Shown here: one piece after another, positions 1 to 64,000 of the stretch
How positions within the stretch are numbered: position 1 is the first letter of the stretch
Layout of the letters: every line of letters starts with the position of its first letter
Position numbers and translations under genes: made by a program
Notes under the pieces: generated by a model
The model's database searches: none
Seen by the model: the letters and a program-made list of their open reading frames with translations, nothing else
What the model was told of the DNA's origin: nothing
NCBI RefSeq assembly: GCF_021568285.1
Contig: NZ_JAKGTQ010000002.1
Location: 434,001 to 498,000 of the forward strand
Reading direction: 5' to 3'
DNA length: 64,000 nucleotides
Source: Rheinheimera sp. UJ63
GTDB taxonomy: Bacteria; Pseudomonadota; Gammaproteobacteria; Enterobacterales; Alteromonadaceae

Positions 1-1
1 G

Positions 2-139
2 TTAAACAAGTGGACTGAAGGCTTAAATGGCGATGAGTTAAGTATTGCCGTATTGCCAGACGCGGATGGTCCAGGTGTGGTAGTTTCGCCAGATGAAATG
101 GCTGAAACGCTGGTTGATGAAACAAGCGACGACGCGTAA
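2..139 (+). CDS. C-terminal fragment of an unrecognised protein
   Basis: An open frame enters from the left edge and ends at TAA 137-139. It gives 45 residues, ending in the acidic tail VDETSDDA, preceded by a segment with LPDADGPGVVVSP. I do not recognise the family from so short a piece. It is the downstream end of a plus-strand gene, convergent with ldhA. The 85-bp gap to ldhA holds no obvious strong terminator. Confidence 0.55.
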   Translation, partial: LNKWTEGLNGDELSIAVLPDADGPGVVVSPDEMAETLVDETSDDA

Positions 140-224
140 AACTGTTTTTCATTAGGCCTTGTTTTGCTTAACGATGATAATTAAGCCGCAATAGGTAGAC
201 ACTTTACTACTGCGGCTTTAACAC

Positions 225-1205
225 TTAGTTGGCTAATTCATTACCGTTAAAACTGCCGCTGGCATAAGCTAACAAGTTTTCACTGGTAATATGGCTAATT
301 TGCTGTAACGCTTCTTTGGTAAAAAACGCCTGATGCCCAGTAATTAATACATTGGAAAAGGTTAATAAGCGCTTAAACACTTCGTCATCAATCATCTGCT
401 CTGATAAGTTCTCAAAGAAAATATCCGCTTCTTGCTCGTACACATCTAAGCCTAAATAACCAATTTTACGATTTTTCAAACCATCGATAACGGCTTTAGT
501 GTCAATTAATGCACCGCGGCTGGTATTAATCAGCATCACGCCTTCTTTCATTAAATTAAGGCTGTCGGCATTAATGATATATTTGGTTTGTGGTGACAGC
601 GGGCAGTGCAAACTAATAATGTCACTTTGCTGATAAAGCGCGGTTAAGCTGGTGTAATGCTCGGCAAATTCCGGATCAGGTTTAATATCATAGCAAAGCA
701 GTTTGCAACCAAACCCTTTTAAGATCCGAGCGGTTGCCAGCCCGATGCGGCCAGTACCAATGATGCCCACCGTTTTACCGTGCATATTAAAACCTAATAA
801 ACCGTCTAAGGCGAAATTGTCATCGCGCACGCGGTTGTAAGCTTTGTGTAATTTGCGATTAAGCGTCAGCATCATAGCGACGGTATGTTCTGCAACTGCC
901 TCAGGCGAGTAGGCGGGGACCCGTGCGATGCGAATGCCTAAGGCTTTGGCGGTGTCTAAATCGACGTTGTTAAAGCCGGCGCAGCGCAGTGCAACCATTT
1001 CGATGCCCATCACTGACATCTGCTCTAACACTGGCGCAGATAAATCATCATTAACAAAGGCACAGATAGCATGGCAGCCCTGCGCCAGTTTAAGGTGTTC
1101 TAGGTTAAGTCGGCTTTCAATATAGTGAAATTGAAGACTGGGATCGGCCCATTGGCTGAACCCTTCTTTATCGTATTTTTTGGCACTGAATACAGCGACT
1201 TTCAT
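225..1205 (-). CDS. ldhA: D-lactate dehydrogenase (fermentative, LdhA type)
   Basis: NAD-dependent reduction of pyruvate to D-lactate in the cytoplasm. The protein is 326 residues and follows E. coli LdhA closely along its whole length: N-terminal MKVAVFSAKKYDKEGF, the RCAGFNNVDLD segment, a Rossmann motif VGIIGTGRIG near residue 147, the substrate-binding arginine in NTSRGALID and the catalytic histidine in ITGHQAFFT. The ATG at 1205 is preferred over an in-frame start 51 bases upstream, because GGGAGA lies just ahead of it and the family starts here. It is downstream of the glutathione peroxidase gene on the same strand, 70 bp away, and may be cotranscribed. Confidence 0.93.
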   Translation of the reverse strand: MKVAVFSAKKYDKEGFSQWADPSLQFHYIESRLNLEHLKLAQGCHAICAFVNDDLSAPVLEQMSVMGIEMVALRCAGFNNVDLDTAKALGIRIARVPAYSPEAVAEHTVAMMLTLNRKLHKAYNRVRDDNFALDGLLGFNMHGKTVGIIGTGRIGLATARILKGFGCKLLCYDIKPDPEFAEHYTSLTALYQQSDIISLHCPLSPQTKYIINADSLNLMKEGVMLINTSRGALIDTKAVIDGLKNRKIGYLGLDVYEQEADIFFENLSEQMIDDEVFKRLLTFSNVLITGHQAFFTKEALQQISHITSENLLAYASGSFNGNELAN

Positions 1206-1275
1206 CGGCAATCTCCCATCAGATTGCGGATAGTGTAGGGTATCTTGTTCGGTCATAATTAGCGCCAGATCAAAT

Positions 1276-1755
1276 TTACAGTAATTCTTCGATGGCAGGC
1301 GCTATGCTGGCGGGTTTAGTGCGCGGTGCATAGCGTTTTACTACCATCCCCTCTTTATTCACCAAAAACTTGGTGAAGTTCCATTTTATCGCTCGGCTTT
1401 TCAGTAAACCGCGGGCATGCTCTTTGAGATAATCAAACAGGGGCGCGGTATCAGGCCCATTAACATTCAGTTTAGCCATTAATGGGAAACTTAGCCCGAA
1501 ATTGATTTCACAAAACTGTTGGATCTCAGAATTGCCTGCGGGTTCTTGCCCACCAAACTGATTACAGGGGAAGGCTAAAATCACCAAACCTTGCGTGTGA
1601 TACTGCTGATAGAGCGCTTCTAGCTCTTTATATTGCGGCGTAAAGCCGCATTTGCTGGCGGTATTGACGATTAACAGCACCTTATCGCGATATTGACTGA
1701 GTTCGATGGGCTGTCCTTGGTTATCTTGCACAGTAAAATCGTAGATAGAGGGCAT
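1276..1755 (-). CDS. Glutathione peroxidase family protein
   Basis: A thiol peroxidase of the GPx/BtuE family that reduces hydroperoxides. It is 159 residues, the usual length for the bacterial non-selenium form. The peroxidatic Cys is in NTASKCGFTPQ, the conserved Gln in FPCNQFGGQEP, and the Trp-Asn pair in KWNFTKFLV, so the catalytic tetrad is complete. The start ATG at 1755 has AAAGGA seven bases upstream. The longer frame back to 1821 lacks family similarity. It is divergent from the plus-strand dehydrogenase at 1839. Confidence 0.92.
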   Translation of the reverse strand: MPSIYDFTVQDNQGQPIELSQYRDKVLLIVNTASKCGFTPQYKELEALYQQYHTQGLVILAFPCNQFGGQEPAGNSEIQQFCEINFGLSFPLMAKLNVNGPDTAPLFDYLKEHARGLLKSRAIKWNFTKFLVNKEGMVVKRYAPRTKPASIAPAIEELL

Positions 1756-1838
1756 TGCAGATCCTTTTATTTGCTGTTCATCGGTGAGAGAACTTAGTAA
1801 GCTATGACCACAGTATGTCATATTTTTGAGTCAGTTAT

Positions 1839-2717
1839 ATGTCAAATCAAGCAGTGAAAGTGGCCTTTATCGGCTTAGGTGTAATGGGTTTCCCAATGGC
1901 GGGTTATTTGCAGCAAAAAGGCTATGCAGTCAGCGTATATAACCGCACCGCAAGCAAGGCGGCAAAGTGGGTTGAACACTACCAAGGTGAGGCTGCTGCA
2001 ACGCCAGCCGCTGCAGCCAGTGGCGCGAGCTTAGTGTTTGTTTGTGTAGGTAACGACGATGATGTGCGCTCAGTGGTGTATGGCGAGCATGGTGTGTTAG
2101 CAAGCATGCAAGCGGGCGCAGTATTGATTGACCATACTACAGCGTCGGCTGATTTAGCACGTGAACTGGCCATGGCTTGTGCTAAACAACAGCTAGGCTT
2201 TTTAGATGCGCCGGTATCAGGTGGCCAAGCGGGTGCAGAGAAAGGCATTTTAACTGTGATGGTTGGGGGCGAACCCGCAGCCTATGCCAAAGCTGAAACC
2301 GCCATGCAAAGTTATGCGCGCTGCGTAAAATTATTGGGCCCCGCGGGCAATGGCCAGCTAGCTAAAATGGTCAATCAGATTTGTATTGCCGGTGTGGTAC
2401 AAGGCTTGGCCGAAGCGCTGAATTTTGCTCAAAATGCCGGTTTAGACGGCGCGGCGGTGGTAGAGGTGATCTCTCAAGGCGCGGCTTCGTCTTGGCAAAT
2501 GCAAAACCGCTCGCTTACCATGTTGGCCGGAGAATATGATTTTGGTTTTGCGGTGGATTGGATGCGTAAAGACTTGTCGATTGCGCTGAATGAAGCGCGC
2601 AAAAATGGCAGTCATTTACCCCTAACCGCATTGGTTGATCAGTTTTATAGTGAAGTGCAACAGCTTGGTGGTGGTCGCTGGGATACCTCGAGCTTACTGG
2701 CGCGGTTAAAGCGTTAA
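1839..2717 (+). CDS. NAD(P)-dependent beta-hydroxyacid dehydrogenase (HIBADH/GLYR-like)
   Basis: 292 residues of the 3-hydroxyisobutyrate/tartronate-semialdehyde reductase family. It has the N-terminal dinucleotide-binding motif AFIGLGVMGFPMA, the substrate motif DAPVSGGQAGAEKG near residue 125, and the catalytic lysine region GNGQLAKMVNQ near residue 175. It is a distant paralogue of MmsB at 19149 but is not in the catabolic operon, so its substrate cannot be told from the sequence. Its 3' end overlaps the end of the convergent RES toxin gene by 12 bp. Confidence 0.85.
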   Translation: MSNQAVKVAFIGLGVMGFPMAGYLQQKGYAVSVYNRTASKAAKWVEHYQGEAAATPAAAASGASLVFVCVGNDDDVRSVVYGEHGVLASMQAGAVLIDHTTASADLARELAMACAKQQLGFLDAPVSGGQAGAEKGILTVMVGGEPAAYAKAETAMQSYARCVKLLGPAGNGQLAKMVNQICIAGVVQGLAEALNFAQNAGLDGAAVVEVISQGAASSWQMQNRSLTMLAGEYDFGFAVDWMRKDLSIALNEARKNGSHLPLTALVDQFYSEVQQLGGGRWDTSSLLARLKR

Positions 2718-3185
2718 GCGTGGATCGGGCATAAACTCCAATTCAACAAGGCTGCTGAGGCAGCCCTTAAATTGGCTATGCTGCGGGTTTAATAAAATAT
2801 TAGTTTCACGCGGTGCCAACACGCTGGGCACCGCTAACGCTAAACTGGCCTTTTGCTGCAGCCAATCATCACCTAAACGGGCCGTATCAGCCGCAGCCGG
2901 TTGGGCGCGCCAATTTGCGGGCAGGTTCTCTTGGCTCAGTTGCAACACGGCGCTGCTGTCTACACTAAGTTGAAATAAACGATATTGGCGCAGTGCCGCT
3001 CGATTATTTAAATGCACCAAGATCTCTAAAACGGCTAACGCTTCTGAGCCTGCGGTATAAATACAACGCTGCCCTTTGTTATTCCAACGCCCACCATATA
3101 AATAGGCACCTTCACCATCAAAGGCTTGCGCAGCCCATTGTTGATGCACTAATCGATAAAGTGAAATCGTGTCTTTTGCTGCCAT
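2706..3185 (-). CDS. RES-domain toxin of a RES/Xre toxin-antitoxin module
   Basis: 159 residues forming a RES domain. The name-giving residues are visible as the Arg in YGGRWNNKGQR, the Glu in EALAVLEILVHL and the Ser in AVPSVLAPRETN. The family's known activity is NAD+ degradation. The ATG at 3185 is one base after the antitoxin stop (TAAGATG), the usual tight coupling. In-frame starts at 3203 and 3218 would overlap the antitoxin and lack a ribosome site. The C-terminus overlaps the convergent dehydrogenase by 12 bp. The activity is inferred from the family. Confidence 0.85.
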   Translation of the reverse strand: MAAKDTISLYRLVHQQWAAQAFDGEGAYLYGGRWNNKGQRCIYTAGSEALAVLEILVHLNNRAALRQYRLFQLSVDSSAVLQLSQENLPANWRAQPAAADTARLGDDWLQQKASLALAVPSVLAPRETNILLNPQHSQFKGCLSSLVELEFMPDPRLTL

Positions 3186-3186
3186 C

Positions 3187-3636
3187 TTAGGCAAAGACAC
3201 CATGTGATAAGCGACCAATTAAATCTAACACGGCTTGGCTTTCAGCAGAGGTACTGAGCATATCGAGCGGGGTTTTATCACCCAGACCATACACCGGCTC
3301 GGTTAACCAGCGTTTGGTGGCTGCGCTATCCTGTGCAAAAAGGGCATTAGCGGCCACCAGCACGGTAGCGAAACGGTATAAACGGTCACTTTCATCTTGG
3401 GTAAAATGACCACTTTTGGCACGGCGAGCCAGTGTTGCCGGGGCTAATTGGCAAACCTGAGCCAACTGTTTTTTATCGAGCTGTGCCGATAAAGCGAGTT
3501 TTTCAAAGACGTTGTAATGAAAGCCGTTATGTAAGGCTTGATACAGCTTAGGCCCGCGCTCGGCAATGCCTAGCTGTTGCCAGAGGTTCGGGCTAGCGTA
3601 GTGGCTTGGAATAAACTCATGAACTTGCGCGGTCAT
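3187..3636 (-). CDS. Xre/MbcA/ParS-type antitoxin (DUF2384)
   Basis: 149 residues with an N-terminal helix-turn-helix-like half (KKQLAQVCQLAPATLARRAK) and a C-terminal DUF2384 toxin-binding part ending in TPLDMLSTSAESQAVLDLI. It precedes the RES toxin gene, with translation coupled through TAAGATG. Antitoxins of this family bind the toxin and repress their own promoter. A perfect 12-bp palindrome 37 bp upstream of the start is the likely operator. Confidence 0.85.
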   Translation of the reverse strand: MTAQVHEFIPSHYASPNLWQQLGIAERGPKLYQALHNGFHYNVFEKLALSAQLDKKQLAQVCQLAPATLARRAKSGHFTQDESDRLYRFATVLVAANALFAQDSAATKRWLTEPVYGLGDKTPLDMLSTSAESQAVLDLIGRLSHGVFA

Positions 3637-3672
3637 AATACACCTGATTTATCAGTTGGTATGTGTTGACTC

Positions 3673-3684
3673 TATCATATGATA
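3673..3684. promoter_or_regulatory. Palindrome, candidate antitoxin operator
   Basis: The 12-bp perfect palindrome TATCATATGATA lies 37 bp upstream of the antitoxin start, where an autoregulatory operator would be expected. It is the only perfect palindrome I see in this 170-bp gap. Binding by the antitoxin is inferred. Confidence 0.45.
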
Positions 3685-3695
3685 TTTGCTTGGTC

Positions 3696-3789
3696 AAAAA
3701 AAGGGCGCGATATCACCAATGCCTGTCAGTTAAATAAAAGGTGTTATGGAAAACACCAAACTGATCAGCCTTAGCTGTACTCGCGCCCT
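3696..3789 (-). terminator. Large structured terminator after scoB
   Basis: On the minus strand, a 9-bp GC-rich stem (3781-3789 with 3702-3710, perfect) is followed by seven U's (3702-3696). The 70-base interior is itself nested: TCAGTT/AACTGA encloses a GGTGTT/AACACC hairpin. The terminal stem plus U-tract is typical of a Rho-independent terminator for scoAB. The interior is much larger than needed and could be a 3'-UTR-derived small RNA. Confidence 0.65.
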
Positions 3790-3809
3790 AATATCTGTTT
3801 TTGGCTAAC

Positions 3810-4469
3810 TTAATTAAATACCATTTCTGGTATGTCGCCATTGACGATCAGTTTGCCTGCCGTTTTTTGTTGGATCTCTTCCACGCTAATGCCTGGTGCA
3901 CGTTCTAACAAATGGAAGGCGCCATCCCGCACTTCTAGTACGGCCAGATCGGTAACGATTTTCTTCACACAACCGACACCGGTGAGTGGCAAAGTACAAT
4001 CATTCAGTAACTTGCTGTTACCGTATTTATCAGCGTGGGTCATGGTAACAACAATGTTGAGTGCACCGGCCACTAAGTCCATGGCACCGCCCATACCTTT
4101 AACCAGCTTGCCGGGGATCATCCAGCTGGCAATATTGCCATTTTGATCCACTTCAAAAGCGCCCAGTACGGTTAAATCGACATGACCACCGCGGATCATG
4201 GCAAAGCTTTCAGCCGAGCTAAAAATCGCTGCGCCTTTGATGGCGGTGACGGTCTCTTTACCGGCATTAATCATATCGGCATCCAGCTCTGCTTCGGTTG
4301 GGTAGGGGCCCATACCGAGTAAACCGTTTTCGGATTGCAGCATCACTTCAATACCGGCGGGTACATAGTTTGCGACTAACGTTGGGATACCGATCCCGAG
4401 ATTGACGTAATAACCGTCTTTAAGTTCCTGCGCGACACGCATGGCAACTTGTTCACGTGATAAAGCCAT
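3810..4469 (-). CDS. scoB: 3-oxoacid CoA-transferase subunit B
   Basis: Beta subunit of succinyl-CoA:acetoacetate CoA-transferase, 219 residues. It carries the catalytic Glu in MLQSENGLLGMGP and the early GIGIPTLVANY segment. The ATG at 4469 is chosen because AAGGAGG lies five bases upstream. The 51-base longer frame overlaps scoA and lacks similarity. It acts with ScoA to activate acetoacetate, the end product of the HMG-CoA lyase step encoded at 6268-7173, closing the leucine pathway. Confidence 0.92.
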   Translation of the reverse strand: MALSREQVAMRVAQELKDGYYVNLGIGIPTLVANYVPAGIEVMLQSENGLLGMGPYPTEAELDADMINAGKETVTAIKGAAIFSSAESFAMIRGGHVDLTVLGAFEVDQNGNIASWMIPGKLVKGMGGAMDLVAGALNIVVTMTHADKYGNSKLLNDCTLPLTGVGCVKKIVTDLAVLEVRDGAFHLLERAPGISVEEIQQKTAGKLIVNGDIPEMVFN

Positions 4470-4479
4470 TGCTGCCTCC

Positions 4480-5181
4480 TTAATCTTTACGAACCATACG
4501 ACGTTCAATGCGTTTTTCAAAGTTGCCTTTGATCACGCGCTGCACGTAGATACCTGGGGTATGAATTTGTGATGGCTCGAGTTCACCCGGTTCCACAATT
4601 TCTTCGACTTCTGCTACCGTGATTTTGCCGGCTGTTGCGGCCATCGGATTAAAATTCATTGAAGTATGGCGGAACACTAAGTTGCCATAACGGTCGGCTT
4701 TCCAGGCGCGAACTATGGCAAAGTCACCGGTTATGGCTTCTTCTAATACATAATTACGGCCGTTGATTTCGCGCGTTTCTTTGCCTTCGGCCACCGGCGT
4801 ACCGTAACCGGTAGCAGTGAAAAATGCCGGAATACCGGCACCGCCAGCACGCATTTTTTCGGCCAAAGTGCCTTGTGGTGTCAGTTCCACCTCAAGTTCG
4901 CCGCTGAGTAATTGTTTTTCAAACAGGGCGTTTTCACCTACATAAGAAGCGACCATTTTTTTGATTTGACGATCTTCGAGTAATACGCCTAAACCAAAAC
5001 CGTCGACACCGCAGTTGTTAGATACCACGGTTAAGTCGGTGGTCCCCATTTTTTTGATTTGGGCGATAAGCCCTTCTGGGATACCGCATAAGCCAAAGCC
5101 GCCGGCAATAACGGTCATGCCGTCTTGCAAGCCTGCCATGGCGTCTTCGTAGCTATGTACGACTTTATTAAACCCTGCCAT
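4480..5181 (-). CDS. scoA: 3-oxoacid CoA-transferase subunit A
   Basis: Alpha subunit, 233 residues, full length for ScoA/AtoD. It has the conserved glycine-rich CoA-binding segment [15 protein letters not shown] and the family motifs VSNNCGVDG and [15 protein letters not shown]. The start has GAGGAC upstream. It is followed by scoB after 10 bp, so the two are one operon. It is separated from the liu operon on the same strand by 1.1 kb of repeat-rich noncoding DNA, so probably has its own promoter. Confidence 0.92.
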
Positions 5182-5569
5182 TTTGTGTCCTCTGTTTTTG
5201 AGTCGCTTGTCTGACTATTGAACATGTATCAATCTAAATATGTATTAAACGGCTTAGCTTTTAAATGTTTTTCGCAGCTTTCGCCCTGAATGCTGCACTG
5301 GCCAAGGTATTTTCTGTGTAAAGCTCGTAGCGAAAACGTATCTTAGTTAGTTACATCATCGTTTTCTATTAACCACTTGTCCCATCTACGATTTAACAAC
5401 CAACAATGCATTGCAAGGGCTGTCAGTGACTTTTCTAAGTGCTAACTAGCAGCCATACTTCTTGGCGCAATTGATTATGTTTCTGCCATTTTGAAAACTT
5501 AAATTTAACGCTGCTGATCTAGAAACCTAAGCTAAAGTTCGATTGAGTTAAGCTTGCAATACACTTTGA

Positions 5570-5635
5570 CCGGAACCGTGTTTTTCATGGATGAAAAACA
5601 GGAGACTACATGGATGTATTCACGGCGTGTTCCGG
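5570..5635 (-). repeat. Dispersed palindromic repeat, single copy
   Basis: A 66-bp element bounded by the perfect 7-bp inverted repeat CCGGAAC/GTTCCGG. Read on the minus strand it has the family layout: CACGCC core, then CATCC.TGTAG.CTCCT, then the hairpin GTTTTTCATCCATGAAAAAC, then ACGG. It is in the opposite orientation to the tandem array at 5861. Confidence 0.75.
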
Positions 5636-5860
5636 CAAAGTTGTATGTAAAGCTTAACGATATACCAAGCTCAATGTGTAATGTTGTTACCATTTAACTA
5701 AGAATGAGTTTGCCCGCTATGGGTGTTGAGCGACAATCCTACTTTAGAACTAGGCGCAATTTAATTTCTTTCCTCCCTGCATATCTTACTTGGAAGTAAA
5801 ATCGGATTTAATAAATATTATTTTTTATAAATAAAGTTCATTACGTTCTTTATTGGCAGC

Positions 5861-6215
5861 ACTGTCGCTGCGCCCAATTTTGTTGTGACACGCTGTAAAT
5901 ACATCCCTGTACGCTCCTGTTTTTCATCCTTGAAAAACACGGTCCCACCAAAAATTGCACTGCGCTTTGTCTAACTAGCACTGTCGCTGCGCCCAATTTT
6001 GTTGGGACACGCTGTGAATACATCCTTGTACGCTCCTGTTTTTCATCTCTGAAAAACACGGTCCCACCAAAATTGTGCTGCGCTTTGTCTAACTAGCACT
6101 GTCGCTGCGCCCAATTTTGTTGGGACACGCTGTAAATACATCCCTGTACGCTCCTGTTTTTCATCCCTGAAAAACACGGTCCCACCAAAAATTGTGCTGC
6201 GCTTTGTGTTACTAG
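5861..6215 (+). repeat. Three tandem copies of a 118-119 bp palindromic repeat
   Basis: Copies begin at 5861, 5980 and 6098 and are nearly identical. Each holds CACGCTGT, CATCC.TGTACGCTCCT, a hairpin with stem GTTTTTCA/TGAAAAAC, and flanking GGGAC/GTCCC arms (GTGAC in the first copy). A further ~50 bp containing GCGCTTTGT.TAACTAG links the copies. There are no unique spacers, so this is not a CRISPR array. Confidence 0.85.
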
Positions 6216-6267
6216 TGACCTTGCTGAGCCCAGATTTTATGAGCCCAGTGTGACAGCCAATACTATG

Positions 6268-7173
6268 CTAACTTGCGCATTTAGCGCTAAGTGCTAAGCC
6301 TACTTTTGAGTTCGTGGTTTTACCCAATTGCTCGGTAATAAACCGCCCCGCAGCGGCTAAAGCGTCTAAATCCACACCGTGCTCAATGCCCAGGCCATTT
6401 AATAAATACACCACATCTTCAGTGGCCACATTGCCTGAGGCACCGGCAGCGTAAGGGCAGCCGCCTAAACCGGCTACGGCGCTGTCAATCACGCTAATGC
6501 CACGACTGAGCGCCACATAAATATTGGTTAAGGCTTGGCCATAGGTGTCATGAAAATGCACTGCGAGTTGTTCAGCAGGGGCCACTTTGAGCACGGCGTC
6601 CAGCATGGCATTCACCTTAAGCGGGGTGCCAACCCCGATGGTGTCACCTAGCGAAATTTCATAGCAGCCCATCTCTAGCAGCGCTTTGGCAACTCGAGCG
6701 ACCTCGGTTGGCGCAACGTCACCCTGATAGGGGCAACCGACGACACAAGAGATATACCCTCGCACTTTAATGCCATCGGCTTTTGCTGCATCCAATACCG
6801 GCGCAAAACGTGCCAAGCTTTCACTGATTGAGCAGTTAATGTTTTTTTGACTAAAGGCTTCTGATGCGGCGCCAAAGATGGCCACTTCAGTGGCACTGGC
6901 GGCTTTAGCGGCTTCGTAACCTTTTAAATTGGGCGTGAGGGCAGCATAGGTGACATTGGCGCCGCGCGAAATACCGGCGAACACGGCTGCTGAGTCGGCC
7001 ATTTGCGGTACCCATTTGGGGGAGACAAATGCGCCACTTTCGATATAGCGATGACCTGCAGCGCTAAGCATATTAATTAGCTGCACTTTGGCGTTGGTGC
7101 TAACATTTTGCTCGTTTTGCAAACCATCGCGAGGGCCCACTTCCACTAGGCGCACGGTTTTAGGAAAACTCAT
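6268..7173 (-). CDS. liuE: Hydroxymethylglutaryl-CoA lyase
   Basis: Last step of the leucine branch: HMG-CoA to acetyl-CoA plus acetoacetate. It is 301 residues. Catalytic features are [12 protein letters not shown] at the N-terminus, the metal-binding [10 protein letters not shown], and the active-site cysteine loop [10 protein letters not shown]. The start overlaps the end of liuD by four bases (ATGA), indicating translational coupling. It is the last gene of the liu operon; acetoacetate is passed to ScoAB. Confidence 0.95.
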
Positions 7174-9155
7174 TGCTCCTCCGCAGTAAAATCGACCAGT
7201 TCTGCACCGTCTTGTACCAGCTCACCGGCACGATAAAACAGCTGATTTACTACGCCATCTTTCGGTGCCTTGATGCTGTATTCCATTTTCATGGCTTCCA
7301 TGATCACTAAGGTCTCACCGGCTTTAACCTTGGCGCCAGCTTCAACCATCACCGCGACAATAGTCCCGTTCATCGGTGCGGTTAAGCTGCCGGCATGCTC
7401 GCTACCATCAACTTCGGTAGCGACTTCGGTTTGATAGATAAAGTCGTAGCGCTGATGCTTAATAAAGATACTGATGGTGTCGCCATATTGGCTTACCCGC
7501 ACCTTGGTACGATGATCACCTAGCACGGCGCTAAGTTCATCACCGAGAAGCTCGGCGGTACAGCATAATTGTTGGCCCTGCACATCAATAACATAATGCT
7601 GCTCATGTTGCTGAATAGTCAGTGTTTGTTTCTGTTCGCCATAATGCAAAGCAATGTGCACGGTCGGCATTTCATTTAAACGCCAGCCATGGCTAAATTG
7701 CCATGGGCTAAAAGTTGTATGACTGCAGCTGGGGGCTTTTTGCTGTTGTAAAACAAACAATGCAGCCAGTACTAAGGCTTGATTGGTTTCATTATTCGCT
7801 GGGGCAAATAAGCTTTCTTGATGCTGAGTGATAAAGTTAGTATCTAGCTGTGCAGCTTTAAACGCAGGGTGTTCGGTCAGGCTGGTTAAAAAGCTCAGGT
7901 TGGTCGTCACACCGGCGATACGGTAATCATCCAAGGCGCGCAGCATGCGGGCAATGGCGCGGTCACGGCTTTCATCCCAAACAATCAGCTTGGCAATCAT
8001 CGGATCGTAAAAGGGCGACACTTCATCATTTTCAACCACGCCGGTGTCTACCCGCACATGGCGATTCGCTTCGGGTTGACGTAAGTAAGTCAGTTTGCCG
8101 GTAGCCGGTAAAAAGTCATTATCCGGATCTTCGGCATACACCCGCACTTCGATGGCATGGCCGTCTAATTGAATATCCTGTTGTGCCAATGGCAGAGGCT
8201 CACCCGCGGCCACTAATAATTGCCATTTTACTAAGTCTTGCCCAGTGATCATCTCTGTCACCGGGTGCTCAACCTGCAAGCGGGTGTTCATTTCCATAAA
8301 GTAGAAAGAACCGTCTTCGTCAAATAAAAACTCCACCGTACCAGCGCCACGATAATCAATGGCTTTAGCGGCTTTTACAGCAGCTTCGCCCATGGCTTTA
8401 CGCTGCGCAGCGCTAAAATTGGGGGCTGGGGCTTCTTCAATCACTTTTTGATGGCGACGCTGGATAGAGCAATCACGCTCAGCCAAATACACCGCATTGC
8501 CGTGATTATCGGCAAATACTTGAATTTCAATATGGCGCGGTTTGGTTAAATAACGCTCGATCAGCATTTTATCATTGCCAAAGCCGGCTTTGGCCTCGCG
8601 CTTAGCACTGGCTAAAGCGGCTGCAAATTCGTCTTTGTTCCAAACAACCCGCATGCCTTTACCCCCGCCACCGTAGGCAGCTTTCAGTAATTGCGGATAA
8701 CCAATACGGGTTGACTCTTCAGCTAACAAGGTATCGCTTTGATCGTCGCCATGATAGCCCGGCACTAAGGGGACACCTGCAGCCGCCATAATTTCTTTAG
8801 CCGCGCTTTTTGAGCCCATCGCGGTGATGGCCGCCACTGGTGGGCCAATAAAAATCACACCGGCTTGCGCACAGGCGTTAGCAAAATCTTCATTTTCAGA
8901 TAAGAAACCGTAACCTGGGTGAATCGCCTCGGCGCCACTTTGTTTAGCAATTGAAATGATTTTATCACTGCGTAAATAGGAGTCTTTACTTGGTGCAGGG
9001 CCGAGTAAGTAGGCTTCGTCGGCCATTCTGACATGCCGGGCATTGGTATCGGCTTCAGAATAAACCGCCACGCAGCGAATACCGAGTTTGTGTGCGGTAT
9101 CAATCACGCGACAAGCAATTTCGCCACGGTTAGCAATTAAGATCTTACGAAACAT
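7170..9155 (-). CDS. liuD: Methylcrotonyl-CoA carboxylase, biotin-carrying subunit
   Basis: ATP-dependent carboxylation of biotin for 3-methylcrotonyl-CoA carboxylase, 661 residues. It has an N-terminal biotin carboxylase domain ([16 protein letters not shown], the glycine-rich ATP loop GGGGKGMR near residue 165, and [14 protein letters not shown] near 290). The C-terminal biotinyl domain carries the acceptor Lys in EAMKMEY. The start at 9155 matches the usual family N-terminus; an in-frame codon at 9179 would overlap liuC. It is coupled to liuE and works with LiuB. Confidence 0.94.
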
Positions 9156-9159
9156 TATG

Positions 9160-9978
9160 TTATTTCCCTGCCTTATCATCGGTGGTTACTACGTTTTGCC
9201 AAGCTGGGGTACGTTTGTCTAAAAATGCGCTTAGGCCTTCTTGGCCTTCGTCAGATACGCGGATATCGGCAATCGCTTGCTGGGTATGAGCAATAACATT
9301 GTTGCTAATTTTTCGGTTGTAGATGTTTTGCAACAAGGTTTTAGCCGCACGCATCGCCGCTGGGCTATTTTGCAGCAGTTGCGTAATAAAACCTTCACAG
9401 CAAGCCTGCATGTCATCGCTACTTACCACAACATGTAATAAACCCAATTGCAGTGCGGTAGCGGCGTTGAAGCGTTCAGCAGTGATAAAGTAGCGGCGGC
9501 TCGCGCGCTCGCCCAATGCTCGCATCACATAAGGGCTAATAACGGCAGGCATTAAACCAATGCGCACTTCACTTAAACAGAAAGTGGCGCTGTCACTGGC
9601 AATAGCAATATCACAGCAAGCCACTAAGCCAACCGCGCCGCCAAAGGCTGCACCGTTAACCAGAGCAATAGTGGGTTTTGGAAATTTATCGAGCAAGTGC
9701 ATTAAGGTGGCTAATTCGGCGGCATCACCCAGATTTTCATCGTAATCTTTTTGCGCCATAGCGCGCATCCAATTCAAATCGGCACCGGCAGAGAAGTTTT
9801 TGCCATTGGCGGCGAGCACCATGATCCGCACGGTATCGTTATTGGCAAGATCGTTGATCACATTAATTAATTCGGCGATCATCGCGTCATCAAAAGCGTT
9901 ATGCACAGCAGGGCGGTTCAGCGTTAAAGTTGCTACGCCACGGGTATCGATATTAACTTCTGTGTATACCTGGGTCAT
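9160..9978 (-). CDS. liuC: Methylglutaconyl-CoA hydratase
   Basis: A crotonase-fold hydratase of 272 residues converting 3-methylglutaconyl-CoA to HMG-CoA. It has the oxyanion-hole segments NFSAGADLNWM and NGAAFGGAVGLVACCDIAIAS and the family segment LSEVRIGLMPAVISPYV. The start has CGGAGA upstream. The assignment rests on its place between liuB and liuD. In principle it could also serve as a broad hydratase for the valine branch, which lacks its own hydratase here. Confidence 0.9.
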   Translation of the reverse strand: MTQVYTEVNIDTRGVATLTLNRPAVHNAFDDAMIAELINVINDLANNDTVRIMVLAANGKNFSAGADLNWMRAMAQKDYDENLGDAAELATLMHLLDKFPKPTIALVNGAAFGGAVGLVACCDIAIASDSATFCLSEVRIGLMPAVISPYVMRALGERASRRYFITAERFNAATALQLGLLHVVVSSDDMQACCEGFITQLLQNSPAAMRAAKTLLQNIYNRKISNNVIAHTQQAIADIRVSDEGQEGLSAFLDKRTPAWQNVVTTDDKAGK

Positions 9979-10141
9979 TTTTATCTCCGAAAGTTAAGAC
10001 TTTCTGCTTATAAAAGTAATGGGGTTGCCGGTATGGCTGGATAAGCCAGCAAGCGTTTGCTTACTACATAAAACACCTTTTGTGGTTAACCTACTTCAGC
10101 GCAGCCAGCCCGCTATTAAGCAAACTGGTTGCGGTAACACC

Positions 10142-11749
10142 TTACATTCTGAATACACCAAAACGGCTTTCTTCAATTGGGGCATTTAAGGCGGCCGCTA
10201 AAGCTAAACCGACGGTCATTCGCGTTTGTGCCGGATCGATAATGCCATCATCCCATAAGCGACCACTGGCATAGTAAGGATGGCCTTGTTTTTCATATTG
10301 TTCAACAATGGGTTGCTTCAAGGCTTTTTCAGCGTCAATACTTAAGGTTTCACCTTTGCGTGCTAAGCCATCTTTAGTCACTTGGGCCATAACACCGGCG
10401 GCTTGTTCACCGCCCATTACTGAGATGCGCGCATTCGGCCACATCCACATCATGGTGGGATCGTAAGCCCGGCCGCACATGCCATAGTTTCCGGCGCCAT
10501 AACTGCCACCAATTAACACAGTAAATTTCGGCACTTTGGCGCAGCTGACCGCCATCACCATTTTGGCACCGTGTTTGGCAATACCTTCGGCTTCGTATTT
10601 TTTACCCACCATAAAACCGGTGATATTTTGTAAAAACAACAGTGGGATTTTGCGCTGGGCACAAAGCTCAATGAAATGCGCGCCTTTTTGCGCCGATTCT
10701 GAGAATAAAATCCCGTTATTGGCGACAATGCCCACAGGATAGCCGAAGATCCGCGCAAAACCACAAACGAGCGTAGCACCGTAATATTGTTTAAACTCAT
10801 CAAAATCTGAGCCGTCGACAATACGAGCAATCACTTCTTTCACGTCGAACGGTTTGCGTAAGTCGGTACCGACAATGCCGTACAGCTCTTTAGCATCATA
10901 TAAAGGCTCTTGCGGTGCTTTTACATACATTTGCTGAGGTGCGGGGCGGTTCAGTCTGGATACCGCATTACGAGCAAGTTGCAGGGCGTGTTCGTCATTT
11001 AAAGCATAATGATCTGCCACGCCGGAGATTTTACAGTGCACATCGGCACCGCCGAGCTCTTCGGCGGACACTTCTTCACCGGTGGCGGCTTTTACCAGTG
11101 GTGGACCGGCTAAAAAAATGGTGCCTTGATCTTTAACGATAATGCTTTCATCGGCCATGGCCGGCACATAAGCGCCACCTGCAGTACAAAGCCCCATGAC
11201 TACCGCGATTTGCGGAATACCTTTGGCTGACATGTTCGCTTGATTAAAGAAAATACGCCCAAAGTGCAGTTTATCGGGGAAAACTTCGTCTTGGCGTGGC
11301 AGGTTAGCGCCACCAGAGTCGACTAAGTAAATACAGGGTAGGTGACAGCGCTCAGCAATTTCTTGCGCACGTAAGTGTTTTTTTACCGTAAGCGGATAGT
11401 AAGTACCGCCTTTAACCGTAGCATCGTTGGCGACAATCATGCACTCAACACCACTGACACGACCTACACCGGCAACCACTCCGGCACAGGGCACGTAATC
11501 TTCATAGCATTCCCAACCGGCAAATTGGCCTACTTCTAAAAAGGGTGAGCCGGGGTCAAGCAGCTTTTGGATCCGCTCGCGCACAAACAGCTTGCCACGT
11601 GCGGTATGCCGCGCGATCAACGCTTCGCCACCACCGAGTTTAATTTTTTGTACTGTGCTATTCAGATCATCGACCACGGCTTGCATCGCCGCAGCGTTTT
11701 TTTGGAAATCCTCTGCGCGAGGATTTACTTTTGACGTAATTCTGGTCAC
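10142..11749 (-). CDS. liuB: Methylcrotonyl-CoA carboxylase, carboxyltransferase subunit
   Basis: 535 residues, the same length as Pseudomonas LiuB. It transfers carboxylate from biotin on LiuD to 3-methylcrotonyl-CoA. It contains the carboxyltransferase motifs [32 protein letters not shown] and [18 protein letters not shown], and ends in FGVFRM as in the family. The start is a GTG at 11749 with AAGGTGA upstream. A 163-bp gap, unusual inside this otherwise tight operon, separates it from liuC and contains only a small TGGCT/AGCCA hairpin. Confidence 0.94.
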
Positions 11750-11929
11750 TTAAGTCACCTTGTACTAGAGCGGGTTAAACAAAGCGGAACCGGAACAACT
11801 TAGCAGACTCACGTTTAATCGCTCGTTTCGTTAAATCTGTTGCGCGCTTCGCCTAGTTAATGTCACTTGCCTAGATTGCTAATAAGACAGTGGAAGCTGA
11901 CGCTGCCACTGTTAATCCGGCTTAAAAGC

Positions 11930-13099
11930 TTAGTTCGATTCGGTAAAGAGTTCACGGCCAATCAGCATGCGGCGAATTTCTGAGGTACCGGCACCAATTT
12001 CATACAACTTGGCATCTCGTAACAAACGTCCGGTAGGGTATTCATTGATATAACCATTACCGCCGAGTAATTGAATGGCGTCTAAGGCCATTTGGGTAGC
12101 TAATTCCGCCGCATATAAAATCACGCCGGCAGCATCTTTGCGGGTAGTTTCGCCTCTATCACATGATTTTGTCACCATGTAGACATAAGAGCGGGCCGCG
12201 TTCATGCGGGTATACATGTCGGCTAACTTACCTTGTACTAATTGGAATTCACCAATGGATTGGCCGAATTGCTTACGATCGTGGATATAAGGCACTACCA
12301 CATCCATACAGGCTTGCATAATACCCAGCGGGCCAGCGGCTAATACCACGCGCTCGTAATCCAAACCGCTCATCAGTACTTGTACGCCACGACCGACTTC
12401 GCCTAATACGTTTTCGGCAGGGACTTCACAATCTTCAAAGACTAATTCACAGGTGTTCGAGCCACGCATGCCCAGCTTGTCGAGTTTTTGTGCTTGGCTA
12501 AAGCCTTTGAAACCGCGTTCCACGATAAAAGCCGTAATGCCTTTGCTGCCGGCGTTTACGTCGGTTTTGGCGTAAATCACATAGGTATGGGCATCTGGAC
12601 CATTGGTGATCCACATTTTGTTACCGTTTAAAATGTACTTATCACCTTGTTTGTCGGCGCGCAGTTTCATGCTGACCACGTCAGAGCCGGCATTCGGTTC
12701 GCTCATGGCCAAGGCACCGATATGTTCACCCGAACACAGTTTGGGTAAGTATTTCATTTTCTGTGCTTCAGTGCCGTTGCGAGAAATTTGATTCACACAC
12801 AGATTGGAATGAGCACCATAAGACAGGGCCACTGAGGCAGAGGCGCGGCTGATTTCTTCCATGGCAATCACATGCTCAATATAGCCTAAGCCTGAGCCAC
12901 CGTATTTTTCATCCACGGTAATGCCTAATAAACCCAAATCACCAAATTTACGCCATAAATCATGTGGAAATTCGTTCTGCTCGTCGATTGCCGCGGCACG
13001 CGGTGCGATTTCTTCACGCGCAAACGCATTTACTTGATCACGGATCATATCGACGGTTTCGCCTAAATCGAAATTAAGGCCTTTGTAACTGCTAATCAT
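11930..13099 (-). CDS. liuA: Isovaleryl-CoA dehydrogenase
   Basis: First committed step of leucine catabolism after decarboxylation. It is a flavoprotein acyl-CoA dehydrogenase of 389 residues. The catalytic Glu is in [14 protein letters not shown], at the position typical of isovaleryl-CoA dehydrogenase rather than the usual C-terminal site. Other family motifs are [28 protein letters not shown] and [19 protein letters not shown]. It is first after liuR (47-bp gap). A 180-bp gap to liuB contains an ACAGTGG/CCACTGT hairpin at 11887-11912. Confidence 0.94.
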
Positions 13100-13146
13100 G
13101 TTAAATCCCCATCTGTATTAGGCTTATCACCCGAAACCTTATTGGT

Positions 13147-13551
13147 TCAGGCGCTTTTTGGTTGTTTGGCTTCAGAAAGCGTTTCTCGGCAGCGTTTTTC
13201 GACGGTAACCAGCTCCATCAACACCACTTTAATGTCATCCATCTGTTGGTGTAGTTCGACTTTTTTTTGTTCAATTAAGGTCAACATGGTGCTGAGTTGT
13301 TTTACGCTGCTTTTGTCGGCATCGTACAGTTCAAACAACTGACCGGTTTCCGCTAAGCTAAAGCCCAGGCGCTTGCCGCGTAAAATAAGCTTTAAGCGAA
13401 CGCGATCACGTTTGCTGTAAATTCGTGTTTGGCCGGCGCGCTGTGGCGTTATCAAACCCTGATCTTCGTAAAAACGAATGCTACGGGTCGTAATGTCAAA
13501 CTCCCGTGCTAGCTCGCTGATACTGTAGGTTTTCTCGTCTTTTTCTTTCAT
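13147..13551 (-). CDS. liuR: MerR-family regulator of branched-chain catabolism
   Basis: 134 residues with an N-terminal winged helix (YSISELAREFDITTRSIRFY, then LITPQR) and a C-terminal dimerisation coiled coil (MLTLIEQKKVELHQQMDDIK). There is no Cys-based metal site. The ATG at 13551 has GAGAAGG upstream. It is the promoter-proximal gene of the liu operon, where LiuR sits in many gammaproteobacteria. Two related 16-bp boxes in the divergent region are its likely targets, so it would control both the liu operon and the thiolase-mmsA operon. Confidence 0.9.
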   Translation of the reverse strand: MKEKDEKTYSISELAREFDITTRSIRFYEDQGLITPQRAGQTRIYSKRDRVRLKLILRGKRLGFSLAETGQLFELYDADKSSVKQLSTMLTLIEQKKVELHQQMDDIKVVLMELVTVEKRCRETLSEAKQPKSA

Positions 13552-13591
13552 GGCATGCCTTCTCACTAAGTGCTGGCAACTATAAGTGAAG

Positions 13592-13607
13592 TTTACGTAA
13601 AGGTAAA
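13592..13607 (-). promoter_or_regulatory. LiuR-like box upstream of liuR
   Basis: TTTACCTTTACGTAAA on the minus strand, 41 bp upstream of the liuR start, containing the perfect palindrome TTTACGTAAA. It aligns at 13 of 16 positions with the box near 13750. A possible minus-strand promoter (TTTACC, 17-bp spacer, TATAGT) overlaps it. LiuR binding is inferred from position and from the shared motif. Confidence 0.55.
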
Positions 13608-13740
13608 GCAATCAGCCATAAGCTATCACTGTTTGAGTGGGTTAATAGTGCTCTTTGTAAAGTTTTTATGCCAACAAAACGCCACTCGCTGTACAGATTT
13701 TTGCACTTTAAATCTGTGGTAATACCATAGTGCTAACAAG

Positions 13741-13762
13741 TTGACGTTGGCGTAAACGTAAA
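13741..13762. promoter_or_regulatory. LiuR-like box upstream of the thiolase operon
   Basis: The segment TTGACGTTGGCGTAAACGTA and the two bases after it, read on the minus strand, contain TTTACGTTTACGCCAA. This matches the liuR-proximal box at 13 of 16 positions. It lies 55 bp upstream of the thiolase start, and TTGACG could double as a -35 element. The two sites suggest joint control of both divergent operons. Confidence 0.55.
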
Positions 13763-13817
13763 TTTGGTGTAGGCTCTGTGTCATTATTTAAGTCAACGCC
13801 AAGATTTGGAGAGCTGA

Positions 13818-15002
13818 ATGAATCCGCAAAACCCTGTTGTTATTGTTGCTGCTAGACGTACCGCCATGGGCGGCTTTATGGGCGGTCTATCAGAGGTTGA
13901 CGCTACACTATTAGGTGCGGCGGCCATTAAAGCTGCAATGGCTGATGCAGGAATTGCTGCTGAGAAAATTAGCGAAGTAATTATGGGCAATGTACTGCCG
14001 GCGGGTTTAGGCCAGGCACCCGCGCGGCAAGCCACTTTAAAAGCCGGTTTACCTTTAAGTGCCGGTGCAACCACCATTAACAAGGTGTGTGGCTCAGGCT
14101 TAAAAGCCGTGATGTTAGCCAGTGATTTATTACACGCTGGCAGTGCCGATGTTGTGGTCGCCGGTGGCATGGAGTCGATGTCAAATGCGCCCTACCTGTT
14201 ACCCAAAGCGCGTAGCGGTTACCGTATGGGCCACGGCGAAATGAAAGACCATATGATGCTAGATGGTTTAGAAAACGCCTATGACGGTAAAGCCATGGGC
14301 TGTTTCGCGCAAAACACGGCTAATGATAAAGCGATTAATCGCGAGCAGATGGACGCCTTTGCGGTGCAATCACTGACCAGAGCACAAAATGCTATTAGCA
14401 GTGGCGCCTTTGTTGCTGAAATTACGCCGGTCACCTTTCAAACGCGTAAAGGCGAAATGACCTTTAACGTCGATGAGCAACCGGGTAATGCCAAATTAGA
14501 TAAAATTCCCACTTTACGTCCGGCGTTTGCCAAAGACGGCACTATTACCGCCGCAAACTCCAGTTCAATTTCTGATGGCGCTGCCGCCTTGGTATTAATG
14601 CGTTTAGACGATGCCAAAGCGTTAGGGGCTAAACCTTTAGCGCGCGTCGTAGCCCACAGCACGCACTCGATTGAACCAGAGAATTTCACGGTTGCGCCCG
14701 TTGGTGCGATGCAAAAATTATTGAAAAAAACCGGTTGGCAAAAAGATGAGGTTGACCTGTGGGAAATCAATGAAGCCTTTGCCATGGTCACGATGCTCGC
14801 CGTGAATGAGCTGGGTTTAGATAATAACAAAGTTAACGTTAACGGTGGTGCCTGTGCCTTAGGTCATCCGATTGGCGCTTCAGGTGCCCGTATTTTGGTG
14901 ACCTTGATCCACGCTTTGCGTAACCGCGGTTTAAGTAAAGGTATTGCTTCACTGTGTATCGGTGGCGGTGAAGCCGTCGCGCTTGCAGTGGAAGTCCTGT
15001 AA
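13818..15002 (+). CDS. Acetyl-CoA acyltransferase (thiolase, ivdA-like)
   Basis: 394 residues, a biosynthetic-type thiolase fold. The nucleophilic Cys is in [14 protein letters not shown] near residue 90, the His in [16 protein letters not shown], and the second Cys in [12 protein letters not shown] at the C-terminus. It is first in the plus-strand operon with mmsA. In this context the likely job is thiolysis of 2-methylacetoacetyl-CoA from isoleucine, or of acetoacetyl-CoA made by ScoAB. The start has GGAGAG upstream. Exact chain preference cannot be told. Confidence 0.9.
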
Positions 15003-15068
15003 CAAACGCTATGCTACGTAGGCCGCGTGTTTTACACCGGCCAACGCAACAATAAACCATTCATATTT

Positions 15069-15110
15069 ACCGACGGCAAATAATAACGACATAGATAAGA
15101 TGCCGTCGGT
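15069..15110. other. 10-bp stem hairpin between thiolase and mmsA
   Basis: ACCGACGGCA at 15069-15078 pairs perfectly with TGCCGTCGGT at 15101-15110 across a 22-base loop. No U-tract follows, so it is not a classic terminator. It ends 26 bp before the mmsA start. Possible roles are mRNA stabilisation, partial attenuation or a protein-binding site. Confidence 0.5.
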
Positions 15111-15136
15111 ATAGCCCAACAATCGGGAGATGCTTC

Positions 15137-16633
15137 ATGACACAACAGGTTCAACACTTTATCGACGGCGAATTCGTCACATCAACGAGCGATAAACTGA
15201 TTGCAGTGACTAATCCTGCAACGCAACAGGTGATTGCTCAAGTGCCTTGTGCCACCAGCGAAGAAATGGCGCGCGCTATTGCTTCAGCTAAGGCGGCTTT
15301 TCAAACATGGAAAGAAGTGCCGGTTTCTGAACGTGCTCGTTTAATGATGCGCTTTGCGCATTTATTAAAAGAACATCAGGGCGAAATTGCTGAGATCATT
15401 TGTGAAGAGTTAGGCAAAACCGTTGAAGATGCCAAAGGCGATGTTTGGCGCGGTATTGAAGTGGTAGAGCAAGCGGCGAATATCCCTTCTTTAATGATGG
15501 GTGAAACGGTTGAAAACGTGGCACGTAGCATTGATACCTACAGCTATATTCAGCCGCTAGGTGTCTGCGCGGGCATCACGCCATTTAACTTTCCTGCGAT
15601 GATCCCACTGTGGATGTTCCCGATGGCGATTGCTTGTGGTAACACCTTTATTTTAAAACCGTCTGAACAAGATCCGATGACGGTGAACAAAATTGCCGAG
15701 CTGTTTGTTAAAGCCGGTGCGCCAAAAGGCGTGTTGCAGGTAGTACACGGTGCGAAAGAGCAAGTGGATGCCATTTTGCATCACCCTGATATTAAGGCGA
15801 TTTCGTTTGTAGGCTCGGTTAACGTGGGTCAATACATCTATAAAACGGGTACTGACAACCTGAAGCGCGTACAAGCTTTTGCCGGTGCGAAAAACCATAT
15901 GGTGATTATGCCTGATGCCAATAAGCAACAGGTGGTGAATGCCTTGGTGGGCGCTTCTGTGGGGGCGGCAGGACAACGTTGTATGGCGATTTCAGTGGCC
16001 GTATTTGTCGGTGCCGCGGCAGAGTGGATCCCCGAGGTGGCCGCGGCCATTGGTAAAGTGCGTCCGGGGCATTACAGCGATGCTAATGCGGCTTACGGCC
16101 CACAAATCAGCCCACAAGCGCGTGCTCGCGTGCTATCACTGATTGAGCAAGGTAAAAAAGAAGGCGCGACCTGTGTATTAGATGGCACTGACTGCGTGGT
16201 CGATGGCTACCCTAACGGTAACTGGGTTGGCCCTACCGTGTTCAGTAATGTCACCACCGAGATGGAAATCTACAAGCAAGAAATCTTTGGGCCGGTGTTA
16301 TCTACCATGACGGTAGATTCGTTAGAAGAGGCGTTAAAAGTCGTTAACGACAGTCCTTTTGGTAACGGCACTTCAATCTTCACCGCCAGTGGCGCTGCCG
16401 CTCGTAAGTATCAGCACAACGTAGAAGTGGGTCAGGTGGGTATTAATATTCCCATTCCAGTACCGCTACCTTTTTTCTCCTTTACTGGATGGAAAGGCTC
16501 GTTCTACGGCGATCAACATGCTTACGGTAAACAAGCTGTGCGCTTCTACACTGAGACTAAAACCATTACGGCGCGTTGGTTCGATGACGATATTCCGGTA
16601 GCCGGCCCGAATATGTCGATTAATTTACGTTAA
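15137..16633 (+). CDS. mmsA: Methylmalonate-semialdehyde dehydrogenase (CoA-acylating)
   Basis: Converts methylmalonate semialdehyde to propionyl-CoA at the end of valine catabolism. It is 498 residues. It has the ALDH cofactor segments [12 protein letters not shown] and [12 protein letters not shown], the catalytic Cys in [11 protein letters not shown], and the MmsA-type C-terminus [23 protein letters not shown] precedes the start. It is followed by the acyl-CoA dehydrogenase gene after 106 bp. All steps from isobutyryl-CoA except the hydratase lie downstream. Confidence 0.94.
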
Positions 16634-16739
16634 GAGTTGACAGGGGCGAACGTGGCGACGGTGACAGCGAAGACAAAACCATTAAAAATTTGCAGCTGCG
16701 CCGTCGTCCGTTTTGCTTAGATCAGTACAGGAAATCTCT

Positions 16740-17897
16740 ATGAATTTTAATTTAACTGAAGATCAACAAGCCTTTGTTGATGTGGCTAAGCAGTTTGCTG
16801 AGCAAGAATTAGCCCCACATGCTGCACAGTGGGATCGTGATCACTTCTTTCCAAAAGCCGTGATCCAAAAAGCGGGTGAATTGGGGTTTTGTTCGCTGTA
16901 TACCGCAGAAGAAGATGGCGGTATGGGGTTATCACGCTTAGATTCGTCGATTATTTTTGAACAACTGGCCATGGGCTGTACTGCGACCACGGCGATGTTG
17001 ACCATCCACAATATGGCGACCTGGATGATTGCAACCTGGGGCACGGCAACCGCGAAAAGTGAGTGGGTTGAGTCGCTCGTGACCGGCCAAAAGTTAGCCT
17101 CTTATTGTTTAACTGAACCAGGCTCAGGCTCTGATGCCGCGGGTTTACGCACCAGCGCGAAGAAAGACGCTGATCATTATGTGCTGAACGGCTCAAAAAT
17201 GTTTATCTCGGGCGCCGGTGAAACCGAAGTATTAGTGGTGATGGCGCGTACCGGAGAAGCCGGCCCGAAAGGGATTTCAGCTTTTATTGTACCTGCCGAT
17301 GCCAAAGGCGTGATTTACGGTAAAGCCGAAGAGAAAATGGGCTGGAATGCACAGCCTACACGCTTAATTACTTTTGAAGATGTGCGTATTCCTGCGCACA
17401 ATTTATTAGGCAATGAAGGCGAAGGTTTTTCTTTTGCTATGAAAGGCTTAGACGGCGGCCGCATTAATATTGCGACCTGCTCTATCGGTACAGCGCAACA
17501 AGCGATGAATACCGCGCGCAATTATATGTTGGAGCGTCAGCAATTTGGTAAGCCTTTAGCGGCGTTTCAAGCGCTGCAGTTTAAACTGGCCGATATGGCC
17601 ACTGAACTGGTGGCGGCTCGGCAACTCGTGCGCTTAGCGGCCTTTAAATTAGATCAACAAGACAGTGAAGCCACCGCTTATTGTGCGATGGCCAAACGTT
17701 TTGCCACCGATGTCGGTTTCCAAGTGTGTGATCAAGCACTGCAACTGCATGGCGGTTACGGTTACATCAAAGAGTATCCTCTTGAGCGGCATTTCCGTGA
17801 TGTCCGCGTACATCAGATCTTAGAAGGTACGAACGAAATTATGCGGCTGATTATCGGCCGGCGTTTATTAGATGAAGCGGCAGGCGATATCTTATAA
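16740..17897 (+). CDS. Acyl-CoA dehydrogenase, probable isobutyryl-CoA dehydrogenase
   Basis: 385 residues of the acyl-CoA dehydrogenase family. It has FAD/substrate motifs YCLTEPGSGSDAAGL and MFISGAGETEVLV, and the catalytic Glu in the C-terminal HQILEGTNEIMRLIIGR, the position used by short-chain and isobutyryl-CoA dehydrogenases. The start at 16740 has AGGAAA upstream. Between mmsA and the hydrolase gene, its expected substrate is isobutyryl-CoA (valine), perhaps also 2-methylbutyryl-CoA (isoleucine). It corresponds to ivdC of the Shewanella-type ivd operon. Confidence 0.88.
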   Translation: MNFNLTEDQQAFVDVAKQFAEQELAPHAAQWDRDHFFPKAVIQKAGELGFCSLYTAEEDGGMGLSRLDSSIIFEQLAMGCTATTAMLTIHNMATWMIATWGTATAKSEWVESLVTGQKLASYCLTEPGSGSDAAGLRTSAKKDADHYVLNGSKMFISGAGETEVLVVMARTGEAGPKGISAFIVPADAKGVIYGKAEEKMGWNAQPTRLITFEDVRIPAHNLLGNEGEGFSFAMKGLDGGRINIATCSIGTAQQAMNTARNYMLERQQFGKPLAAFQALQFKLADMATELVAARQLVRLAAFKLDQQDSEATAYCAMAKRFATDVGFQVCDQALQLHGGYGYIKEYPLERHFRDVRVHQILEGTNEIMRLIIGRRLLDEAAGDIL

Positions 17898-17990
17898 CGA
17901 TAAAAAATCACGGTAACGCTGAGCTTATGCCATGTTATGTCACACACAGGGCTTACCCTAAGCGTTACTGTACACTTTAAAGGAATGTTT

Positions 17991-19145
17991 ATGCTGGTAA
18001 ATACTGACAGTAGTGTAGTGCTTTATCAGGAGTTGCAAGCAGCCAATGGTAAACTGATTGGCGTGGCGACACTCAACTCAGAAAAATCACTTAATGCCTT
18101 AAGCTTGCCGATGGTTGAATCCTTACTGCCACAATTGCAAGCATGGCAAGCTGATCCAACCGTTGCTATGGTGATGTTGCAAGGCGCGGGTGATAAAGCC
18201 TTTTGTGCGGGTGGCGATATTCGCGATTTGTATCAAGCTATGCAGGATGCCCCCGGCCAGTTTCAACCTTATGTTGCTGATTTCTTCTGCAAAGAATACA
18301 CCCTCGATTATCTGATCCATACCTTTGGCAAGCCCGTGTTAGTGTGGGGTAATGGCATCGTCATGGGCGGTGGTTTAGGCCTGATGGCGGGCGCTTCGCA
18401 TCGTATCGTGACCGCGAGCAGTCGTATTGCCATGCCGGAAATGGCCATCGGTTTATATCCTGATGTTGGGGCAAGCTGGTTTTTAAATCGGATGCCGGCT
18501 GGCTGTGGTTTATTTTTAGGTTTAACCGGTGCATCCATTAATGCCGCAGATGCGCGCTTTATTGGTTTAGCGGATGTATTCATTTGCCATGAGCAAAAAG
18601 CCGAGTTAGTGCAAAAGCTTTGCAGTATTAACTGGGGGGATACGGTGTCGTTAAACCACCAGAAACTGTCTGATGCACTGCGGGTGCAAGAACAAGGCTG
18701 TCGCACACAAATGCCACTTAGCCAGATCCGTGTGCATCAAGAGCCTATCGCGGCTTTAGCCCAAGCAGCGACCTTAGCCGAGGTGGTCAATAGTATTATG
18801 GCGATGCCAGGTGAAGATAAATGGCTGACTAAAGCCAAAGCGTCGCTGAGCTATGGCAGCCCGATAACCGCTCATATTGTGTTTCGTTTATTACAGCTGG
18901 GTCAAACAAAAATACTGGCCGACAGTTTCCGTTTGGAACTGGGCTTAAGTGTGCAATGTGGCAAGTTAGGCGAATTTCAAGAAGGCGTGAGAGCTTTATT
19001 AATTGATAAAGACTTACAACCTAAGTGGTTATATCCCGATGTGGCAGCCGTGCCGGTGGAAGTGGTGGCAGAACTGTTTCGTTCGCCATGGCCAGAAGCC
19101 GCACATCCCCTCGCACAATTGGGTAAACAACAACAAGGATATTAG
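17991..19145 (+). CDS. 3-hydroxyisobutyryl-CoA hydrolase (crotonase fold)
   Basis: 384 residues, the length of the HIBCH group and longer than simple hydratases. It has the oxyanion segments AFCAGGDIRDLY and NGIVMGGGLGLMAGASHRI and the hydrolase-type PEMAIGLYPDVGASWFL. It frees 3-hydroxyisobutyrate for MmsB, encoded 3 bp downstream. The ATG at 17991 is preferred because AAAGGA lies seven bases before it. A frame back to 17937 exists, but an ATG at 17985 would abut the ribosome site. There is no room between this gene and the dehydrogenase for a hydratase. Confidence 0.88.
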   Translation: MLVNTDSSVVLYQELQAANGKLIGVATLNSEKSLNALSLPMVESLLPQLQAWQADPTVAMVMLQGAGDKAFCAGGDIRDLYQAMQDAPGQFQPYVADFFCKEYTLDYLIHTFGKPVLVWGNGIVMGGGLGLMAGASHRIVTASSRIAMPEMAIGLYPDVGASWFLNRMPAGCGLFLGLTGASINAADARFIGLADVFICHEQKAELVQKLCSINWGDTVSLNHQKLSDALRVQEQGCRTQMPLSQIRVHQEPIAALAQAATLAEVVNSIMAMPGEDKWLTKAKASLSYGSPITAHIVFRLLQLGQTKILADSFRLELGLSVQCGKLGEFQEGVRALLIDKDLQPKWLYPDVAAVPVEVVAELFRSPWPEAAHPLAQLGKQQQGY

Positions 19146-19148
19146 AAC

Positions 19149-20045
19149 ATGGCAAAAGTGGCATTTATTGGTTTAGGTAATATGGGTGGCCCGATGGCAC
19201 TCAATTTACTGAAAGCAGGTCATCAGGTTACGGCTTTTGATTTATCAGCTGCCGCACTGGCACAAGTGCAAGCAGAAGGTGCTGCGGTTGCGGCATCGGC
19301 TGCTGAGGCGGTGTTAGGTGCAGAGTTTGTCATTTCTATGCTACCTGCGGGTAAGCATGTTGTAGGTTTATATTTAGGCGAACAGGGCATCGCGGGCAAT
19401 ATTAGTCAATCGGCTTTAGTGATTGACTGCTCGACAATTGATGCTGAAAGTGCGCGTAAAGTCGGTGCCGGGTTGCGTGAGCAAGGGATTGCCTTTATTG
19501 ATGCGCCCGTATCGGGTGGCGTGGGTGGTGCTAAAGCCGGCACCTTAACCTTTATCATCGGTGGCACTGCAGCGGATTATGAGCGAGCGAAAACGGTGTT
19601 ATCGAACATGGGTAAAAACCTGTTTCATGCCGGTGATGTTGGCGCCGGACAGGTTGCGAAGATCTGTAACAATATGCTGTTAAGCATTTTGATGGCCGGT
19701 ACTTCTGAAGCCTTGCAGATGGGCATAGCTAATGGTTTAGATCCCAAAGTGCTTTCTGAAATCATGCTGAAAAGTTCAGGTCGTAACTGGACCCTAGAGT
19801 TATACAATCCCTGCCCAGGTGTGATTGATACGGTTCCATCAAGCAATCATTATCAAGGTGGCTTTATGGTCGACTTGATGGCGAAAGACTTAGGCTTGGC
19901 CATGGAAGCGGCAGAGCAAAGTGCAAGTAAAACGCCATTAGGCAGTCTGGTGCGTGATTTGTATGTTAGTCATCAACAAGCTGGTCACGGTAAATTAGAT
20001 TTTTCGAGTATTTTTACGTCATTTAAAAAGTCAGATGCTAATTAG
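19149..20045 (+). CDS. mmsB: 3-hydroxyisobutyrate dehydrogenase
   Basis: NAD-dependent oxidation of 3-hydroxyisobutyrate to methylmalonate semialdehyde, the substrate of MmsA. It is 298 residues. The Rossmann motif AFIGLGNMGGPMA is at the N-terminus, DAPVSGGVGGAKAG near residue 120, and the catalytic Lys region GAGQVAKICNNM near 172. C-terminal GRNWTLELYNPCPGV is typical of the true enzyme. It starts 3 bp after the hydrolase stop, with AAGGAT upstream, so is in the same operon. Confidence 0.93.
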   Translation: MAKVAFIGLGNMGGPMALNLLKAGHQVTAFDLSAAALAQVQAEGAAVAASAAEAVLGAEFVISMLPAGKHVVGLYLGEQGIAGNISQSALVIDCSTIDAESARKVGAGLREQGIAFIDAPVSGGVGGAKAGTLTFIIGGTAADYERAKTVLSNMGKNLFHAGDVGAGQVAKICNNMLLSILMAGTSEALQMGIANGLDPKVLSEIMLKSSGRNWTLELYNPCPGVIDTVPSSNHYQGGFMVDLMAKDLGLAMEAAEQSASKTPLGSLVRDLYVSHQQAGHGKLDFSSIFTSFKKSDAN

Positions 20046-20187
20046 TTGGTTAGTTAAATAGCTTGATTTTTTTGTTTGAGGGGGCTTGTGCGATAGCGCC
20101 TAGTACGTCCTGAACCAGTGTTAACTTTGACTAAAACTAGCGGTCGACCGTTTTATAAAGAACAGTATTAGTTGATGCTGTTACTGC

Positions 20188-20274
20188 GTACGTTTTTTCT
20201 GCAACACGCCATGAACCATCCTTGGGGCTCCTTTTCGGCCATCCATGGCCTACAACGGTTGCAGAAAAAAGTAC
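20188..20274 (+). repeat. Dispersed palindromic repeat with long arms
   Basis: An 87-bp element with near-perfect 17-18 bp terminal inverted repeats (20188-20205 against 20258-20274, one extra base). Inside is the family core CACGCC.TGAACCATCC, then GGGGCTCC, then the small hairpin CGGCCATCCATGGCC and ACAACGG. Its arms differ from those of the other copies yet pair with each other. Confidence 0.75.
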
Positions 20275-20349
20275 ATCCGTAACGGCTGACTTGGCTTGTG
20301 TAGCGGCTTTGCTTTATCTACGGCTAAAAGAGTGAAGCTACTTTTTTAG

Positions 20350-20411
20350 CGGACCGTCTTTTTCATGGATGAAAAAGAGGAGCCTACAGGGAGGTATTTA
20401 CGGCGTGTCCG
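20350..20411 (-). repeat. Dispersed palindromic repeat
   Basis: A 62-bp element in minus orientation, bounded by CGGAC/GTCCG. It has the same internal order as the 5570 copy: CACGCCGTAAATAC core, CTCCCTGTAGGCTCCT, then the hairpin CTTTTTCATCCATGAAAAAG. It ends 62 bp upstream of the SDR gene. Confidence 0.75.
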
Positions 20412-20473
20412 ATAAAAAAGTACGCAACGACCATCATCCTATTGAACAAAATATTACAAACAAAGGTAATAAA

Positions 20474-21232
20474 ATGAATCTTAAAGACAAAACCATTGTG
20501 ATCACGGGCGGCGCTCAAGGCCTGGGTTTAGAGATGGCGCGGATGTGTGCTAGTGAAGGCGCCAAGCTGGCGTTAATTGATATGAATGCCGAGCAATTGG
20601 CTGCCGCTAAAGCCGAACTCTCGGCACATACCACGGTGCACGTTTACCAAGCTAACGTTGCCGCTGAAGGCGAAGTTGAAGCGACTTTCAGCCAAATCGA
20701 CAGTGATTTTAACGGTATCGATGGTTTGATTAACAACGCTGGGATCCTGCGTGATGGATTGTTATTGAAATTCAAAGATGGCGAAATCACCAGCAAGATG
20801 CCGTTGGCACAATTTCAATCGGTTATTGATGTTAACCTGACAGGCGTATTTTTATGTGGCCGTGAAGCGGCAGCAGCGATGGTGAAGCGTGGCAACAAAG
20901 GCGTTATTATCAATATGTCGAGTGTCGCGCGTGGCGGTAACATGGGCCAAACCAACTATGCAGCGTCTAAAGCCGGTGTTGTGGCAATGACCGTGACCTG
21001 GGCACGTGAGTTAGGGCGTTACGGTATTCGGGTTGGCGCTATTGCCCCGGGCGTTATTCGTACGGCTATGACAGATGCCATGAAGCCAGAAGCACGTGAT
21101 CGTTTAGAGAAAATGAAGCCGGTTGGCCGGCTAGGTGAGGCCAGTGAAGTGGCCCATACCGCTAAGTACATTTTTGAGAATGATTTTTTTACCGGTCGTG
21201 TGGTAGAAATAGATGGTGGCATCAGTATGTAA
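20474..21232 (+). CDS. SDR-family 3-hydroxyacyl-CoA dehydrogenase (ivdG-like)
   Basis: 252 residues, classical short-chain dehydrogenase. The cofactor motif is TGGAQGLG at the N-terminus, then NNAG near residue 85, the catalytic Ser in NMSSVARGG and the Tyr-Lys pair in NYAASKAGV. The start at 20474 has AAAGG upstream; longer frames run into a repeat. By position at the end of the ivd-like operon it would oxidise 2-methyl-3-hydroxybutyryl-CoA for the thiolase. A FabG-like acyl reductase role cannot be excluded from the sequence alone. Confidence 0.82.
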   Translation: MNLKDKTIVITGGAQGLGLEMARMCASEGAKLALIDMNAEQLAAAKAELSAHTTVHVYQANVAAEGEVEATFSQIDSDFNGIDGLINNAGILRDGLLLKFKDGEITSKMPLAQFQSVIDVNLTGVFLCGREAAAAMVKRGNKGVIINMSSVARGGNMGQTNYAASKAGVVAMTVTWARELGRYGIRVGAIAPGVIRTAMTDAMKPEARDRLEKMKPVGRLGEASEVAHTAKYIFENDFFTGRVVEIDGGISM

Positions 21233-21397
21233 AACGGGTTAGGCGCTTGAGCTCATGTTTGCTATTGGTGAAGCCTTGAGCTTCGCCCTAAAAGTCGTGT
21301 TGTAGGCTTTAGCGGGGCTTGCGCAAAATGCTCAAGACAGTATGGCAGCTTTGGCGCCTTAACCTGTGATAACCCTTATCTTTAGAGGATCTGACCG

Positions 21398-21835
21398 ATG
21401 AAAAGCTTATTTTTTTGTTTGTTATTAGCGCTGCCTAGCGCCGTATGGGCGGATGAACAACGCGTCCTTACGAACATGTTGGACACTTTTTTAGATGGGG
21501 CGAGCCGAAATGATCCCATGATACATAATGCCTTTTGGGCAGAAGAGCTGATTTACACCAGTTCTGCGGGTACCCGTTTTGGTAAAGCGCAGTTAATGCA
21601 GGGCGTAAACAGCCGTGGCGAGATCCCTGCTGCTGAAGTGAGCACGCGTTATGGTCGTGAAGATTTGCACATTATGCAGTATGGCGATACTGCTGTGGTG
21701 GCTTTTGTTTTGGTAGGAAAATCAGCAACAGAAACACTGCGTTTTTTAAATAGTGGTACTTTGGTCAAGCGTAACGGACAGTGGCAAGTGGTTAACTGGC
21801 AAGCCACTAAATTGAGTGAGCCGAGCATTAATTAA
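21398..21835 (+). CDS. Secreted NTF2/SnoaL-like protein (DUF4440 type)
   Basis: 145 residues. A clear signal peptide (MKSLFFCLLLALPSAVWA, cleavage before DEQ) is followed by a small cone-shaped NTF2-like domain: DTFLDGASRND, a Trp-rich first strand, and a final GQWQVVNWQATKL. Similar domains are catalytic or scaffolding; there is no sign of a substrate here. Likely periplasmic. GAGGAT precedes the start. It is monocistronic by its spacing. Confidence 0.7.
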   Translation: MKSLFFCLLLALPSAVWADEQRVLTNMLDTFLDGASRNDPMIHNAFWAEELIYTSSAGTRFGKAQLMQGVNSRGEIPAAEVSTRYGREDLHIMQYGDTAVVAFVLVGKSATETLRFLNSGTLVKRNGQWQVVNWQATKLSEPSIN

Positions 21836-21953
21836 GTGTCAGTAAACGCCTGCTGGACGAGGTGAAGATCCGATCCTAAGGTTAAGTCGTACATTCTTTC
21901 GACAAACTCTAGTTAAGTAATCCCTTTAACGTTCACAGCTTGGAGTTACTGCT

Positions 21954-22250
21954 ATGCCACATCATCGCCTTACCCATTTGAACCATCAAGACGTACGCAT
22001 TGATGAGTTAACCGTACACTCTTATGAAATGGGTCTTTATTTGGTTGAAGCTGACTTTGACGGCCGTAAAGGCTTCATTGTTGATGAGCAAAATCAACCA
22101 CAACATTTTCATAGTGTCGAACAGGTTAAAAAGTCGCTCAGCGACTGCACGGTTAAAAAGGCTTGGTTAGTTCACAAATCTGCTTATGATGAAATGTGCG
22201 GTGGCGCAGAAAAAGTGGATAACACCTTAAAACTCGCGTTGTTCGTTTAA
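21954..22250 (+). CDS. Small DUF6482-like protein
   Basis: 98 residues, no signal or membrane segment. The pattern of a short beta-rich domain (LTVHSYEMGLYLVEADFDG, then FHSVEQVKKSLSDC, then AWLVHKSAYDEMCG) fits the DUF6482 family as I remember it. The function is unknown. GGAG precedes the start and a strong terminator follows directly, so it is its own transcription unit or the end of one. Confidence 0.65.
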   Translation: MPHHRLTHLNHQDVRIDELTVHSYEMGLYLVEADFDGRKGFIVDEQNQPQHFHSVEQVKKSLSDCTVKKAWLVHKSAYDEMCGGAEKVDNTLKLALFV

Positions 22251-22271
22251 ACGTGAGCGCTGTTTTTGTGA

Positions 22272-22305
22272 AAACGGGCGGGTCAGTTTTCTGACCCGCC
22301 CGTTT
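22272..22305. terminator. Strong bidirectional Rho-independent terminator
   Basis: A perfect 15-bp stem (AAACGGGCGGGTCAG with its complement) around a TTTT loop, flanked by A's on the left and T's on the right. It lies between the convergent DUF6482 and pyruvyl transferase genes and can serve both strands. Confidence 0.9.
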
Positions 22306-22356
22306 GTTGTTAGCCGGTGTGAGTTCTTTCGGCTAAACAGACACTCAGTGGCAAGC

Positions 22357-23520
22357 TTACCAGCCAATTGCCCGATACAAACGTTGCCACATCAGCTTGT
22401 TCTGCTGCTTTAAGCTCGTTGCTTTTAAGGCCACCTCTTTGGTGAGTGCTTCTTTTTGTTCAATTAATTCGGCAACGCTGCGCAGCAGGTTGTCTTCAGT
22501 CAACTCTTCGACACAAAACTTACCCATACCAAAATCACTCATCATGGCGTGGTATTTATGGCTCCAACTGGTCGCGATACAAGGCACACCTTGGCTTAGT
22601 GCATTGACTGCGCCATGAAAGCGCGAGCTAATGGCTAACTCGGCTTTTCCGATAAAGGCTTTAACGGCGAGAGGGTCCTCAATTTGTACTAAGCCACAGG
22701 GTGATAAGGCGGCGATTTCAGCACATAACTCGGCGTCTTCTTTACCTTCGTGGTTAACCAGCACGGGCTGAATGCCAAGCACCGTTAAGTAATCCGCTGC
22801 GGCAGCAAAAGCCATCACATATTGCTGGCGCATCGCTTCAGCATTGGCATGATTGTACTTTGACACGACCTTGGAGTTAGGGATCAAGGCCGCAAAAGGC
22901 ATATCTAACTCAGGTAACTCTTGATTGCCGAGAGGGCTTAAGCCTACGGTGAAGTCAGGGGTAAGCACGACGTGCTCGGGTAACACCTCAACACAGCTTT
23001 GTAAGTGCTTTAAGGACACCGGATCACGCACAAAAATCAGCCGGGCATGGTGGATAATATCGCGCATAGCCGCTTTACTTTCTTTGGAAGTAAAGGGGCC
23101 AAAGGCTTGTGGCATAAAGATAAATGGTTTGCCCGCTTGGCCAAAGCGCACCACTTCTTTTGCGGTATTTTGTAAAAAGGTCAGCGGCCATTGATCACCA
23201 TAGGCAAAGCCGCTGGCTTCTAACACCAAATCGACATCGCGCTCGGTGACCATGCCATAGCGTTTAAATAAATTACGCAGGCCGCCAGGCAGCTTGCCAA
23301 GCAGACCGGTTAAATCAATGCCTTTGCGTCGAAACGCCAATTTTTGCCAAGCACCGTGGCGTGCTCGCTCGGGGTAGGGCAAATTCGGGCCGGGTGATAA
23401 CACCAATTCAAAGGCTTTATCTTTCGCTTTTAAGCCTTGCAAACAGGCTAATAACATCAAATAGGCGCCTTTGTTGCGAAATTGCACGCCTTTAATTTCG
23501 ATAAAATAAGGTTTAGTCAT
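22357..23520 (-). CDS. Polysaccharide pyruvyl transferase family protein
   Basis: 387 residues. The C-terminal signature AISSRFHGAVNALSQGVPC and the following SWSHKYHAMM are diagnostic of the family. The N-terminus (FIEIKGVQFRNKGAYLML) matches the nucleotide-fold start. Members add a pyruvate ketal to a sugar of a surface glycan, or act as related glycan enzymes. It is the last of three minus-strand genes, overlapping the flippase gene by 8 bp. No membrane segment. Confidence 0.85.
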   Translation of the reverse strand: MTKPYFIEIKGVQFRNKGAYLMLLACLQGLKAKDKAFELVLSPGPNLPYPERARHGAWQKLAFRRKGIDLTGLLGKLPGGLRNLFKRYGMVTERDVDLVLEASGFAYGDQWPLTFLQNTAKEVVRFGQAGKPFIFMPQAFGPFTSKESKAAMRDIIHHARLIFVRDPVSLKHLQSCVEVLPEHVVLTPDFTVGLSPLGNQELPELDMPFAALIPNSKVVSKYNHANAEAMRQQYVMAFAAAADYLTVLGIQPVLVNHEGKEDAELCAEIAALSPCGLVQIEDPLAVKAFIGKAELAISSRFHGAVNALSQGVPCIATSWSHKYHAMMSDFGMGKFCVEELTEDNLLRSVAELIEQKEALTKEVALKATSLKQQNKLMWQRLYRAIGW

Positions 23521-24853
23521 TCATAGTTCCATTATCAGTCAAGGATGCGCGTTTTACTCGTAGCAATTGCCAGAATTGCGTGCGGGTACTTTTGGCAAAA
23601 AATAAGAAGAAAAAAGAGGCGTAAGCATAAGAAATCAAGGTAGCCCAAGCTGCACCAACGATGCCGTATTGTGGGATCCACCAAAGATTTAAGCCGACAT
23701 TAATCAGCGCACCCATACCATGGCTAAACAGCGATAGCGGTTCTTGCTCGGTGATCACTAAGTGCTGGCCAATCAGATAGCGTACGAAAATAAAACAGCC
23801 GGCCCAGATATGGATGCGTAACACAGTTACGGCATCGTTAAAGGCTTCGCCAAACAGTAATAAAATTAACCATTCGGCACAAAGCGTCATCACCAGGGCG
23901 ATAGCTAAGGCTGCAGAAAAAAACATTAGCGCAAAGCGGCGCAGTTTTAATAAATAGCCGTTCCAGCCTTTTTCAAAGGCTTTTAACATATCAGGGTAAT
24001 AGCGCACCGCTAAGGTGGCAGGGAAGATATACCATAATTCAGAAAGTCGACTGGCGGCGGCATAGATACCCGCTTGCTCTGCGCCGGCGATACTGCCCAG
24101 CATCACAATATCGATTTTCAGATAAATGACCGAAACAATGCCAGATAACCATAACCAGGCGGAGCGCTTGAGCAGCACTTTGGCTTGAGCGAAGCTGAAA
24201 TGGCGCGGATGGTAACGCTGCCAACGCTGGGTTTCTTCTTTAAAAGGTTGGTGTTTACGTAGATACAGCAGATATTGGGTTAAGCCGACCAATAAAAACT
24301 CGATAGCCGTCATTAACAATAAGCTGGCGATGCCAAAGCCTTGCAGTAATAAAAGCAGCTTAACGGCGAAACTGAGCAGCGAGATAACCGATTTAGCATA
24401 GGCTGGGCTGCGAAAGGTGCCTTGGTAATTTAGGTAAAACTCAAACAGTAAAAAGCCAAAAAAGGCCTGCAGCATAAATAACAGTGGGATGGCATAGTTA
24501 AGATGACCACTAAACAGTTCCGGGTTCAGCAGATAAAACAAGCCGAGTAAGACACCACCGCCTATCAGGCCAAGTGTTAAACGAATACTGACCGCGGTAT
24601 ACAGCATCGTCATGGCTTCTTGACCGCTTGATAGCTTGGTCATTTGCCTGACCACAAGGTTATTTAAGCCCATGCTGGTTAGGGGCACTAAAAACGCACT
24701 CCACGCCATAACGATAGAATAAATACCTAACTCGGCCGCACCGAGCATCCGCGCCACAAAGACGGTTAAGATGGCACCAGCGGCTAATTTAACTAATTTA
24801 TCGCCGAGCATGGCGGTAGCCCGAGCCATCAATAACTTTTTAATGATCTTCAT
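23513..24853 (-). CDS. Lipid-linked oligosaccharide flippase (Wzx-like)
   Basis: 446 residues with about 12-14 hydrophobic segments and the Polysacc_synt (MOP exporter) pattern: an N-terminal LGAAELGIYSIVMAWSAFLVPL, then LNNLVVRQMTKL. It is expected to move undecaprenyl-linked repeat units to the periplasmic face of the inner membrane. Start ATG overlaps the stop of the WecA-like gene (ATGA), so the initiating transferase and the flippase are translationally coupled. Confidence 0.85.
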   Translation of the reverse strand: MKIIKKLLMARATAMLGDKLVKLAAGAILTVFVARMLGAAELGIYSIVMAWSAFLVPLTSMGLNNLVVRQMTKLSSGQEAMTMLYTAVSIRLTLGLIGGGVLLGLFYLLNPELFSGHLNYAIPLLFMLQAFFGFLLFEFYLNYQGTFRSPAYAKSVISLLSFAVKLLLLLQGFGIASLLLMTAIEFLLVGLTQYLLYLRKHQPFKEETQRWQRYHPRHFSFAQAKVLLKRSAWLWLSGIVSVIYLKIDIVMLGSIAGAEQAGIYAAASRLSELWYIFPATLAVRYYPDMLKAFEKGWNGYLLKLRRFALMFFSAALAIALVMTLCAEWLILLLFGEAFNDAVTVLRIHIWAGCFIFVRYLIGQHLVITEQEPLSLFSHGMGALINVGLNLWWIPQYGIVGAAWATLISYAYASFFFLFFAKSTRTQFWQLLRVKRASLTDNGTMND

Positions 24854-25911
24854 TTACGGGCTCCGGCGGCACGGCGGCGCAAGGTCGAAACAATACGCCA
24901 GACATTTTGCAGCAGCAAAATATAGCCGGCAAAGGCAGCGGCAAACAGCAGTAACATCACCAGATCGGGCACCATTAAATACTCACCAATCACGCCAATA
25001 CAAGCAAAGACACACGATAACGCGACGATTAAAGTGAGGGCTTCCCGCGAATTTAAACCTAAGCGTAATGAAATATGATGCAAATGCTCGCGATCAGCTT
25101 GAAATGGCGATTGGCCTTTGCGAATGCGCCGCAACATAATCGCCGCCATATCCATTAGCGGAATAGCAATTAGCCATAACGCGGTAACCGGGCGAAAACT
25201 GGCCGTCTCACTTTGGGTGCCAATCAGTAATAACCAAATAACAGATAAACCAATCAGCATACTGCCGGCATCACCCATAAAGATTTTTTTACCCGGAACC
25301 AATTGCAAGTTAAAGGCTAAATAGGGCAGTAGCGCACAAATTAAGGTTAACGGTAGCAAGGCATATTCTTGTTGGCCCCACAGCAACATAAAGCCGGCAA
25401 TGACCACAAAGCTAACCAAACTGAGCATACCGGCAAGGCCGTCAATACCGTCGGTCATATTAAAGGCGTTGATCGCGGCAATAACTGCTATCAAGGTAAT
25501 AGGGATGCCCAGTGGGCCTAAGGTGACTTCGCCTAAGCCGAAAATATTGCCCAAGCTATTCAGGTGTAAATCCAGCGCGAACACCATGCCAAGGCCAATG
25601 GCTAATTGCACAGCAAGGCGCAGTTTGACACTGAGATCGAGATAATCGTCAAAGGCACCTAAGATCACCAAGGCACCGGCTAATAACAAATAATAGATAG
25701 GTTCCAGTTCAGAAGGGGCGAACAAGCCCAAGGCCACCGCTAAACCACAAAACACCGATAAACCACCAATCAGCGGTACGGCACCTTGATGCTGTTTACG
25801 ACCCCGAGGAATATCCACTAAGCCTACGCGTTGTGACAGCGGATACAATAAAATAATGGCTAACAGGCAACAGCCTAAAGCTGAACTCATTAACAGTAAC
25901 TGGGATTTCAT
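24850..25911 (-). CDS. Undecaprenyl-phosphate sugar-1-phosphate transferase (WecA/MraY family)
   Basis: 353 residues with about 11 membrane helices. The conserved aspartate motifs of polyprenyl-phosphate GlcNAc-1-P transferases are present: GAFDDYLDL, AINAFNMTDGIDGLAG and FMGDAGSMLIG, plus a His-rich cytoplasmic loop DREHLHHISLRLG. It should start glycan synthesis by loading GlcNAc-1-P or a similar sugar onto Und-P. It is first of the minus-strand half of the glycan locus; a 208-bp region separates it from the divergent glycosyltransferases. Confidence 0.88.
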   Translation of the reverse strand: MKSQLLLMSSALGCCLLAIILLYPLSQRVGLVDIPRGRKQHQGAVPLIGGLSVFCGLAVALGLFAPSELEPIYYLLLAGALVILGAFDDYLDLSVKLRLAVQLAIGLGMVFALDLHLNSLGNIFGLGEVTLGPLGIPITLIAVIAAINAFNMTDGIDGLAGMLSLVSFVVIAGFMLLWGQQEYALLPLTLICALLPYLAFNLQLVPGKKIFMGDAGSMLIGLSVIWLLLIGTQSETASFRPVTALWLIAIPLMDMAAIMLRRIRKGQSPFQADREHLHHISLRLGLNSREALTLIVALSCVFACIGVIGEYLMVPDLVMLLLFAAAFAGYILLLQNVWRIVSTLRRRAAGARK

Positions 25912-26119
25912 AACCGACTAATTTTTCTCAATTTTGTTAAACCGCAGAATTATTCAGCCAGGCGTCAGCTGAAACTTGTTGTAATAATAATGCTTAGTGA
26001 CAGAATAAACGACTGGCTTTACGTAATAGTTAAAAATATTGTTTTTTCTCGCTTGTTTAACCCTGACCCCGCCCCGTTTTTTAGTATTAAATGGTTGGCT
26101 TTAAGGAGCATTCATCGTT

Positions 26120-27175
26120 GTGTTAGTTGCCACTAAAAAACTGCTTGTGATCACCAATATGGGCCCGAAAGCGTCTGCGCCTTTTCAAGGCCAGTTTGTG
26201 CGGGCACAAGTAGATGAACTTGAGGCACAAGGCCATCCTTCTGCTTATCATTATATGCGCTGGCATAGTGACTCTTGGCTGAACAGGTTATTGAAATATC
26301 CGGTTTTCTTTTTGGATTTTCTTTGGCGATATATGTTGAGCCGTCAGCGTTATGACCTTATTCATGTGCACTTTTTTTATCCGACGATTTGGCTAGCATT
26401 GTTATATCGAGGCCTGCGTAATCGGCAGGTTAAGATTGTTGTAACCTGTCATGGCAGTGATATTTACCATTATCAACCGCCCGGTAAGCTTTACCGTTGG
26501 TGTGCAAAACAGGTGCAAGCCTGGGTTTTTACCAGCCAAGCATTAAGTGAACAGTTTTATTTTCAAGCCAAGCCACAACGGATCTTGTCAGCGGGTATCC
26601 AGAGTCGCTATGCTGCCGCGCGTTTTCAAACGCGTACCGAAAAAGACATTGATCTGTTGTATGTCGGCGCCTTAGATCGAAATAAAGGCATGGACAGGCT
26701 ATTGGCCATGTTGCCCGCGTTGAGAGAACTGCACATCGTGATTGCTGGTACCGGGCCGTGGCAACGTCAGCTAGAACACGCGGTTGCAGACTACCCCAAT
26801 GTGCGTTTATTAGGTGCTCAAGATGCTGCGGCTTTAGTCAAACTGTATCAACGTGCCCGCTGTTTTATCAGCTTATCGCGTAATGAATCTTTTGGTTTAG
26901 TAATGGCAGAGGCAATGGCTTGTTATACGCCAGTGGTGGCTACCGATACGGATGGCGCTAAAGCGCAAATAACATCGGGGGTAACCGGTTATCGCGTTTC
27001 ACAGCAACAAGCAGAAGCGCAACTCTGTCAGCAATTGGTTTTAGCCATAAAGGCGCTGTTAATGTTAGACGAGCCAGAATATCGTGCAATGCAGCAAGCG
27101 GGTCGCCAACAAGCAGAGCAGGTGTTGTTGCCCGAAGTGATACATCAGTTAACCCAACTTTATCAGGAACTTTAG
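26120..27175 (+). CDS. Glycosyltransferase family 4 protein
   Basis: 351 residues, GT-B fold. There is an N-terminal acceptor domain (LVITNMGPKASAPFQGQFVR), then a donor-binding half with DLLYVGALDRNKGMDRLL near residue 180, and the EX7E-like segment SRNESFGLVMAEAMA near residue 255. The start is taken as the GTG at 26120, with AAGGAG 11 bases upstream; this is somewhat long spacing, so the true start is not certain. It heads the plus-strand half of the glycan locus. Donor and acceptor are unknown. Confidence 0.85.
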   Translation: MLVATKKLLVITNMGPKASAPFQGQFVRAQVDELEAQGHPSAYHYMRWHSDSWLNRLLKYPVFFLDFLWRYMLSRQRYDLIHVHFFYPTIWLALLYRGLRNRQVKIVVTCHGSDIYHYQPPGKLYRWCAKQVQAWVFTSQALSEQFYFQAKPQRILSAGIQSRYAAARFQTRTEKDIDLLYVGALDRNKGMDRLLAMLPALRELHIVIAGTGPWQRQLEHAVADYPNVRLLGAQDAAALVKLYQRARCFISLSRNESFGLVMAEAMACYTPVVATDTDGAKAQITSGVTGYRVSQQQAEAQLCQQLVLAIKALLMLDEPEYRAMQQAGRQQAEQVLLPEVIHQLTQLYQEL

Positions 27176-27176
27176 C

Positions 27177-27923
27177 ATGAGTGGTACAGAACAGGATTTG
27201 ACGGAGGCCATTGCTGAAGTCAAGATTGGCCCGGTTAAGGTGTCAGCCTTTAAAGATATGACGCATCTGCTGCAGTTTATTTTACCTGAGCAAGGCGAGA
27301 GCTATGCTGGTTCAGCCATTGCCATTAACCCTGAAAAAGTGTTAACTGCGATGGAAAATTCGGCCATTATGTCGGTTATCGAGCAAGCGGATATTCGTTA
27401 TGCGGATGGTATCGGCGTGGTGAAAGTGATGCGTCGTCGGTTAGGTCGTCATGTTGAACGGATCCCTGGCTGTGAGCTTTGGCAACAACTGATGGCACGT
27501 GCGGCAAAACAACAAGTACCGGTGTTCTTAGTTGGCGCCAAGCCCGAGGTATTAGCGCAAACACAAGCCAAGTTACTGGCTGAGGGTGTTAACGTGGTCG
27601 GGGCTATTGATGGCTATTTTAAAGATGAAGCCGCGCTTATCGCTGCCATTAAACACGCCGATGCGAAAATTGTCAGCGTTGCCATGGGTTCGCCCAAGCA
27701 AGAATTATTGATCCAGCGTATTCAAGCTGCCCATCCTCACTGTTTTTATATGGGAGTCGGTGGCACTTATGATGTGTATACCGGTAATGTGAAACGTGCA
27801 CCGGCCTTGTGGTGTAAATTAAATTTAGAGTGGGCGTATCGGTTGTTAGCGCAGCCCAGTCGCATTGGCCGTCAACTTCGTTTATTCCGATACCTTTGGT
27901 GGTATGGACTGGGTAAAATTTAA
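27177..27923 (+). CDS. WecG/TagA/CpsF family glycosyltransferase
   Basis: 248 residues. Family motifs are AINPEKVLTAMEN, the RYADGIGVVKVMRRR active-site segment near residue 75, FLVGAKPEVL, VAMGSPKQELLI and the FYMGVGGTYDVYTG loop. Relatives add ManNAc or ManNAcA to lipid-linked GlcNAc, the second step after WecA, which fits the WecA-like gene here. The start follows the previous stop with one base between (TAGCATG). Confidence 0.88.
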   Translation: MSGTEQDLTEAIAEVKIGPVKVSAFKDMTHLLQFILPEQGESYAGSAIAINPEKVLTAMENSAIMSVIEQADIRYADGIGVVKVMRRRLGRHVERIPGCELWQQLMARAAKQQVPVFLVGAKPEVLAQTQAKLLAEGVNVVGAIDGYFKDEAALIAAIKHADAKIVSVAMGSPKQELLIQRIQAAHPHCFYMGVGGTYDVYTGNVKRAPALWCKLNLEWAYRLLAQPSRIGRQLRLFRYLWWYGLGKI

Positions 27924-27933
27924 GGGAAGCACC

Positions 27934-28827
27934 ATGTCGCAATGGCCATTAATCAGTGTATATATGCCGACTTACAATCGTGCGCAGATGGCGTGTCGCG
28001 CTATCGATTCGGTGTTAGCCCAAACTTATCCTAACATCGAGCTTATTGTGGTCGATGACGCCTCAAAAGATGACACCTTTGCGGTGTTATCCGATCGTTA
28101 TGCATCCGATGTGCGTGTTCGAATTTTACGGCAAACCGAGGGGCAGGGGGCTTGTGCCGCGCGCAATAGAGCCATTGAAGTGGCTAACGGTGAATTTGTC
28201 ACGGGCTTGGATGACGATGACGAATTTTTACCTCAGCGCCTAAGCCAACTTTATGCTGCTTATGATGATCGTTATAGCTGCGTGTGTTCGGCTTATTTAT
28301 GGGATTACGGCAGCTTTACTAAAACGTTGTTTGCGCAAAGACAAACCGTGAATTTGTCCAATTTACTGGATTTACACACCTTATCGAATCAAGCCTTAGT
28401 TAAACGTGAACGCATGTTGCAATTAGGCGGCTTCGACATTAACTTGGCCGCCTTTCAAGATTACGATATGTGGGTGCGAGTGGTCGCGGCTTATGGCCCT
28501 GCACTGCGTTTGGCGGAAGCCAGTTATCGCGTGCATGTAGGGCATGAGCAAGGCCGTATTACCAATTCACCGAAACGCTTAGATGCCCATCAGCAGTTTG
28601 TGGCGAAACATCGCCCTTTAATGAGCGAGCGTAACTTACAAAACCAGATGTTTTATCGGCTGACGATGCAGCATCATGTGCTGCGGTTCACAGAATTTTT
28701 AAGCCTGTGCCGTTATGGTATCGTTAAAGTGAAGTGGCGTTATTATATTAAACATAAATTAGCCGGTTTAAGTCAGTTGCGGATGCGATTGCTGAGCAAG
28801 GGCTTAAGTGGATTATTTAAAAAATAA
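27934..28827 (+). CDS. Glycosyltransferase family 2 protein
   Basis: 297 residues, GT-A fold: PLISVYMPTYNRAQMACRAI at the N-terminus, the nucleotide-binding VVDDASKDDT near residue 40 and the DXD-type GLDDDDEFLPQ near residue 93. The C-terminal third is basic and may bind the membrane. The ATG at 27934 has AAGGGAAG upstream; a frame back to 27865 overlaps the WecG-like gene. Likely adds one sugar of the repeat unit. Confidence 0.87.
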   Translation: MSQWPLISVYMPTYNRAQMACRAIDSVLAQTYPNIELIVVDDASKDDTFAVLSDRYASDVRVRILRQTEGQGACAARNRAIEVANGEFVTGLDDDDEFLPQRLSQLYAAYDDRYSCVCSAYLWDYGSFTKTLFAQRQTVNLSNLLDLHTLSNQALVKRERMLQLGGFDINLAAFQDYDMWVRVVAAYGPALRLAEASYRVHVGHEQGRITNSPKRLDAHQQFVAKHRPLMSERNLQNQMFYRLTMQHHVLRFTEFLSLCRYGIVKVKWRYYIKHKLAGLSQLRMRLLSKGLSGLFKK

Positions 28828-30149
28828 TGCCAAGCATCCGACATTACCTCAGTATTGCCACGCCACTTGATAAGCTTCTGGTGTTGCTCGCCTCGTTGCT
28901 GGTGTTTATTGATTGGGGTAATGGCCTGTTGTGGCATACCTTTGGTAGCAGTTTTGGTTTCTCGGCCAGTATTAAACTGCTGCTATTGTTGCTGTTAATT
29001 TACCGTGGTTGGCAGTTAAATCGCCAAGCCTTGCATTGGCCCTTGGCGTTAATGCTGCTGATGTTACCCGGGCCTTTATATGTTTTATGGCTAACAGGCC
29101 ATCACTATGGCTTGGCCGATCTGCAATTGATCAGTAAATCAGCAGCGCTATTAGTGGCACTGGCTTATTTTTCTGAATTGGCGCGCCAGCAACCCCAGGC
29201 TTTTTTACGCTGGCTAGACGGTGTGTTTGCTGCCAGCTTTCTGCTGTTGTTTGTTAATAGCCTGCTGGGGTTAGCCGGGTACGGTGGCACGGCCTATCAG
29301 CCGATGGATGAAGTGGCGCAGCCCTTTCTTGGCGTAAAAGGTTTCTTTATTTCAACCAATGAGTTGTCAGGTTTGTTACTGGTGCTCAGCTGTTGGTTGT
29401 TAGTTCGCAGTTGGCAAGCGCTACGCTGGTTCTATCCCTTGCTCAGTTTGGCGGCACTGTCGATAGCCGCGTTATTGCTAACGAAAACCGGTTTGTTTGG
29501 TGTGCTGCTGTTAGTGCTACTGATCCCCATTTTATTAACGCCACGCGCTTATTTTTACGCGAAACGGCAATGGCTGCTGGGGCTAGGCGCCATACTTCTG
29601 GGCTTATTGATGCTACTGCTGTGGCATTTAAGCAGTGTCCTGCAATGGGTAGGAATTTACGACAAGCTGCAATTTGCCTATGAACAGCGGGGTATTATGG
29701 GCATTATTTTGTCCTCTCGCGATTATTATTTACAGCGTAATTTCACCCTTGTCGCTGAGCGTTACCCTGAGTGGTTACAATTATTTGGTGTCGGCCAAGG
29801 TGGCTTGCGTCTGCATTTGAAAAAATACTTTATCGAATTAGATTTATTCGATCTGCTGTTGTTTTACGGTTTAGCCGGAGGCTTATTATTCGCCTTATCT
29901 TTTTGGCGCGTGTTTGGTTTAAGTGCCGGCGCCTTGAAAAAAGCTTCAGCCGCGGGGCCGGTGTTACTGTTAAATAGCCTGTTATTATTGGTCGCGTTAC
30001 TCGCCGGACATGTCCTGACCTCCGGTATGTTATGGCTACCTTGGGCATTGATTAATGCCGCCTTACTGGCACAGCAAGCATTGCCGCGAGCCCTAGCATT
30101 AACGCTTTTACAGACCGAAACGGGAGCCGCTGATGAAAGATCTGCTTGA
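28827..30149 (+). CDS. O-antigen ligase/polymerase-like membrane protein
   Basis: 440 residues with about 10-12 hydrophobic helices, rich in Leu. Motifs of the Wzy/WaaL group are visible: KGFFISTNELSGLLLVL near residue 170, a large periplasmic loop with SSRDYYLQRN and FGVGQGG, then a final IELDLFDLLLFYGLAGG. Polymerase and ligase cannot be told apart by sequence. The start overlaps the previous stop (TAATG). With the flippase it would make a Wzx/Wzy-type pathway. Confidence 0.78.
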   Translation: MPSIRHYLSIATPLDKLLVLLASLLVFIDWGNGLLWHTFGSSFGFSASIKLLLLLLLIYRGWQLNRQALHWPLALMLLMLPGPLYVLWLTGHHYGLADLQLISKSAALLVALAYFSELARQQPQAFLRWLDGVFAASFLLLFVNSLLGLAGYGGTAYQPMDEVAQPFLGVKGFFISTNELSGLLLVLSCWLLVRSWQALRWFYPLLSLAALSIAALLLTKTGLFGVLLLVLLIPILLTPRAYFYAKRQWLLGLGAILLGLLMLLLWHLSSVLQWVGIYDKLQFAYEQRGIMGIILSSRDYYLQRNFTLVAERYPEWLQLFGVGQGGLRLHLKKYFIELDLFDLLLFYGLAGGLLFALSFWRVFGLSAGALKKASAAGPVLLLNSLLLLVALLAGHVLTSGMLWLPWALINAALLAQQALPRALALTLLQTETGAADERSA

Positions 30150-30855
30150 GCCGCTAATTTATCCGCATAATCTGTTGTTATACGGCTTGTTATTCGCTTG
30201 TATCGCTTATCGCAAAAAAGGCTTGTGGTGCTTATTGCTGTTTTACTATTTGCTTGGTAATACCTGGGTGGCTAATCAGGTAAGGCAATGGTATCAACAG
30301 CAAGCTGTTGCCTCAGCACCCAGTGTATTAGGGCGAACGCCTGATTTATTTGTGATGTTAGGCTGTGGTGGCTCAGCCGAGCAGATACCGGCCTGTGCAG
30401 CAGCGCGTATTCAACAATTAAAGAGTGAAATTTCCCGGTTACCCCAAGCGGCGCCGCTGGCCGTGATTATCACCACGCGCTATTGCGAGCCTTATTTAGC
30501 TGTATTGCAGCAAACAACACGGCAATGGGCAGTAGATTGTTTTGATGCCGGTGAAAATACTTATCAAGAATTTCAGACCTTAGCCAAGCGCTTAGAAAAG
30601 CAGCAGAGTATCCGCTTTATCACCAGTGATTTTCATAGCTGGCGCGTACGACAGCTTATTAAAGAATATCAATTATCAGCCAGTGTGGGTGTGGTGCGCT
30701 CGCAAACGTTTCGCCCCGTCAATTGCGGTTTAAACTGCCTGTTAACGGTCAACTTAAGTAATTTGGATTTGTACAGTAAGCTGATGGCCGAGTTTGCCAG
30801 TTATGCGGTGTATCGCGTGGCTGGCAAAGAGGTGACTGGCGTGGTATCCGATTAA
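30133..30855 (+). CDS. DUF218/YdcF-like membrane-anchored protein
   Basis: 240 residues: two N-terminal hydrophobic segments (LLLYGLLFACIAYR and LWCLLLFYYLLG), then a DUF218 domain with LFVMLGCGGSAEQ, CFDAGENTYQEFQTL and FITSDFHSWRVRQL. Members (SanA, ElyC, YdcF) are linked to envelope integrity and lipid-carrier metabolism. It overlaps the upstream gene by 17 bp, so belongs to the glycan operon. Its last codons lie inside a duplicated 69-bp segment copied from the end of the rhombosortase gene. Confidence 0.75.
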   Translation: MKDLLEPLIYPHNLLLYGLLFACIAYRKKGLWCLLLFYYLLGNTWVANQVRQWYQQQAVASAPSVLGRTPDLFVMLGCGGSAEQIPACAAARIQQLKSEISRLPQAAPLAVIITTRYCEPYLAVLQQTTRQWAVDCFDAGENTYQEFQTLAKRLEKQQSIRFITSDFHSWRVRQLIKEYQLSASVGVVRSQTFRPVNCGLNCLLTVNLSNLDLYSKLMAEFASYAVYRVAGKEVTGVVSD

Positions 30856-30974
30856 ATAACATCAGACCGAGCAGACTCTCGGCACTGGCACCAAACAGGT
30901 GGGTTACTGGCGTGGTGTCCGACTAAATAACACCAGACCTAGCAGACAACCGACACTGGCACCAAACAGGTGGG
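30835..30974. repeat. Two direct copies of a 69-bp segment at a convergent gene junction
   Basis: 30835-30903 and 30906-30974 align without gaps at 61 of 69 positions. The second copy encodes the C-terminus of the rhombosortase (minus strand); the first contains the last codons and stop of the YdcF-like gene. The likely story is duplication of the rhombosortase 3' end into the end of its convergent neighbour, followed by divergence. Confidence 0.9.
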
Positions 30975-31482
30975 CATCGATGGCAACATCAGCGTTAATT
31001 TGTGCCGCCAAGGCTAAATCAGGCGCAGAGAATTGTTCGCTAAGGATCTTTACCAGTACACCCGCTAAAATGAGATAGCCGGTACGAAAGCCTTGTTTAA
31101 TATCAATGACCGCGCCATAGCATAAAATGCCATGCAAAACGCCTGATAACCCTACGTAATACAGCATGTCAGGCGCCAGCCACCATAATCCCGCACTTGT
31201 GCCCAAGCCTAAGATCAGTAATTGCCAGCCAAAGGCTAAGCGCCCTGGTAAATGCCCATGGATCAGCATAATTAACAGCAAACCCACCATATTCATCAGC
31301 AAATGATAGGCATTACTGTGTAATAAATGGCCGGTCAGAACACGCCATACTTCACCTTGGCCAATGGCTGGTCGGCTGTATTGCAGCAGCTCATGCCATG
31401 CTAAGGGACTAAAATGTAACAAGAATATTAAAAAACCTAGCAACAAATAGGGCGCATAAGATTTAATTGTCTGAGATAGCAT
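30904..31482 (-). CDS. Rhombosortase (rhomboid-family intramembrane protease)
   Basis: 192 residues, six or so membrane segments. It has the rhomboid core: VWRVLTGHLLHSNAYHLLMN, the catalytic Ser in GLSGVLHGILCYG near residue 113 and the catalytic His in DAHLFGASVG near residue 173. The compact length and the LHG extension of the Ser motif fit rhombosortases, which cleave GlyGly-CTERM proteins during surface sorting. No GlyGly-CTERM substrate was recognised in this window. The ORF ends within the duplicated 69-bp segment. Confidence 0.82.
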   Translation of the reverse strand: MLSQTIKSYAPYLLLGFLIFLLHFSPLAWHELLQYSRPAIGQGEVWRVLTGHLLHSNAYHLLMNMVGLLLIMLIHGHLPGRLAFGWQLLILGLGTSAGLWWLAPDMLYYVGLSGVLHGILCYGAVIDIKQGFRTGYLILAGVLVKILSEQFSAPDLALAAQINADVAIDAHLFGASVGCLLGLVLFSRTPRQ

Positions 31483-31552
31483 AGTGCTGGTTGATCTTAT
31501 TATAGGAACTGAGTAGGGTGTTTATGACTGTATTATAAGGAAAGTCTTGATA

Positions 31553-33292
31553 ATGAAAAGCACTCTTATCCCACTCGTTTCGTTATTACTCATAAGTTTT
31601 GCCCCCAGCTTATTAGCCCAAGCTACGCAAGAAACGCGTGAGCCTGAAGCTACTACTGGTATTGTGCAACAACAACTTACCCGCTTTCCTACGGCAATGG
31701 TCTCGGCGGCGCATCCTTTAGCATCTGATGCGGGCGAGCGCGTGTTGCGAGCTGGCGGCAGTGCCATTGATGCGGCTATTGCCACACAGTTAGTGCTGGG
31801 TTTAGTTGAACCACAAAGCTCAGGGATCGGCGGCGGCGCTTTTATCTTACATTGGCAAGCGGATAACCAAGCCTTAACCACTTTTGACGGTCGTGAAACG
31901 GCACCTGCTGCGGCGGGTCCTTATTTATTTGCCGATCATGGCAAGGTGATGAGTTGGCGCGAAGCTTATGTTGGCGGTAAATCGGTGGGGGTGCCGGGTG
32001 TACTTAAAGCCTTAGCCGATGCCCATCAACGCTACGGCCAACTGCCTTGGGAATCGCTATTTACCGATGCCATTACCTTAGCCGAGCAGGGCTTTGCCGT
32101 GAGTAGCCGCACCTCGAAGCAATTAGCGATGGGTTGGAACAGTGGTTTGAAGCAGCTGTCGCCGGCCAAAGAGTTTTTTTATCCGAATGGCAGCCCATTA
32201 CTTGAAGGCGCAACGCTGAAAAACCCGGCGTATGCGGCGCTGTTACGTAACATTGCCAAAGAAGGGGTCAGTGCTTTTTATCAAGGTGAAAATGCCGAGG
32301 CGATGGTCAAAACGGTGCAACAAGCCGCGATTAACCCAGGCAGTTTGGCGTTATCTGATTTAGCCAATTATCAAGCCATTGAACGCGATGCGCTCTGTGT
32401 GGCGTATCGCGTATATCAAGTGTGTGGCATGGCCCCCCCTAGCTCTGGTGGCCTTGCGGTGTTGCAAATGCTCGGTATTCTAGAGCATTTCCCACTGGCC
32501 GAGATGCAGCCCAATAGTGCCCAAGCTGTGCATGTCATCAGCCAAGCCTCTCGCCTCGCTTTTGCTGACCGCGATCTGTATGTCACTGATCCGGCTTTTG
32601 GTCATGTGCCGCTGGCCGGTTTGCTCGATCCGGCCTATTTAAAGCAACGCGCCAGCCTGATTAGTGCTCAAGATCACATGGCCACAGCGGGTATCCCGCT
32701 GGGTGCTGAAGCACAAACCACCTCAAAGGCAGTGGAGTTTCCGAATACCAGTCATTTTTCGGTAGTGGATGCAAAAGGTAATGCGGTGAGTATGACCACC
32801 AGCATTGAAAATGTGTTTGGCTCAGGTTTAATGGTTAACGGCTATTTGCTTAATAACCAGTTAACGGATTTTAGCTTAGCGCCTCGCGATGGTGAGCTTT
32901 GGGTAGCCAACCGTGTTGAAGGTGGCAAAAGGCCTCGCAGCTCGATGGCACCGATGATGGTATTTGATGCCGATAATAATTTACGTTTAGTGATTGGTTC
33001 GCCCGGTGGCAGCCGTATTATCAATTATGTGGCGTTAAGTATTATCGCCATATTAGATTGGGATTTAGATGTGCAGCAAGCCATCAACTTGCCTCGTTTT
33101 ACCCATCGCAATGATTATTTGGCGTTAGAGCAGGGCACGCCGTTGGCTGAGTTAAAAGAGAGCTTAACCGCAATGGGTTATGATGTGCGGATCCAAGATC
33201 TCAACAGTGGTTTACACGCTATTGAAGTACAAGCAAAACAGCTCGAAGGTGCTGCAGATCCCCGCCGCGAAGGCAAGGTCAGTGGTTTTTAA
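31553..33292 (+). CDS. ggt: Gamma-glutamyltransferase precursor
   Basis: 579 residues, periplasmic, hydrolysing or transferring the gamma-glutamyl group of glutathione. A signal peptide (MKSTLIPLVSLLLISFAPSLLA) is followed by the large subunit (SGIGGGAFILHW, FDGRETAPAAA). The self-cleavage and nucleophile Thr is in NTSHFSVVDAKGNAVSMT, and small-subunit GSPGGSRIINYV follows. The ATG at 31553 fits AAGGAA upstream; a TTG two codons earlier is less likely. It is followed 19 bp later by a crotonase gene. Confidence 0.93.
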   Translation: MKSTLIPLVSLLLISFAPSLLAQATQETREPEATTGIVQQQLTRFPTAMVSAAHPLASDAGERVLRAGGSAIDAAIATQLVLGLVEPQSSGIGGGAFILHWQADNQALTTFDGRETAPAAAGPYLFADHGKVMSWREAYVGGKSVGVPGVLKALADAHQRYGQLPWESLFTDAITLAEQGFAVSSRTSKQLAMGWNSGLKQLSPAKEFFYPNGSPLLEGATLKNPAYAALLRNIAKEGVSAFYQGENAEAMVKTVQQAAINPGSLALSDLANYQAIERDALCVAYRVYQVCGMAPPSSGGLAVLQMLGILEHFPLAEMQPNSAQAVHVISQASRLAFADRDLYVTDPAFGHVPLAGLLDPAYLKQRASLISAQDHMATAGIPLGAEAQTTSKAVEFPNTSHFSVVDAKGNAVSMTTSIENVFGSGLMVNGYLLNNQLTDFSLAPRDGELWVANRVEGGKRPRSSMAPMMVFDADNNLRLVIGSPGGSRIINYVALSIIAILDWDLDVQQAINLPRFTHRNDYLALEQGTPLAELKESLTAMGYDVRIQDLNSGLHAIEVQAKQLEGAADPRREGKVSGF

Positions 33293-33311
33293 GCGTTAGG
33301 TTGGAGTAATA

Positions 33312-34055
33312 ATGACTATCTTGATTGAGCAAGCGGCCAGCGGTGTGTTAACACTGACGATGCAGCGCCCTGAAAAAAAGAATGCGTTAAATCTGGCGAT
33401 GTATCGGCAGCTTACGGCGGCATTACAACAAGCACGGCAGCAGTCACAGACCAAGGTTGTGGTAATTCAAGGGGATGCAGATTGCTTTACCAGTGGTAAT
33501 GATTTGCAAGATTTTTTATCTGCGGGTGCTTTAGATATGCAGCATCCGGTGGTGCAGTTTTTATACGAAGCCGCCAGTTTCCCCAAACCCTTAATAGCGG
33601 CTGTGGCAGGGCTGGCCATTGGCATCGGTACTACGCTATTGCTGCACTGCGATCTGGTTTACGCTGCGCCTGCCAGCCGTTTGCAGATGCCGTTCACCTT
33701 GCTGGGGTTGTGCCCTGAAGCCGCATCCAGTTTATTATTACCGCAGATCGCCGGTTACCAGCGCGCCGCGCAATATTTGTTATTGGGGGAGGCTTTTAGC
33801 AGTGAGCAAGCCGCACAATTTGGCTTAGTGAATGACATTGTGCCGGCCGAGCAGTTATTGGCCTTTGTTGCAGCCAAAGCAGAAACACTGGCGGCATTAC
33901 CTAGCGAAGCGGTATTACGCAGTAAGGCGCTATTAAAGGCCCCTCAACAGGCGTTAGTGCAGCAAGTGATTGGCCAGGAGTTGCTGGATTTTCAGCAGTT
34001 ATTGTCATCTGACGCTTGCCAACAACAGCTGGCTGCTTTTTTTAAGCGACGCTAA
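33312..34055 (+). CDS. Enoyl-CoA hydratase/isomerase family protein
   Basis: 247 residues, crotonase fold. Oxyanion segments are CFTSGNDLQDFL and GLAIGIGTTLLLHCDLVYA. The GLCPEAASSLLLP segment resembles the Delta3-Delta2-enoyl-CoA isomerase (ECI/PECI) group rather than hydratases, so an isomerase in unsaturated acyl-CoA breakdown is the better guess. GGAG precedes the start. It shares a strand with ggt but no obvious pathway. Confidence 0.78.
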   Translation: MTILIEQAASGVLTLTMQRPEKKNALNLAMYRQLTAALQQARQQSQTKVVVIQGDADCFTSGNDLQDFLSAGALDMQHPVVQFLYEAASFPKPLIAAVAGLAIGIGTTLLLHCDLVYAAPASRLQMPFTLLGLCPEAASSLLLPQIAGYQRAAQYLLLGEAFSSEQAAQFGLVNDIVPAEQLLAFVAAKAETLAALPSEAVLRSKALLKAPQQALVQQVIGQELLDFQQLLSSDACQQQLAAFFKRR

Positions 34056-34096
34056 GGCTAAGCGAAGCACTGACTTAGCACTAGGGCCGCCATTTA

Positions 34097-34546
34097 CTAA
34101 CGAATGGCGGTACTAAACTTGTCGGCTTGTACCGTTTTGACTAGCCAGGAACCTCGATGTCTTACCATTTCAACTGTCCGAGTGTCTTGCACGCGTTTGT
34201 TATCAAATTCGCCATCAAAAACCAGCTGAATAGTCGCATCGTTATCGTACTGCTGGCGCAGATTACGACCGCTATTGTTGACGTTAATTACTACGGTATC
34301 AAAGCTCATATTCAATAGAGTACGGCTGACTTGTTTTACCGAGCCGTAAGACTCTAAAAGTTTGGCGTATTCGTTGGTCGACAAGCTTTTCGCCCGATTT
34401 AAATCTTTTTCATTATAAATAGCATGAAAAAATTCACCGGCGATAAATTCAGGCGTGCCAACTTGCGCATTAACTTGCGGGTTGTCTTCAGTACAGCTGG
34501 CTAACAGCAATAGCAGTGGTAACAGTAGGAGTTTTAAATAAGCCAT
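34097..34546 (-). CDS. Putative lipoprotein of unknown function
   Basis: 149 residues. A lipoprotein signal peptide with lipobox LLASC at residues 14-18 is followed by a mature domain of alpha/beta type (FIAGEFFHAIYNEKDLNRAK near residue 35, then beta strands ending GSWLVKTVQAD), resembling the general NTF2-like/DUF4878 lipoproteins. I do not recognise the exact family. The gene end lies in an 8-bp-stem hairpin (34087-34110) shared with the convergent crotonase gene. Confidence 0.7.
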   Translation of the reverse strand: MAYLKLLLLPLLLLLASCTEDNPQVNAQVGTPEFIAGEFFHAIYNEKDLNRAKSLSTNEYAKLLESYGSVKQVSRTLLNMSFDTVVINVNNSGRNLRQQYDNDATIQLVFDGEFDNKRVQDTRTVEMVRHRGSWLVKTVQADKFSTAIR

Positions 34547-34608
34547 AACATCATATTTTCCTTAAGCGATAGCAGAATTGTGGGTGTTTTCAGGCTATCT
34601 GTAAAGAA

Positions 34609-34712
34609 AAAGGCGGCGAAAAGCCTATTTATCCGGCCATCCATGGCCGACAACGGGGCTTAAGCACACCCGTCATGCTTCACTGACGGGCATCAAAGCT
34701 AAAGCCGCCTTT
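34609..34712 (-). terminator. Complex terminator of cysK with an inserted palindromic element
   Basis: On the minus strand, AAAGGCGGC at 34704-34712 pairs with 34609-34617 (9 bp), followed by a U-rich stretch. Inside lie a CCCGTCA/TGACGGG hairpin (34669-34690) and a reduced copy of the dispersed palindrome (34621-34661), whose 23-bp heart at 34634 matches 20236-20258 with one mismatch. It ends six bases from the cysK stop. Confidence 0.65.
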
Positions 34713-34717
34713 ATCCA

Positions 34718-35689
34718 TTAGGCTTCTAATTCTTGCTCGGTGAAAATATTGGCGAACAAGGGGCTTGATAAGTAACGCTCTGCCGCGCTGGCTAGGATCA
34801 CCACGATATTTTTACCGGCAAACTCGGGTAACTCGGCTAAACGTGCTGCGGCAACTACCGCGGCACCTGATGAGATACCGGCTAAAATGCCTTCTTCTTT
34901 CATCAAGCGATGTGTCATGGCAATGGCATCATCACTGCTGACTTGCTCAACCCGATCAATTAAATCGACATCTAACACACCAGGAATAAAACCGGCACCG
35001 ATACCTTGAATTTTATGTGGGCCAGGTTTGATTTCTTCACCGGCTTTAACTTGGCTAATGACCGGCGATTCCGACGGCTCAACCGCCACGGTGACCAGCG
35101 GATGCTGCTTCTCTTGTTTTAAAAAGCGACTGACACCCGTGATAGTACCGCCAGTACCAACACCGGCAATAAACACATCCACTGCGCCGTCTAAATCATT
35201 CCAAATCTCTGGGCCGGTCGTTTCAAAGTGAATTTGTGGGTTCGCCGGGTTATCGAACTGACCCAAAATGAGGTATTTATCTGGGTTAGACGCTTGAATT
35301 TCTTTGGCTTTTTCAATCGCGCCTTTCATGCCTTTTGGCCCTTCAGTTAACACCAAGTTGGCGCCTAAGGCTTTTAACAATTTACGACGCTCTAAACTCA
35401 TGGTGGCCGGCATGGTGAGGGTGAGCTTGTAACCGCGGCTCGCCGCCACAAATGCCAGTGCGATACCTGTGTTACCTGAGGTTGGCTCGACTAATTCGGT
35501 GTCTTTTGTCAGGATGCCACGTTTCTCTGCATCCCAAATTAAAGCGGCGCCTAAGCGACATTTCACACTAAAGCTTGGGTTGCGCGCTTCAATTTTGGCA
35601 TAGACATTGGCGCCTTTAACGACACGGTTTAATTTGACCAAAGGGGTGCGGCCGATCGACAATGTGTTATCTGCGTATACATTAGCCAT
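34718..35689 (-). CDS. cysK: Cysteine synthase A
   Basis: O-acetylserine sulfhydrylase, 323 residues, PLP enzyme making cysteine from O-acetylserine and sulfide. The PLP Lys is residue 43 in [12 protein letters not shown]. The substrate loop [11 protein letters not shown] and the phosphate-binding [13 protein letters not shown] are intact. The ATG at 35689 has TTGGAG upstream; 15 extra codons in the frame are not similar to the family. It is divergent from the MoxR gene and followed by its own terminator. Confidence 0.95.
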
Positions 35690-35814
35690 AAAAACTCCAA
35701 AAAAAGATAGGAAATAACCATTACAATAACCCATAGCATACGCGGCCTAGCTAAAAATTAAAGTAGCAATTTGCTATAACATATATCAGTTTTTTCACTA
35801 AGCACGGAGCCTGT

Positions 35815-36657
35815 ATGGCCTTTCAAAGTACCGAAAACTACATCGTGTCTGCCGAGCTGGCACTGGCGGTTAATGCCGCTGTTATCCTAGAAAAACCCTT
35901 ATTAATTAAAGGCGAACCGGGCACCGGTAAAACACGTCTGGCCGAAGAGCTTGCCGAGAGTTTGGGCACAGAGCTAATTCAGTGGCATATTAAGTCCACC
36001 ACCAAAGCGCAACAGGGCTTATATGAATATGATGCCGTGTCACGCTTGCGTGATAGCCAACTAGGCAGTGAAAAAGTGCAACATATTGCCAATTATATTA
36101 AACCGGGCAAACTGTGGCAGGCCTTTACTGCGGCAAAACGACCTGTGTTGTTGATTGATGAAATTGATAAAGCCGACATCGAGTTTCCGAATGATTTGTT
36201 GCATGAGTTGGATCGAATGGCGTTTTATGTGCATGAAACCGGTGAGCATATCAGCGCCGAGCAGCGGCCGATTGTGATTATTACCTCCAATAATGAAAAA
36301 GAATTGCCGGATGCGTTTCTCAGGCGCTGCTTCTTTCATTACATTCGCTTTCCTGATGCCGAGGTGTTACGCGAGATTGTGGCGGTGCATTTTCCGACTA
36401 TTCGCCAGCAATTACTCAGTACCGCACTTGAGGTGTTCTTCGAGTTACGTGAGCTACCGGGTTTAAAGAAAAAGCCGTCTACCTCCGAGCTACTTGACTG
36501 GTTAAAATTATTGTTAGCCGAGCAAATTCCAGCCGAAGTGTTGCAACAGAAACAGCAGCAGGGCGGCTTAATGCCGATGTTCGGCGCGCTGTTAAAAAAC
36601 GAGCAAGATGTGCAGTTGGTTGAAAAACTGGCGTTTATTGCTAAGCGGGGGCGCTAG
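35815..36657 (+). CDS. MoxR-family AAA+ ATPase
   Basis: 280 residues. Walker A is GEPGTGKT near residue 38, Walker B VLLIDEIDKAD near residue 110, sensor 1 ITSNNEKELPDAFLRRC near 160. MoxR ATPases act as chaperones with a VWA partner in maturing cofactor enzymes or complexes. The partner gene starts 44 bp downstream. Which enzyme is served cannot be told: no CO dehydrogenase or similar target is nearby. Confidence 0.88.
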   Translation: MAFQSTENYIVSAELALAVNAAVILEKPLLIKGEPGTGKTRLAEELAESLGTELIQWHIKSTTKAQQGLYEYDAVSRLRDSQLGSEKVQHIANYIKPGKLWQAFTAAKRPVLLIDEIDKADIEFPNDLLHELDRMAFYVHETGEHISAEQRPIVIITSNNEKELPDAFLRRCFFHYIRFPDAEVLREIVAVHFPTIRQQLLSTALEVFFELRELPGLKKKPSTSELLDWLKLLLAEQIPAEVLQQKQQQGGLMPMFGALLKNEQDVQLVEKLAFIAKRGR

Positions 36658-36701
36658 AATGGTGCCGTTAAGTGTTTTATCGACTGCCATCGTGTGTTGT
36701 T

Positions 36702-37871
36702 ATGCTGATTGAGTTTTTTTTCACCCTGCGCAAATACGGCTTAAAAGTCAGTATTACTGAGCTGCTGGATTTACTCAACGCGCTAGCGCAGCAGGTGATC
36801 TTTGCCGATAGCGAAGCCTTTTATCAGCTGGCGCGTTTAATCATGGTGAAAGACGAAAGTCAGTATGACAAGTTTGATCGAGCCTTTGCTGAGTATTTTG
36901 AAGGGGTCGCGGCGGTCGATTTAGCCAGCAGTATTCCTGACGAATGGCTCATCCCGGATATCTTTCGTCAGTTATCAGCGGAAGATAAAGCGGCGTTAAA
37001 AGGGCTGGGCAGTTTAGAGGCCTTAATGGCGCAGTTGCGTGAGCGTTTGGCCGAACAGCAAAAACGCCATGCTGGCGGCAATAAGTGGATCGGCACCGTT
37101 GGTACCTCGCCGTTTGGCGCTTATGGCTTTAACCCGGAAGGCGTGCGCATTGGCCAACAAGGCAGTGGTGCGCGCCGCGCGGTAAAAGTGTGGGATAAAC
37201 GCGAGTTTAAAGATTTAGACAGTCACAGCGAGCTCAACAATCGCAGTATTAAGTTGGCGCTACGTCAGTTACGGCGCTTTGCCCGCAGTGGTGCGGCAAC
37301 GGAATTGGATTTAAACGGCACCATTCAAGCCACCTCAGAGCAGGGCGGTTATCTGGATCTACGCTTTGTACCCGAGCGACATAATGCCATCAAGGTACTC
37401 ATGTTTTTTGATGTGGGTGGCTCGATGGATGATCATATCACGCTTTGTCAGCAACTCTTTTCGGCCGTGAAAACCGAGTTTAAGCATCTGGAGTTTTTTT
37501 ACTTTCATAACTGCGTCTATGAAGGTGTCTGGCGTGATAATAGCCGACGGTTTACCGAACAAACCTCAGTGCTTGATGTGATCCACACTTACGGTAGCGA
37601 TTACAAACTGATTTTTGTTGGGGATGCCACCATGGGCCCTTATGAAATTGACTACCCCGGTGGCAGTGTTGAACACTGGAATGCCGAGCCGGGGCGAGTG
37701 TGGTTAAACCGGTTGCTACAACAATACCCCAAAGCGGCGTGGTTAAATCCGCAGCCGCTGGCATGGTGGGGGCATTATCATTCCATCAGTTTAATTCAAA
37801 GTATTATGCAGCAGCGTATGTTTCCGTTAACCCTTACCGGTTTATCTGATGCCATTAAAAGCCTTAGCTAA
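36702..37871 (+). CDS. CoxE-like VWA-domain protein
   Basis: 390 residues. N-terminal MLIEFFFTLRKYGLKVSITE is the typical start of the CoxE-like VWA family. A basic middle region (ARRAVKVWDKREFKDLDSH) leads to a C-terminal VWA domain with the metal site DVGGSMDDH near residue 245 and DATMGPYEIDYPGGS later. The start at 36702 is chosen by homology; the ribosome site is weak, and a GTG frame reaches back to 36672. It is the partner of the MoxR ATPase. Confidence 0.85.
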   Translation: MLIEFFFTLRKYGLKVSITELLDLLNALAQQVIFADSEAFYQLARLIMVKDESQYDKFDRAFAEYFEGVAAVDLASSIPDEWLIPDIFRQLSAEDKAALKGLGSLEALMAQLRERLAEQQKRHAGGNKWIGTVGTSPFGAYGFNPEGVRIGQQGSGARRAVKVWDKREFKDLDSHSELNNRSIKLALRQLRRFARSGAATELDLNGTIQATSEQGGYLDLRFVPERHNAIKVLMFFDVGGSMDDHITLCQQLFSAVKTEFKHLEFFYFHNCVYEGVWRDNSRRFTEQTSVLDVIHTYGSDYKLIFVGDATMGPYEIDYPGGSVEHWNAEPGRVWLNRLLQQYPKAAWLNPQPLAWWGHYHSISLIQSIMQQRMFPLTLTGLSDAIKSLS

Positions 37872-37916
37872 GCGCAACGGCCATAGCTATTGGCGCCGCT
37901 TAATAGGAGTATACGG

Positions 37917-38204
37917 ATGAGCGCGGAACTCAGTGTTATTCTACTGACTACAGTTTTGTTGTTACTGGCCTACTTTTGGTTATACCCCAGAGTGGCTGGC
38001 GCTGATCTAAAAAAAGTGGCGTTATTGGATGGCTTAACCACCGTCATCGCGCTTGGCATCGTGGGTACCAAGTATTGGCAAACTGAGCAAGTGTTTGAGT
38101 TGGCTGGTCTGCACCTTAACTGGTTTTGGTTTACGCTGGCATGTTATCTGATCCTCGAAATTCCTTTGTCGATTTGGTATCTAAAACGATTTCGAGCAAA
38201 GTAA
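37917..38204 (+). CDS. Small membrane protein, unknown function
   Basis: 95 residues with three hydrophobic segments (VILLTTVLLLLAYFWLY, LTTVIALGIVG, FWFTLACYLILEIPL) and a basic C-terminus. AGGAG sits eight bases before the ATG at 37917, 45 bp after the VWA gene, so it is probably the third gene of the MoxR-CoxE unit. I do not recognise the family. Confidence 0.7.
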   Translation: MSAELSVILLTTVLLLLAYFWLYPRVAGADLKKVALLDGLTTVIALGIVGTKYWQTEQVFELAGLHLNWFWFTLACYLILEIPLSIWYLKRFRAK

Positions 38205-38300
38205 TGAGCGTTTCTTTAAACACGAATGACTTAAAGACATTTTTTGCCAATGGCGAGGGGGGACTCGTCGTAACACTTTAACATTATGATGTCATGTTGC

Positions 38301-38354
38301 AAACCCGCAAACCCGCAAACCCGCAAAGACGCTTATCGCCTTAGCGGGTTTTTT
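38301..38354 (+). terminator. Terminator with three tandem 8-bp 5' arms
   Basis: AAACCCGC is repeated three times head to tail (38301-38324). The last copy pairs with GCGGGTT at 38344-38350, followed by a run of six T's. Any of the three copies could serve as the 5' arm. It ends the MoxR-CoxE unit, facing the convergent DUF3360 gene. Confidence 0.75.
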
Positions 38355-38398
38355 AGGGGGTACGCTGTACTAAACAGTGAACCTGTATGACCGTTGCT

Positions 38399-39916
38399 TT
38401 ACTGCCGGAAGCTCGGCATAAGCGCGGGGATCCCCGGTAGCATACCGACAATCGCCATCACCGTCGTTAACACGATAAACATCACCAGTGGGATGATCCA
38501 ACGGCTCATATGGGTTAACTCAGCGCTACGTTCTTTACAGCCAATTAAGCCTAAGTTGTCCAACAGAATGGTTAATGACCAACCAAAAGCGGGGTTAACC
38601 AAGGTTGAAGCAAAGACCACAATGGCTGCGGATTGAGTGGTTTTACCTTCACGGGTCATTTCCATGCCCGCCTCTAACAGGGGAATAAACACCCCAACAA
38701 TTAAGGCGACACACAATACCGGTTGCCAAATGGCCAGATCCATCGGGTAACCCCAGATCCCTGCAATAATACAAAATAGCGCGGTGAGTATAGCACCTGC
38801 GGGGATAGGGCGTTTAGCAATAGCGGCAGGAACAATATAGGTTCCCCAAGAAGACGCAAAGTTAGCCCCGCCGAGCAATGAGCCAAAGGTTTGTCTGGCT
38901 GAAGCGCTTAACATGGTGTCATCAATGTTCATTAATACTTTTTCAGTCCGTTGTGGGTAACTGATTTTTTGAAACACTTGATGACCTAAAAAGTCAGGTG
39001 ACCACATGGCTACGGCAAGGATGGCAAAAGGCAGAACCACCACAAAGCTTTCTATTGTGGGTAAACCTAGCATCCAGCCGGTGTTGTCACCCCACCAGTA
39101 CATCGGGTTCATATTAGGTAAGCCCGGTGCCGTATGAAACTCAAAAGGCGCGCCAAGAGCAAAGGCCATCGCGCCCCCTAAAAAGCAGCTTAAGGGCACG
39201 GCTAACCAGCGTTTCTTAAAATGTTCTAAGAACGCATAGAGCAATATGGTCGATAGGATGACCACAAAGGCGATATGCGTTTTTTCGATCCCTTCTGCCC
39301 AAACGAACAATTTTTTTACCTGCGAGGTGGTACCTATAAAACCGAGGTACAGTAGTAAGCCGCCACAAACGCCTTTACTGGTCAGTCGTGCCAATAAGCT
39401 ACCACCTTTACTGAGCGCTAAAATTAAACCAAAAGCGCCAATTAACAGACCAAAGGCCATCGGGTGACCGCCTGTTGCGACAACAATTGGGATCAACGGG
39501 ATCAGTGGGCCATGGGTGCCGGCTAAGTTAGCGGTGGGTAAAATAAAACCGGAAAATAACAGAATAAATACCGAAACGATTAAGAGTTCGTAACGTACGT
39601 TCTCAAGAATAAACGCATCGCCTAAACCTAAGGCATTGGCAAAGGTCGCAGCAATGGCGGCCACCATAACGACTTTACCGATGGTGGCGGCCATTGCTGG
39701 GATGGTATCTTCAAACTCGAATCGATAATCTCGAAACGGTAAATTAGGCCGCCAACGTTTTGGCTGCATAATTTGCAGTTCATGCTCGAGGTACGCTTCA
39801 CGGCTACTGAACTCAGAACTGGGTTTGTGTAAATTTTGGTAGCTATCAGTAACGGCGTGCTCCGTCGTTACCTGTGCAGCTGCAGACAAGCTGTCATCTT
39901 CAGGCTTGGTGTTCAT
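38399..39916 (-). CDS. DUF3360-type integral membrane protein (NCS2/SulP-like)
   Basis: 505 residues: a soluble N-terminus of about 70 residues, then 11-13 membrane helices. Sequence features such as PTANLAGTHGPLIPLIP, GGLLLYLGFIGTTSQVKKLF and ANFASSWGTYIVPAAI fit the DUF3360 family, whose topology resembles NCS2 and sulfate permeases. The substrate is unknown. It is monocistronic, with a convergent terminator at its 3' side and 385 bp of noncoding DNA upstream. Confidence 0.75.
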   Translation of the reverse strand: MNTKPEDDSLSAAAQVTTEHAVTDSYQNLHKPSSEFSSREAYLEHELQIMQPKRWRPNLPFRDYRFEFEDTIPAMAATIGKVVMVAAIAATFANALGLGDAFILENVRYELLIVSVFILLFSGFILPTANLAGTHGPLIPLIPIVVATGGHPMAFGLLIGAFGLILALSKGGSLLARLTSKGVCGGLLLYLGFIGTTSQVKKLFVWAEGIEKTHIAFVVILSTILLYAFLEHFKKRWLAVPLSCFLGGAMAFALGAPFEFHTAPGLPNMNPMYWWGDNTGWMLGLPTIESFVVVLPFAILAVAMWSPDFLGHQVFQKISYPQRTEKVLMNIDDTMLSASARQTFGSLLGGANFASSWGTYIVPAAIAKRPIPAGAILTALFCIIAGIWGYPMDLAIWQPVLCVALIVGVFIPLLEAGMEMTREGKTTQSAAIVVFASTLVNPAFGWSLTILLDNLGLIGCKERSAELTHMSRWIIPLVMFIVLTTVMAIVGMLPGIPALMPSFRQ

Positions 39917-40301
39917 GTTATCCCCGGCAACATAGTTGCTACTAAAAAATTAAAATCACGGCTTTTTTTATAAGCAATTACATGTTGAGGCAGCAGAATA
40001 AAGCAGCCGTCAGAAAATTGTTATTAGTCAAAGGTCGAGGTTGACAGAAATTAATGCGGTTTTAGTGTAATACCGTTAAGGTGAGTATGGTTTTCTGCTG
40101 CGTTGATGCTGACGCGAGGGCAGGTTGTTGTGTGTGATGTGTGAAGGTTTTATCTTAGCAAGAAAGCCGTCAGCTAAAGCATGACAGCGAGTCAGGGCCG
40201 TGATGTGGATGGGCGAATTTTTGCTGACCCGCACAAGGTAAAAAAAACGGACATGCGCTGTCCGTTATGAAAGAGGTGAAAAAGTAACACTGATTTTGTG
40301 G
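39917..40301. other. 385-bp noncoding region upstream of the DUF3360 gene
   Basis: No gene is visible. It holds the terminator of the RIO kinase operon at its right end, and a 9-bp inverted pair GCAGCAGAA (39990-39998) / TTCTGCTGC (40093-40101) 95 bp apart, which could be chance. The promoter of the DUF3360 gene must lie in the left part. No operator is obvious. Confidence 0.5.
40239..40265 (-). terminator. Rho-independent terminator of the J-domain/RIO operon
   Basis: On the minus strand ACGGACA/TGTCCGT (7-bp stem, 40259-40265 with 40247-40253, 5-base loop) is followed by eight U's. It lies 37 bp after the RIO kinase stop. Confidence 0.85.
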
Positions 40302-41159
40302 CTAATCGTCTTGCTCTGCCGCCGCATTGCGCGCTTTACGTTCTTGCATCTCATTATAAGCGGCGTTAATTTCATCGAGCACTGCATCGATATCGGCTAA
40401 CTGTTCATCTTCGGCAAATTCACCGGTCAGTTCAGTGTCAGGATTCAGGTTACCGGCTTCAAACAAGGCCCAGATTTCTTTAGCATATTTTGTTTTTAAT
40501 AGCTCAGGCGCAAATTGCCCATAATATTGGGTAATATTATTCACGTCTCGGCTTAACATCCACTGAGCGTTGTTATTGGCTGCCGCATCCACTGCTTGAG
40601 GTAAGTCAATAATGACCGGGCCAGTAGGATCTTGTAGTACATTAAATTCAGAGAGATCGCCATGCACCAAACCTGCGGCTAACATGCGCAAAATATGTTG
40701 CATCATGGTTTTGTGATCGCGTTTGGCTTGCTCGGGTTCTAACGTTATATCATTTAAACGCGGCGCGACATCGCCATCTTCGTCTAAAATTAATTCCATC
40801 AGCAAGATGCCATCATAACAACCGTAAGGCTCAGGTACGCGTACTCCGGCATCGGCTAACTTATATAAAGCATCCACTTCGGCATGTTGCCAGCTTTCTT
40901 CTTGTTGCTCACGGCCAAAGCTTGAACCTTTTTCCATGGCGCGAGCGCGGCGTGAGCTGCGCACTTTGCGGCCCTCTTGATACTGTACCGCTTTTTTAAA
41001 ACTGCGTTGGCTAGCATCCTTATACACTTTGGCACATCGAATGGCGTTACCGCAACGAACGACATAGACAGAGGCTTCTTTGCCGCTCATCAATGGCCGT
41101 AATACTTCATCGATAATACCTTCATCAATTAAAGGTTGGATGCGTTTTGGTGTTTTCAT
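40302..41159 (-). CDS. RIO1-family serine kinase/ATPase
   Basis: 285 residues. The bacterial RIO kinase signature is clear: GKEASVYVVRCGNAIRCAKV near the N-terminus, the catalytic loop LVHGDLSEFNVLQ near residue 170 and the metal-binding IIDLPQAVD near 185. The C-terminal tail is acidic. The ATG at 41159 has AGGGG upstream. Bacterial members lack a firmly known substrate. It is 91 bp after the preceding gene on the strand and shares the terminator, so may belong to the J-domain operon. Confidence 0.88.
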   Translation of the reverse strand: MKTPKRIQPLIDEGIIDEVLRPLMSGKEASVYVVRCGNAIRCAKVYKDASQRSFKKAVQYQEGRKVRSSRRARAMEKGSSFGREQQEESWQHAEVDALYKLADAGVRVPEPYGCYDGILLMELILDEDGDVAPRLNDITLEPEQAKRDHKTMMQHILRMLAAGLVHGDLSEFNVLQDPTGPVIIDLPQAVDAAANNNAQWMLSRDVNNITQYYGQFAPELLKTKYAKEIWALFEAGNLNPDTELTGEFAEDEQLADIDAVLDEINAAYNEMQERKARNAAAEQDD

Positions 41160-41250
41160 AACACCCCTATAGTAAATTGGCGAAGTGCCAAAGGTTAAGC
41201 CGATCCATGGCAACAGGCTGCGGTTGCAGCAGCATATTGCCAACGGGAGG

Positions 41251-42147
41251 TTACAAATCTAAATAATGTGGCCAACCTAGCAGCGGGCTGGTTAAACCGT
41301 GTTTATGTTCAAAGGCATCGAGTTTTTCTGGCGATGCGTCTAACCGTTGCTGTTTTTGATATTCACGGCAAAACAACAAGGTACGCTGTAAGGCAGGATG
41401 AAAATGCTGGCCCAGATCCTGGCGGATCGCACTGGCGTTTTCAGCGGGCAATTCAGCTAATACCGCTTCGGTTTGTAACATCAGGTAAGCATCATTAAAC
41501 CAATGCTCGGCAAAGTCAATTTCGCGTAGCCGACGTTTTAAATCTTGCTTTACTTGACCACCACCGGTTAAAGCACGATAGAGCACAATCTCAGCCAACA
41601 CTTCTTCTAAGCTAAAATGCTCGAATTCATCAAATTGTTGCCGTTGATAAAACTGTTGTCGTAATAGCTGCATCGCCTGAAAACGATGATGCTCGGTCAA
41701 GGCTTGTTGATAGGCTGGCCAACCTTGCCACTCTTCCGCATCTGGCGGACAAGACACTTGTGACAGCAATTGTTCATCAACCTCGCCATATAAGGAACTT
41801 TTGCCTGAGGTTTTACGATGCACAGTGCTGAGCATGTGCCAGCCTTTTTGAAACGGTTTAACCAAACCTTCAGGCGCTAATAAGAGCTGGAGAGCCCGTA
41901 CTTGATCTTTATCGCTTAACGCCATCAGGCCCAGACTGACAATGCCGATGACATCGTAAGCGGCTTGTTCTAACAGGTGCATCTTGTATTTGTTATAGAA
42001 CTTGTCAGCAAACTTTAGGCTCATCAACACGGCTTTGCTTTTAATTTGCGCTAATTCAGCGGCATTTAATTGTTCTGCCGCTTGCGCGTGTCGAATCACC
42101 TGCGTTAAAAAGGGGCCTTGCTGGCTATCCCGCACCACTAACTGCAT
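41251..42147 (-). CDS. Conserved-looking protein of unknown function
   Basis: 298 residues, no signal or membrane helix except a weak hydrophobic stretch (YDVIGIVSLGLMALS near residue 65). Mostly helical, rich in Gln and Leu (QLLRQQFYQRQQFDEFEHFS), ending in a Trp-Pro motif LGWPHYLDL. I recognise no domain. It follows the acidic 254-residue gene after 11 bp, so is cotranscribed with the J-domain protein. Confidence 0.65.
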   Translation of the reverse strand: MQLVVRDSQQGPFLTQVIRHAQAAEQLNAAELAQIKSKAVLMSLKFADKFYNKYKMHLLEQAAYDVIGIVSLGLMALSDKDQVRALQLLLAPEGLVKPFQKGWHMLSTVHRKTSGKSSLYGEVDEQLLSQVSCPPDAEEWQGWPAYQQALTEHHRFQAMQLLRQQFYQRQQFDEFEHFSLEEVLAEIVLYRALTGGGQVKQDLKRRLREIDFAEHWFNDAYLMLQTEAVLAELPAENASAIRQDLGQHFHPALQRTLLFCREYQKQQRLDASPEKLDAFEHKHGLTSPLLGWPHYLDL

Positions 42148-42158
42148 GAAAATTATCC

Positions 42159-42923
42159 CTAATCCAAAAAGCTAAACATATCGTCGACTTCGCTAAATTC
42201 GTCTTCAGCTTGGTTTTTCTCTTTAGCTTGCATCACCAACTCGGTAGCAAATTTATTGATAATACCTTCCCAGCCAGATTTTTCATTGCGGATCAGCGCT
42301 TTAATGGCTGTTTCTACCTTAGGAGTTAATTGGCGGATCAGCGCCAATAAGCTCTTCGGATCATCATAGCCAATATTGTGGGCATCTTCGGCAAGCTGGC
42401 GTTCAGTAAAGCTTTCGGCTTCTTCTAAATGTTCTTCATCTTCATACAGCTTATCTTCCCAGTAGTTTTCATACTCTAGAATTTCACCGCGATAAATTTC
42501 GATAAAAGGAATGGATAAATAGAACAAGCCGGCGGGATCTTCAGCAATACACTCTAAAATCTCCGCTTGTTTCTCTTCGTTATCTTGGGTGCGGATCAGG
42601 TAAGTTAAAAAATCAAAGGTATGCTGTTTCAGATCTTCCGCATTGTTTTTGATTTTTTCTTCCCAATACAAGGGTTGCTGACACACAATATCGCGGATTT
42701 TTTCTGGCGTCATCAGCTCAGAAATAATCGACGGGAACGATAAGTCATGCTGGCTGTTCATTTGTGTTAGCGTAACAATATCAATTTGCTCAATCACATC
42801 AACCAGTTGTTGATCGCTCATGGTGTTGGCAATAATCTCAAAACGCTTACTGGCTTGTTTTGGTTCGACTAGCGCTAATTCTTTTATTTCTGCTGCAGCA
42901 ATAGCAATTAAATCGGTACTCAC
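42159..42923 (-). CDS. Acidic helical protein of unknown function
   Basis: 254 residues, strongly acidic (for example WEDKLYEDEEHLEEAESF near residue 160, and the tail EDEFSEVDDMFSFLD). It is helical and soluble, with no known motif. The start is a GTG at 42923 with GGGAGGG upstream, and the preceding stop is only two bases away (TGAGAGTG). It is the third gene of the J-domain operon. It may be an Hsp70 client or adaptor; that is only a guess from context. Confidence 0.68.
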   Translation of the reverse strand: MSTDLIAIAAAEIKELALVEPKQASKRFEIIANTMSDQQLVDVIEQIDIVTLTQMNSQHDLSFPSIISELMTPEKIRDIVCQQPLYWEEKIKNNAEDLKQHTFDFLTYLIRTQDNEEKQAEILECIAEDPAGLFYLSIPFIEIYRGEILEYENYWEDKLYEDEEHLEEAESFTERQLAEDAHNIGYDDPKSLLALIRQLTPKVETAIKALIRNEKSGWEGIINKFATELVMQAKEKNQAEDEFSEVDDMFSFLD

Positions 42924-42925
42924 TC

Positions 42926-43471
42926 TCAGCCCTCCCGGTTAAAGCGGATTTCATCATATTGATCGTCGTAGCCTTCTTCATCGCTATCGTCGTCATCGTG
43001 TTCGTCATCACCACCAAAACCATAGGGTGCGTCTTCTTGTTCATCATCGCTGTCATCAGCCGCGTGGCCTTTGGGTATGGCCACATTTTGCGTTAGTAAA
43101 TACAGTGCGGCACAGGCTTCAATTAACATCGTTTCAGAATAATCACGAATGGCTTTTACCAAGGGCAAATCCGCATTATTAAAGGCGACAGACACTTTAA
43201 ACTCTTCCCAACTGGGCTTTTTAGCGGCGCTTAACCATTGCTGCCATTTTGCTGCCGCGGCAGGGGGGAACTTAACGCGGCCATAAAGCGCCATCGGTAA
43301 ATACTCTGGTACCGACTCAAGCATTTCAGGATCAGCTAGTAATACGGCTTTCATTTTGCTAGTAAATTGCTCAAGCGCTTTCGGATTTTCTGGGTCGCTA
43401 TACGAATCTATATTTTCACCGGCGTCGGTTTGTAAGGCGCGGATCCGTGCCAAGTTTAATTTGCTGCTCAT
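42926..43471 (-). CDS. Protein with Asp/Glu-rich tail, unknown function
   Basis: 181 residues. A folded N-terminal part (to about residue 135, with [20 protein letters not shown]) is followed by a 40-residue, extremely acidic low-complexity tail ([20 protein letters not shown] and onwards) ending in a basic [11 protein letters not shown] at 43471 has GAGG upstream; it follows the J-domain gene after 7 bp. No family recognised. Confidence 0.7.
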
Positions 43472-43478
43472 GATGGCC

Positions 43479-43763
43479 TCAGGCGTAATATTCGTCCCAC
43501 AGCTCACGCATTGCGGCTGCAGGATCGGTAACAATAACGTTATTAAAATCTTTTAAGAAGGCGCTACGTAACTTCGGATCGCCCAGCACTTCATAGGCTG
43601 TTTTGACCCGTTGTAATTGATTGGCGGCTTGCTGCAATTCTTCTTCTGATAAACCGTGTAGTTTATCGGGGTGAAACTTATTGGCTAAGCGGCGATACGC
43701 TTTTTTAATCTCGTCATCACTGGCATTAGACTTTACGCCCAGTACCCGAAAGTGATTAATCAT
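43479..43763 (-). CDS. Stand-alone J-domain protein
   Basis: 94 residues, little more than a J-domain: helix [17 protein letters not shown] with the HPD motif at residues 31-33, then [21 protein letters not shown]-domains stimulate the ATPase of DnaK-type Hsp70s. It is first in a five-gene unit, so the three unknown proteins downstream may be its clients or targeting factors. Divergent from the SecDF leader. Confidence 0.9.
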
Positions 43764-43985
43764 GTTGTTATCCTGTACAGACGGCGACTAGGGGGTTAAA
43801 CAGTAAATTATAGCCGCAAATCATAGCAGATCTGATGCAGTGTTGGCAGCGCATTATGCAATTCCACTTTATTAAGTTTAGCCACTTGAGTAATGCGCTA
43901 TTTAGCCGCATCATATGCAGGCCTATGTTACGTTTACACTGCACTTTTAAGCGGCGTAACAGGTTTTTCTCTGCATCGAGGTGTT

Positions 43986-44303
43986 ATGCGCTGGTTTAGC
44001 GGTTTAATCATTCTGTTGTATCTAACGGTACTTTGCACACCGCATTCGTCTGCGGTGTATGACGTTAGAGTATTGCCGCAGATAGACAGCCAGTTGCAAG
44101 CGGTGCCTGTGGCACTGCCGCAGTTTTTAGCTAACGAAGCGGATGAAGAACCCGATCAGCCTGATGTTGCCCTGCTTAGTCGCAACCTTGGGCTAGGGCA
44201 TCTTAGTACCGTTGTTGCGCTGACGCAGCGTTTAGCGGTGTTGGCCAACCGCTTATTTTCATCTGCGCAAGCACGCGCCCCCCCTTTGTTCCTCAGCCTT
44301 TAA
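43986..44303 (+). CDS. Candidate RAPP-type translation-arrest leader peptide upstream of secDF
   Basis: A 105-codon ORF with GAGG five bases before its ATG. Residues 1-24 look like a Sec signal peptide (MRWFSGLIILLYLTVLC, possible cleavage after SSA). The middle is acidic and low in complexity (NEADEEPDQPD). The end is QARAPPLFLSL: RAPP at residues 97-100, five residues before the stop. RAPP is the arrest motif of ApdA and ApdP, secretory monitors upstream of SecDF/YidC genes. Known arrest peptides of this kind stall until the Sec system pulls the chain. A longer frame starts at 43893 but lacks a ribosome site. The ORF and motif are seen; arrest is inferred. Confidence 0.72.
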   Translation: MRWFSGLIILLYLTVLCTPHSSAVYDVRVLPQIDSQLQAVPVALPQFLANEADEEPDQPDVALLSRNLGLGHLSTVVALTQRLAVLANRLFSSAQARAPPLFLSL

Positions 44304-44385
44304 ATGATGGCGCGACCCATTGTGGTTCGTCGCACTGTTTAAGCTAGCTTAACCAAAGCCAAGAAGCGCTTTGGTGTGAGAGGAA
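44289..44385 (+). promoter_or_regulatory. Candidate arrest-controlled SD/anti-SD switch
   Basis: TTCCTC (44289-44294), the last-but-three and last-but-two codons of the leader peptide, is perfectly complementary to the Shine-Dalgarno GAGGAA (44380-44385) of the next ORF. Between them are a GCGAC/GTCGC hairpin (44312-44333), the 14-bp palindrome TTAAGCTAGCTTAA (44338-44351) and an ACCAAAGC/GCTTTGGT hairpin (44352-44375), which would bring the two ends together. A ribosome stopped at RAPP would cover TTCCTC and free the SD. The pairing is seen; the mechanism is inferred. Confidence 0.5.
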
Positions 44386-44388
44386 AAT

Positions 44389-44520
44389 ATGGTTTTTATT
44401 GATATTGCGCTTATGCCTGGCAAAGCGTTATTGCCTGTGCTTTTTATATTATTTACCCCGCTGTTACTTCAAGTGTGTCGGCATGTTGATGCGCCTGTTA
44501 GCAAGGAGCAGCTATGCTAA
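44389..44520 (+). CDS. 43-residue membrane microprotein overlapping the secD start
   Basis: ATG at 44389 with AGAGGAAAA just upstream, stop TAA 44518-44520. The product (MVFIDIALMPGKALLPVLFI then LFTPLLLQVCRH) has one hydrophobic segment and a short polar tail. Its last seven bases overlap the secD start (ATGCTAA), so secD translation is probably coupled to it. It is not YajC by length or sequence. It may be a real small partner or only a coupling device. Confidence 0.6.
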   Translation: MVFIDIALMPGKALLPVLFILFTPLLLQVCRHVDAPVSKEQLC

Positions 44521-46367
44521 ACAAGAATTCAACTTGGCAGGTATGCATGGTGATCAGTTTGCTGCTGTTGGCACTGATTTATGCACTGCCTAATCTGTAT
44601 CCAGCCGATCCGGCACTGAGTATCAGTGCAACCCGTGGCGCGAAAATCAGCGAACAAACTCAGGCGCAGTTAAGCCAAACGCTGCAACAAGCGAATATCC
44701 CCGTTAAAGCCCTGCAATTACAAGACGGTCAATTACTGTTACGTTTTGCTGATACCGAAGCACAGTTACAAGCGCAAACGCTGTTCAACAAAACACTTGA
44801 TCATAATTATGTTACGGCCTTGAGTTTAGCGCCTGCCACGCCCGCGTGGTTAGCCCGGATTGGTGCGACGCCAATGAAGTTGGGTTTAGACTTACGCGGT
44901 GGCGTGCATTTTTTGTTAGCGGTGGATATGCAAGCGGCACAGCAAAAACACATGAATGATTTGCAGCAACGACTGCGTGTGGAAATGCGGCAAGCCGATA
45001 TCCGTTATCGCAGCGTGCAAGCCGATCCAACTGATGCTCAACTGCAGATTGCACTGCGAAGTGCTGCTGATTTAGCCTCGTTAGAATCACTGCTGTCAAA
45101 ACGAGATCGACAGTGGTTGCTCAGTCGTGCCGATGATGGTGTTACTTTGCTGTTGCAACTGTCAGAGCTGCAATTAAAAGCGCTGCGTGAAGAGGCGCTG
45201 GAGCAAAATATAACGATTTTGCGTAATCGGGTAAACGAAATTGGTGTGGCCGAGCCGATTGTGCAGCGCCAAGGTGCCGATCGGATTATTGTGCAATTAC
45301 CCGGTGTGCAAGATACCGCGCAAGCCAAAGAGATTTTAGGGGCGACGGCTTCGTTAGAGTTTCGCCTGGTGAACACTCAAGCTGATTTAGCCGCTGCGCT
45401 CGCCGGTCGCGTACCCGCCGATGCTGAGCTATTCCAAACCCGTGACGGGCAGCCCATTTTACTTGAAAAACGTATTATGCTGACCGGGGATCGGATCACC
45501 GATGCCAGCTCTGGCTACGATGAATATGGCATGCCGCAAGTCAGTATTATGTTGGATGCACAGGGTGGCGAATTGCTATCGGCAGGCACTAAAAACGCCA
45601 CCGGGCGGCGCATGGCGTCGGTGTTTGTTGAATACAAAGCCAGTGCCGAGCGTGCTGAGGATGGCAGTGCCGTGCTGATTAAACAGCAAGAGGTGATAAA
45701 TGATGCCACCATTCGTATGCGCCTTGGCCATAGTTTTCAAATTACCGGTTTAAGCTCGTCTGCTGAAGCTCAACAGCTGGCGTCGTTATTACGCGCGGGC
45801 GCCTTAATCGCACCGATCCAAATCTTAGAAGAACGCAGCATCGGCCCTAGTTTAGGCCAAGAAAATATTAAGCTTGGTATGCAAGCCATCTCTTTTGGCA
45901 TGCTGGCCGTGTTGTTGTTTATGCTGGTGTATTACAAAGGCTTTGGTTTGGTCGCGAATGTTGCTTTGCTCGCCAATGTGGTGTTGCTGGTAGGGTTATT
46001 GTCGATGATCCCTGGCGCCACCCTAAGTTTGCCCGGCATGGCCGGCATAGTGTTAACCGTAGGCATGGCAGTGGATGCCAATGTGTTGATCTTTGAGCGG
46101 ATCAGAGAAGAGCTCAGCGCAGGGCGCTCTGTGCAACAGGCTATTCATGAAGGCTACGATCGCGCCTTTGCCACCATTGCCGATTCCAATATTACCACCT
46201 TGTTAGTGGCATTAATTCTGTTTGGCATTGGCACCGGCCCGGTGAAAGGTTTTGCTATTACGCTGGCGCTAGGGATTTTAACGTCAATTTTCACTGCGGT
46301 GCTGTGTACCCGCCTAATCGTCAACATGATTTGGGGTGGCCGCCGTGTGCAGTCACTGTCTATTTAA
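44514..46367 (+). CDS. secD: Protein translocase subunit SecD
   Basis: 617 residues, the usual gammaproteobacterial length. N-terminal helix, then the periplasmic P1 region with the D1 motif LGLDLRGGVHFLL near residue 120, and the five-helix export domain with LPGMAGIVLTVGMAVDANVL and FERIREELSAG near residue 520, including the conserved membrane Asp. It uses ion flow to pull proteins through SecYEG. There is no yajC, tgt or queA nearby, so this is likely a second secDF set like SecDF2 of Vibrio. Preceded by the leader and microprotein. Confidence 0.94.
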   Translation: MLNKNSTWQVCMVISLLLLALIYALPNLYPADPALSISATRGAKISEQTQAQLSQTLQQANIPVKALQLQDGQLLLRFADTEAQLQAQTLFNKTLDHNYVTALSLAPATPAWLARIGATPMKLGLDLRGGVHFLLAVDMQAAQQKHMNDLQQRLRVEMRQADIRYRSVQADPTDAQLQIALRSAADLASLESLLSKRDRQWLLSRADDGVTLLLQLSELQLKALREEALEQNITILRNRVNEIGVAEPIVQRQGADRIIVQLPGVQDTAQAKEILGATASLEFRLVNTQADLAAALAGRVPADAELFQTRDGQPILLEKRIMLTGDRITDASSGYDEYGMPQVSIMLDAQGGELLSAGTKNATGRRMASVFVEYKASAERAEDGSAVLIKQQEVINDATIRMRLGHSFQITGLSSSAEAQQLASLLRAGALIAPIQILEERSIGPSLGQENIKLGMQAISFGMLAVLLFMLVYYKGFGLVANVALLANVVLLVGLLSMIPGATLSLPGMAGIVLTVGMAVDANVLIFERIREELSAGRSVQQAIHEGYDRAFATIADSNITTLLVALILFGIGTGPVKGFAITLALGILTSIFTAVLCTRLIVNMIWGGRRVQSLSI

Positions 46368-46377
46368 GGGGTATTTG

Positions 46378-47322
46378 ATGCAAGTATTTAACTTTACACA
46401 ACCGGCTAATTTTATGCGTTATAAATGGCTGGCCGTGAGTGTGTCTGTGCTACTGGTGCTTAGCTCGTTGATGCTATTAGCCACGCGTGGTTTAAATTGG
46501 GGGTTAGATTTTACTGGCGGTACAGTGATTGAAGTGGCATTTCAGCAAGCCGCTAATTTGGTGCAAGTGCGCGAGGTTTTAGCCGGTGCCGGTTATGCCG
46601 ATGCCGTTGTGCAATTGTTTGGCAGTAGTCAGGATGTGTTAATCCGTATCCCGTTGCAGCAGGGGCTTGCACAAACACAACTGGGCAGCACGGTATTAAG
46701 CGCGTTAACGCAGCAGATTGATCCTCTGATCAGTATGCAGCGCATTGAGTTTGTGGGGCCAAGTGTTGGCGCGGGCTTAAAGCAAGATGGGGGCTTAGCG
46801 TTGCTAGTCGCCTTATTAGGTATTTTACTCTATGTCACCCTGCGCTTTGAATGGCGCTTGTCACTTGGGGCCGTTTTGGCTTTAGGGCACGATGTAATTT
46901 TAACGCTGGGTTTATTTTCATTATTGCAGTTAGAGTTTGATCTGACGGTTTTAGCGGCGGTGTTGGCGCTGATTGGTTATTCAATCAACGATACGATTGT
47001 GGTATTTGATCGCATTCGTGAGAGCTTTCGCAAACTGCGTGATAGTAGCGCGGAAGAAACCATTAACCATGCTATTACCACCACCTTAAACCGTACGGTT
47101 ATTACCTCGTTAACTACACTATTGGTGTTACTGGTACTGTTTTATATGGGAGGTGCACTGATCCATGGTTTTGCAACGGCGTTGTTGTTCGGCATTCTGG
47201 TCGGCACCTATTCGTCAGTTTATGTGGCCAGTGCCATCGCCTTAGTGTTGGGTTTAACGCGGGAAGATTTGCTGGTGCCCGTGATTGAGAAAGAAGGCGC
47301 CACGAATGATTTGCCACTATAA
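46378..47322 (+). CDS. secF: Protein translocase subunit SecF
   Basis: 314 residues. It has the N-terminal NWGLDFTGGTVIEV motif near residue 45, and the membrane motif GYSINDTIVVFDRIRE near residue 210, followed by TTLNRTVITSLTTLL. The ATG at 46378 has AAGGGG upstream, 10 bp after the secD stop. It forms the SecDF complex with the upstream gene. A terminator follows at 47381. Confidence 0.94.
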   Translation: MQVFNFTQPANFMRYKWLAVSVSVLLVLSSLMLLATRGLNWGLDFTGGTVIEVAFQQAANLVQVREVLAGAGYADAVVQLFGSSQDVLIRIPLQQGLAQTQLGSTVLSALTQQIDPLISMQRIEFVGPSVGAGLKQDGGLALLVALLGILLYVTLRFEWRLSLGAVLALGHDVILTLGLFSLLQLEFDLTVLAAVLALIGYSINDTIVVFDRIRESFRKLRDSSAEETINHAITTTLNRTVITSLTTLLVLLVLFYMGGALIHGFATALLFGILVGTYSSVYVASAIALVLGLTREDLLVPVIEKEGATNDLPL

Positions 47323-47380
47323 AAGTGCTTAAGGGTAGGTCGTTAATCATTTGACGTTCAGCTAAGCTAATTAGGGCAGA

Positions 47381-47417
47381 AAAGAGCACCGGTCATCGGA
47401 TATGAGCGGTGCTCTTT
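47381..47417. terminator. Bidirectional terminator after secF
   Basis: AAAGAGCACCG (47381-47391) pairs perfectly with CGGTGCTCTTT (47407-47417) around a 15-base loop, with A's before and T's within the right arm. It lies 59 bp after the secF stop. Confidence 0.75.
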
Positions 47418-47460
47418 AAAGCAACCAGGGGTATCAGCACGCTATTGAGGGGGAGAGCCG

Positions 47461-47496
47461 CTCAGTTGAAAAGGACCTGAGTCCTTTTCAACTGAG
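47461..47496. repeat. Perfect 16-bp hairpin between secF and asnB
   Basis: CTCAGTTGAAAAGGAC is followed by CTGA and then its exact complement, a 36-bp near-palindrome. There is no U-tract on either side, so its role as a terminator is doubtful. It lies 83 bp from the asnB stop. Confidence 0.7.
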
Positions 47497-47578
47497 TTAC
47501 TGTGCCACAACAATAAAAGTGTTCTGTGTAGCGGTTGCGCTTTTTCAGGCAACTTTTATAGCTAAAAAACGCGATGGC

Positions 47579-49243
47579 TTAATAACCTTGTGCGTGAACA
47601 TCTCGAACCGCCCGGCCCGAAGGATCGGTCATTTCAGCCATTTTGGCATCCCAAGCTAAGGCTTCTGGTGTGGAACAAGCGACAGACTTACCGCCTGGCA
47701 CACAAGAGATGGCACCTGCATGTGGGAAATGCTCTTCAAAGATCACCCGGTAGTAATAGGCTTCTTTGCTATCTGGCGTGTTGACCGGGAAGCGGAAGCT
47801 GGCGGTGGCCATCTGCTGATCAGACACTTCTTTTGCGGCATGCGCTTTTAAACTGTCAATCCAGTTGTAACCGACACCGTCCGAGAATTGCTCTTTTTGC
47901 CGCCATAAAATTTCATTAGGCAGTAAACCCTCAAATGCATGGCGTAAAATGTGTTTCTCCATTTTGCCACCACCGCACATTTTCGCTTGTGGGTTTAAGC
48001 GCATAGCCACATCCATAAATTCTTTATCTAGGAACGGCACACGCGCTTCAATACCCCAAGCTGACATGGCTTTGTTAGCACGATTACAATCGAACAAATG
48101 TAAACGATCTAATTTACGCAGTGTTTCTTCATGGAACTCTTTGGCATTCGGCGCTTTATGGAAATATAAATAACCACCAAACAGTTCATCTGAGCCTTCG
48201 CCAGATAACACCATTTTAATGCCCATGGCTTTAATTTTACGAGCCATCAGATACATCGGTGTGGAAGCACGGATCGTGGTCACATCATAGGTTTCTAGGT
48301 GATAAACCACATCACGCAGCGAGTCTAATGCCTCTTGCACGCTAAAGTGCACCGTGTGATGCACAGTACCAATGGCATCAGCTACTTTTTGGGCGGCAAT
48401 CAGATCAGGCGAGCCGGGTAAACCGACGGCAAAAGAGTGCAAACGGGGCCACCAAGCTTCTGATTGATCATCATCTTCGACACGGCGCTTAGCAAATTGC
48501 TGAGCAATAGCTGAAATTAAGGACGAGTCTAAACCGCCGGATAACAATACCCCATAAGGGACGTCTGACATCAGGTGGGTTTTTACGCTGTGCTCAAGCG
48601 CTTCGCGCAGCTCAGTTTCATTGGCAGGGTTATCTTTAACCGCATCGAAACTTTGCCAATCGCGTTGATAGTACTGACGCAGTTCACCAATTTTGCTATC
48701 AAAATAATGGCCTGGCGGGAATTCTTTGATTTGCTTACAAACCGGTACTAGCGCTTTTAACTCTGAGGCGACAAATAGCTGACCATGTTCGTCATAACCG
48801 TAATACAACGGAATAATGCCCATATGATCACGCGCAATTAAATAGCGTTGCTGTTCAGCATCATACAAAATAAAGGCAAACATGCCGTGCAGCTGATCAA
48901 TAAATTCAGCACCGTGCTCTAAATACAACGGTAAGATCACTTCACAATCCGATTTTGTTTTAAACGGATAGGGCGTACTCAAGGTTTTTTCGAGTGCTTT
49001 ATGATTGTAGATCTCACCATTCACTGCCAGAATGTGATTTCGCTCGGTATTAATGAGAGGTTGGGCACCATTTTCAGTATCTACAATCGCTAGGCGCTCA
49101 TGCACCAGAATAGCATTATCATCGTTCCAAATGCCTGACCAGTCAGGACCACGATGACGTAATAACTTAGATAACTGCAGCGCTTGCTGGCGCAATGCTT
49201 TAACATCTGTCTTGATGTCAAGCACCCCAAATATCGAACACAT
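47579..49243 (-). CDS. asnB: Asparagine synthetase B (glutamine-hydrolysing)
   Basis: 554 residues, as E. coli AsnB. The glutaminase nucleophile is Cys2 (MCSIFGVLD), followed by the glutamine site motifs RHRGPDWSG and VNGEIYNHKALE. The synthetase half has the pyrophosphate loop LLSGGLDSSLISA near residue 235 and VLSGEGSDELFGGYLYFH near 345. Makes asparagine from aspartate, ATP and glutamine. The 163-bp upstream region holds an inverted GTACG/CGTAC pair at 49292-49307, a possible operator. Confidence 0.95.
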   Translation of the reverse strand: MCSIFGVLDIKTDVKALRQQALQLSKLLRHRGPDWSGIWNDDNAILVHERLAIVDTENGAQPLINTERNHILAVNGEIYNHKALEKTLSTPYPFKTKSDCEVILPLYLEHGAEFIDQLHGMFAFILYDAEQQRYLIARDHMGIIPLYYGYDEHGQLFVASELKALVPVCKQIKEFPPGHYFDSKIGELRQYYQRDWQSFDAVKDNPANETELREALEHSVKTHLMSDVPYGVLLSGGLDSSLISAIAQQFAKRRVEDDDQSEAWWPRLHSFAVGLPGSPDLIAAQKVADAIGTVHHTVHFSVQEALDSLRDVVYHLETYDVTTIRASTPMYLMARKIKAMGIKMVLSGEGSDELFGGYLYFHKAPNAKEFHEETLRKLDRLHLFDCNRANKAMSAWGIEARVPFLDKEFMDVAMRLNPQAKMCGGGKMEKHILRHAFEGLLPNEILWRQKEQFSDGVGYNWIDSLKAHAAKEVSDQQMATASFRFPVNTPDSKEAYYYRVIFEEHFPHAGAISCVPGGKSVACSTPEALAWDAKMAEMTDPSGRAVRDVHAQGY

Positions 49244-49406
49244 GATAACCTCTGATAATCAAATTAATAACACAATAAGTTTTGGCAGTATGTACGTCTA
49301 TACGTACCCGTTGAATGTGCCATGCTAGCGTTAAATTGCAAGTGCTTTTTGGTTTATTTCCTTTAATAGTCCAAAAAATAACCACTCTCGTCAAATGTGA
49401 AAGCTT

Positions 49407-50228
49407 ATGAATAAAAAATCAGCAAAAAACCGCTTTAACGCCCCCGCCAACTGGTCGGCGCAGTATTTAAGCACTAACCCGATCTTCAGCGAGTTGTGTC
49501 AGTTGTTTCCACTGACCGAACTTAACAACTGGCCAACCTTAGTGCAACTTAATCATTGGTTGGGCCAAAGCGATTATCGCTTGGTGGACGATGCGCTGTT
49601 GCAAGCTGACGGACGTTACTACGAAGCTTTTATTTTTGCGACGTCGCACATTCCGACCCGTGCTGAAAATTGGCATGATCTGTTTGGCGGTTTAATTTGG
49701 GGGTTGTTTCCTAAAACCAAACGTCAGATCAACCAGCTGCACATCAGCGAAATGGCCTTACATGGACAACAGCAGCGCAGTAAAATTCGCAACAAATTAA
49801 CCTTGCTGGATGAATGTGGTGTGCTGATTGCGCTGGAGCCGAGCGCTCAGGCACATCGTCAGTGGTTACAACAACATGCTTGGCGGCGCAGTTTTTGGCA
49901 GCAGCGCCATGATTGGCAGCACGCTATCGTGCCAGTGATTTTCGGCCATGCTATTTATGAAATGGCCACTCAACCCTTTATCGGCTTAACCGCGAAAACC
50001 TGGTTTATTGATGTGCCTACCGGTTTTAGCCAATGGGCTTTAACAGATCGTTACACTTTTCTCGATGAAAAACTCTCTCAACAAATTGCTAACACTGAGC
50101 AACTGCTTAATAATGACCAGCTTACACCTTTGCCGTTATTAGGCTTACCCGGTTGGTATGCTGATAATAATGCAGAGGTTTTTTATGCCAATACGGAGTA
50201 TTTTCGTCCACGCAAGACTCAACAATAG
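49407..50228 (+). CDS. DUF3025-domain protein
   Basis: 273 residues, soluble. The core contains ATSHIPTRAENWHDLFGGLI and WGLFPKTKRQINQLH. The C-terminus PLPLLGLPGWYADN followed by FYANTEYFRPR is the typical end of DUF3025. The function is unknown in the literature I know. It lies 9 bp before natA, so is probably cotranscribed with the ABC exporter. Confidence 0.82.
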   Translation: MNKKSAKNRFNAPANWSAQYLSTNPIFSELCQLFPLTELNNWPTLVQLNHWLGQSDYRLVDDALLQADGRYYEAFIFATSHIPTRAENWHDLFGGLIWGLFPKTKRQINQLHISEMALHGQQQRSKIRNKLTLLDECGVLIALEPSAQAHRQWLQQHAWRRSFWQQRHDWQHAIVPVIFGHAIYEMATQPFIGLTAKTWFIDVPTGFSQWALTDRYTFLDEKLSQQIANTEQLLNNDQLTPLPLLGLPGWYADNNAEVFYANTEYFRPRKTQQ

Positions 50229-50237
50229 GACTGTTAG

Positions 50238-51038
50238 ATGATAGAAATAAAACAACTTGCCAAGGGCTTTACGTTAAGTAAAGGCAATAAGTTATCTGAT
50301 ACAGAGAAACAGGATGTTCGCTACAGTAATAAAGTCTTTCATTCGGTACGTGATGTCAGTTTTACCTGTGGTCAGGGTGAAGTGTTAGGCTTGCTTGGCC
50401 CGAATGGCGCGGGTAAAACCACGACGTTACGGATGCTGTCAACGGCCTTAAAACCCGATGCGGGTGCGGTGTTGATTAACGGTGTGGATGTGTTAAAAGA
50501 ACCCGTAAAAGCGCGTAAGTTAATTGGTTTTTTATCAGCGGATACCGGCTTATATGGCAAATTAACCGCCTATGAAAATATTGCTTATTTTGCCAAATTA
50601 CATGGTATGTCTGATGCGGCCATTAAAAAGCGCATTGATGAGCTGTTTACTTTGCTGAACATGCACGATTTTGCCAATCGGCGTGCCGATAATATGTCTA
50701 CTGGTATGAAACAAAAAACGGCGATAGCGCGGGCGGTAGTTCATTCCCCCAAAGTGGTGATTTTCGATGAGCCGACCACAGGTTTAGACATCATGACCGT
50801 GCAAACGGTATTAGATTTTATTCAGTCGTTAAAAACGACAGGGATCCCAGTGATTTTCTCTACTCACCACTTAGATGAAGTGGCGAGTTTGTGTGATCGT
50901 GTGGTGGTCATTGATAAAGGGATCAGCAGCTTTTCGGGTGCTTTGGCACAATTTAGTGCCTTAAGTGCCACGGGCGATTTACGTCAGGCCTTTTTATCTG
51001 TCTTACAGCAACAACCTGCAGCACAAGGAGCCGTCTAA
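50238..51038 (+). CDS. natA: ABC transporter ATP-binding protein (NatA-like)
   Basis: 266 residues. Walker A GLLGPNGAGKTTTLRML near residue 55, signature NMSTGMKQKTAIARA near 155, Walker B VVIFDEPTTGLD near 178, switch His in FSTHHLDEVA. Sequence and pairing with an ABC-2 permease fit the NatAB group, known for Na+ extrusion in Bacillus. The substrate here is unproven. Its stop overlaps the natB start (TAATG). Confidence 0.85.
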   Translation: MIEIKQLAKGFTLSKGNKLSDTEKQDVRYSNKVFHSVRDVSFTCGQGEVLGLLGPNGAGKTTTLRMLSTALKPDAGAVLINGVDVLKEPVKARKLIGFLSADTGLYGKLTAYENIAYFAKLHGMSDAAIKKRIDELFTLLNMHDFANRRADNMSTGMKQKTAIARAVVHSPKVVIFDEPTTGLDIMTVQTVLDFIQSLKTTGIPVIFSTHHLDEVASLCDRVVVIDKGISSFSGALAQFSALSATGDLRQAFLSVLQQQPAAQGAV

Positions 51039-52240
51039 TGTGGCAAGTTTATCTGAAAGAACTTACGGAATTAATGCGGGATAAAAAAACATTAATTTTC
51101 GTGATCCTACTGCCAATTTTTATTTTTCCGGTGATCTTCGGCATTATGGGCTTGGTGTTATCTTCAACCACCAATAAAGCCATGCAAGAGCAACATCGCT
51201 ACGTCATTATTAACGAGCAGCAAGCTCCTGAGTTTACCCAAGCGTTGTTTTATCATAAAAACTTTAAGCAGGTGACAACCTCATTGACCGAGCCTGAAGC
51301 GTTGATTGCGGCTATTCGTGCCGGTGATTTTGACGTAGCCGTGGTGATCCCTGCTGATTTTCAAGCAAAACAACAAGCCGTTGAACAAAGCCAATGGCAG
51401 CTGATTTATAACCAAGCTAGCCAGTTAGACTTTATGTCTCGTTATTTTAATGAAATGCTTGAAAATTATACCGGTACTTTGCAACGTCAATCCTTAAGTG
51501 CACTGGGTGTTGATCCTGAAAAACTAACTGCGATTTTAAAACCCGTGTCGGTTGAAAAACTGGATACGGCAGCGAAACGTGAAAATCTGGGTGAAAAATT
51601 TGGGGCCTTAGTGGCTTATATTTTGATCCCGTTGTGCTTGCTCGGCGCGTCTTATCCGGCGATTGACATGGGCGCGGGGGAGAAAGAGCGGGGTACGCTA
51701 GAAACCTTGTTAATTTGTCCGATTAGCCGCACTGCCATTGTATTGGGTAAATTTGCTACGGTACTGACGACAGGCTTGGCGGGGGCACTGATCACGGTAG
51801 CCAGCTTCGGTATATGGGGCGCGGTGATAGGCTCTTTTGCCGGTTTTTCAGTGGTTAAAGAGGCGATGGGAGCGATTTCTGTACCAGAGTTGTTGTTGAT
51901 TTTTATGATGATCGTACCAACGTCGGCCATCTTTGCCTCTTTATTATTGGCGATCTCGATTTATGCCAAAACCTTTAAAGAAGCGCAAAACTACATGAGC
52001 CCGCTCAGTATTTTGATGTTTGTTCCTCTTGCTGCCGCCATGATGCCAGGTGTTGAGTTAAATGCGAAAACCGCTTTTATTCCGGTAATGAATGTCGCGT
52101 TAGCCATTAAAGAGTTGATTAAAGGTACGGCGGAAACCAGTATGATTGCGCTGATTTTTGGTGCGACAGTGCTATTAGCTGCAGCATTAATTGCCTTTTG
52201 TGTGCACTGGTTCCAACAAGAAAAAGTGCTGTTTCGTTAA
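51038..52240 (+). CDS. natB: ABC-2 type permease (NatB-like)
   Basis: 400 residues: one N-terminal helix after MWQVYLKELTELMRDKKT, a large extracytoplasmic domain of about 140 residues, then five or six helices beginning near IPLCLLGASYPAIDMGAGEK. The motif GAGEKERGTLETLLICP is typical of Na+ exporter NatB permeases. It partners NatA; the genes overlap by one base. Confidence 0.85.
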   Translation: MWQVYLKELTELMRDKKTLIFVILLPIFIFPVIFGIMGLVLSSTTNKAMQEQHRYVIINEQQAPEFTQALFYHKNFKQVTTSLTEPEALIAAIRAGDFDVAVVIPADFQAKQQAVEQSQWQLIYNQASQLDFMSRYFNEMLENYTGTLQRQSLSALGVDPEKLTAILKPVSVEKLDTAAKRENLGEKFGALVAYILIPLCLLGASYPAIDMGAGEKERGTLETLLICPISRTAIVLGKFATVLTTGLAGALITVASFGIWGAVIGSFAGFSVVKEAMGAISVPELLLIFMMIVPTSAIFASLLLAISIYAKTFKEAQNYMSPLSILMFVPLAAAMMPGVELNAKTAFIPVMNVALAIKELIKGTAETSMIALIFGATVLLAAALIAFCVHWFQQEKVLFR

Positions 52241-52257
52241 ATGGCAACTAAAAGCTA

Positions 52258-52276
52258 TTGATAACGATTCGCAATA
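52258..52276. promoter_or_regulatory. Possible Fur box upstream of bfd
   Basis: TTGATAACGATTCGCAATA resembles the Fur consensus (TGATAAT repeats), with a good left half and a poor right half. It is 40 bp before the bfd start. bfd genes are commonly Fur-repressed. Binding is inferred. Confidence 0.4.
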
Positions 52277-52284
52277 GTATTAAT

Positions 52285-52317
52285 ATGGCGTGGTGTCCAG
52301 AACGGAGATCACGCCAT
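52285..52317 (+). promoter_or_regulatory. Leader hairpin that encloses the bfd ribosome-binding site
   Basis: ATGGCGTG (52285-52292) pairs with CACGCCAT (52310-52317). The right arm ends in the first two bases of the bfd start codon, and the Shine-Dalgarno CGGAG lies in the 17-base loop. The fold would slow initiation, so some translational control is possible. Confidence 0.45.
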
Positions 52318-52531
52318 GTTCATTTGTGTTTGCAAAGCGGTATCTGACAAAGCCATTAAGCAGGCTATTGCTGAAGGTGCAGATTCAATGCGCGCACTCA
52401 AAAATCAGCTGGGGGTAGGCTCTCAGTGTGGTAAATGTCTGTGTCAGGCAGCACAGTTGCTGCATAATGAACTGGTGAAGCAACAACCGAACGCCGATAT
52501 TATCGATAAGTTAGCAAAACCGGCTGCTTAA
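52316..52531 (+). CDS. bfd: Bacterioferritin-associated ferredoxin
   Basis: 71 residues with a [2Fe-2S] site: CVC at residues 4-6 and CGKC in VGSQCGKCLCQAA, the Bfd_Fer2 spacing. Known Bfd reduces ferric iron in bacterioferritin to release it. No bfr gene is nearby. A Fur-like site and a hairpin lie upstream. Confidence 0.9.
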   Translation: MFICVCKAVSDKAIKQAIAEGADSMRALKNQLGVGSQCGKCLCQAAQLLHNELVKQQPNADIIDKLAKPAA

Positions 52532-52692
52532 GTTCGTACACAATTAATTCCGCTTATCGCCACATTTCTATTTTCATTCCGTCGCAAAGCCCAGCATAAT
52601 AGCTCAATCTTGCTCATACAGAGGCCTGTAAAGGCGTTGCTGTATAGTAAACGTGGTTTTGTGAAGGTAAGTCGAACGCTTTGGAGCAGTTA

Positions 52693-53583
52693 ATGGATAA
52701 GATTAAGCAGGTTGCCATCGTCGGTGGTGTACATGGTAATGAGTTTTCAGGGATCTACTTGGTGAAACACTATCAAGCTGAGCCTGAGCGCTGCCGTCGT
52801 ACCAGTTTTACAACTGAAACGGTCTGGGCTAATCCTGCGGCTTATGCTGCGAATAAGCGCTATTTGCACAGTGATTTAAATCGACAATTTAAAAACGTGG
52901 ATCTGGCAAACCCTGAACTTACCGATTACGAACAAAGCCGAGCTAAAGTGTTAAACGCCCAGTTAGGTCCCAAAGGCGCTGCGCGCACCGATCTGCTGAT
53001 CGATTTACACAACACCACCAGTAATATGGGCGCTTGTTTGATTTTGACGCAAGCAGGGCCTTTTTATAATAAAATGGCGGCCTACGTTAAAATGAACATG
53101 CCAGAAGCGATAATTTCGCGTGATGAAGATCATTTCGCGGCAGAAGAGCACGCTTTAATGTGTACCTTAGGCCGTTACGGCGTGTTGGTCGAAGTAGGGC
53201 CACAGCCACAATCGGTTTTACGCCAGGATGTGTTAGAGTTAATGCAAACAATGGTGCAGCACATTCTTGATTTTGTTGAGCTTTACAATCAGGATAACTT
53301 GCCAGCCTTACCGAAAAAAACCGACGCGTTTCGTTACTTACATTCGATTAAGTTACCGATGAATGCGGCGGGGGAGCGCATGGGTATGGTGCATAAAAAT
53401 GTGCAAGATCGTGATTATCAACCGATTAACCCAGGCGATCCAATCTTCACCTTGTTTGATGGTACTGAAGTACTTTATGAAGGTGAAAATGTAGTTTATC
53501 CTACCTTTATTAATGAAGCGGCTTATTATGATAATAATTTGGCGATGTCATTAAATGAAAAAGTCATTATAGAATTGGAATAA
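52693..53583 (+). CDS. Aspartoacylase (N-acetylaspartate deacylase family)
   Basis: 296 residues, a zinc carboxypeptidase-like enzyme very similar in motif order to animal ASPA: zinc ligands in IVGGVHGNEFSG, SDLNRQFKN, the third ligand in LIDLHNTTSNMGACLIL, the catalytic Glu in VLVEVGPQPQSVLR, and PTFINEAAYYDN at the end. Predicted to hydrolyse N-acyl-aspartate or a similar N-acyl amino acid. The ATG at 52693 has GGAG upstream. A terminator follows at once, so it is a single-gene unit. Confidence 0.9.
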   Translation: MDKIKQVAIVGGVHGNEFSGIYLVKHYQAEPERCRRTSFTTETVWANPAAYAANKRYLHSDLNRQFKNVDLANPELTDYEQSRAKVLNAQLGPKGAARTDLLIDLHNTTSNMGACLILTQAGPFYNKMAAYVKMNMPEAIISRDEDHFAAEEHALMCTLGRYGVLVEVGPQPQSVLRQDVLELMQTMVQHILDFVELYNQDNLPALPKKTDAFRYLHSIKLPMNAAGERMGMVHKNVQDRDYQPINPGDPIFTLFDGTEVLYEGENVVYPTFINEAAYYDNNLAMSLNEKVIIELE

Positions 53584-53584
53584 A

Positions 53585-53613
53585 AAAGGCGTGCGCTAAA
53601 CGAGTACGCCTTT
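53585..53613 (+). terminator. Terminator after the aspartoacylase gene
   Basis: AAAGGCGT (53585-53592) pairs with ACGCCTTT (53606-53613), an 8-bp stem directly after the stop codon, with a short T/A tail. Confidence 0.65.
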
Positions 53614-53628
53614 AAACATAGGATGTGT

Positions 53629-54468
53629 ATGAGCTTATCTGTTAGTCATAGCACTTTACGGCGTGTTCGAGCACTTGGCTTGTGGTTAGTGTTGGGGGTT
53701 GCCTGTGCGCCTGCCTCGGCACTTGGTTGTCAAAGCAAACAATGTCAAAGTTCAGTGGTGTTCTTAACTGAAACGAGCTACCCCGGTGTGCAACTAGATA
53801 GCCATGGTGACGTCATCGGGCCTACTATCGATTTGATGAATATCTTAGCCGAACGTGTTGGCAAAGAAAGGGTGTTTTATTTAATGCCTTGGGCGCGAGC
53901 GATGCAACGGGCTCAGCATACACCGCGCAGTATTTTGTTCGAAACCGTGCGTAATGCCGAGCGCGAGCCATTATTTAAATGGGTCGGCCCTATTATGTAT
54001 TTCGATATGCAGCTATATGGCCCACCGAAACTAAAGGGCATGAATGCAGAGCAGATAAGTAAAAATTATGTTGCCTGCGGTTATCGTGGCGCCTCTTACT
54101 TACCGATCTTAGCGACCTTAGGTTTTTCTGAAGATACCAATTTGGTCTTAATGAAAACGCAGACAGATTGTTTAGATATGCTCAGATTAGGGCGCGCCGA
54201 TGTCACGCCCATGAATGGTTTTCGTCGCGGCGACATGTACGAAGAGCCACAACTGCGTTTAGTGCCGCTTATTGCACTCAATGAAGTGGCGTTGTATATG
54301 GCGTTTTCTTTGGATTTTTCTGACAGTGAAATTGCGTTGTGGCAGCAACAATTAGAACAATTGTATCGCGATGGCACCTTACGTCGATTTTATCAATCAA
54401 ATTACCCAGCGCGCGTGATTGAAAAGCTTGAGCAATTAGCCGGTAAGTCGCCAAACACGGCATCCTAA
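53629..54468 (+). CDS. Periplasmic solute-binding-like protein (SBP_bac_3 type)
   Basis: 279 residues. A signal peptide (basic RRVR, then LGLWLVLGVACAPASA) leads to a bilobed binding-protein pattern: GPTIDLMNILAERVG, then PWARAMQRAQHTPRS, and LYRDGTLRRFYQSN at the end. No ABC permease is adjacent, so it may be a stand-alone sensor-like or orphan binding protein. The ATG at 53629 fits AGGA better than the ATG two codons earlier. Confidence 0.75.
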   Translation: MSLSVSHSTLRRVRALGLWLVLGVACAPASALGCQSKQCQSSVVFLTETSYPGVQLDSHGDVIGPTIDLMNILAERVGKERVFYLMPWARAMQRAQHTPRSILFETVRNAEREPLFKWVGPIMYFDMQLYGPPKLKGMNAEQISKNYVACGYRGASYLPILATLGFSEDTNLVLMKTQTDCLDMLRLGRADVTPMNGFRRGDMYEEPQLRLVPLIALNEVALYMAFSLDFSDSEIALWQQQLEQLYRDGTLRRFYQSNYPARVIEKLEQLAGKSPNTAS

Positions 54469-54474
54469 TGCTTG

Positions 54475-54512
54475 CTCGACACTTAACGTTCAGCCGCTAA
54501 GTGTCGAGTTTT
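54475..54512. terminator. Terminator between the binding protein gene and gloA
   Basis: CTCGACACTTA (54475-54485) pairs perfectly with TAAGTGTCGAG (54498-54508) around a 12-base loop and is followed by TTTT. It lies between convergent genes. Confidence 0.85.
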
Positions 54513-54523
54513 CAGGTTAAACC

Positions 54524-54925
54524 TTACAACGTATCGTAACTGGCTTTTTTCTGAATTAACTCAATAGCGTAATTGTCGGGATCGCGCACAAATGCGATTT
54601 CTGTTGTGCCACCTTTTACGGGGCCTGGCTCGCGGCTAATCACACCGCCTTTAGCGCGGATCTTGTCGCAGGCGGCATAAACATCTTCTACTTCTAAGGC
54701 TATATGACCAAAAGCGCCACCCAGCTCATAGCTGTCAACACCCCAGTTGTAGGTCAGCTCTAAAACGGCATCACTTTTCTCATCGCCATAACCGACAAAC
54801 GCCAGCGTATAGCGATATTCACTGTTTTCAGATTGGCGTAATAATCTCATGCCCAGCACCTCGGTATAAAAGGCGATTGACCGTTCTAAATTTCCAACGC
54901 GTAGCATGGTATGTAAAATTCGCAT
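54524..54925 (-). CDS. gloA: Lactoylglutathione lyase (glyoxalase I)
   Basis: 133 residues, metal-dependent isomerisation of the methylglyoxal-glutathione adduct. Metal ligands appear at [17 protein letters not shown] (His), [10 protein letters not shown] (Glu), [11 protein letters not shown] (His) and [10 protein letters not shown] (Glu). The His at the first position and a chain of about 135 residues fit the nickel-type bacterial enzyme. The ATG at 54925 has AAGGGG upstream; the frame runs 24 codons further without family similarity. Confidence 0.94.
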
Positions 54926-55108
54926 GATGACCCCTTTGCTTTGTCTGCTTGCAATGTTCTTAAAACTGTATGCTTGCCTAAATGTCGACAGCATCATCGC
55001 ACGGATGCGCTATGGCAAAGCACAGCAGATAGTAACATATTCTGTTATATGAAAAGACTGCTATTCGCTAGGCTGCGCATCTGTGTTGTGCTGGTAGCGC
55101 TTAAGGTT

Positions 55109-55141
55109 AAAACGCCTTGCAGAAAAACCGCAAGGCGTTTT
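55109..55141 (-). terminator. Terminator of the TonB-dependent receptor gene
   Basis: AAAACGCCTTGC (55109-55120) pairs perfectly with GCAAGGCGTTTT (55130-55141) around a 9-base loop. On the minus strand it ends in UUUU, 13 bp after the receptor stop. Three copies of GTTAACC-like sequence lie between. Confidence 0.8.
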
Positions 55142-55153
55142 AAGGGTTAACCG

Positions 55154-57325
55154 TTAACCGTTAAACTTTACCCTTACGCCGGCATTAACAATAAAGCCAT
55201 CGTTACGCGACCAAATATCCGTTGTCCACTGACCGCTCGCGGCTCGGTTTGGTAAGATCATCGGGTGTTGATCGGTTTGCTTCACATCGAGCAGGTTTTC
55301 TAAATTCACAAACCAGCTAAATTGGCCCACGGTGATTTCTCCCATTAAGCCCAGGTGCCAATAGGGCGTTGAATAATCGGTGAAGGGGTTGTCGTTTAAG
55401 CGTTGTACACCCGTGTAGTAAGCTTCAAAGCCCGCTCTGAAACGACCATGTTGCTCCCACATGGCGACAAAGCCTGCTGAATGCTTGGGTGTTAGTGCAA
55501 TTTCGCGCTGTTGAAGGGTATCGGCGGCGAGCTCGGTGGCATCAAGATAGAGGTAACTGGCGGTTAACTTGATATCTTGCCAGTAGTAACGCAGCAGTAA
55601 CTCTGAGCCGCGGATTTTACTGGCGCCCGTATTATTAACTAAGCGTACGCCATTGAACACGCCATCATTGCCCGTGGCTATCGGCGCTAAACCAATAGCA
55701 TCATCAATATTGGCCGCGAATAGCGTGATGCTACTTTCAATGTTTTCATGGCTGTAGGTAACATCCAAAGACGCCGTTTGCGCGGTTTCGGCCTGTAGGT
55801 TATCTATGGTTTCGAGTCTGGATAAACCGGCGGCATCAATCTCTTCGACAAAAGGGGTTGGGGCAAAGTAGCCTCGGCCATAAGAGGCGCGAACCGTGAG
55901 ATCGCCAGGGCGATATAACAGTGAGACTCTCGGGCTGAATTGCTGACCAAACTCACTGTGATTTTCCAGGCGGGCGCTTAACGAGGTACTCATTAACGCA
56001 TTAAACGCATAATCAAATTGAGAAAATAACCCCGGCACTCTGTAGTGATAGTCAAATTGTTGAAAGGTTTGCGATGTGAATTGCTCTGCTTGATAAGCGG
56101 CACCTATCACCCAGTCACTGTTTGCCGTGTAGCCAGCGAGGCTGGATTCAAGCAAATAACTCTCATGCTGATCCTCTTCTAGCACCACGCCAAATCGATG
56201 TAAATGTTGTTGCTGCATGACTGAGCCACGGCTATTTAGGTTCAGGTTATCAAACACCGGCAGGTTAAAGACAACGCCGCCATCCAGTCGCTCGGAGTCT
56301 TGGCTTTGGTTAAAAGGGTTGCCATCACTGACACTGCTGCCGGGCATGGTGCCGCCTTGACGTTTTTCAGACATCACGCCTAGCGTGCCATATAGCGTGG
56401 CCCCCTGTTCACCTTGCCAGTAAAGCCTGGGCCTTGCGGTATAACGTTCATAACCGGCCAGATCAATCCAGCCGTCTTGATCCACATCGGTGCTGGCCTG
56501 ATGGTGTGCGCCGGCAGTTATCGAACCTTGCAGACGTGCTGTCAGTGGCGTCTCAATGTAGCTGGTAATATCTTGGCCATCGCGGCTGGTGGCATTTAAT
56601 AATACTTCACCTTGTCGGGTATCCCCTGGGGTTCTTGAGACTAGATTAATCACGCCTCCCATGGCTGAACCACCATACAAAGACGAGGCCGAGCCTTTAA
56701 TAATTTCGACGCGTTTTAGATCCGTTGGTGGTATTTGCAACAGGCCAATCGAAGAGGCCTGATTGCCATAAAGCGGTAAACCATCGGCTAACAGTTGGGT
56801 ATAGCGGCCATATAGCCCTTGCAAGCGGATATTGGCACTGCCCAGCGCAGGTGACGTCGTTTGCACGCGCACACCGCCTGTTTCGGCAACCAGCATGGAG
56901 ATATTGCCAGGGCGCATAGCCGCTTTTTCTTCAATTTCCTCACGGTTGATCAGCTCAACACGGATCGGTTGCTCATCGGCAATGCGTCCGCTGCGAGTCG
57001 CCTGTACCACGATTTTTTCAATGTGCTCGTGATGATCATGCTCATCCGTATCCGAGTCGGCATGCTCATGTTCAGCTGCATGTTCAGATGCATGGCTGTC
57101 TTGGTGCTCGTCTGCATGTTCAGCTGCATGGCTGTCATCGTGTTCGTCATCGTGTTCGTCAGGGTGTTGATCCAGTGCCGTCTCTGGGTGGGCTTTAGGC
57201 TTAACTGATTGCGGCTGCTGACGGGCATTATGCTCTGCTGTAACAGCAGCGGTTTGTGCTGCATAACTAATACCGTGAACACTGAGCGATAACAGCAACA
57301 GGGTTGCAGGTGTCATTTTGGACAT
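55154..57325 (-). CDS. TonB-dependent receptor with a His/Asp/Glu-rich N-terminus
   Basis: 723 residues. A signal peptide (residues 1-23) is followed by a metal-binding-like segment at residues 52-102, with 14 His among many Asp and Glu. Then comes the TonB box-like EKIVVQATR, the plug domain (LLADGLPLYG, then RVEIIKGSASSLYGGSAMGG) and a beta barrel ending in aromatic-poor VRVKFNG. Likely an outer-membrane metal or metal-chelate importer (ZnuD-like). AAGGGG precedes the start. Expression is probably driven by the MerR-type promoter at 57414-57444. Confidence 0.85.
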   Translation of the reverse strand: MSKMTPATLLLLSLSVHGISYAAQTAAVTAEHNARQQPQSVKPKAHPETALDQHPDEHDDEHDDSHAAEHADEHQDSHASEHAAEHEHADSDTDEHDHHEHIEKIVVQATRSGRIADEQPIRVELINREEIEEKAAMRPGNISMLVAETGGVRVQTTSPALGSANIRLQGLYGRYTQLLADGLPLYGNQASSIGLLQIPPTDLKRVEIIKGSASSLYGGSAMGGVINLVSRTPGDTRQGEVLLNATSRDGQDITSYIETPLTARLQGSITAGAHHQASTDVDQDGWIDLAGYERYTARPRLYWQGEQGATLYGTLGVMSEKRQGGTMPGSSVSDGNPFNQSQDSERLDGGVVFNLPVFDNLNLNSRGSVMQQQHLHRFGVVLEEDQHESYLLESSLAGYTANSDWVIGAAYQAEQFTSQTFQQFDYHYRVPGLFSQFDYAFNALMSTSLSARLENHSEFGQQFSPRVSLLYRPGDLTVRASYGRGYFAPTPFVEEIDAAGLSRLETIDNLQAETAQTASLDVTYSHENIESSITLFAANIDDAIGLAPIATGNDGVFNGVRLVNNTGASKIRGSELLLRYYWQDIKLTASYLYLDATELAADTLQQREIALTPKHSAGFVAMWEQHGRFRAGFEAYYTGVQRLNDNPFTDYSTPYWHLGLMGEITVGQFSWFVNLENLLDVKQTDQHPMILPNRAASGQWTTDIWSRNDGFIVNAGVRVKFNG
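57020..57172 (-). repeat. His-rich coding repeat in the TonB receptor
   Basis: Imperfect repeats of the pattern EH, DEH, DSH and AEH, separated by three to four residues, encode residues 52-102. The repeated GTTCGTC/GCATGTTC-like units in the DNA suggest expansion by slippage. Such stretches commonly bind Zn, Ni or Cu ions. Confidence 0.7.
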
Positions 57326-57413
57326 TTAATCCCCTTATCCAACGAGAAAAACGACTATTTTTGCAGGAATATTACCGGCTTTATTGAAATTAGCTTGTGC
57401 TGTGATAGCTTGC

Positions 57414-57444
57414 AGCTTAAAGCTTACCGTTACTGGAAGGTCAA
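57414..57444 (-). promoter_or_regulatory. MerR-type promoter for the TonB receptor
   Basis: On the minus strand: -35 TTGACC (57444-57439), a 19-bp spacer, -10 TAAGCT (57419-57414). The long spacer is the hallmark of MerR-activated promoters. The spacer holds an imperfect dyad (57421-57441) with half-sites ACCTTCCAGT and AGCTTACCGT, identical at 7 of 10 positions. The -35 abuts the start codon of the divergent regulator gene, so the same protein could control both. Confidence 0.75.
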
Positions 57445-57445
57445 G

Positions 57446-57844
57446 ATGAAAATTAGTGAACTGGCCGAAGCCAGCCAGGTCCCAGCAAAAACCATTCGTT
57501 ACTATGAAAGTATTGGCCTGTTGAGTACAGCGGTACGGCAGGCCAATGGTTATCGGTATTACCATTCAGCAGATATAGAAACACTGGTTTTTATCCGTCG
57601 TTGTCGAGAGCTGAATATCTCAATTGACGATATCAAGCAGTTGGTTAGCGTGCAGCGAGATCCTGAGGCGTCATGTGCCACCGTTGATAGCATTATTAGC
57701 GAACAACTGGCCAGAGTGCGACAAACTCAGCGCGAGCTGGCAAAGTTAGCACATACGCTAGAGGCACTGGTCACCTCGTGTCGTAGCGAACAGATCCAAG
57801 ACTGCTGCATTTTGCAAAGCCTGCGCGCCACCGACGGGGCATGA
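57446..57844 (+). CDS. MerR-family metal-responsive regulator (ZntR/CadR/PbrR-like)
   Basis: 132 residues. N-terminal helix-turn-helix KISELAEASQVPAKTIRYYE, then GLL and NGYRYY. The likely metal ligands are a Cys in PEASCATVDSI near residue 75 and a C-terminal cluster VTSCRSEQIQDCCILQSL, the Zn/Cd/Pb arrangement rather than the CueR type. The ATG at 57446 has GGAAGG upstream. It is divergent from the His-rich receptor and its probable activator. Confidence 0.85.
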   Translation: MKISELAEASQVPAKTIRYYESIGLLSTAVRQANGYRYYHSADIETLVFIRRCRELNISIDDIKQLVSVQRDPEASCATVDSIISEQLARVRQTQRELAKLAHTLEALVTSCRSEQIQDCCILQSLRATDGA

Positions 57845-57914
57845 TCTGACTGAGCGCTCGCATCACAGCGTGCTAGGGAGTTGGCGCAGCCTGAATGGCG
57901 AAATAAAACATGAA

Positions 57915-58574
57915 TTATTCTGTTTTTTGTTTGAAGTCACAAAGGTCTTCAATAATACAAGAACCACAGCGAGGTTTTCTGGCGGTGCAGGTGTAGCGAC
58001 CATGCAAGATCAACCAGTGATGCAGATCAAACATAAATTCAGATTTTTGCGGGGTGTTTTTTATAATGCTTTGTTCAGTGGCCTCAACGGTGTTGCCTTT
58101 GGCATAGCCTGTGCGATTAGCAACCCGCTGAATATGCGTATCAACCGCGATAAAATAATGGCCTTCGTTGTCTTTCAGTAAACCAAAACCGGTATTAAGC
58201 ACCACATTGGCTGTTTTGCGACCCACCCCTGGCAGTGCTTCTAAGGCCGCGCGGTTTTGCGGCACTTCACCACCATGCTGTTCAACCAAAATTCGACAGG
58301 TTTTAATGACATTTTCAGCCTTGGTATTAAACAAGCCGATGGTTTTAATATAGTGCTTTACGCCCTCAACATTCAGATCAAGCATAGCTTGTGCGGTGCG
58401 TGCGACTGGAAATAACTGCCGTGTGGCTTTATTGACGCCAACATCGGTCGCCTGTGCCGACAGCAATACGGCGATAAGGAGCTCAAAGGGTGAACTGTAT
58501 TCAAGTTCGGTCTTCGGATGCGGATTGGCCTCGCGCAGCCGAGTGAGCATGGCAATACGTTTTTGTTTATTCAT
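57915..58574 (-). CDS. nth: Endonuclease III
   Basis: DNA glycosylase/AP lyase for oxidised pyrimidines, 219 residues. The helix-hairpin-helix LPGVGRKTANVVL carries the catalytic Lys; the catalytic Asp is in AVDTHIQRV. The [4Fe-4S] cluster motif CTARKPRCGSCIIEDLC is at the C-terminus. It is 13 bp after rnfE, the conserved rnf-nth linkage. Confidence 0.96.
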   Translation of the reverse strand: MNKQKRIAMLTRLREANPHPKTELEYSSPFELLIAVLLSAQATDVGVNKATRQLFPVARTAQAMLDLNVEGVKHYIKTIGLFNTKAENVIKTCRILVEQHGGEVPQNRAALEALPGVGRKTANVVLNTGFGLLKDNEGHYFIAVDTHIQRVANRTGYAKGNTVEATEQSIIKNTPQKSEFMFDLHHWLILHGRYTCTARKPRCGSCIIEDLCDFKQKTE

Positions 58575-58587
58575 ACTATCGCTCTGG

Positions 58588-59283
58588 TTATTGTGGGCTG
58601 CCGGTCACGCGGGCCCGAGCAATATCCCCTTTATTGACAACTTTTTTACTGGCGTAATGCTGATCGATACTATTTTTTAATGCGATAAGTAAGCCCATAC
58701 CAATAAAGGCGCCTGGCGGGAGTATAGCCAGTAAAAAATGGCTATCGCTTTGAAATAACTGTAAATGTAAGCCGCTAGCCCAACTGCCTAATAATAAATC
58801 AGCCCCGGCAAATAAACTGCCTTGACCTAAGATTTCACGTAGAGCGCCTAACACCAGTAACACCAATAAAAAGCCTAACCCCATCATCAGTGCATCTAGC
58901 GCTGAGGGCAGTACTGCATTTTTTGAAGCAAAGGCTTCTGCCCGGCCAATAATGGCGCAGTTGGTGACAATCAGCGGAATAAAAATACCCAAGGATTGAT
59001 ACAAACCAAAGGTAAACGCATTCATCAGCAATTGCACAGCAGTTACAAAGGTGGCGATAATCATCACAAAAATCGGGATACGAATTTCATTAGGCACGTG
59101 GCTACGGATTGACGACACCACGATATTCGAGCCGAGTAACACTAACAAGGTTGCCAAGCCTAAACCCAGCGCATTGATCACGGTGTTGGTCACCGCGAGC
59201 AACGGGCAAAGCCCCAATAATTGCACTAAGCCAGGGTTGTTTTTCCATAATCCTTGTAGCGTCAGTTCTTTAAATAGGCTCAT
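58588..59283 (-). CDS. rnfE: Electron transport complex subunit RnfE/RsxE
   Basis: 231 residues, six membrane helices: [20 protein letters not shown] at the start, then [20 protein letters not shown] in the middle. It is one of the two homologous membrane subunits (with RnfA) of the Rnf complex, which couples ferredoxin/NADH electron transfer to ion transport. The start overlaps the end of rnfG (ATGA). Confidence 0.95.
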
Positions 59284-59909
59284 GGGGTTAACTCACAATT
59301 TGTGGCGGCACGGGCCAGTTCAGGGTGCTGCTGCACATAGCTAGCGGCACGATACACGGCGTTAATCACGGCGCGCGGCGTAATGGTTGCACCCGTAAAT
59401 TGATCAAAATCGCCGCCATCTTTTTTAACGGCCCAGTGCTTAGCCTCAGCAGGTGTGGCGGCTTTGCCACTGAAACTGTAGATCCAGTTACTGCGTCTGG
59501 TTTCAATTTTATCACCTAAGCCCGGTGTTTCCTGATGGTTTAAAACGCGTGTACCTAGTACGGTACCGGTTGGGCTAATGGCAACAATAAGCTCAATATT
59601 ACCGCTGTAACCGTCTGGAGCGGTGACATCAAGCACATAGGCACGAAGTTGGTCATCTTCTTGCCAACGATACACGCGCTGCGCCTTACCGCCAAGCTCG
59701 TCTGGTGCATTAACCAGCGTACAATTGGCCAACAGTGCCCGCGTTTGCTGTACTTCAGGTAACACTTCACTGAGGATCGCCAGCTGGCTTAAGCGACGCT
59801 GCTCGGCAATTTTGGGCTGCGTTAATAAATGTAAACTGCCTAAAATGACCACACAAATAACCGCAACCAGCGCTAGGGCTATGGCATTTTTACTGACCAT
59901 ACGGATCAT
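59280..59909 (-). CDS. rnfG: Electron transport complex subunit RnfG/RsxG
   Basis: 209 residues: one N-terminal helix ([18 protein letters not shown]), then a periplasmic FMN-binding domain. The Thr that carries covalent FMN is in [11 protein letters not shown] near residue 172. The ATG at 59909 overlaps the rnfD stop (ATGA) and is preferred over a frame that extends back into rnfD. Confidence 0.94.
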
Positions 59910-60973
59910 TTGGTTGCTCCTTTGGCTTTGTGGCCATAAGTACGCGGACGAGTGTAATAGTCGATCAGCGGCACACACATATTGGCCAGTAACACCGCGA
60001 AAGCAACCGCATCAGGATAACCGCCAAAGCTGCGGATTAAATAAATTAATAGGCCAATTAACGCCCCGTACCATAAACGCCCCCGATCGGTGGTAGAGGC
60101 CGACACAGGATCGGTGGCGATGAAAAAGGCGGCTAACATGGTGCCACCGCTAAATAAATGAAACAGCGGGCTGGCAAAAGCATCCGGTGAAGCTAACCAA
60201 CTCAGCATAGTCAACACAAACAAGCTAGCCAGAACTGCCACCGGAATGCGCCACGTAATGACTTTTTGCTGGAGTAAAAATAAGCCTCCGGCGAGGTAGG
60301 CTAAATTGACCCATAACCAGCCTGAGCCGGCAAAGCTTAAATAAACTGGGCTTTGCCAGCTTTCGGTTAAGGTTAAGCCTTGAGCCAGATCAGTACGTAG
60401 GGTATCCAGTGGTGTGGCTAAGGTGATGCCATCCACGCTAAGTTGCATCTGGCTTAAACTAAAGCCACCGCAGCTAAATTGGGTAAAGATGGTACAAATG
60501 GCATCTAATGGGCTAATGGTTACCGATTGTAAGGGCAATGGCGGTAGCCACTGTGTCATCTGTACCGGGAAGGATATTAATAACATGACATAGGCTGCCA
60601 TGGCCGGATTAAACAGATTATGCCCTAAACCGCCATATAGCTGTTTGACCATGATGATGGCAAAAGCGGTGCCAATAACAATTAACCACCAAGGCGCAAA
60701 AGGTGGGATAGCCACAGCGAGCAACACGGCTGTCACTAAAGCACTGTGATCCATTAAGCGCGGTCTGATGGCTTTGTGGCGCAAGCTTAATATCATTGCC
60801 TCTGCCAACCAGGCGGTAGCAATCGCCAACACCAATTGCACGAGCACACCATAGCCAAAAAACACGGCTTGTACGGCGATCCCTGGAATACAGGCAATCG
60901 CCACCAACTGCATTAAGCTGGCCGTACTACGTCGATTGTGATGATGCGGCGAACTGGCAATTTTAAAACTCAT
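59906..60973 (-). CDS. rnfD: Electron transport complex subunit RnfD/RsxD
   Basis: 355 residues, eight to ten membrane helices. It has the Rnf/Nqr motifs GGLGHNLFNPAMAAYVMLL and ATDPVSASTTDRGRLWYG near residue 285, and a YPDAVAFAVLLANMCVPLID end. A Thr in the family carries covalent FMN. Overlaps rnfC and rnfG by four bases each. Confidence 0.95.
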   Translation of the reverse strand: MSFKIASSPHHHNRRSTASLMQLVAIACIPGIAVQAVFFGYGVLVQLVLAIATAWLAEAMILSLRHKAIRPRLMDHSALVTAVLLAVAIPPFAPWWLIVIGTAFAIIMVKQLYGGLGHNLFNPAMAAYVMLLISFPVQMTQWLPPLPLQSVTISPLDAICTIFTQFSCGGFSLSQMQLSVDGITLATPLDTLRTDLAQGLTLTESWQSPVYLSFAGSGWLWVNLAYLAGGLFLLQQKVITWRIPVAVLASLFVLTMLSWLASPDAFASPLFHLFSGGTMLAAFFIATDPVSASTTDRGRLWYGALIGLLIYLIRSFGGYPDAVAFAVLLANMCVPLIDYYTRPRTYGHKAKGATK

Positions 60974-63444
60974 GCAGAGTCACCTTTTGTTTTCGCTAAT
61001 TCAGCCTGGGCGTTCTCGTCGTGCTCAGAGGCAGACCTTGTATCGGCTGCGGCTTGTTGTTTACGGGCTTTAGCGCGTGCTAAAGCGGCGGCAACCGCGG
61101 CTTTACGCGGGTCGTCTTGGCTTGGCGCCTCATCTGCTGCAGCCTCGCTGCTAGCGGCTGCTTCGCCGTTGTTGTCTAAAGCGCTGTTTTGTTCAGCTTC
61201 CGCGCCCTGCTGCTGTTTACGTGCTTTGGCACGTGCTAAAGCGGCGGCAACGGCAGCTTTACGCGGGTCGTCATGGCTTGGCGCCTTATCTGCTGCAGCC
61301 TCGCTGCTAGCGGCAGCCTCACCGTTGTTGTCTAAAGCGCTGTTTTGTTCAGCTTCCGCGCCCTGTTGCTGTTTACGTGCTTTGGCGCGAGCTAAAGCGG
61401 CGGCAACCGCGGCTTTACGCGGGTCGTCATGGCTTGGCGCCTTATCTGCTGTAGCCTCGCGGCTAGCGGCTGTTGCAGCGTTGTTTTCTATAGCATGGTT
61501 TTGTTCAGCTTCAGCGCCCTGCTGTTGTTTACGTGCTTTGGCGCGTGCTAAAGCTGCAGCAACGGCGGCTTTACGCGGATCATCTTGGCTTGGTGCCTTA
61601 TCAGCATGGTTTTGTGTGGCTTGGCTGTCAGTTACCGCTGGTGCGCTTGCGCGACTCTGTGCAGTCTGAGCAGGCTCAGTGGTATGTTGTTGTTGCCGTG
61701 CTTTGGCTCGCGCAATAGCCGCTGCGACTGCGGCTTGGCGTGGATCGGTGGCCGTGGCGTCGAGATTTTGGCTTGCTGACTGACTTTGCGCGCCAGACTC
61801 GGCATCGGTATGTGTTGCTGCGGCTTGTTGAGCTTGATACGCACGCGCTTGTTGTTTTTTCACTTCGCGTTCAGCCACGATATCCGCATGCGAACGCTGT
61901 GCTGTTTCGGTAGCGTTTTGCTGTTTGGCTTTAATGCGCTCAAGTGCTGCGGCAACCGTATTGCTGCCGGCATTTTGTTGTTGAGACTGTTGCCGTGCCG
62001 CAGCCAGCTGTTGATTTTTAGCCAGGCGTGCTTGTTTTTCCGCCTCCAGCCTGGCATTGCGTGCTTCAAAACGCGCTTTTGCTTGTTCGGCTTTTAGTGC
62101 TTCGCGCTGCTGCTCACGGATCTCGGCTTTGGCAATACGGTAATACTGCACCAACGGGATTTCACTGGGACAGACGTAAGCGCAGGCACCGCATTCAATA
62201 CAATCGGCCAGATTATACTCTTTGAGTTTGTCATGATCTTTGGCTTTGCTATACCACAGCAATTGTTGTGGTAATAAGGTGGCGGGGCAAGCATCAGCAC
62301 AAGCGCTACAACGTATGCAATCTAATTCTGGCCCTGCATTGGGTAATTCGGTATGGCTGGGCGCTAAAATGCAGTTAGTGGTTTTGACAACGGGCACGGC
62401 TAAGTCGGGTAGGGTAAAACCCATCATCGGCCCGCCCATAATCACTTTTTGTTCCAGTTCGACCTGATAACCGCAAAAATCTAATAAGGCCGCAACAGGT
62501 GTGCCGATTAACGCCTGCACATTTTGTGGCCGCTGCAAGGTTTCCCCGGTGACGGTAACAATACGCGAAATTAACGGATGATCGTCTAACACCGCTTGCG
62601 CGATAGCAAAGGCGGTGCCGATATTCTGCATCACAATACCGATATCGGCAGGGCGACGGCCCGCTGGCACTTCTTTATTAGTCAGTAATTGGATCAGTTG
62701 TTTTTCACCGCCGGAGGGGTACTTAACCGGCACTTCTCGAACATAGTAATGTTCGCGTTGGCTACATGCCGCGCGCATACCGGCTGCCGCAATCGGCTTA
62801 TCGGCTTCAATACCAATTAATACGGCTTTAGGATTGAGCAGCTTGCACAGAATATCAATGCCTTTGACGATGGTTGTTGGCGCTTCTTGCATCAGGGCAT
62901 CATCAGCGGTGATATAGGGTTCGCATTCAACGGCGTTGATAATTAAATAATCGACCGGTTGGTGCAAGCCCGCTTTAATATGGGTGGGGAAGCCCGCACC
63001 GCCCATACCGGCAATACCGCTGTCTTGAATGCGCTCTAAAAGGGTCTGGGTATCCGCTGTGGCAAAGTTCAGTGGCTCCCGCTCACGCCACTCTTCTAAG
63101 CCATCGGGCTCAATGACGATGACGCTTTCAGGTAAGGCCGATGGATGTGGGCTGGTGTGATCGGTAATGGCGATAATCATCCCCGAAGTCGGCGCGTGCA
63201 CGGGCACCGTCATGGAGTTATCGGCAGCGGTGAGCGCTTGGCCTTTGAGCACGCGTTCACCCACCTCCACCAGCAATTGACCCGCAACACCAATATGTTG
63301 GCGCAGTGGAATGTACAGGCGCTCGGGAAGCGACATGCTGATGATCGGCTTTTCGCTGGTTACCGCTTTACGCGTGGGGGGATGCACACCACCATGAAAG
63401 TCCCATAGCGCGCCGGCTTGAATTTGTTGAAATAAACTTGGCAC
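60970..63444 (-). CDS. rnfC: Electron transport complex subunit RnfC/RsxC with repeat tail
   Basis: 824 residues. The core (to about 440) has the NADH/FMN region GMGGAGFPTHIKA and two ferredoxin clusters, CIRCSACADACPA and CIECGACAYVCPS. The long Ala/Lys/Gln-rich tail carries one divergent and four close copies of DPRKAAVAAALARAKARK, as in other RnfC proteins such as that of E. coli. Start is GTG at 63444, seven bp after rnfB. The tail is probably a flexible or coiled spacer. Confidence 0.94.
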   Translation of the reverse strand: MPSLFQQIQAGALWDFHGGVHPPTRKAVTSEKPIISMSLPERLYIPLRQHIGVAGQLLVEVGERVLKGQALTAADNSMTVPVHAPTSGMIIAITDHTSPHPSALPESVIVIEPDGLEEWREREPLNFATADTQTLLERIQDSGIAGMGGAGFPTHIKAGLHQPVDYLIINAVECEPYITADDALMQEAPTTIVKGIDILCKLLNPKAVLIGIEADKPIAAAGMRAACSQREHYYVREVPVKYPSGGEKQLIQLLTNKEVPAGRRPADIGIVMQNIGTAFAIAQAVLDDHPLISRIVTVTGETLQRPQNVQALIGTPVAALLDFCGYQVELEQKVIMGGPMMGFTLPDLAVPVVKTTNCILAPSHTELPNAGPELDCIRCSACADACPATLLPQQLLWYSKAKDHDKLKEYNLADCIECGACAYVCPSEIPLVQYYRIAKAEIREQQREALKAEQAKARFEARNARLEAEKQARLAKNQQLAAARQQSQQQNAGSNTVAAALERIKAKQQNATETAQRSHADIVAEREVKKQQARAYQAQQAAATHTDAESGAQSQSASQNLDATATDPRQAAVAAAIARAKARQQQHTTEPAQTAQSRASAPAVTDSQATQNHADKAPSQDDPRKAAVAAALARAKARKQQQGAEAEQNHAIENNAATAASREATADKAPSHDDPRKAAVAAALARAKARKQQQGAEAEQNSALDNNGEAAASSEAAADKAPSHDDPRKAAVAAALARAKARKQQQGAEAEQNSALDNNGEAAASSEAAADEAPSQDDPRKAAVAAALARAKARKQQAAADTRSASEHDENAQAELAKTKGDSA
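61056..61608 (-). repeat. 156-bp tandem repeats in the 3' part of rnfC
   Basis: Units start at 61105, 61261, 61417 and 61573, exactly 156 bp apart and almost identical, with partial units at both ends. Each encodes 52 residues beginning DDPRKAAVAAALARAKARKQ. The near identity at DNA level points to recent expansion or homogenisation, so copy number may vary among strains. Confidence 0.9.
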
Positions 63445-63451
63445 CGTTGGG

Positions 63452-64000
63452 TTACTCCACCACTTTTACCGGGATTGCCTGTAAATCCCATTTCCAGCGC
63501 TCAGCGGTCACCGGAACAGGGATCATATCAATACAATCAACCGGGCAAGGTTCAACACACAGATCACAGCCCGTACATTCATCAACCAGTACGGTATGCA
63601 TTAATTTTGACGCGCCAACAATGGCATCGACGGGGCAGGCTTGAATACATTTGGTACAGCCAATGCACTCATCTTCGCGAATAAAGGCCACACGTTTTAC
63701 CGCAGGCTCTTGCGCGGCATTTAACGGTTTCGCTTCAACGCCCATCAGCTCGGACAGTTTTTTTATAGTGGCATCGCCACCCGGTGGGCATTTGTTAATG
63801 TCATCGCCATTGGCGATGGCTTCGGCATAGGGTCGACAGCCTGGATAGCCGCATTGACCACACTGCGTTTGCGGCAAGATATCATCAATTTGTTCGACCA
63901 GAGGATCGCTTTCAACTTTAAAACGAATAGCCGAATAGCCGAGTAAAGCACCGAACAATAACGCCAGTACACCCAGTGCGATGAGTGCGGTAATAATGGT
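63452..64000 (-). CDS. rnfB: Electron transport complex subunit RnfB/RsxB (5' end outside window)
   Basis: The frame runs off the right edge; 182 residues are visible and only the first few are missing. An N-terminal helix ([19 protein letters not shown]) is followed by the Fe4 motif [15 protein letters not shown] and two ferredoxin clusters, [12 protein letters not shown] and [12 protein letters not shown]. The gene order rnfB-C-D-G-E-nth is the conserved one; rnfA should lie just beyond the window. Confidence 0.95.

Follow-up and report, generated by a model that had tools for sequence, protein, structure and literature searches.

Organization of the locus

The window, meaning the whole 64,000-nucleotide stretch of Rheinheimera sp. 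UJ63 analysed here, carries adjacent secD and secF genes, assigned by Pfam and NCBIfam. Because the same genome has another secD, 67% identical and located at G000:C1:650181-652028, the pair in the window represents a second secDF set, and its members are called secD2 and secF2. Upstream of them, in the same orientation, an ORF encodes a small protein (<300 amino acids) without annotated function, here termed the leader, which opens with an ATG and the residues MRWFSG and ends in QARAPPLFLSL before a stop codon at 44301-44303 (Table 1). An earlier reading, made from the sequence alone, had described this 105-residue ORF, its C-terminus and its position upstream of secDF in the same terms. That sequence-only reading also called the leader directly upstream of secDF; upstream it is, but 210 bases intervene, and they hold a 43-codon ORF that overlaps the start of secD2. 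The small ORF has a good Shine-Dalgarno (SD) sequence and showed no homolog among the loci compared; its translational coupling to secD2 is possible.

Table 1. Features of the leader region and of the genes behind it, in window coordinates
Feature	Position	Strand	Basis
Likely SD (GAGG) of leader ORF	43978..43981	+	Sequence
Leader ORF, 105 amino acids, candidate RAPP arrest peptide of secDF2	43986..44303	+	Sequence; homologs in 31/31 genus genomes
Signal-peptide-like N-terminus, residues 1-23	43986..44054	+	Inspection; amino-acid composition across 77 leaders
Acidic box EADEEPDQPD, residues 51-60, ~41 residues before R of RAPP	44136..44165	+	Composition/position analysis
RAPP codons CGC GCC CCC CCT; predicted stall with first Pro in P site	44274..44285	+	Sequence; P-site position from PMC10987492
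Tail segment TCCTC, complementary to downstream SD	44290..44294	+	Pairs with 44380-44384, probability 0.93-0.96 in full context
SD region GAGAGGA of small ORF, partner of leader tail	44378..44384	+	Pairing prediction
Small ORF, 43 codons; stop overlaps secD2 start (ATGCTAA)	44389..44520	+	Sequence
SD (AAGGAG) of secD2; predicted pairing with tail 0.01	44503..44508	+	Pairing prediction
secD2	44514..46367	+	Pfam SecD domains; within genus clade with secD1
secF2, start set at MQVFNF as in relatives	46378..47322	+	Pfam domains; relatives

The hydrophobic N-terminus of the leader, MRWFSGLIILLYLTVLCTPHSSA, was judged signal-like by inspection and composition. The frame stays open as far upstream as an ATG at 43893 (136 amino acids), but the start conserved across homologs is MRW. 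Searches of the leader against Pfam and PHROGs returned no match, and the best NCBIfam hit had an E-value of 0.26. A promoter scan around the leader returned one match, on the opposite strand, a number equal to expectation. Between 43760 and 44530, where 1.3 +/- 1.1 terminator-like stems would be expected, there are four, at 44100-44253 and 44419-44435; the leader itself contains three.

Bacterial proteomes contain RAPP and RGPP less often than expected (PMC12992588). In the 64-kb window, one of 110 six-frame ORFs of 60-200 amino acids has R[AG]PP within its last 20 residues, and it is the leader. Across 58 SecD loci, the window's own included, 548 ORFs of this size gave five with an R[AG]PP end, all five being the leader.

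Homologs in the genus and constraint on RAPP

A homology search with the leader against 98 relatives matched 33 genomes, namely all 31 of the set formed by Alishewanella, Rheinheimera and Arsukibacterium (hereafter the genus) and two elsewhere, whose weak matches are regarded as chance. In 30 of the 31 genus genomes, homologs occur at two places, one before the second secDF set and the other before a gene for a CBS-domain protein, where the leader is found in 31/31. The 50 leaders first located by homology alone, which come from at least 30 genomes of one genus and had their start codons picked by rule, all carry R[AG]PP near the end, followed by 2-15 residues.

The leader precedes secD2 in the 24 genus genomes having two secD genes. 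Seven genomes have one secD. In five of these (G003, G005, G017, G019 and G020; loci L051-L055) secD2 is missing and the leader stands before secF2 alone, so that a SecF without a SecD partner lies, oddly, under a leader of the secDF2 type. The sixth, G022, keeps a leader with intact RAPP (L254, 7924-8349) and behind it only a secF remnant (residues 294-321); in the seventh, G013, the homology search found no secDF2-type copy. L025, the G022 locus with this secF remnant behind it, gave no downstream start and was omitted from the pairing and codon sets. A leader of secD1 was rejected as a candidate, no RAPP ORF being present before the secD1 loci examined; the ORF found there resembles YajC.

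Among rows located by the motif pattern, the secD2/secF2 leaders have 27 RAPP and two RGPP (n=29), the genus CBS leaders 31 RAPP of 31, and the CBS leaders of other genera 37 RAPP and one RSPP in 38 rows, which include named and unnamed copies of some loci and correspond to 28 distinct sequences. At least four codons are used at every R[A/G]PP position in each of the three sets. In 77 dereplicated leaders, likewise collected by motif, the Arg and both Pro residues are invariant and the second residue is Ala in 70, Gly in six and Ser in one. For secDF2 leaders, dN/dS is 0.14 in one group and 0.09 in a second; the genus CBS leaders give 0.14 and another genus gives 0.13, while the fifth comparison, a pair with a single difference, was uninformative. 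RAPP is thus constrained at the amino-acid level. The sequence-only reading had named homologs without conserved RAPP, together with equal synonymous and nonsynonymous rates, as grounds for giving it up, and on both points it survived: R[A/G]PP persists despite varied codon use, and the secDF2-leader rates are far from equal. Its expectation that RAPP would be the most conserved part holds between genera, where by inspection the leader is hardly alignable outside its start, the acidic box and RAPP, but not among close relatives, in which stronger conservation is mostly seen over residues 1-45 than from residue 86 to the end (dN/dS 0.00/0.25, 0.05/0.13 and 0.03/0.17 in three groups; the reverse, 0.29/0.00, in one pair). 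Its central claim, a RAPP arrest-type leader of secDF, is backed by R[A/G]PP in 50/50 homologs and 29/29 secD2/secF2 leaders and by an mRNA switch, described below, at the place expected of one.

Leaders of CBS-domain genes

The protein behind the second leader (L031, 3384-3941, and relatives) has ~186 amino acids, two CBS domains and no assigned function; inspection revealed no signal or membrane segment. A comparison with the PDB gave seven weak matches, all confined to the CBS domains, and family searches likewise found only CBS-domain similarity. Among named species, the copy in the window genome has its closest match, at 80%, in Alishewanella longhuensis. The protein was matched at an E-value of 1e-8 or better in 107 of 196 family genomes; these cover 33 of 52 genera, with weak matches in some.

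Loci were collected by way of the CBS protein, and the upstream DNA was then scanned for a RAPP-like end; the counts of the separate sets are not to be added, because loci recur among them. In the first set, 28 of 30 loci (eight from the genus and 22 from other genera) have a RAPP-like leader, the exceptions being L089 and L094. Among 49 named loci there are 37 with a leader; those lacking one are three from Catenovulum (L161-L163), L164-L170 (six Cellvibrio and one MAG) and one from Shewanella (L171), and L176 is cut off by a contig end. A further 20 loci, hand-picked from the family match list and mostly one per genus, have the leader in 18 cases (L207 and L215 do not). Counted by genus code, the pair of leader and CBS gene occurs in 23 other genera of the family, and g9, sampled once, has no leader. 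Order-wide, 18 of 148 genomes contain the CBS protein, at 19 loci, nine with a leader; these nine include one in family f25 (L231, RGPP) and one in family f15 (L238, RAPP), and all seven CBS loci of family f6 are leaderless. A 64-amino-acid ORF in L242, also flagged by the motif pattern, was excluded from the count. The other three f15 loci (L240-L242) end in RASP, so that the CBS leaders of f15 have either RASP or RAPP after further prolines.

Genes flanking the CBS gene differ between genera in the 12 loci listed. A fixed operon around it was therefore rejected, and the leader and the CBS gene look like a unit.

Origin of the leader and of secDF2

Within the genus, the secDF2 and CBS leaders are alike over their first ~38 residues, and neither has lost the signal-like start, the acidic box or the spacing. 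In a tree built from 104 columns of 88 distinct leaders, which has long branches, the window leader's among them, 29 secD2/secF2 leaders and 17 genus CBS leaders share one supported branch (97/95). The secD2/secF2 label requires two changes on this tree, although one change is also compatible with it. Since the secDF2 leader groups with the CBS leaders of the genus, it is probably a copy of a CBS leader, recruited to a newly duplicated secDF.

In the secD tree, in which L103 and L061 are the same locus, genus secD2 falls inside the genus clade together with secD1 (SH-aLRT 99; secD2 alone, 68), far from the ~40% identical secD2 of other genera. This placement makes the secDF2 of the genus a duplicate that arose within it and has no relation to the VemP-linked secDF2. 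The older, ~40% identical secD2 genes have R..GWK leaders before them in 14 of the 19 genomes of other genera examined. Neither this duplication, nor the paralog before the CBS gene, nor the acidic box was visible to the sequence-only reading.

Pairing of the leader tail with the downstream Shine-Dalgarno sequence

Immediately 3' of the RAPP codons, the transcript is complementary to the following gene's SD, and changes on one side are matched on the other. To illustrate, the matched tail and SD segments are TCCTCACA and TGTGAGGA in L004, CTTCAC and GTGAAG in L002, CTTAACC and GGTTAAG in L045, and ACCTCTC and GAGAGGT in L077. Mean duplex energies of matched pairs, compared with those of permuted pairs, were -9.62 vs -7.24 kcal/mol for the secD2/secF2 leaders (n=27, without the window), -11.16 vs -8.64 kcal/mol for the genus CBS leaders (n=31) and -8.27 vs -6.81 kcal/mol for the CBS leaders of other genera (n=23), with 0 of 1000 permutations reaching the matched value in each case; as the rows are related sequences, these permutation counts are not strict probabilities. 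For the other-genus CBS leaders the test weakened with thinning (one, then seven, of 1000 permutations), and by the longest-run measure it was not convincing, with 3, 12 and 31 of 200 permutations equally good. CBS loci L089, L094 and L096 gave no resolved row in the pairing sets.

When 36 offsets were scanned in 63 dereplicated rows, only three windows of the scan, together spanning nucleotides 7-36 from the R codon, stood out (z -5.2, -8.3 and -5.7; next best -2.6), with the peak at nucleotides 13-30. Judged by the ribosomal footprint, a ribosome that had stalled when the first Pro occupied its P site would have its leading edge at about this place. Blocking nucleotides 1-23, as a stalled ribosome would, raised the mean predicted accessibility of the SD from 0.15 to 0.41 in the secD2/secF2 rows, from 0.09 to 0.38 in the genus CBS rows and from 0.11 to 0.37 in the other-genus CBS rows. 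The gain exceeded 0.1 in 20 of 30 secD2/secF2 rows (29 loci and one mis-assigned window row), in 25 of 31 genus CBS rows and in 18 of 38 other-genus CBS rows, a number that includes duplicates (28 are distinct); accessibility fell in two, none and five rows, respectively. A ribosome stalled at RAPP would, on these predictions, uncover the downstream SD.

The window itself departs from this pattern in its details. The SD with which its leader tail is predicted to pair belongs to the small ORF, not to secD2, and on blocking the tail the secD2 SD stayed flat (0.36 to 0.34) while that of the small ORF opened modestly, from 0.24 to 0.29 in full context or to 0.39 in short context. Here the SD on which the switch operates is probably that of the small ORF, whose end overlaps the start of secD2.

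Relation to described arrest peptides

Arrest peptides with RAPP have already been described for Sec genes and for a variety of others (PMC10987492, PMC12992588), and the window leader is therefore of a known kind by every decidable feature. The definition of the RQH groups asks for a uORF in the same orientation before secA, secDF or yidC and for a RAPP-like C-terminal motif shared by more than two species of an order; the leader lies so before secDF, and all 50 homology-found leaders share the motif. The definition also names an N-terminal secretion signal or transmembrane segment, for which the leader offers a signal-like start. The nearest parallel is uDF_RQH_Enterobacterales, a secretory uORF of a second secDF with a RAPP-like end, whose transcript, like the tail pairing described here, has a stem hiding the secDF2 SD (PMC10987492). 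For its representative from Alteromonas naphthalenivorans, R125GPP, both arrest and secDF2 induction have been demonstrated (PMC10987492, Fujiwara 2024), and the suggestion that such a monitor is possibly undescribed in this lineage was thus too strong. The window leader differs in that its secDF2 is a within-genus duplicate of secDF1, in its grouping with CBS leaders and in a box at fixed spacing.

ApdA and ApdP have a RAPP end, a localization signal and a position before a second secDF (PMC7897499), to which the window leader corresponds with its RAPP end, signal-like start and place. They are set apart by the taxa within which they are defined, Actinobacteriota and Alphaproteobacteria (PMC10987492); membership in ApdP was rejected, the host being a gammaproteobacterium (its CBS protein is nearest to that of Alishewanella). 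VemP, the secretory leader of Vibrio secDF2, follows the same logic (PMC11470409), but a relationship was rejected because its motif RxxxWKxxNxxY (PMC10987492) is absent from the window ORF. SecM, which carries FxxxxWIxxxxGIRAGP (PMC12992588) and lies upstream of secA (PMC7897499), was rejected likewise, as the window leader precedes secDF and lacks that motif. Like the CBS leader, CruR and the RAPP/RGPP leaders of Streptomyces have targets outside Sec and YidC, namely metal, TonB, thioredoxin and sigma-factor genes (PMC12992588), from which the CBS target differs. The leader before a CBS-domain gene may be new: literature text joining arrest peptides with CBS-domain targets was not found, the main text of PMC12992588 makes no mention of "CBS", and nothing was found on Alishewanella together with secDF.

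Proposed mechanism and alternatives

We conclude that the window leader is real, is most likely an arrest peptide and, by its sequence relationships, represents one offshoot of a wider leader family that would guard a CBS-domain gene. Very probably it acts in cis on secDF2, being released by export and opening an SD under weak translocation or a weak proton-motive force, as a relative of the CBS leaders. In this scheme, RAPP would stall the ribosome on the leader during export; the normal pull of translocation would free it and let it terminate, after which the bases 3' of the RAPP codons would pair with the downstream SD and keep the next gene off. With weak translocation or a low proton-motive force, the ribosome would stay parked over those bases, the SD would remain open and the operon would be translated. 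A related leader would control the CBS-domain gene elsewhere in the genome, suggesting that two unrelated genes answer to one built-in sensor, either of export or of membrane energy.

The comparison of relatives shows the conservation of the family, the constraint on RAPP, the co-varying tail-SD pairing, the fixed box and the CBS paralog. Arrest, its release by export and gene induction are likely. Experiment on an Alteromonas RGPP leader demonstrated this switch logic there (PMC10987492). Against the scheme stand the long branch of the window leader, a tail that does not pair with secD2's own SD, the modest opening at the small ORF, the loci at which blocking does not raise SD accessibility and the surplus of terminator-like stems (four at the leader region against 1.3 expected). 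RAPP by itself, moreover, often fails to stall ribosomes (PMC10987492).

What releases the arrest may be bound up with the acidic box. Its centre lies 41.2 residues before the Arg of RAPP (sd 1.8, against 16.8 for the shuffled null and 5.2 for the distance from box to start Met), falling within 38-48 residues in 75 of 77 leaders thinned to <60% identity and in 48 of 50 thinned to <30%. The composition profile of the 77 leaders, from which L224 was omitted despite its motif, shows few charges between box and RAPP. Counted to the P site, the box is ~43 residues from the peptidyl-transferase centre, and chain elements ~45 residues from that centre reach SecYEG (PMC7886326). According to a review, acidic stretches are pulled by the proton-motive force, and SecM arrest is released (PMC6028853). 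One possibility, to which we give somewhat less than even credence, is that release reads membrane potential rather than general Sec capacity: at the stall the box would sit at the SecYEG entry, the electric field would pull its negative charges outward, and low potential would leave the arrest in place and induce SecDF2 and the CBS protein. Fixed spacing and the scarcity of other charges fit this, but the box could have another role, such as contacting the ribosome surface, SecA or a partner in the periplasm, and basic and uncharged stretches also raised release (PMC6028853). In 14 VemP-like leaders, furthermore, the most acidic stretch never lies 38-48 residues before R..GWK (mean 68, sd 11); a box there is therefore not needed for export-coupled release in general.

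A broader form of this idea, which we hold only tentatively and consider rather doubtful, is a portable sensor of membrane energization, in which the box is a "voltage handle", release through SecYEG is driven by potential, falling potential turns the CBS protein on, and the copy before the duplicated secDF creates a two-gene regulon. Were it true, a CBS protein, possibly one that senses adenine nucleotides, would be switched on by low potential in many Alteromonadaceae, and the two-gene regulon of Alishewanella and Rheinheimera would answer membrane-energy or export stress.

It is also conceivable, if rather unlikely, that the CBS copy arrests but senses something other than export, such as an ion or a nucleotide, the two copies sharing machinery and differing in signal. 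RAPP leaders of metal and other non-Sec genes are reported (PMC12992588), and nothing known connects the CBS protein with Sec, its similarity in searches ending with the CBS domains. Both copies nevertheless retain the signal-like start, the box and the spacing, with their first ~38 residues alike in the genus, and inspection of the leaders revealed no conserved set of Cys or His residues.

That the ORF encodes a small secreted periplasmic protein with a function of its own, its RAPP end being incidental, is highly improbable. Purifying selection does act on the whole ORF in close relatives, and three of the four informative groups show it at its strongest in the N-terminal half. Beyond start, box and RAPP, however, the sequence by inspection hardly aligns between genera, the ORF matches nothing in Pfam or PHROGs, and RAPP, rare in proteomes, is found in 50/50 homologs, where it goes with an SD helix that co-varies. 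A chance ORF with a chance RAPP has next to no likelihood, being ruled out by conservation in 31/31 genomes, R[AG]PP in 50/50 homologs and the dN/dS ratios.

It is chiefly for guarding Sec and YidC genes that arrest peptides are known, and a CBS-gene leader of the same architecture would link a possibly energy-sensing protein to the state of export. The acidic box, at its fixed spacing, offers a concrete and mutable part with which the question of arrest release can be approached. The copy before secDF2 would illustrate the re-use of such a sensor, while other genera of the family guard a different secDF2 by VemP-like leaders. At three loci, in three genomes (L247, L252 and L253), the leaders of diverged secDF2 end in C[QR]PANLTYR..., with neither GWK nor RAPP, and this may be another arrest sequence.
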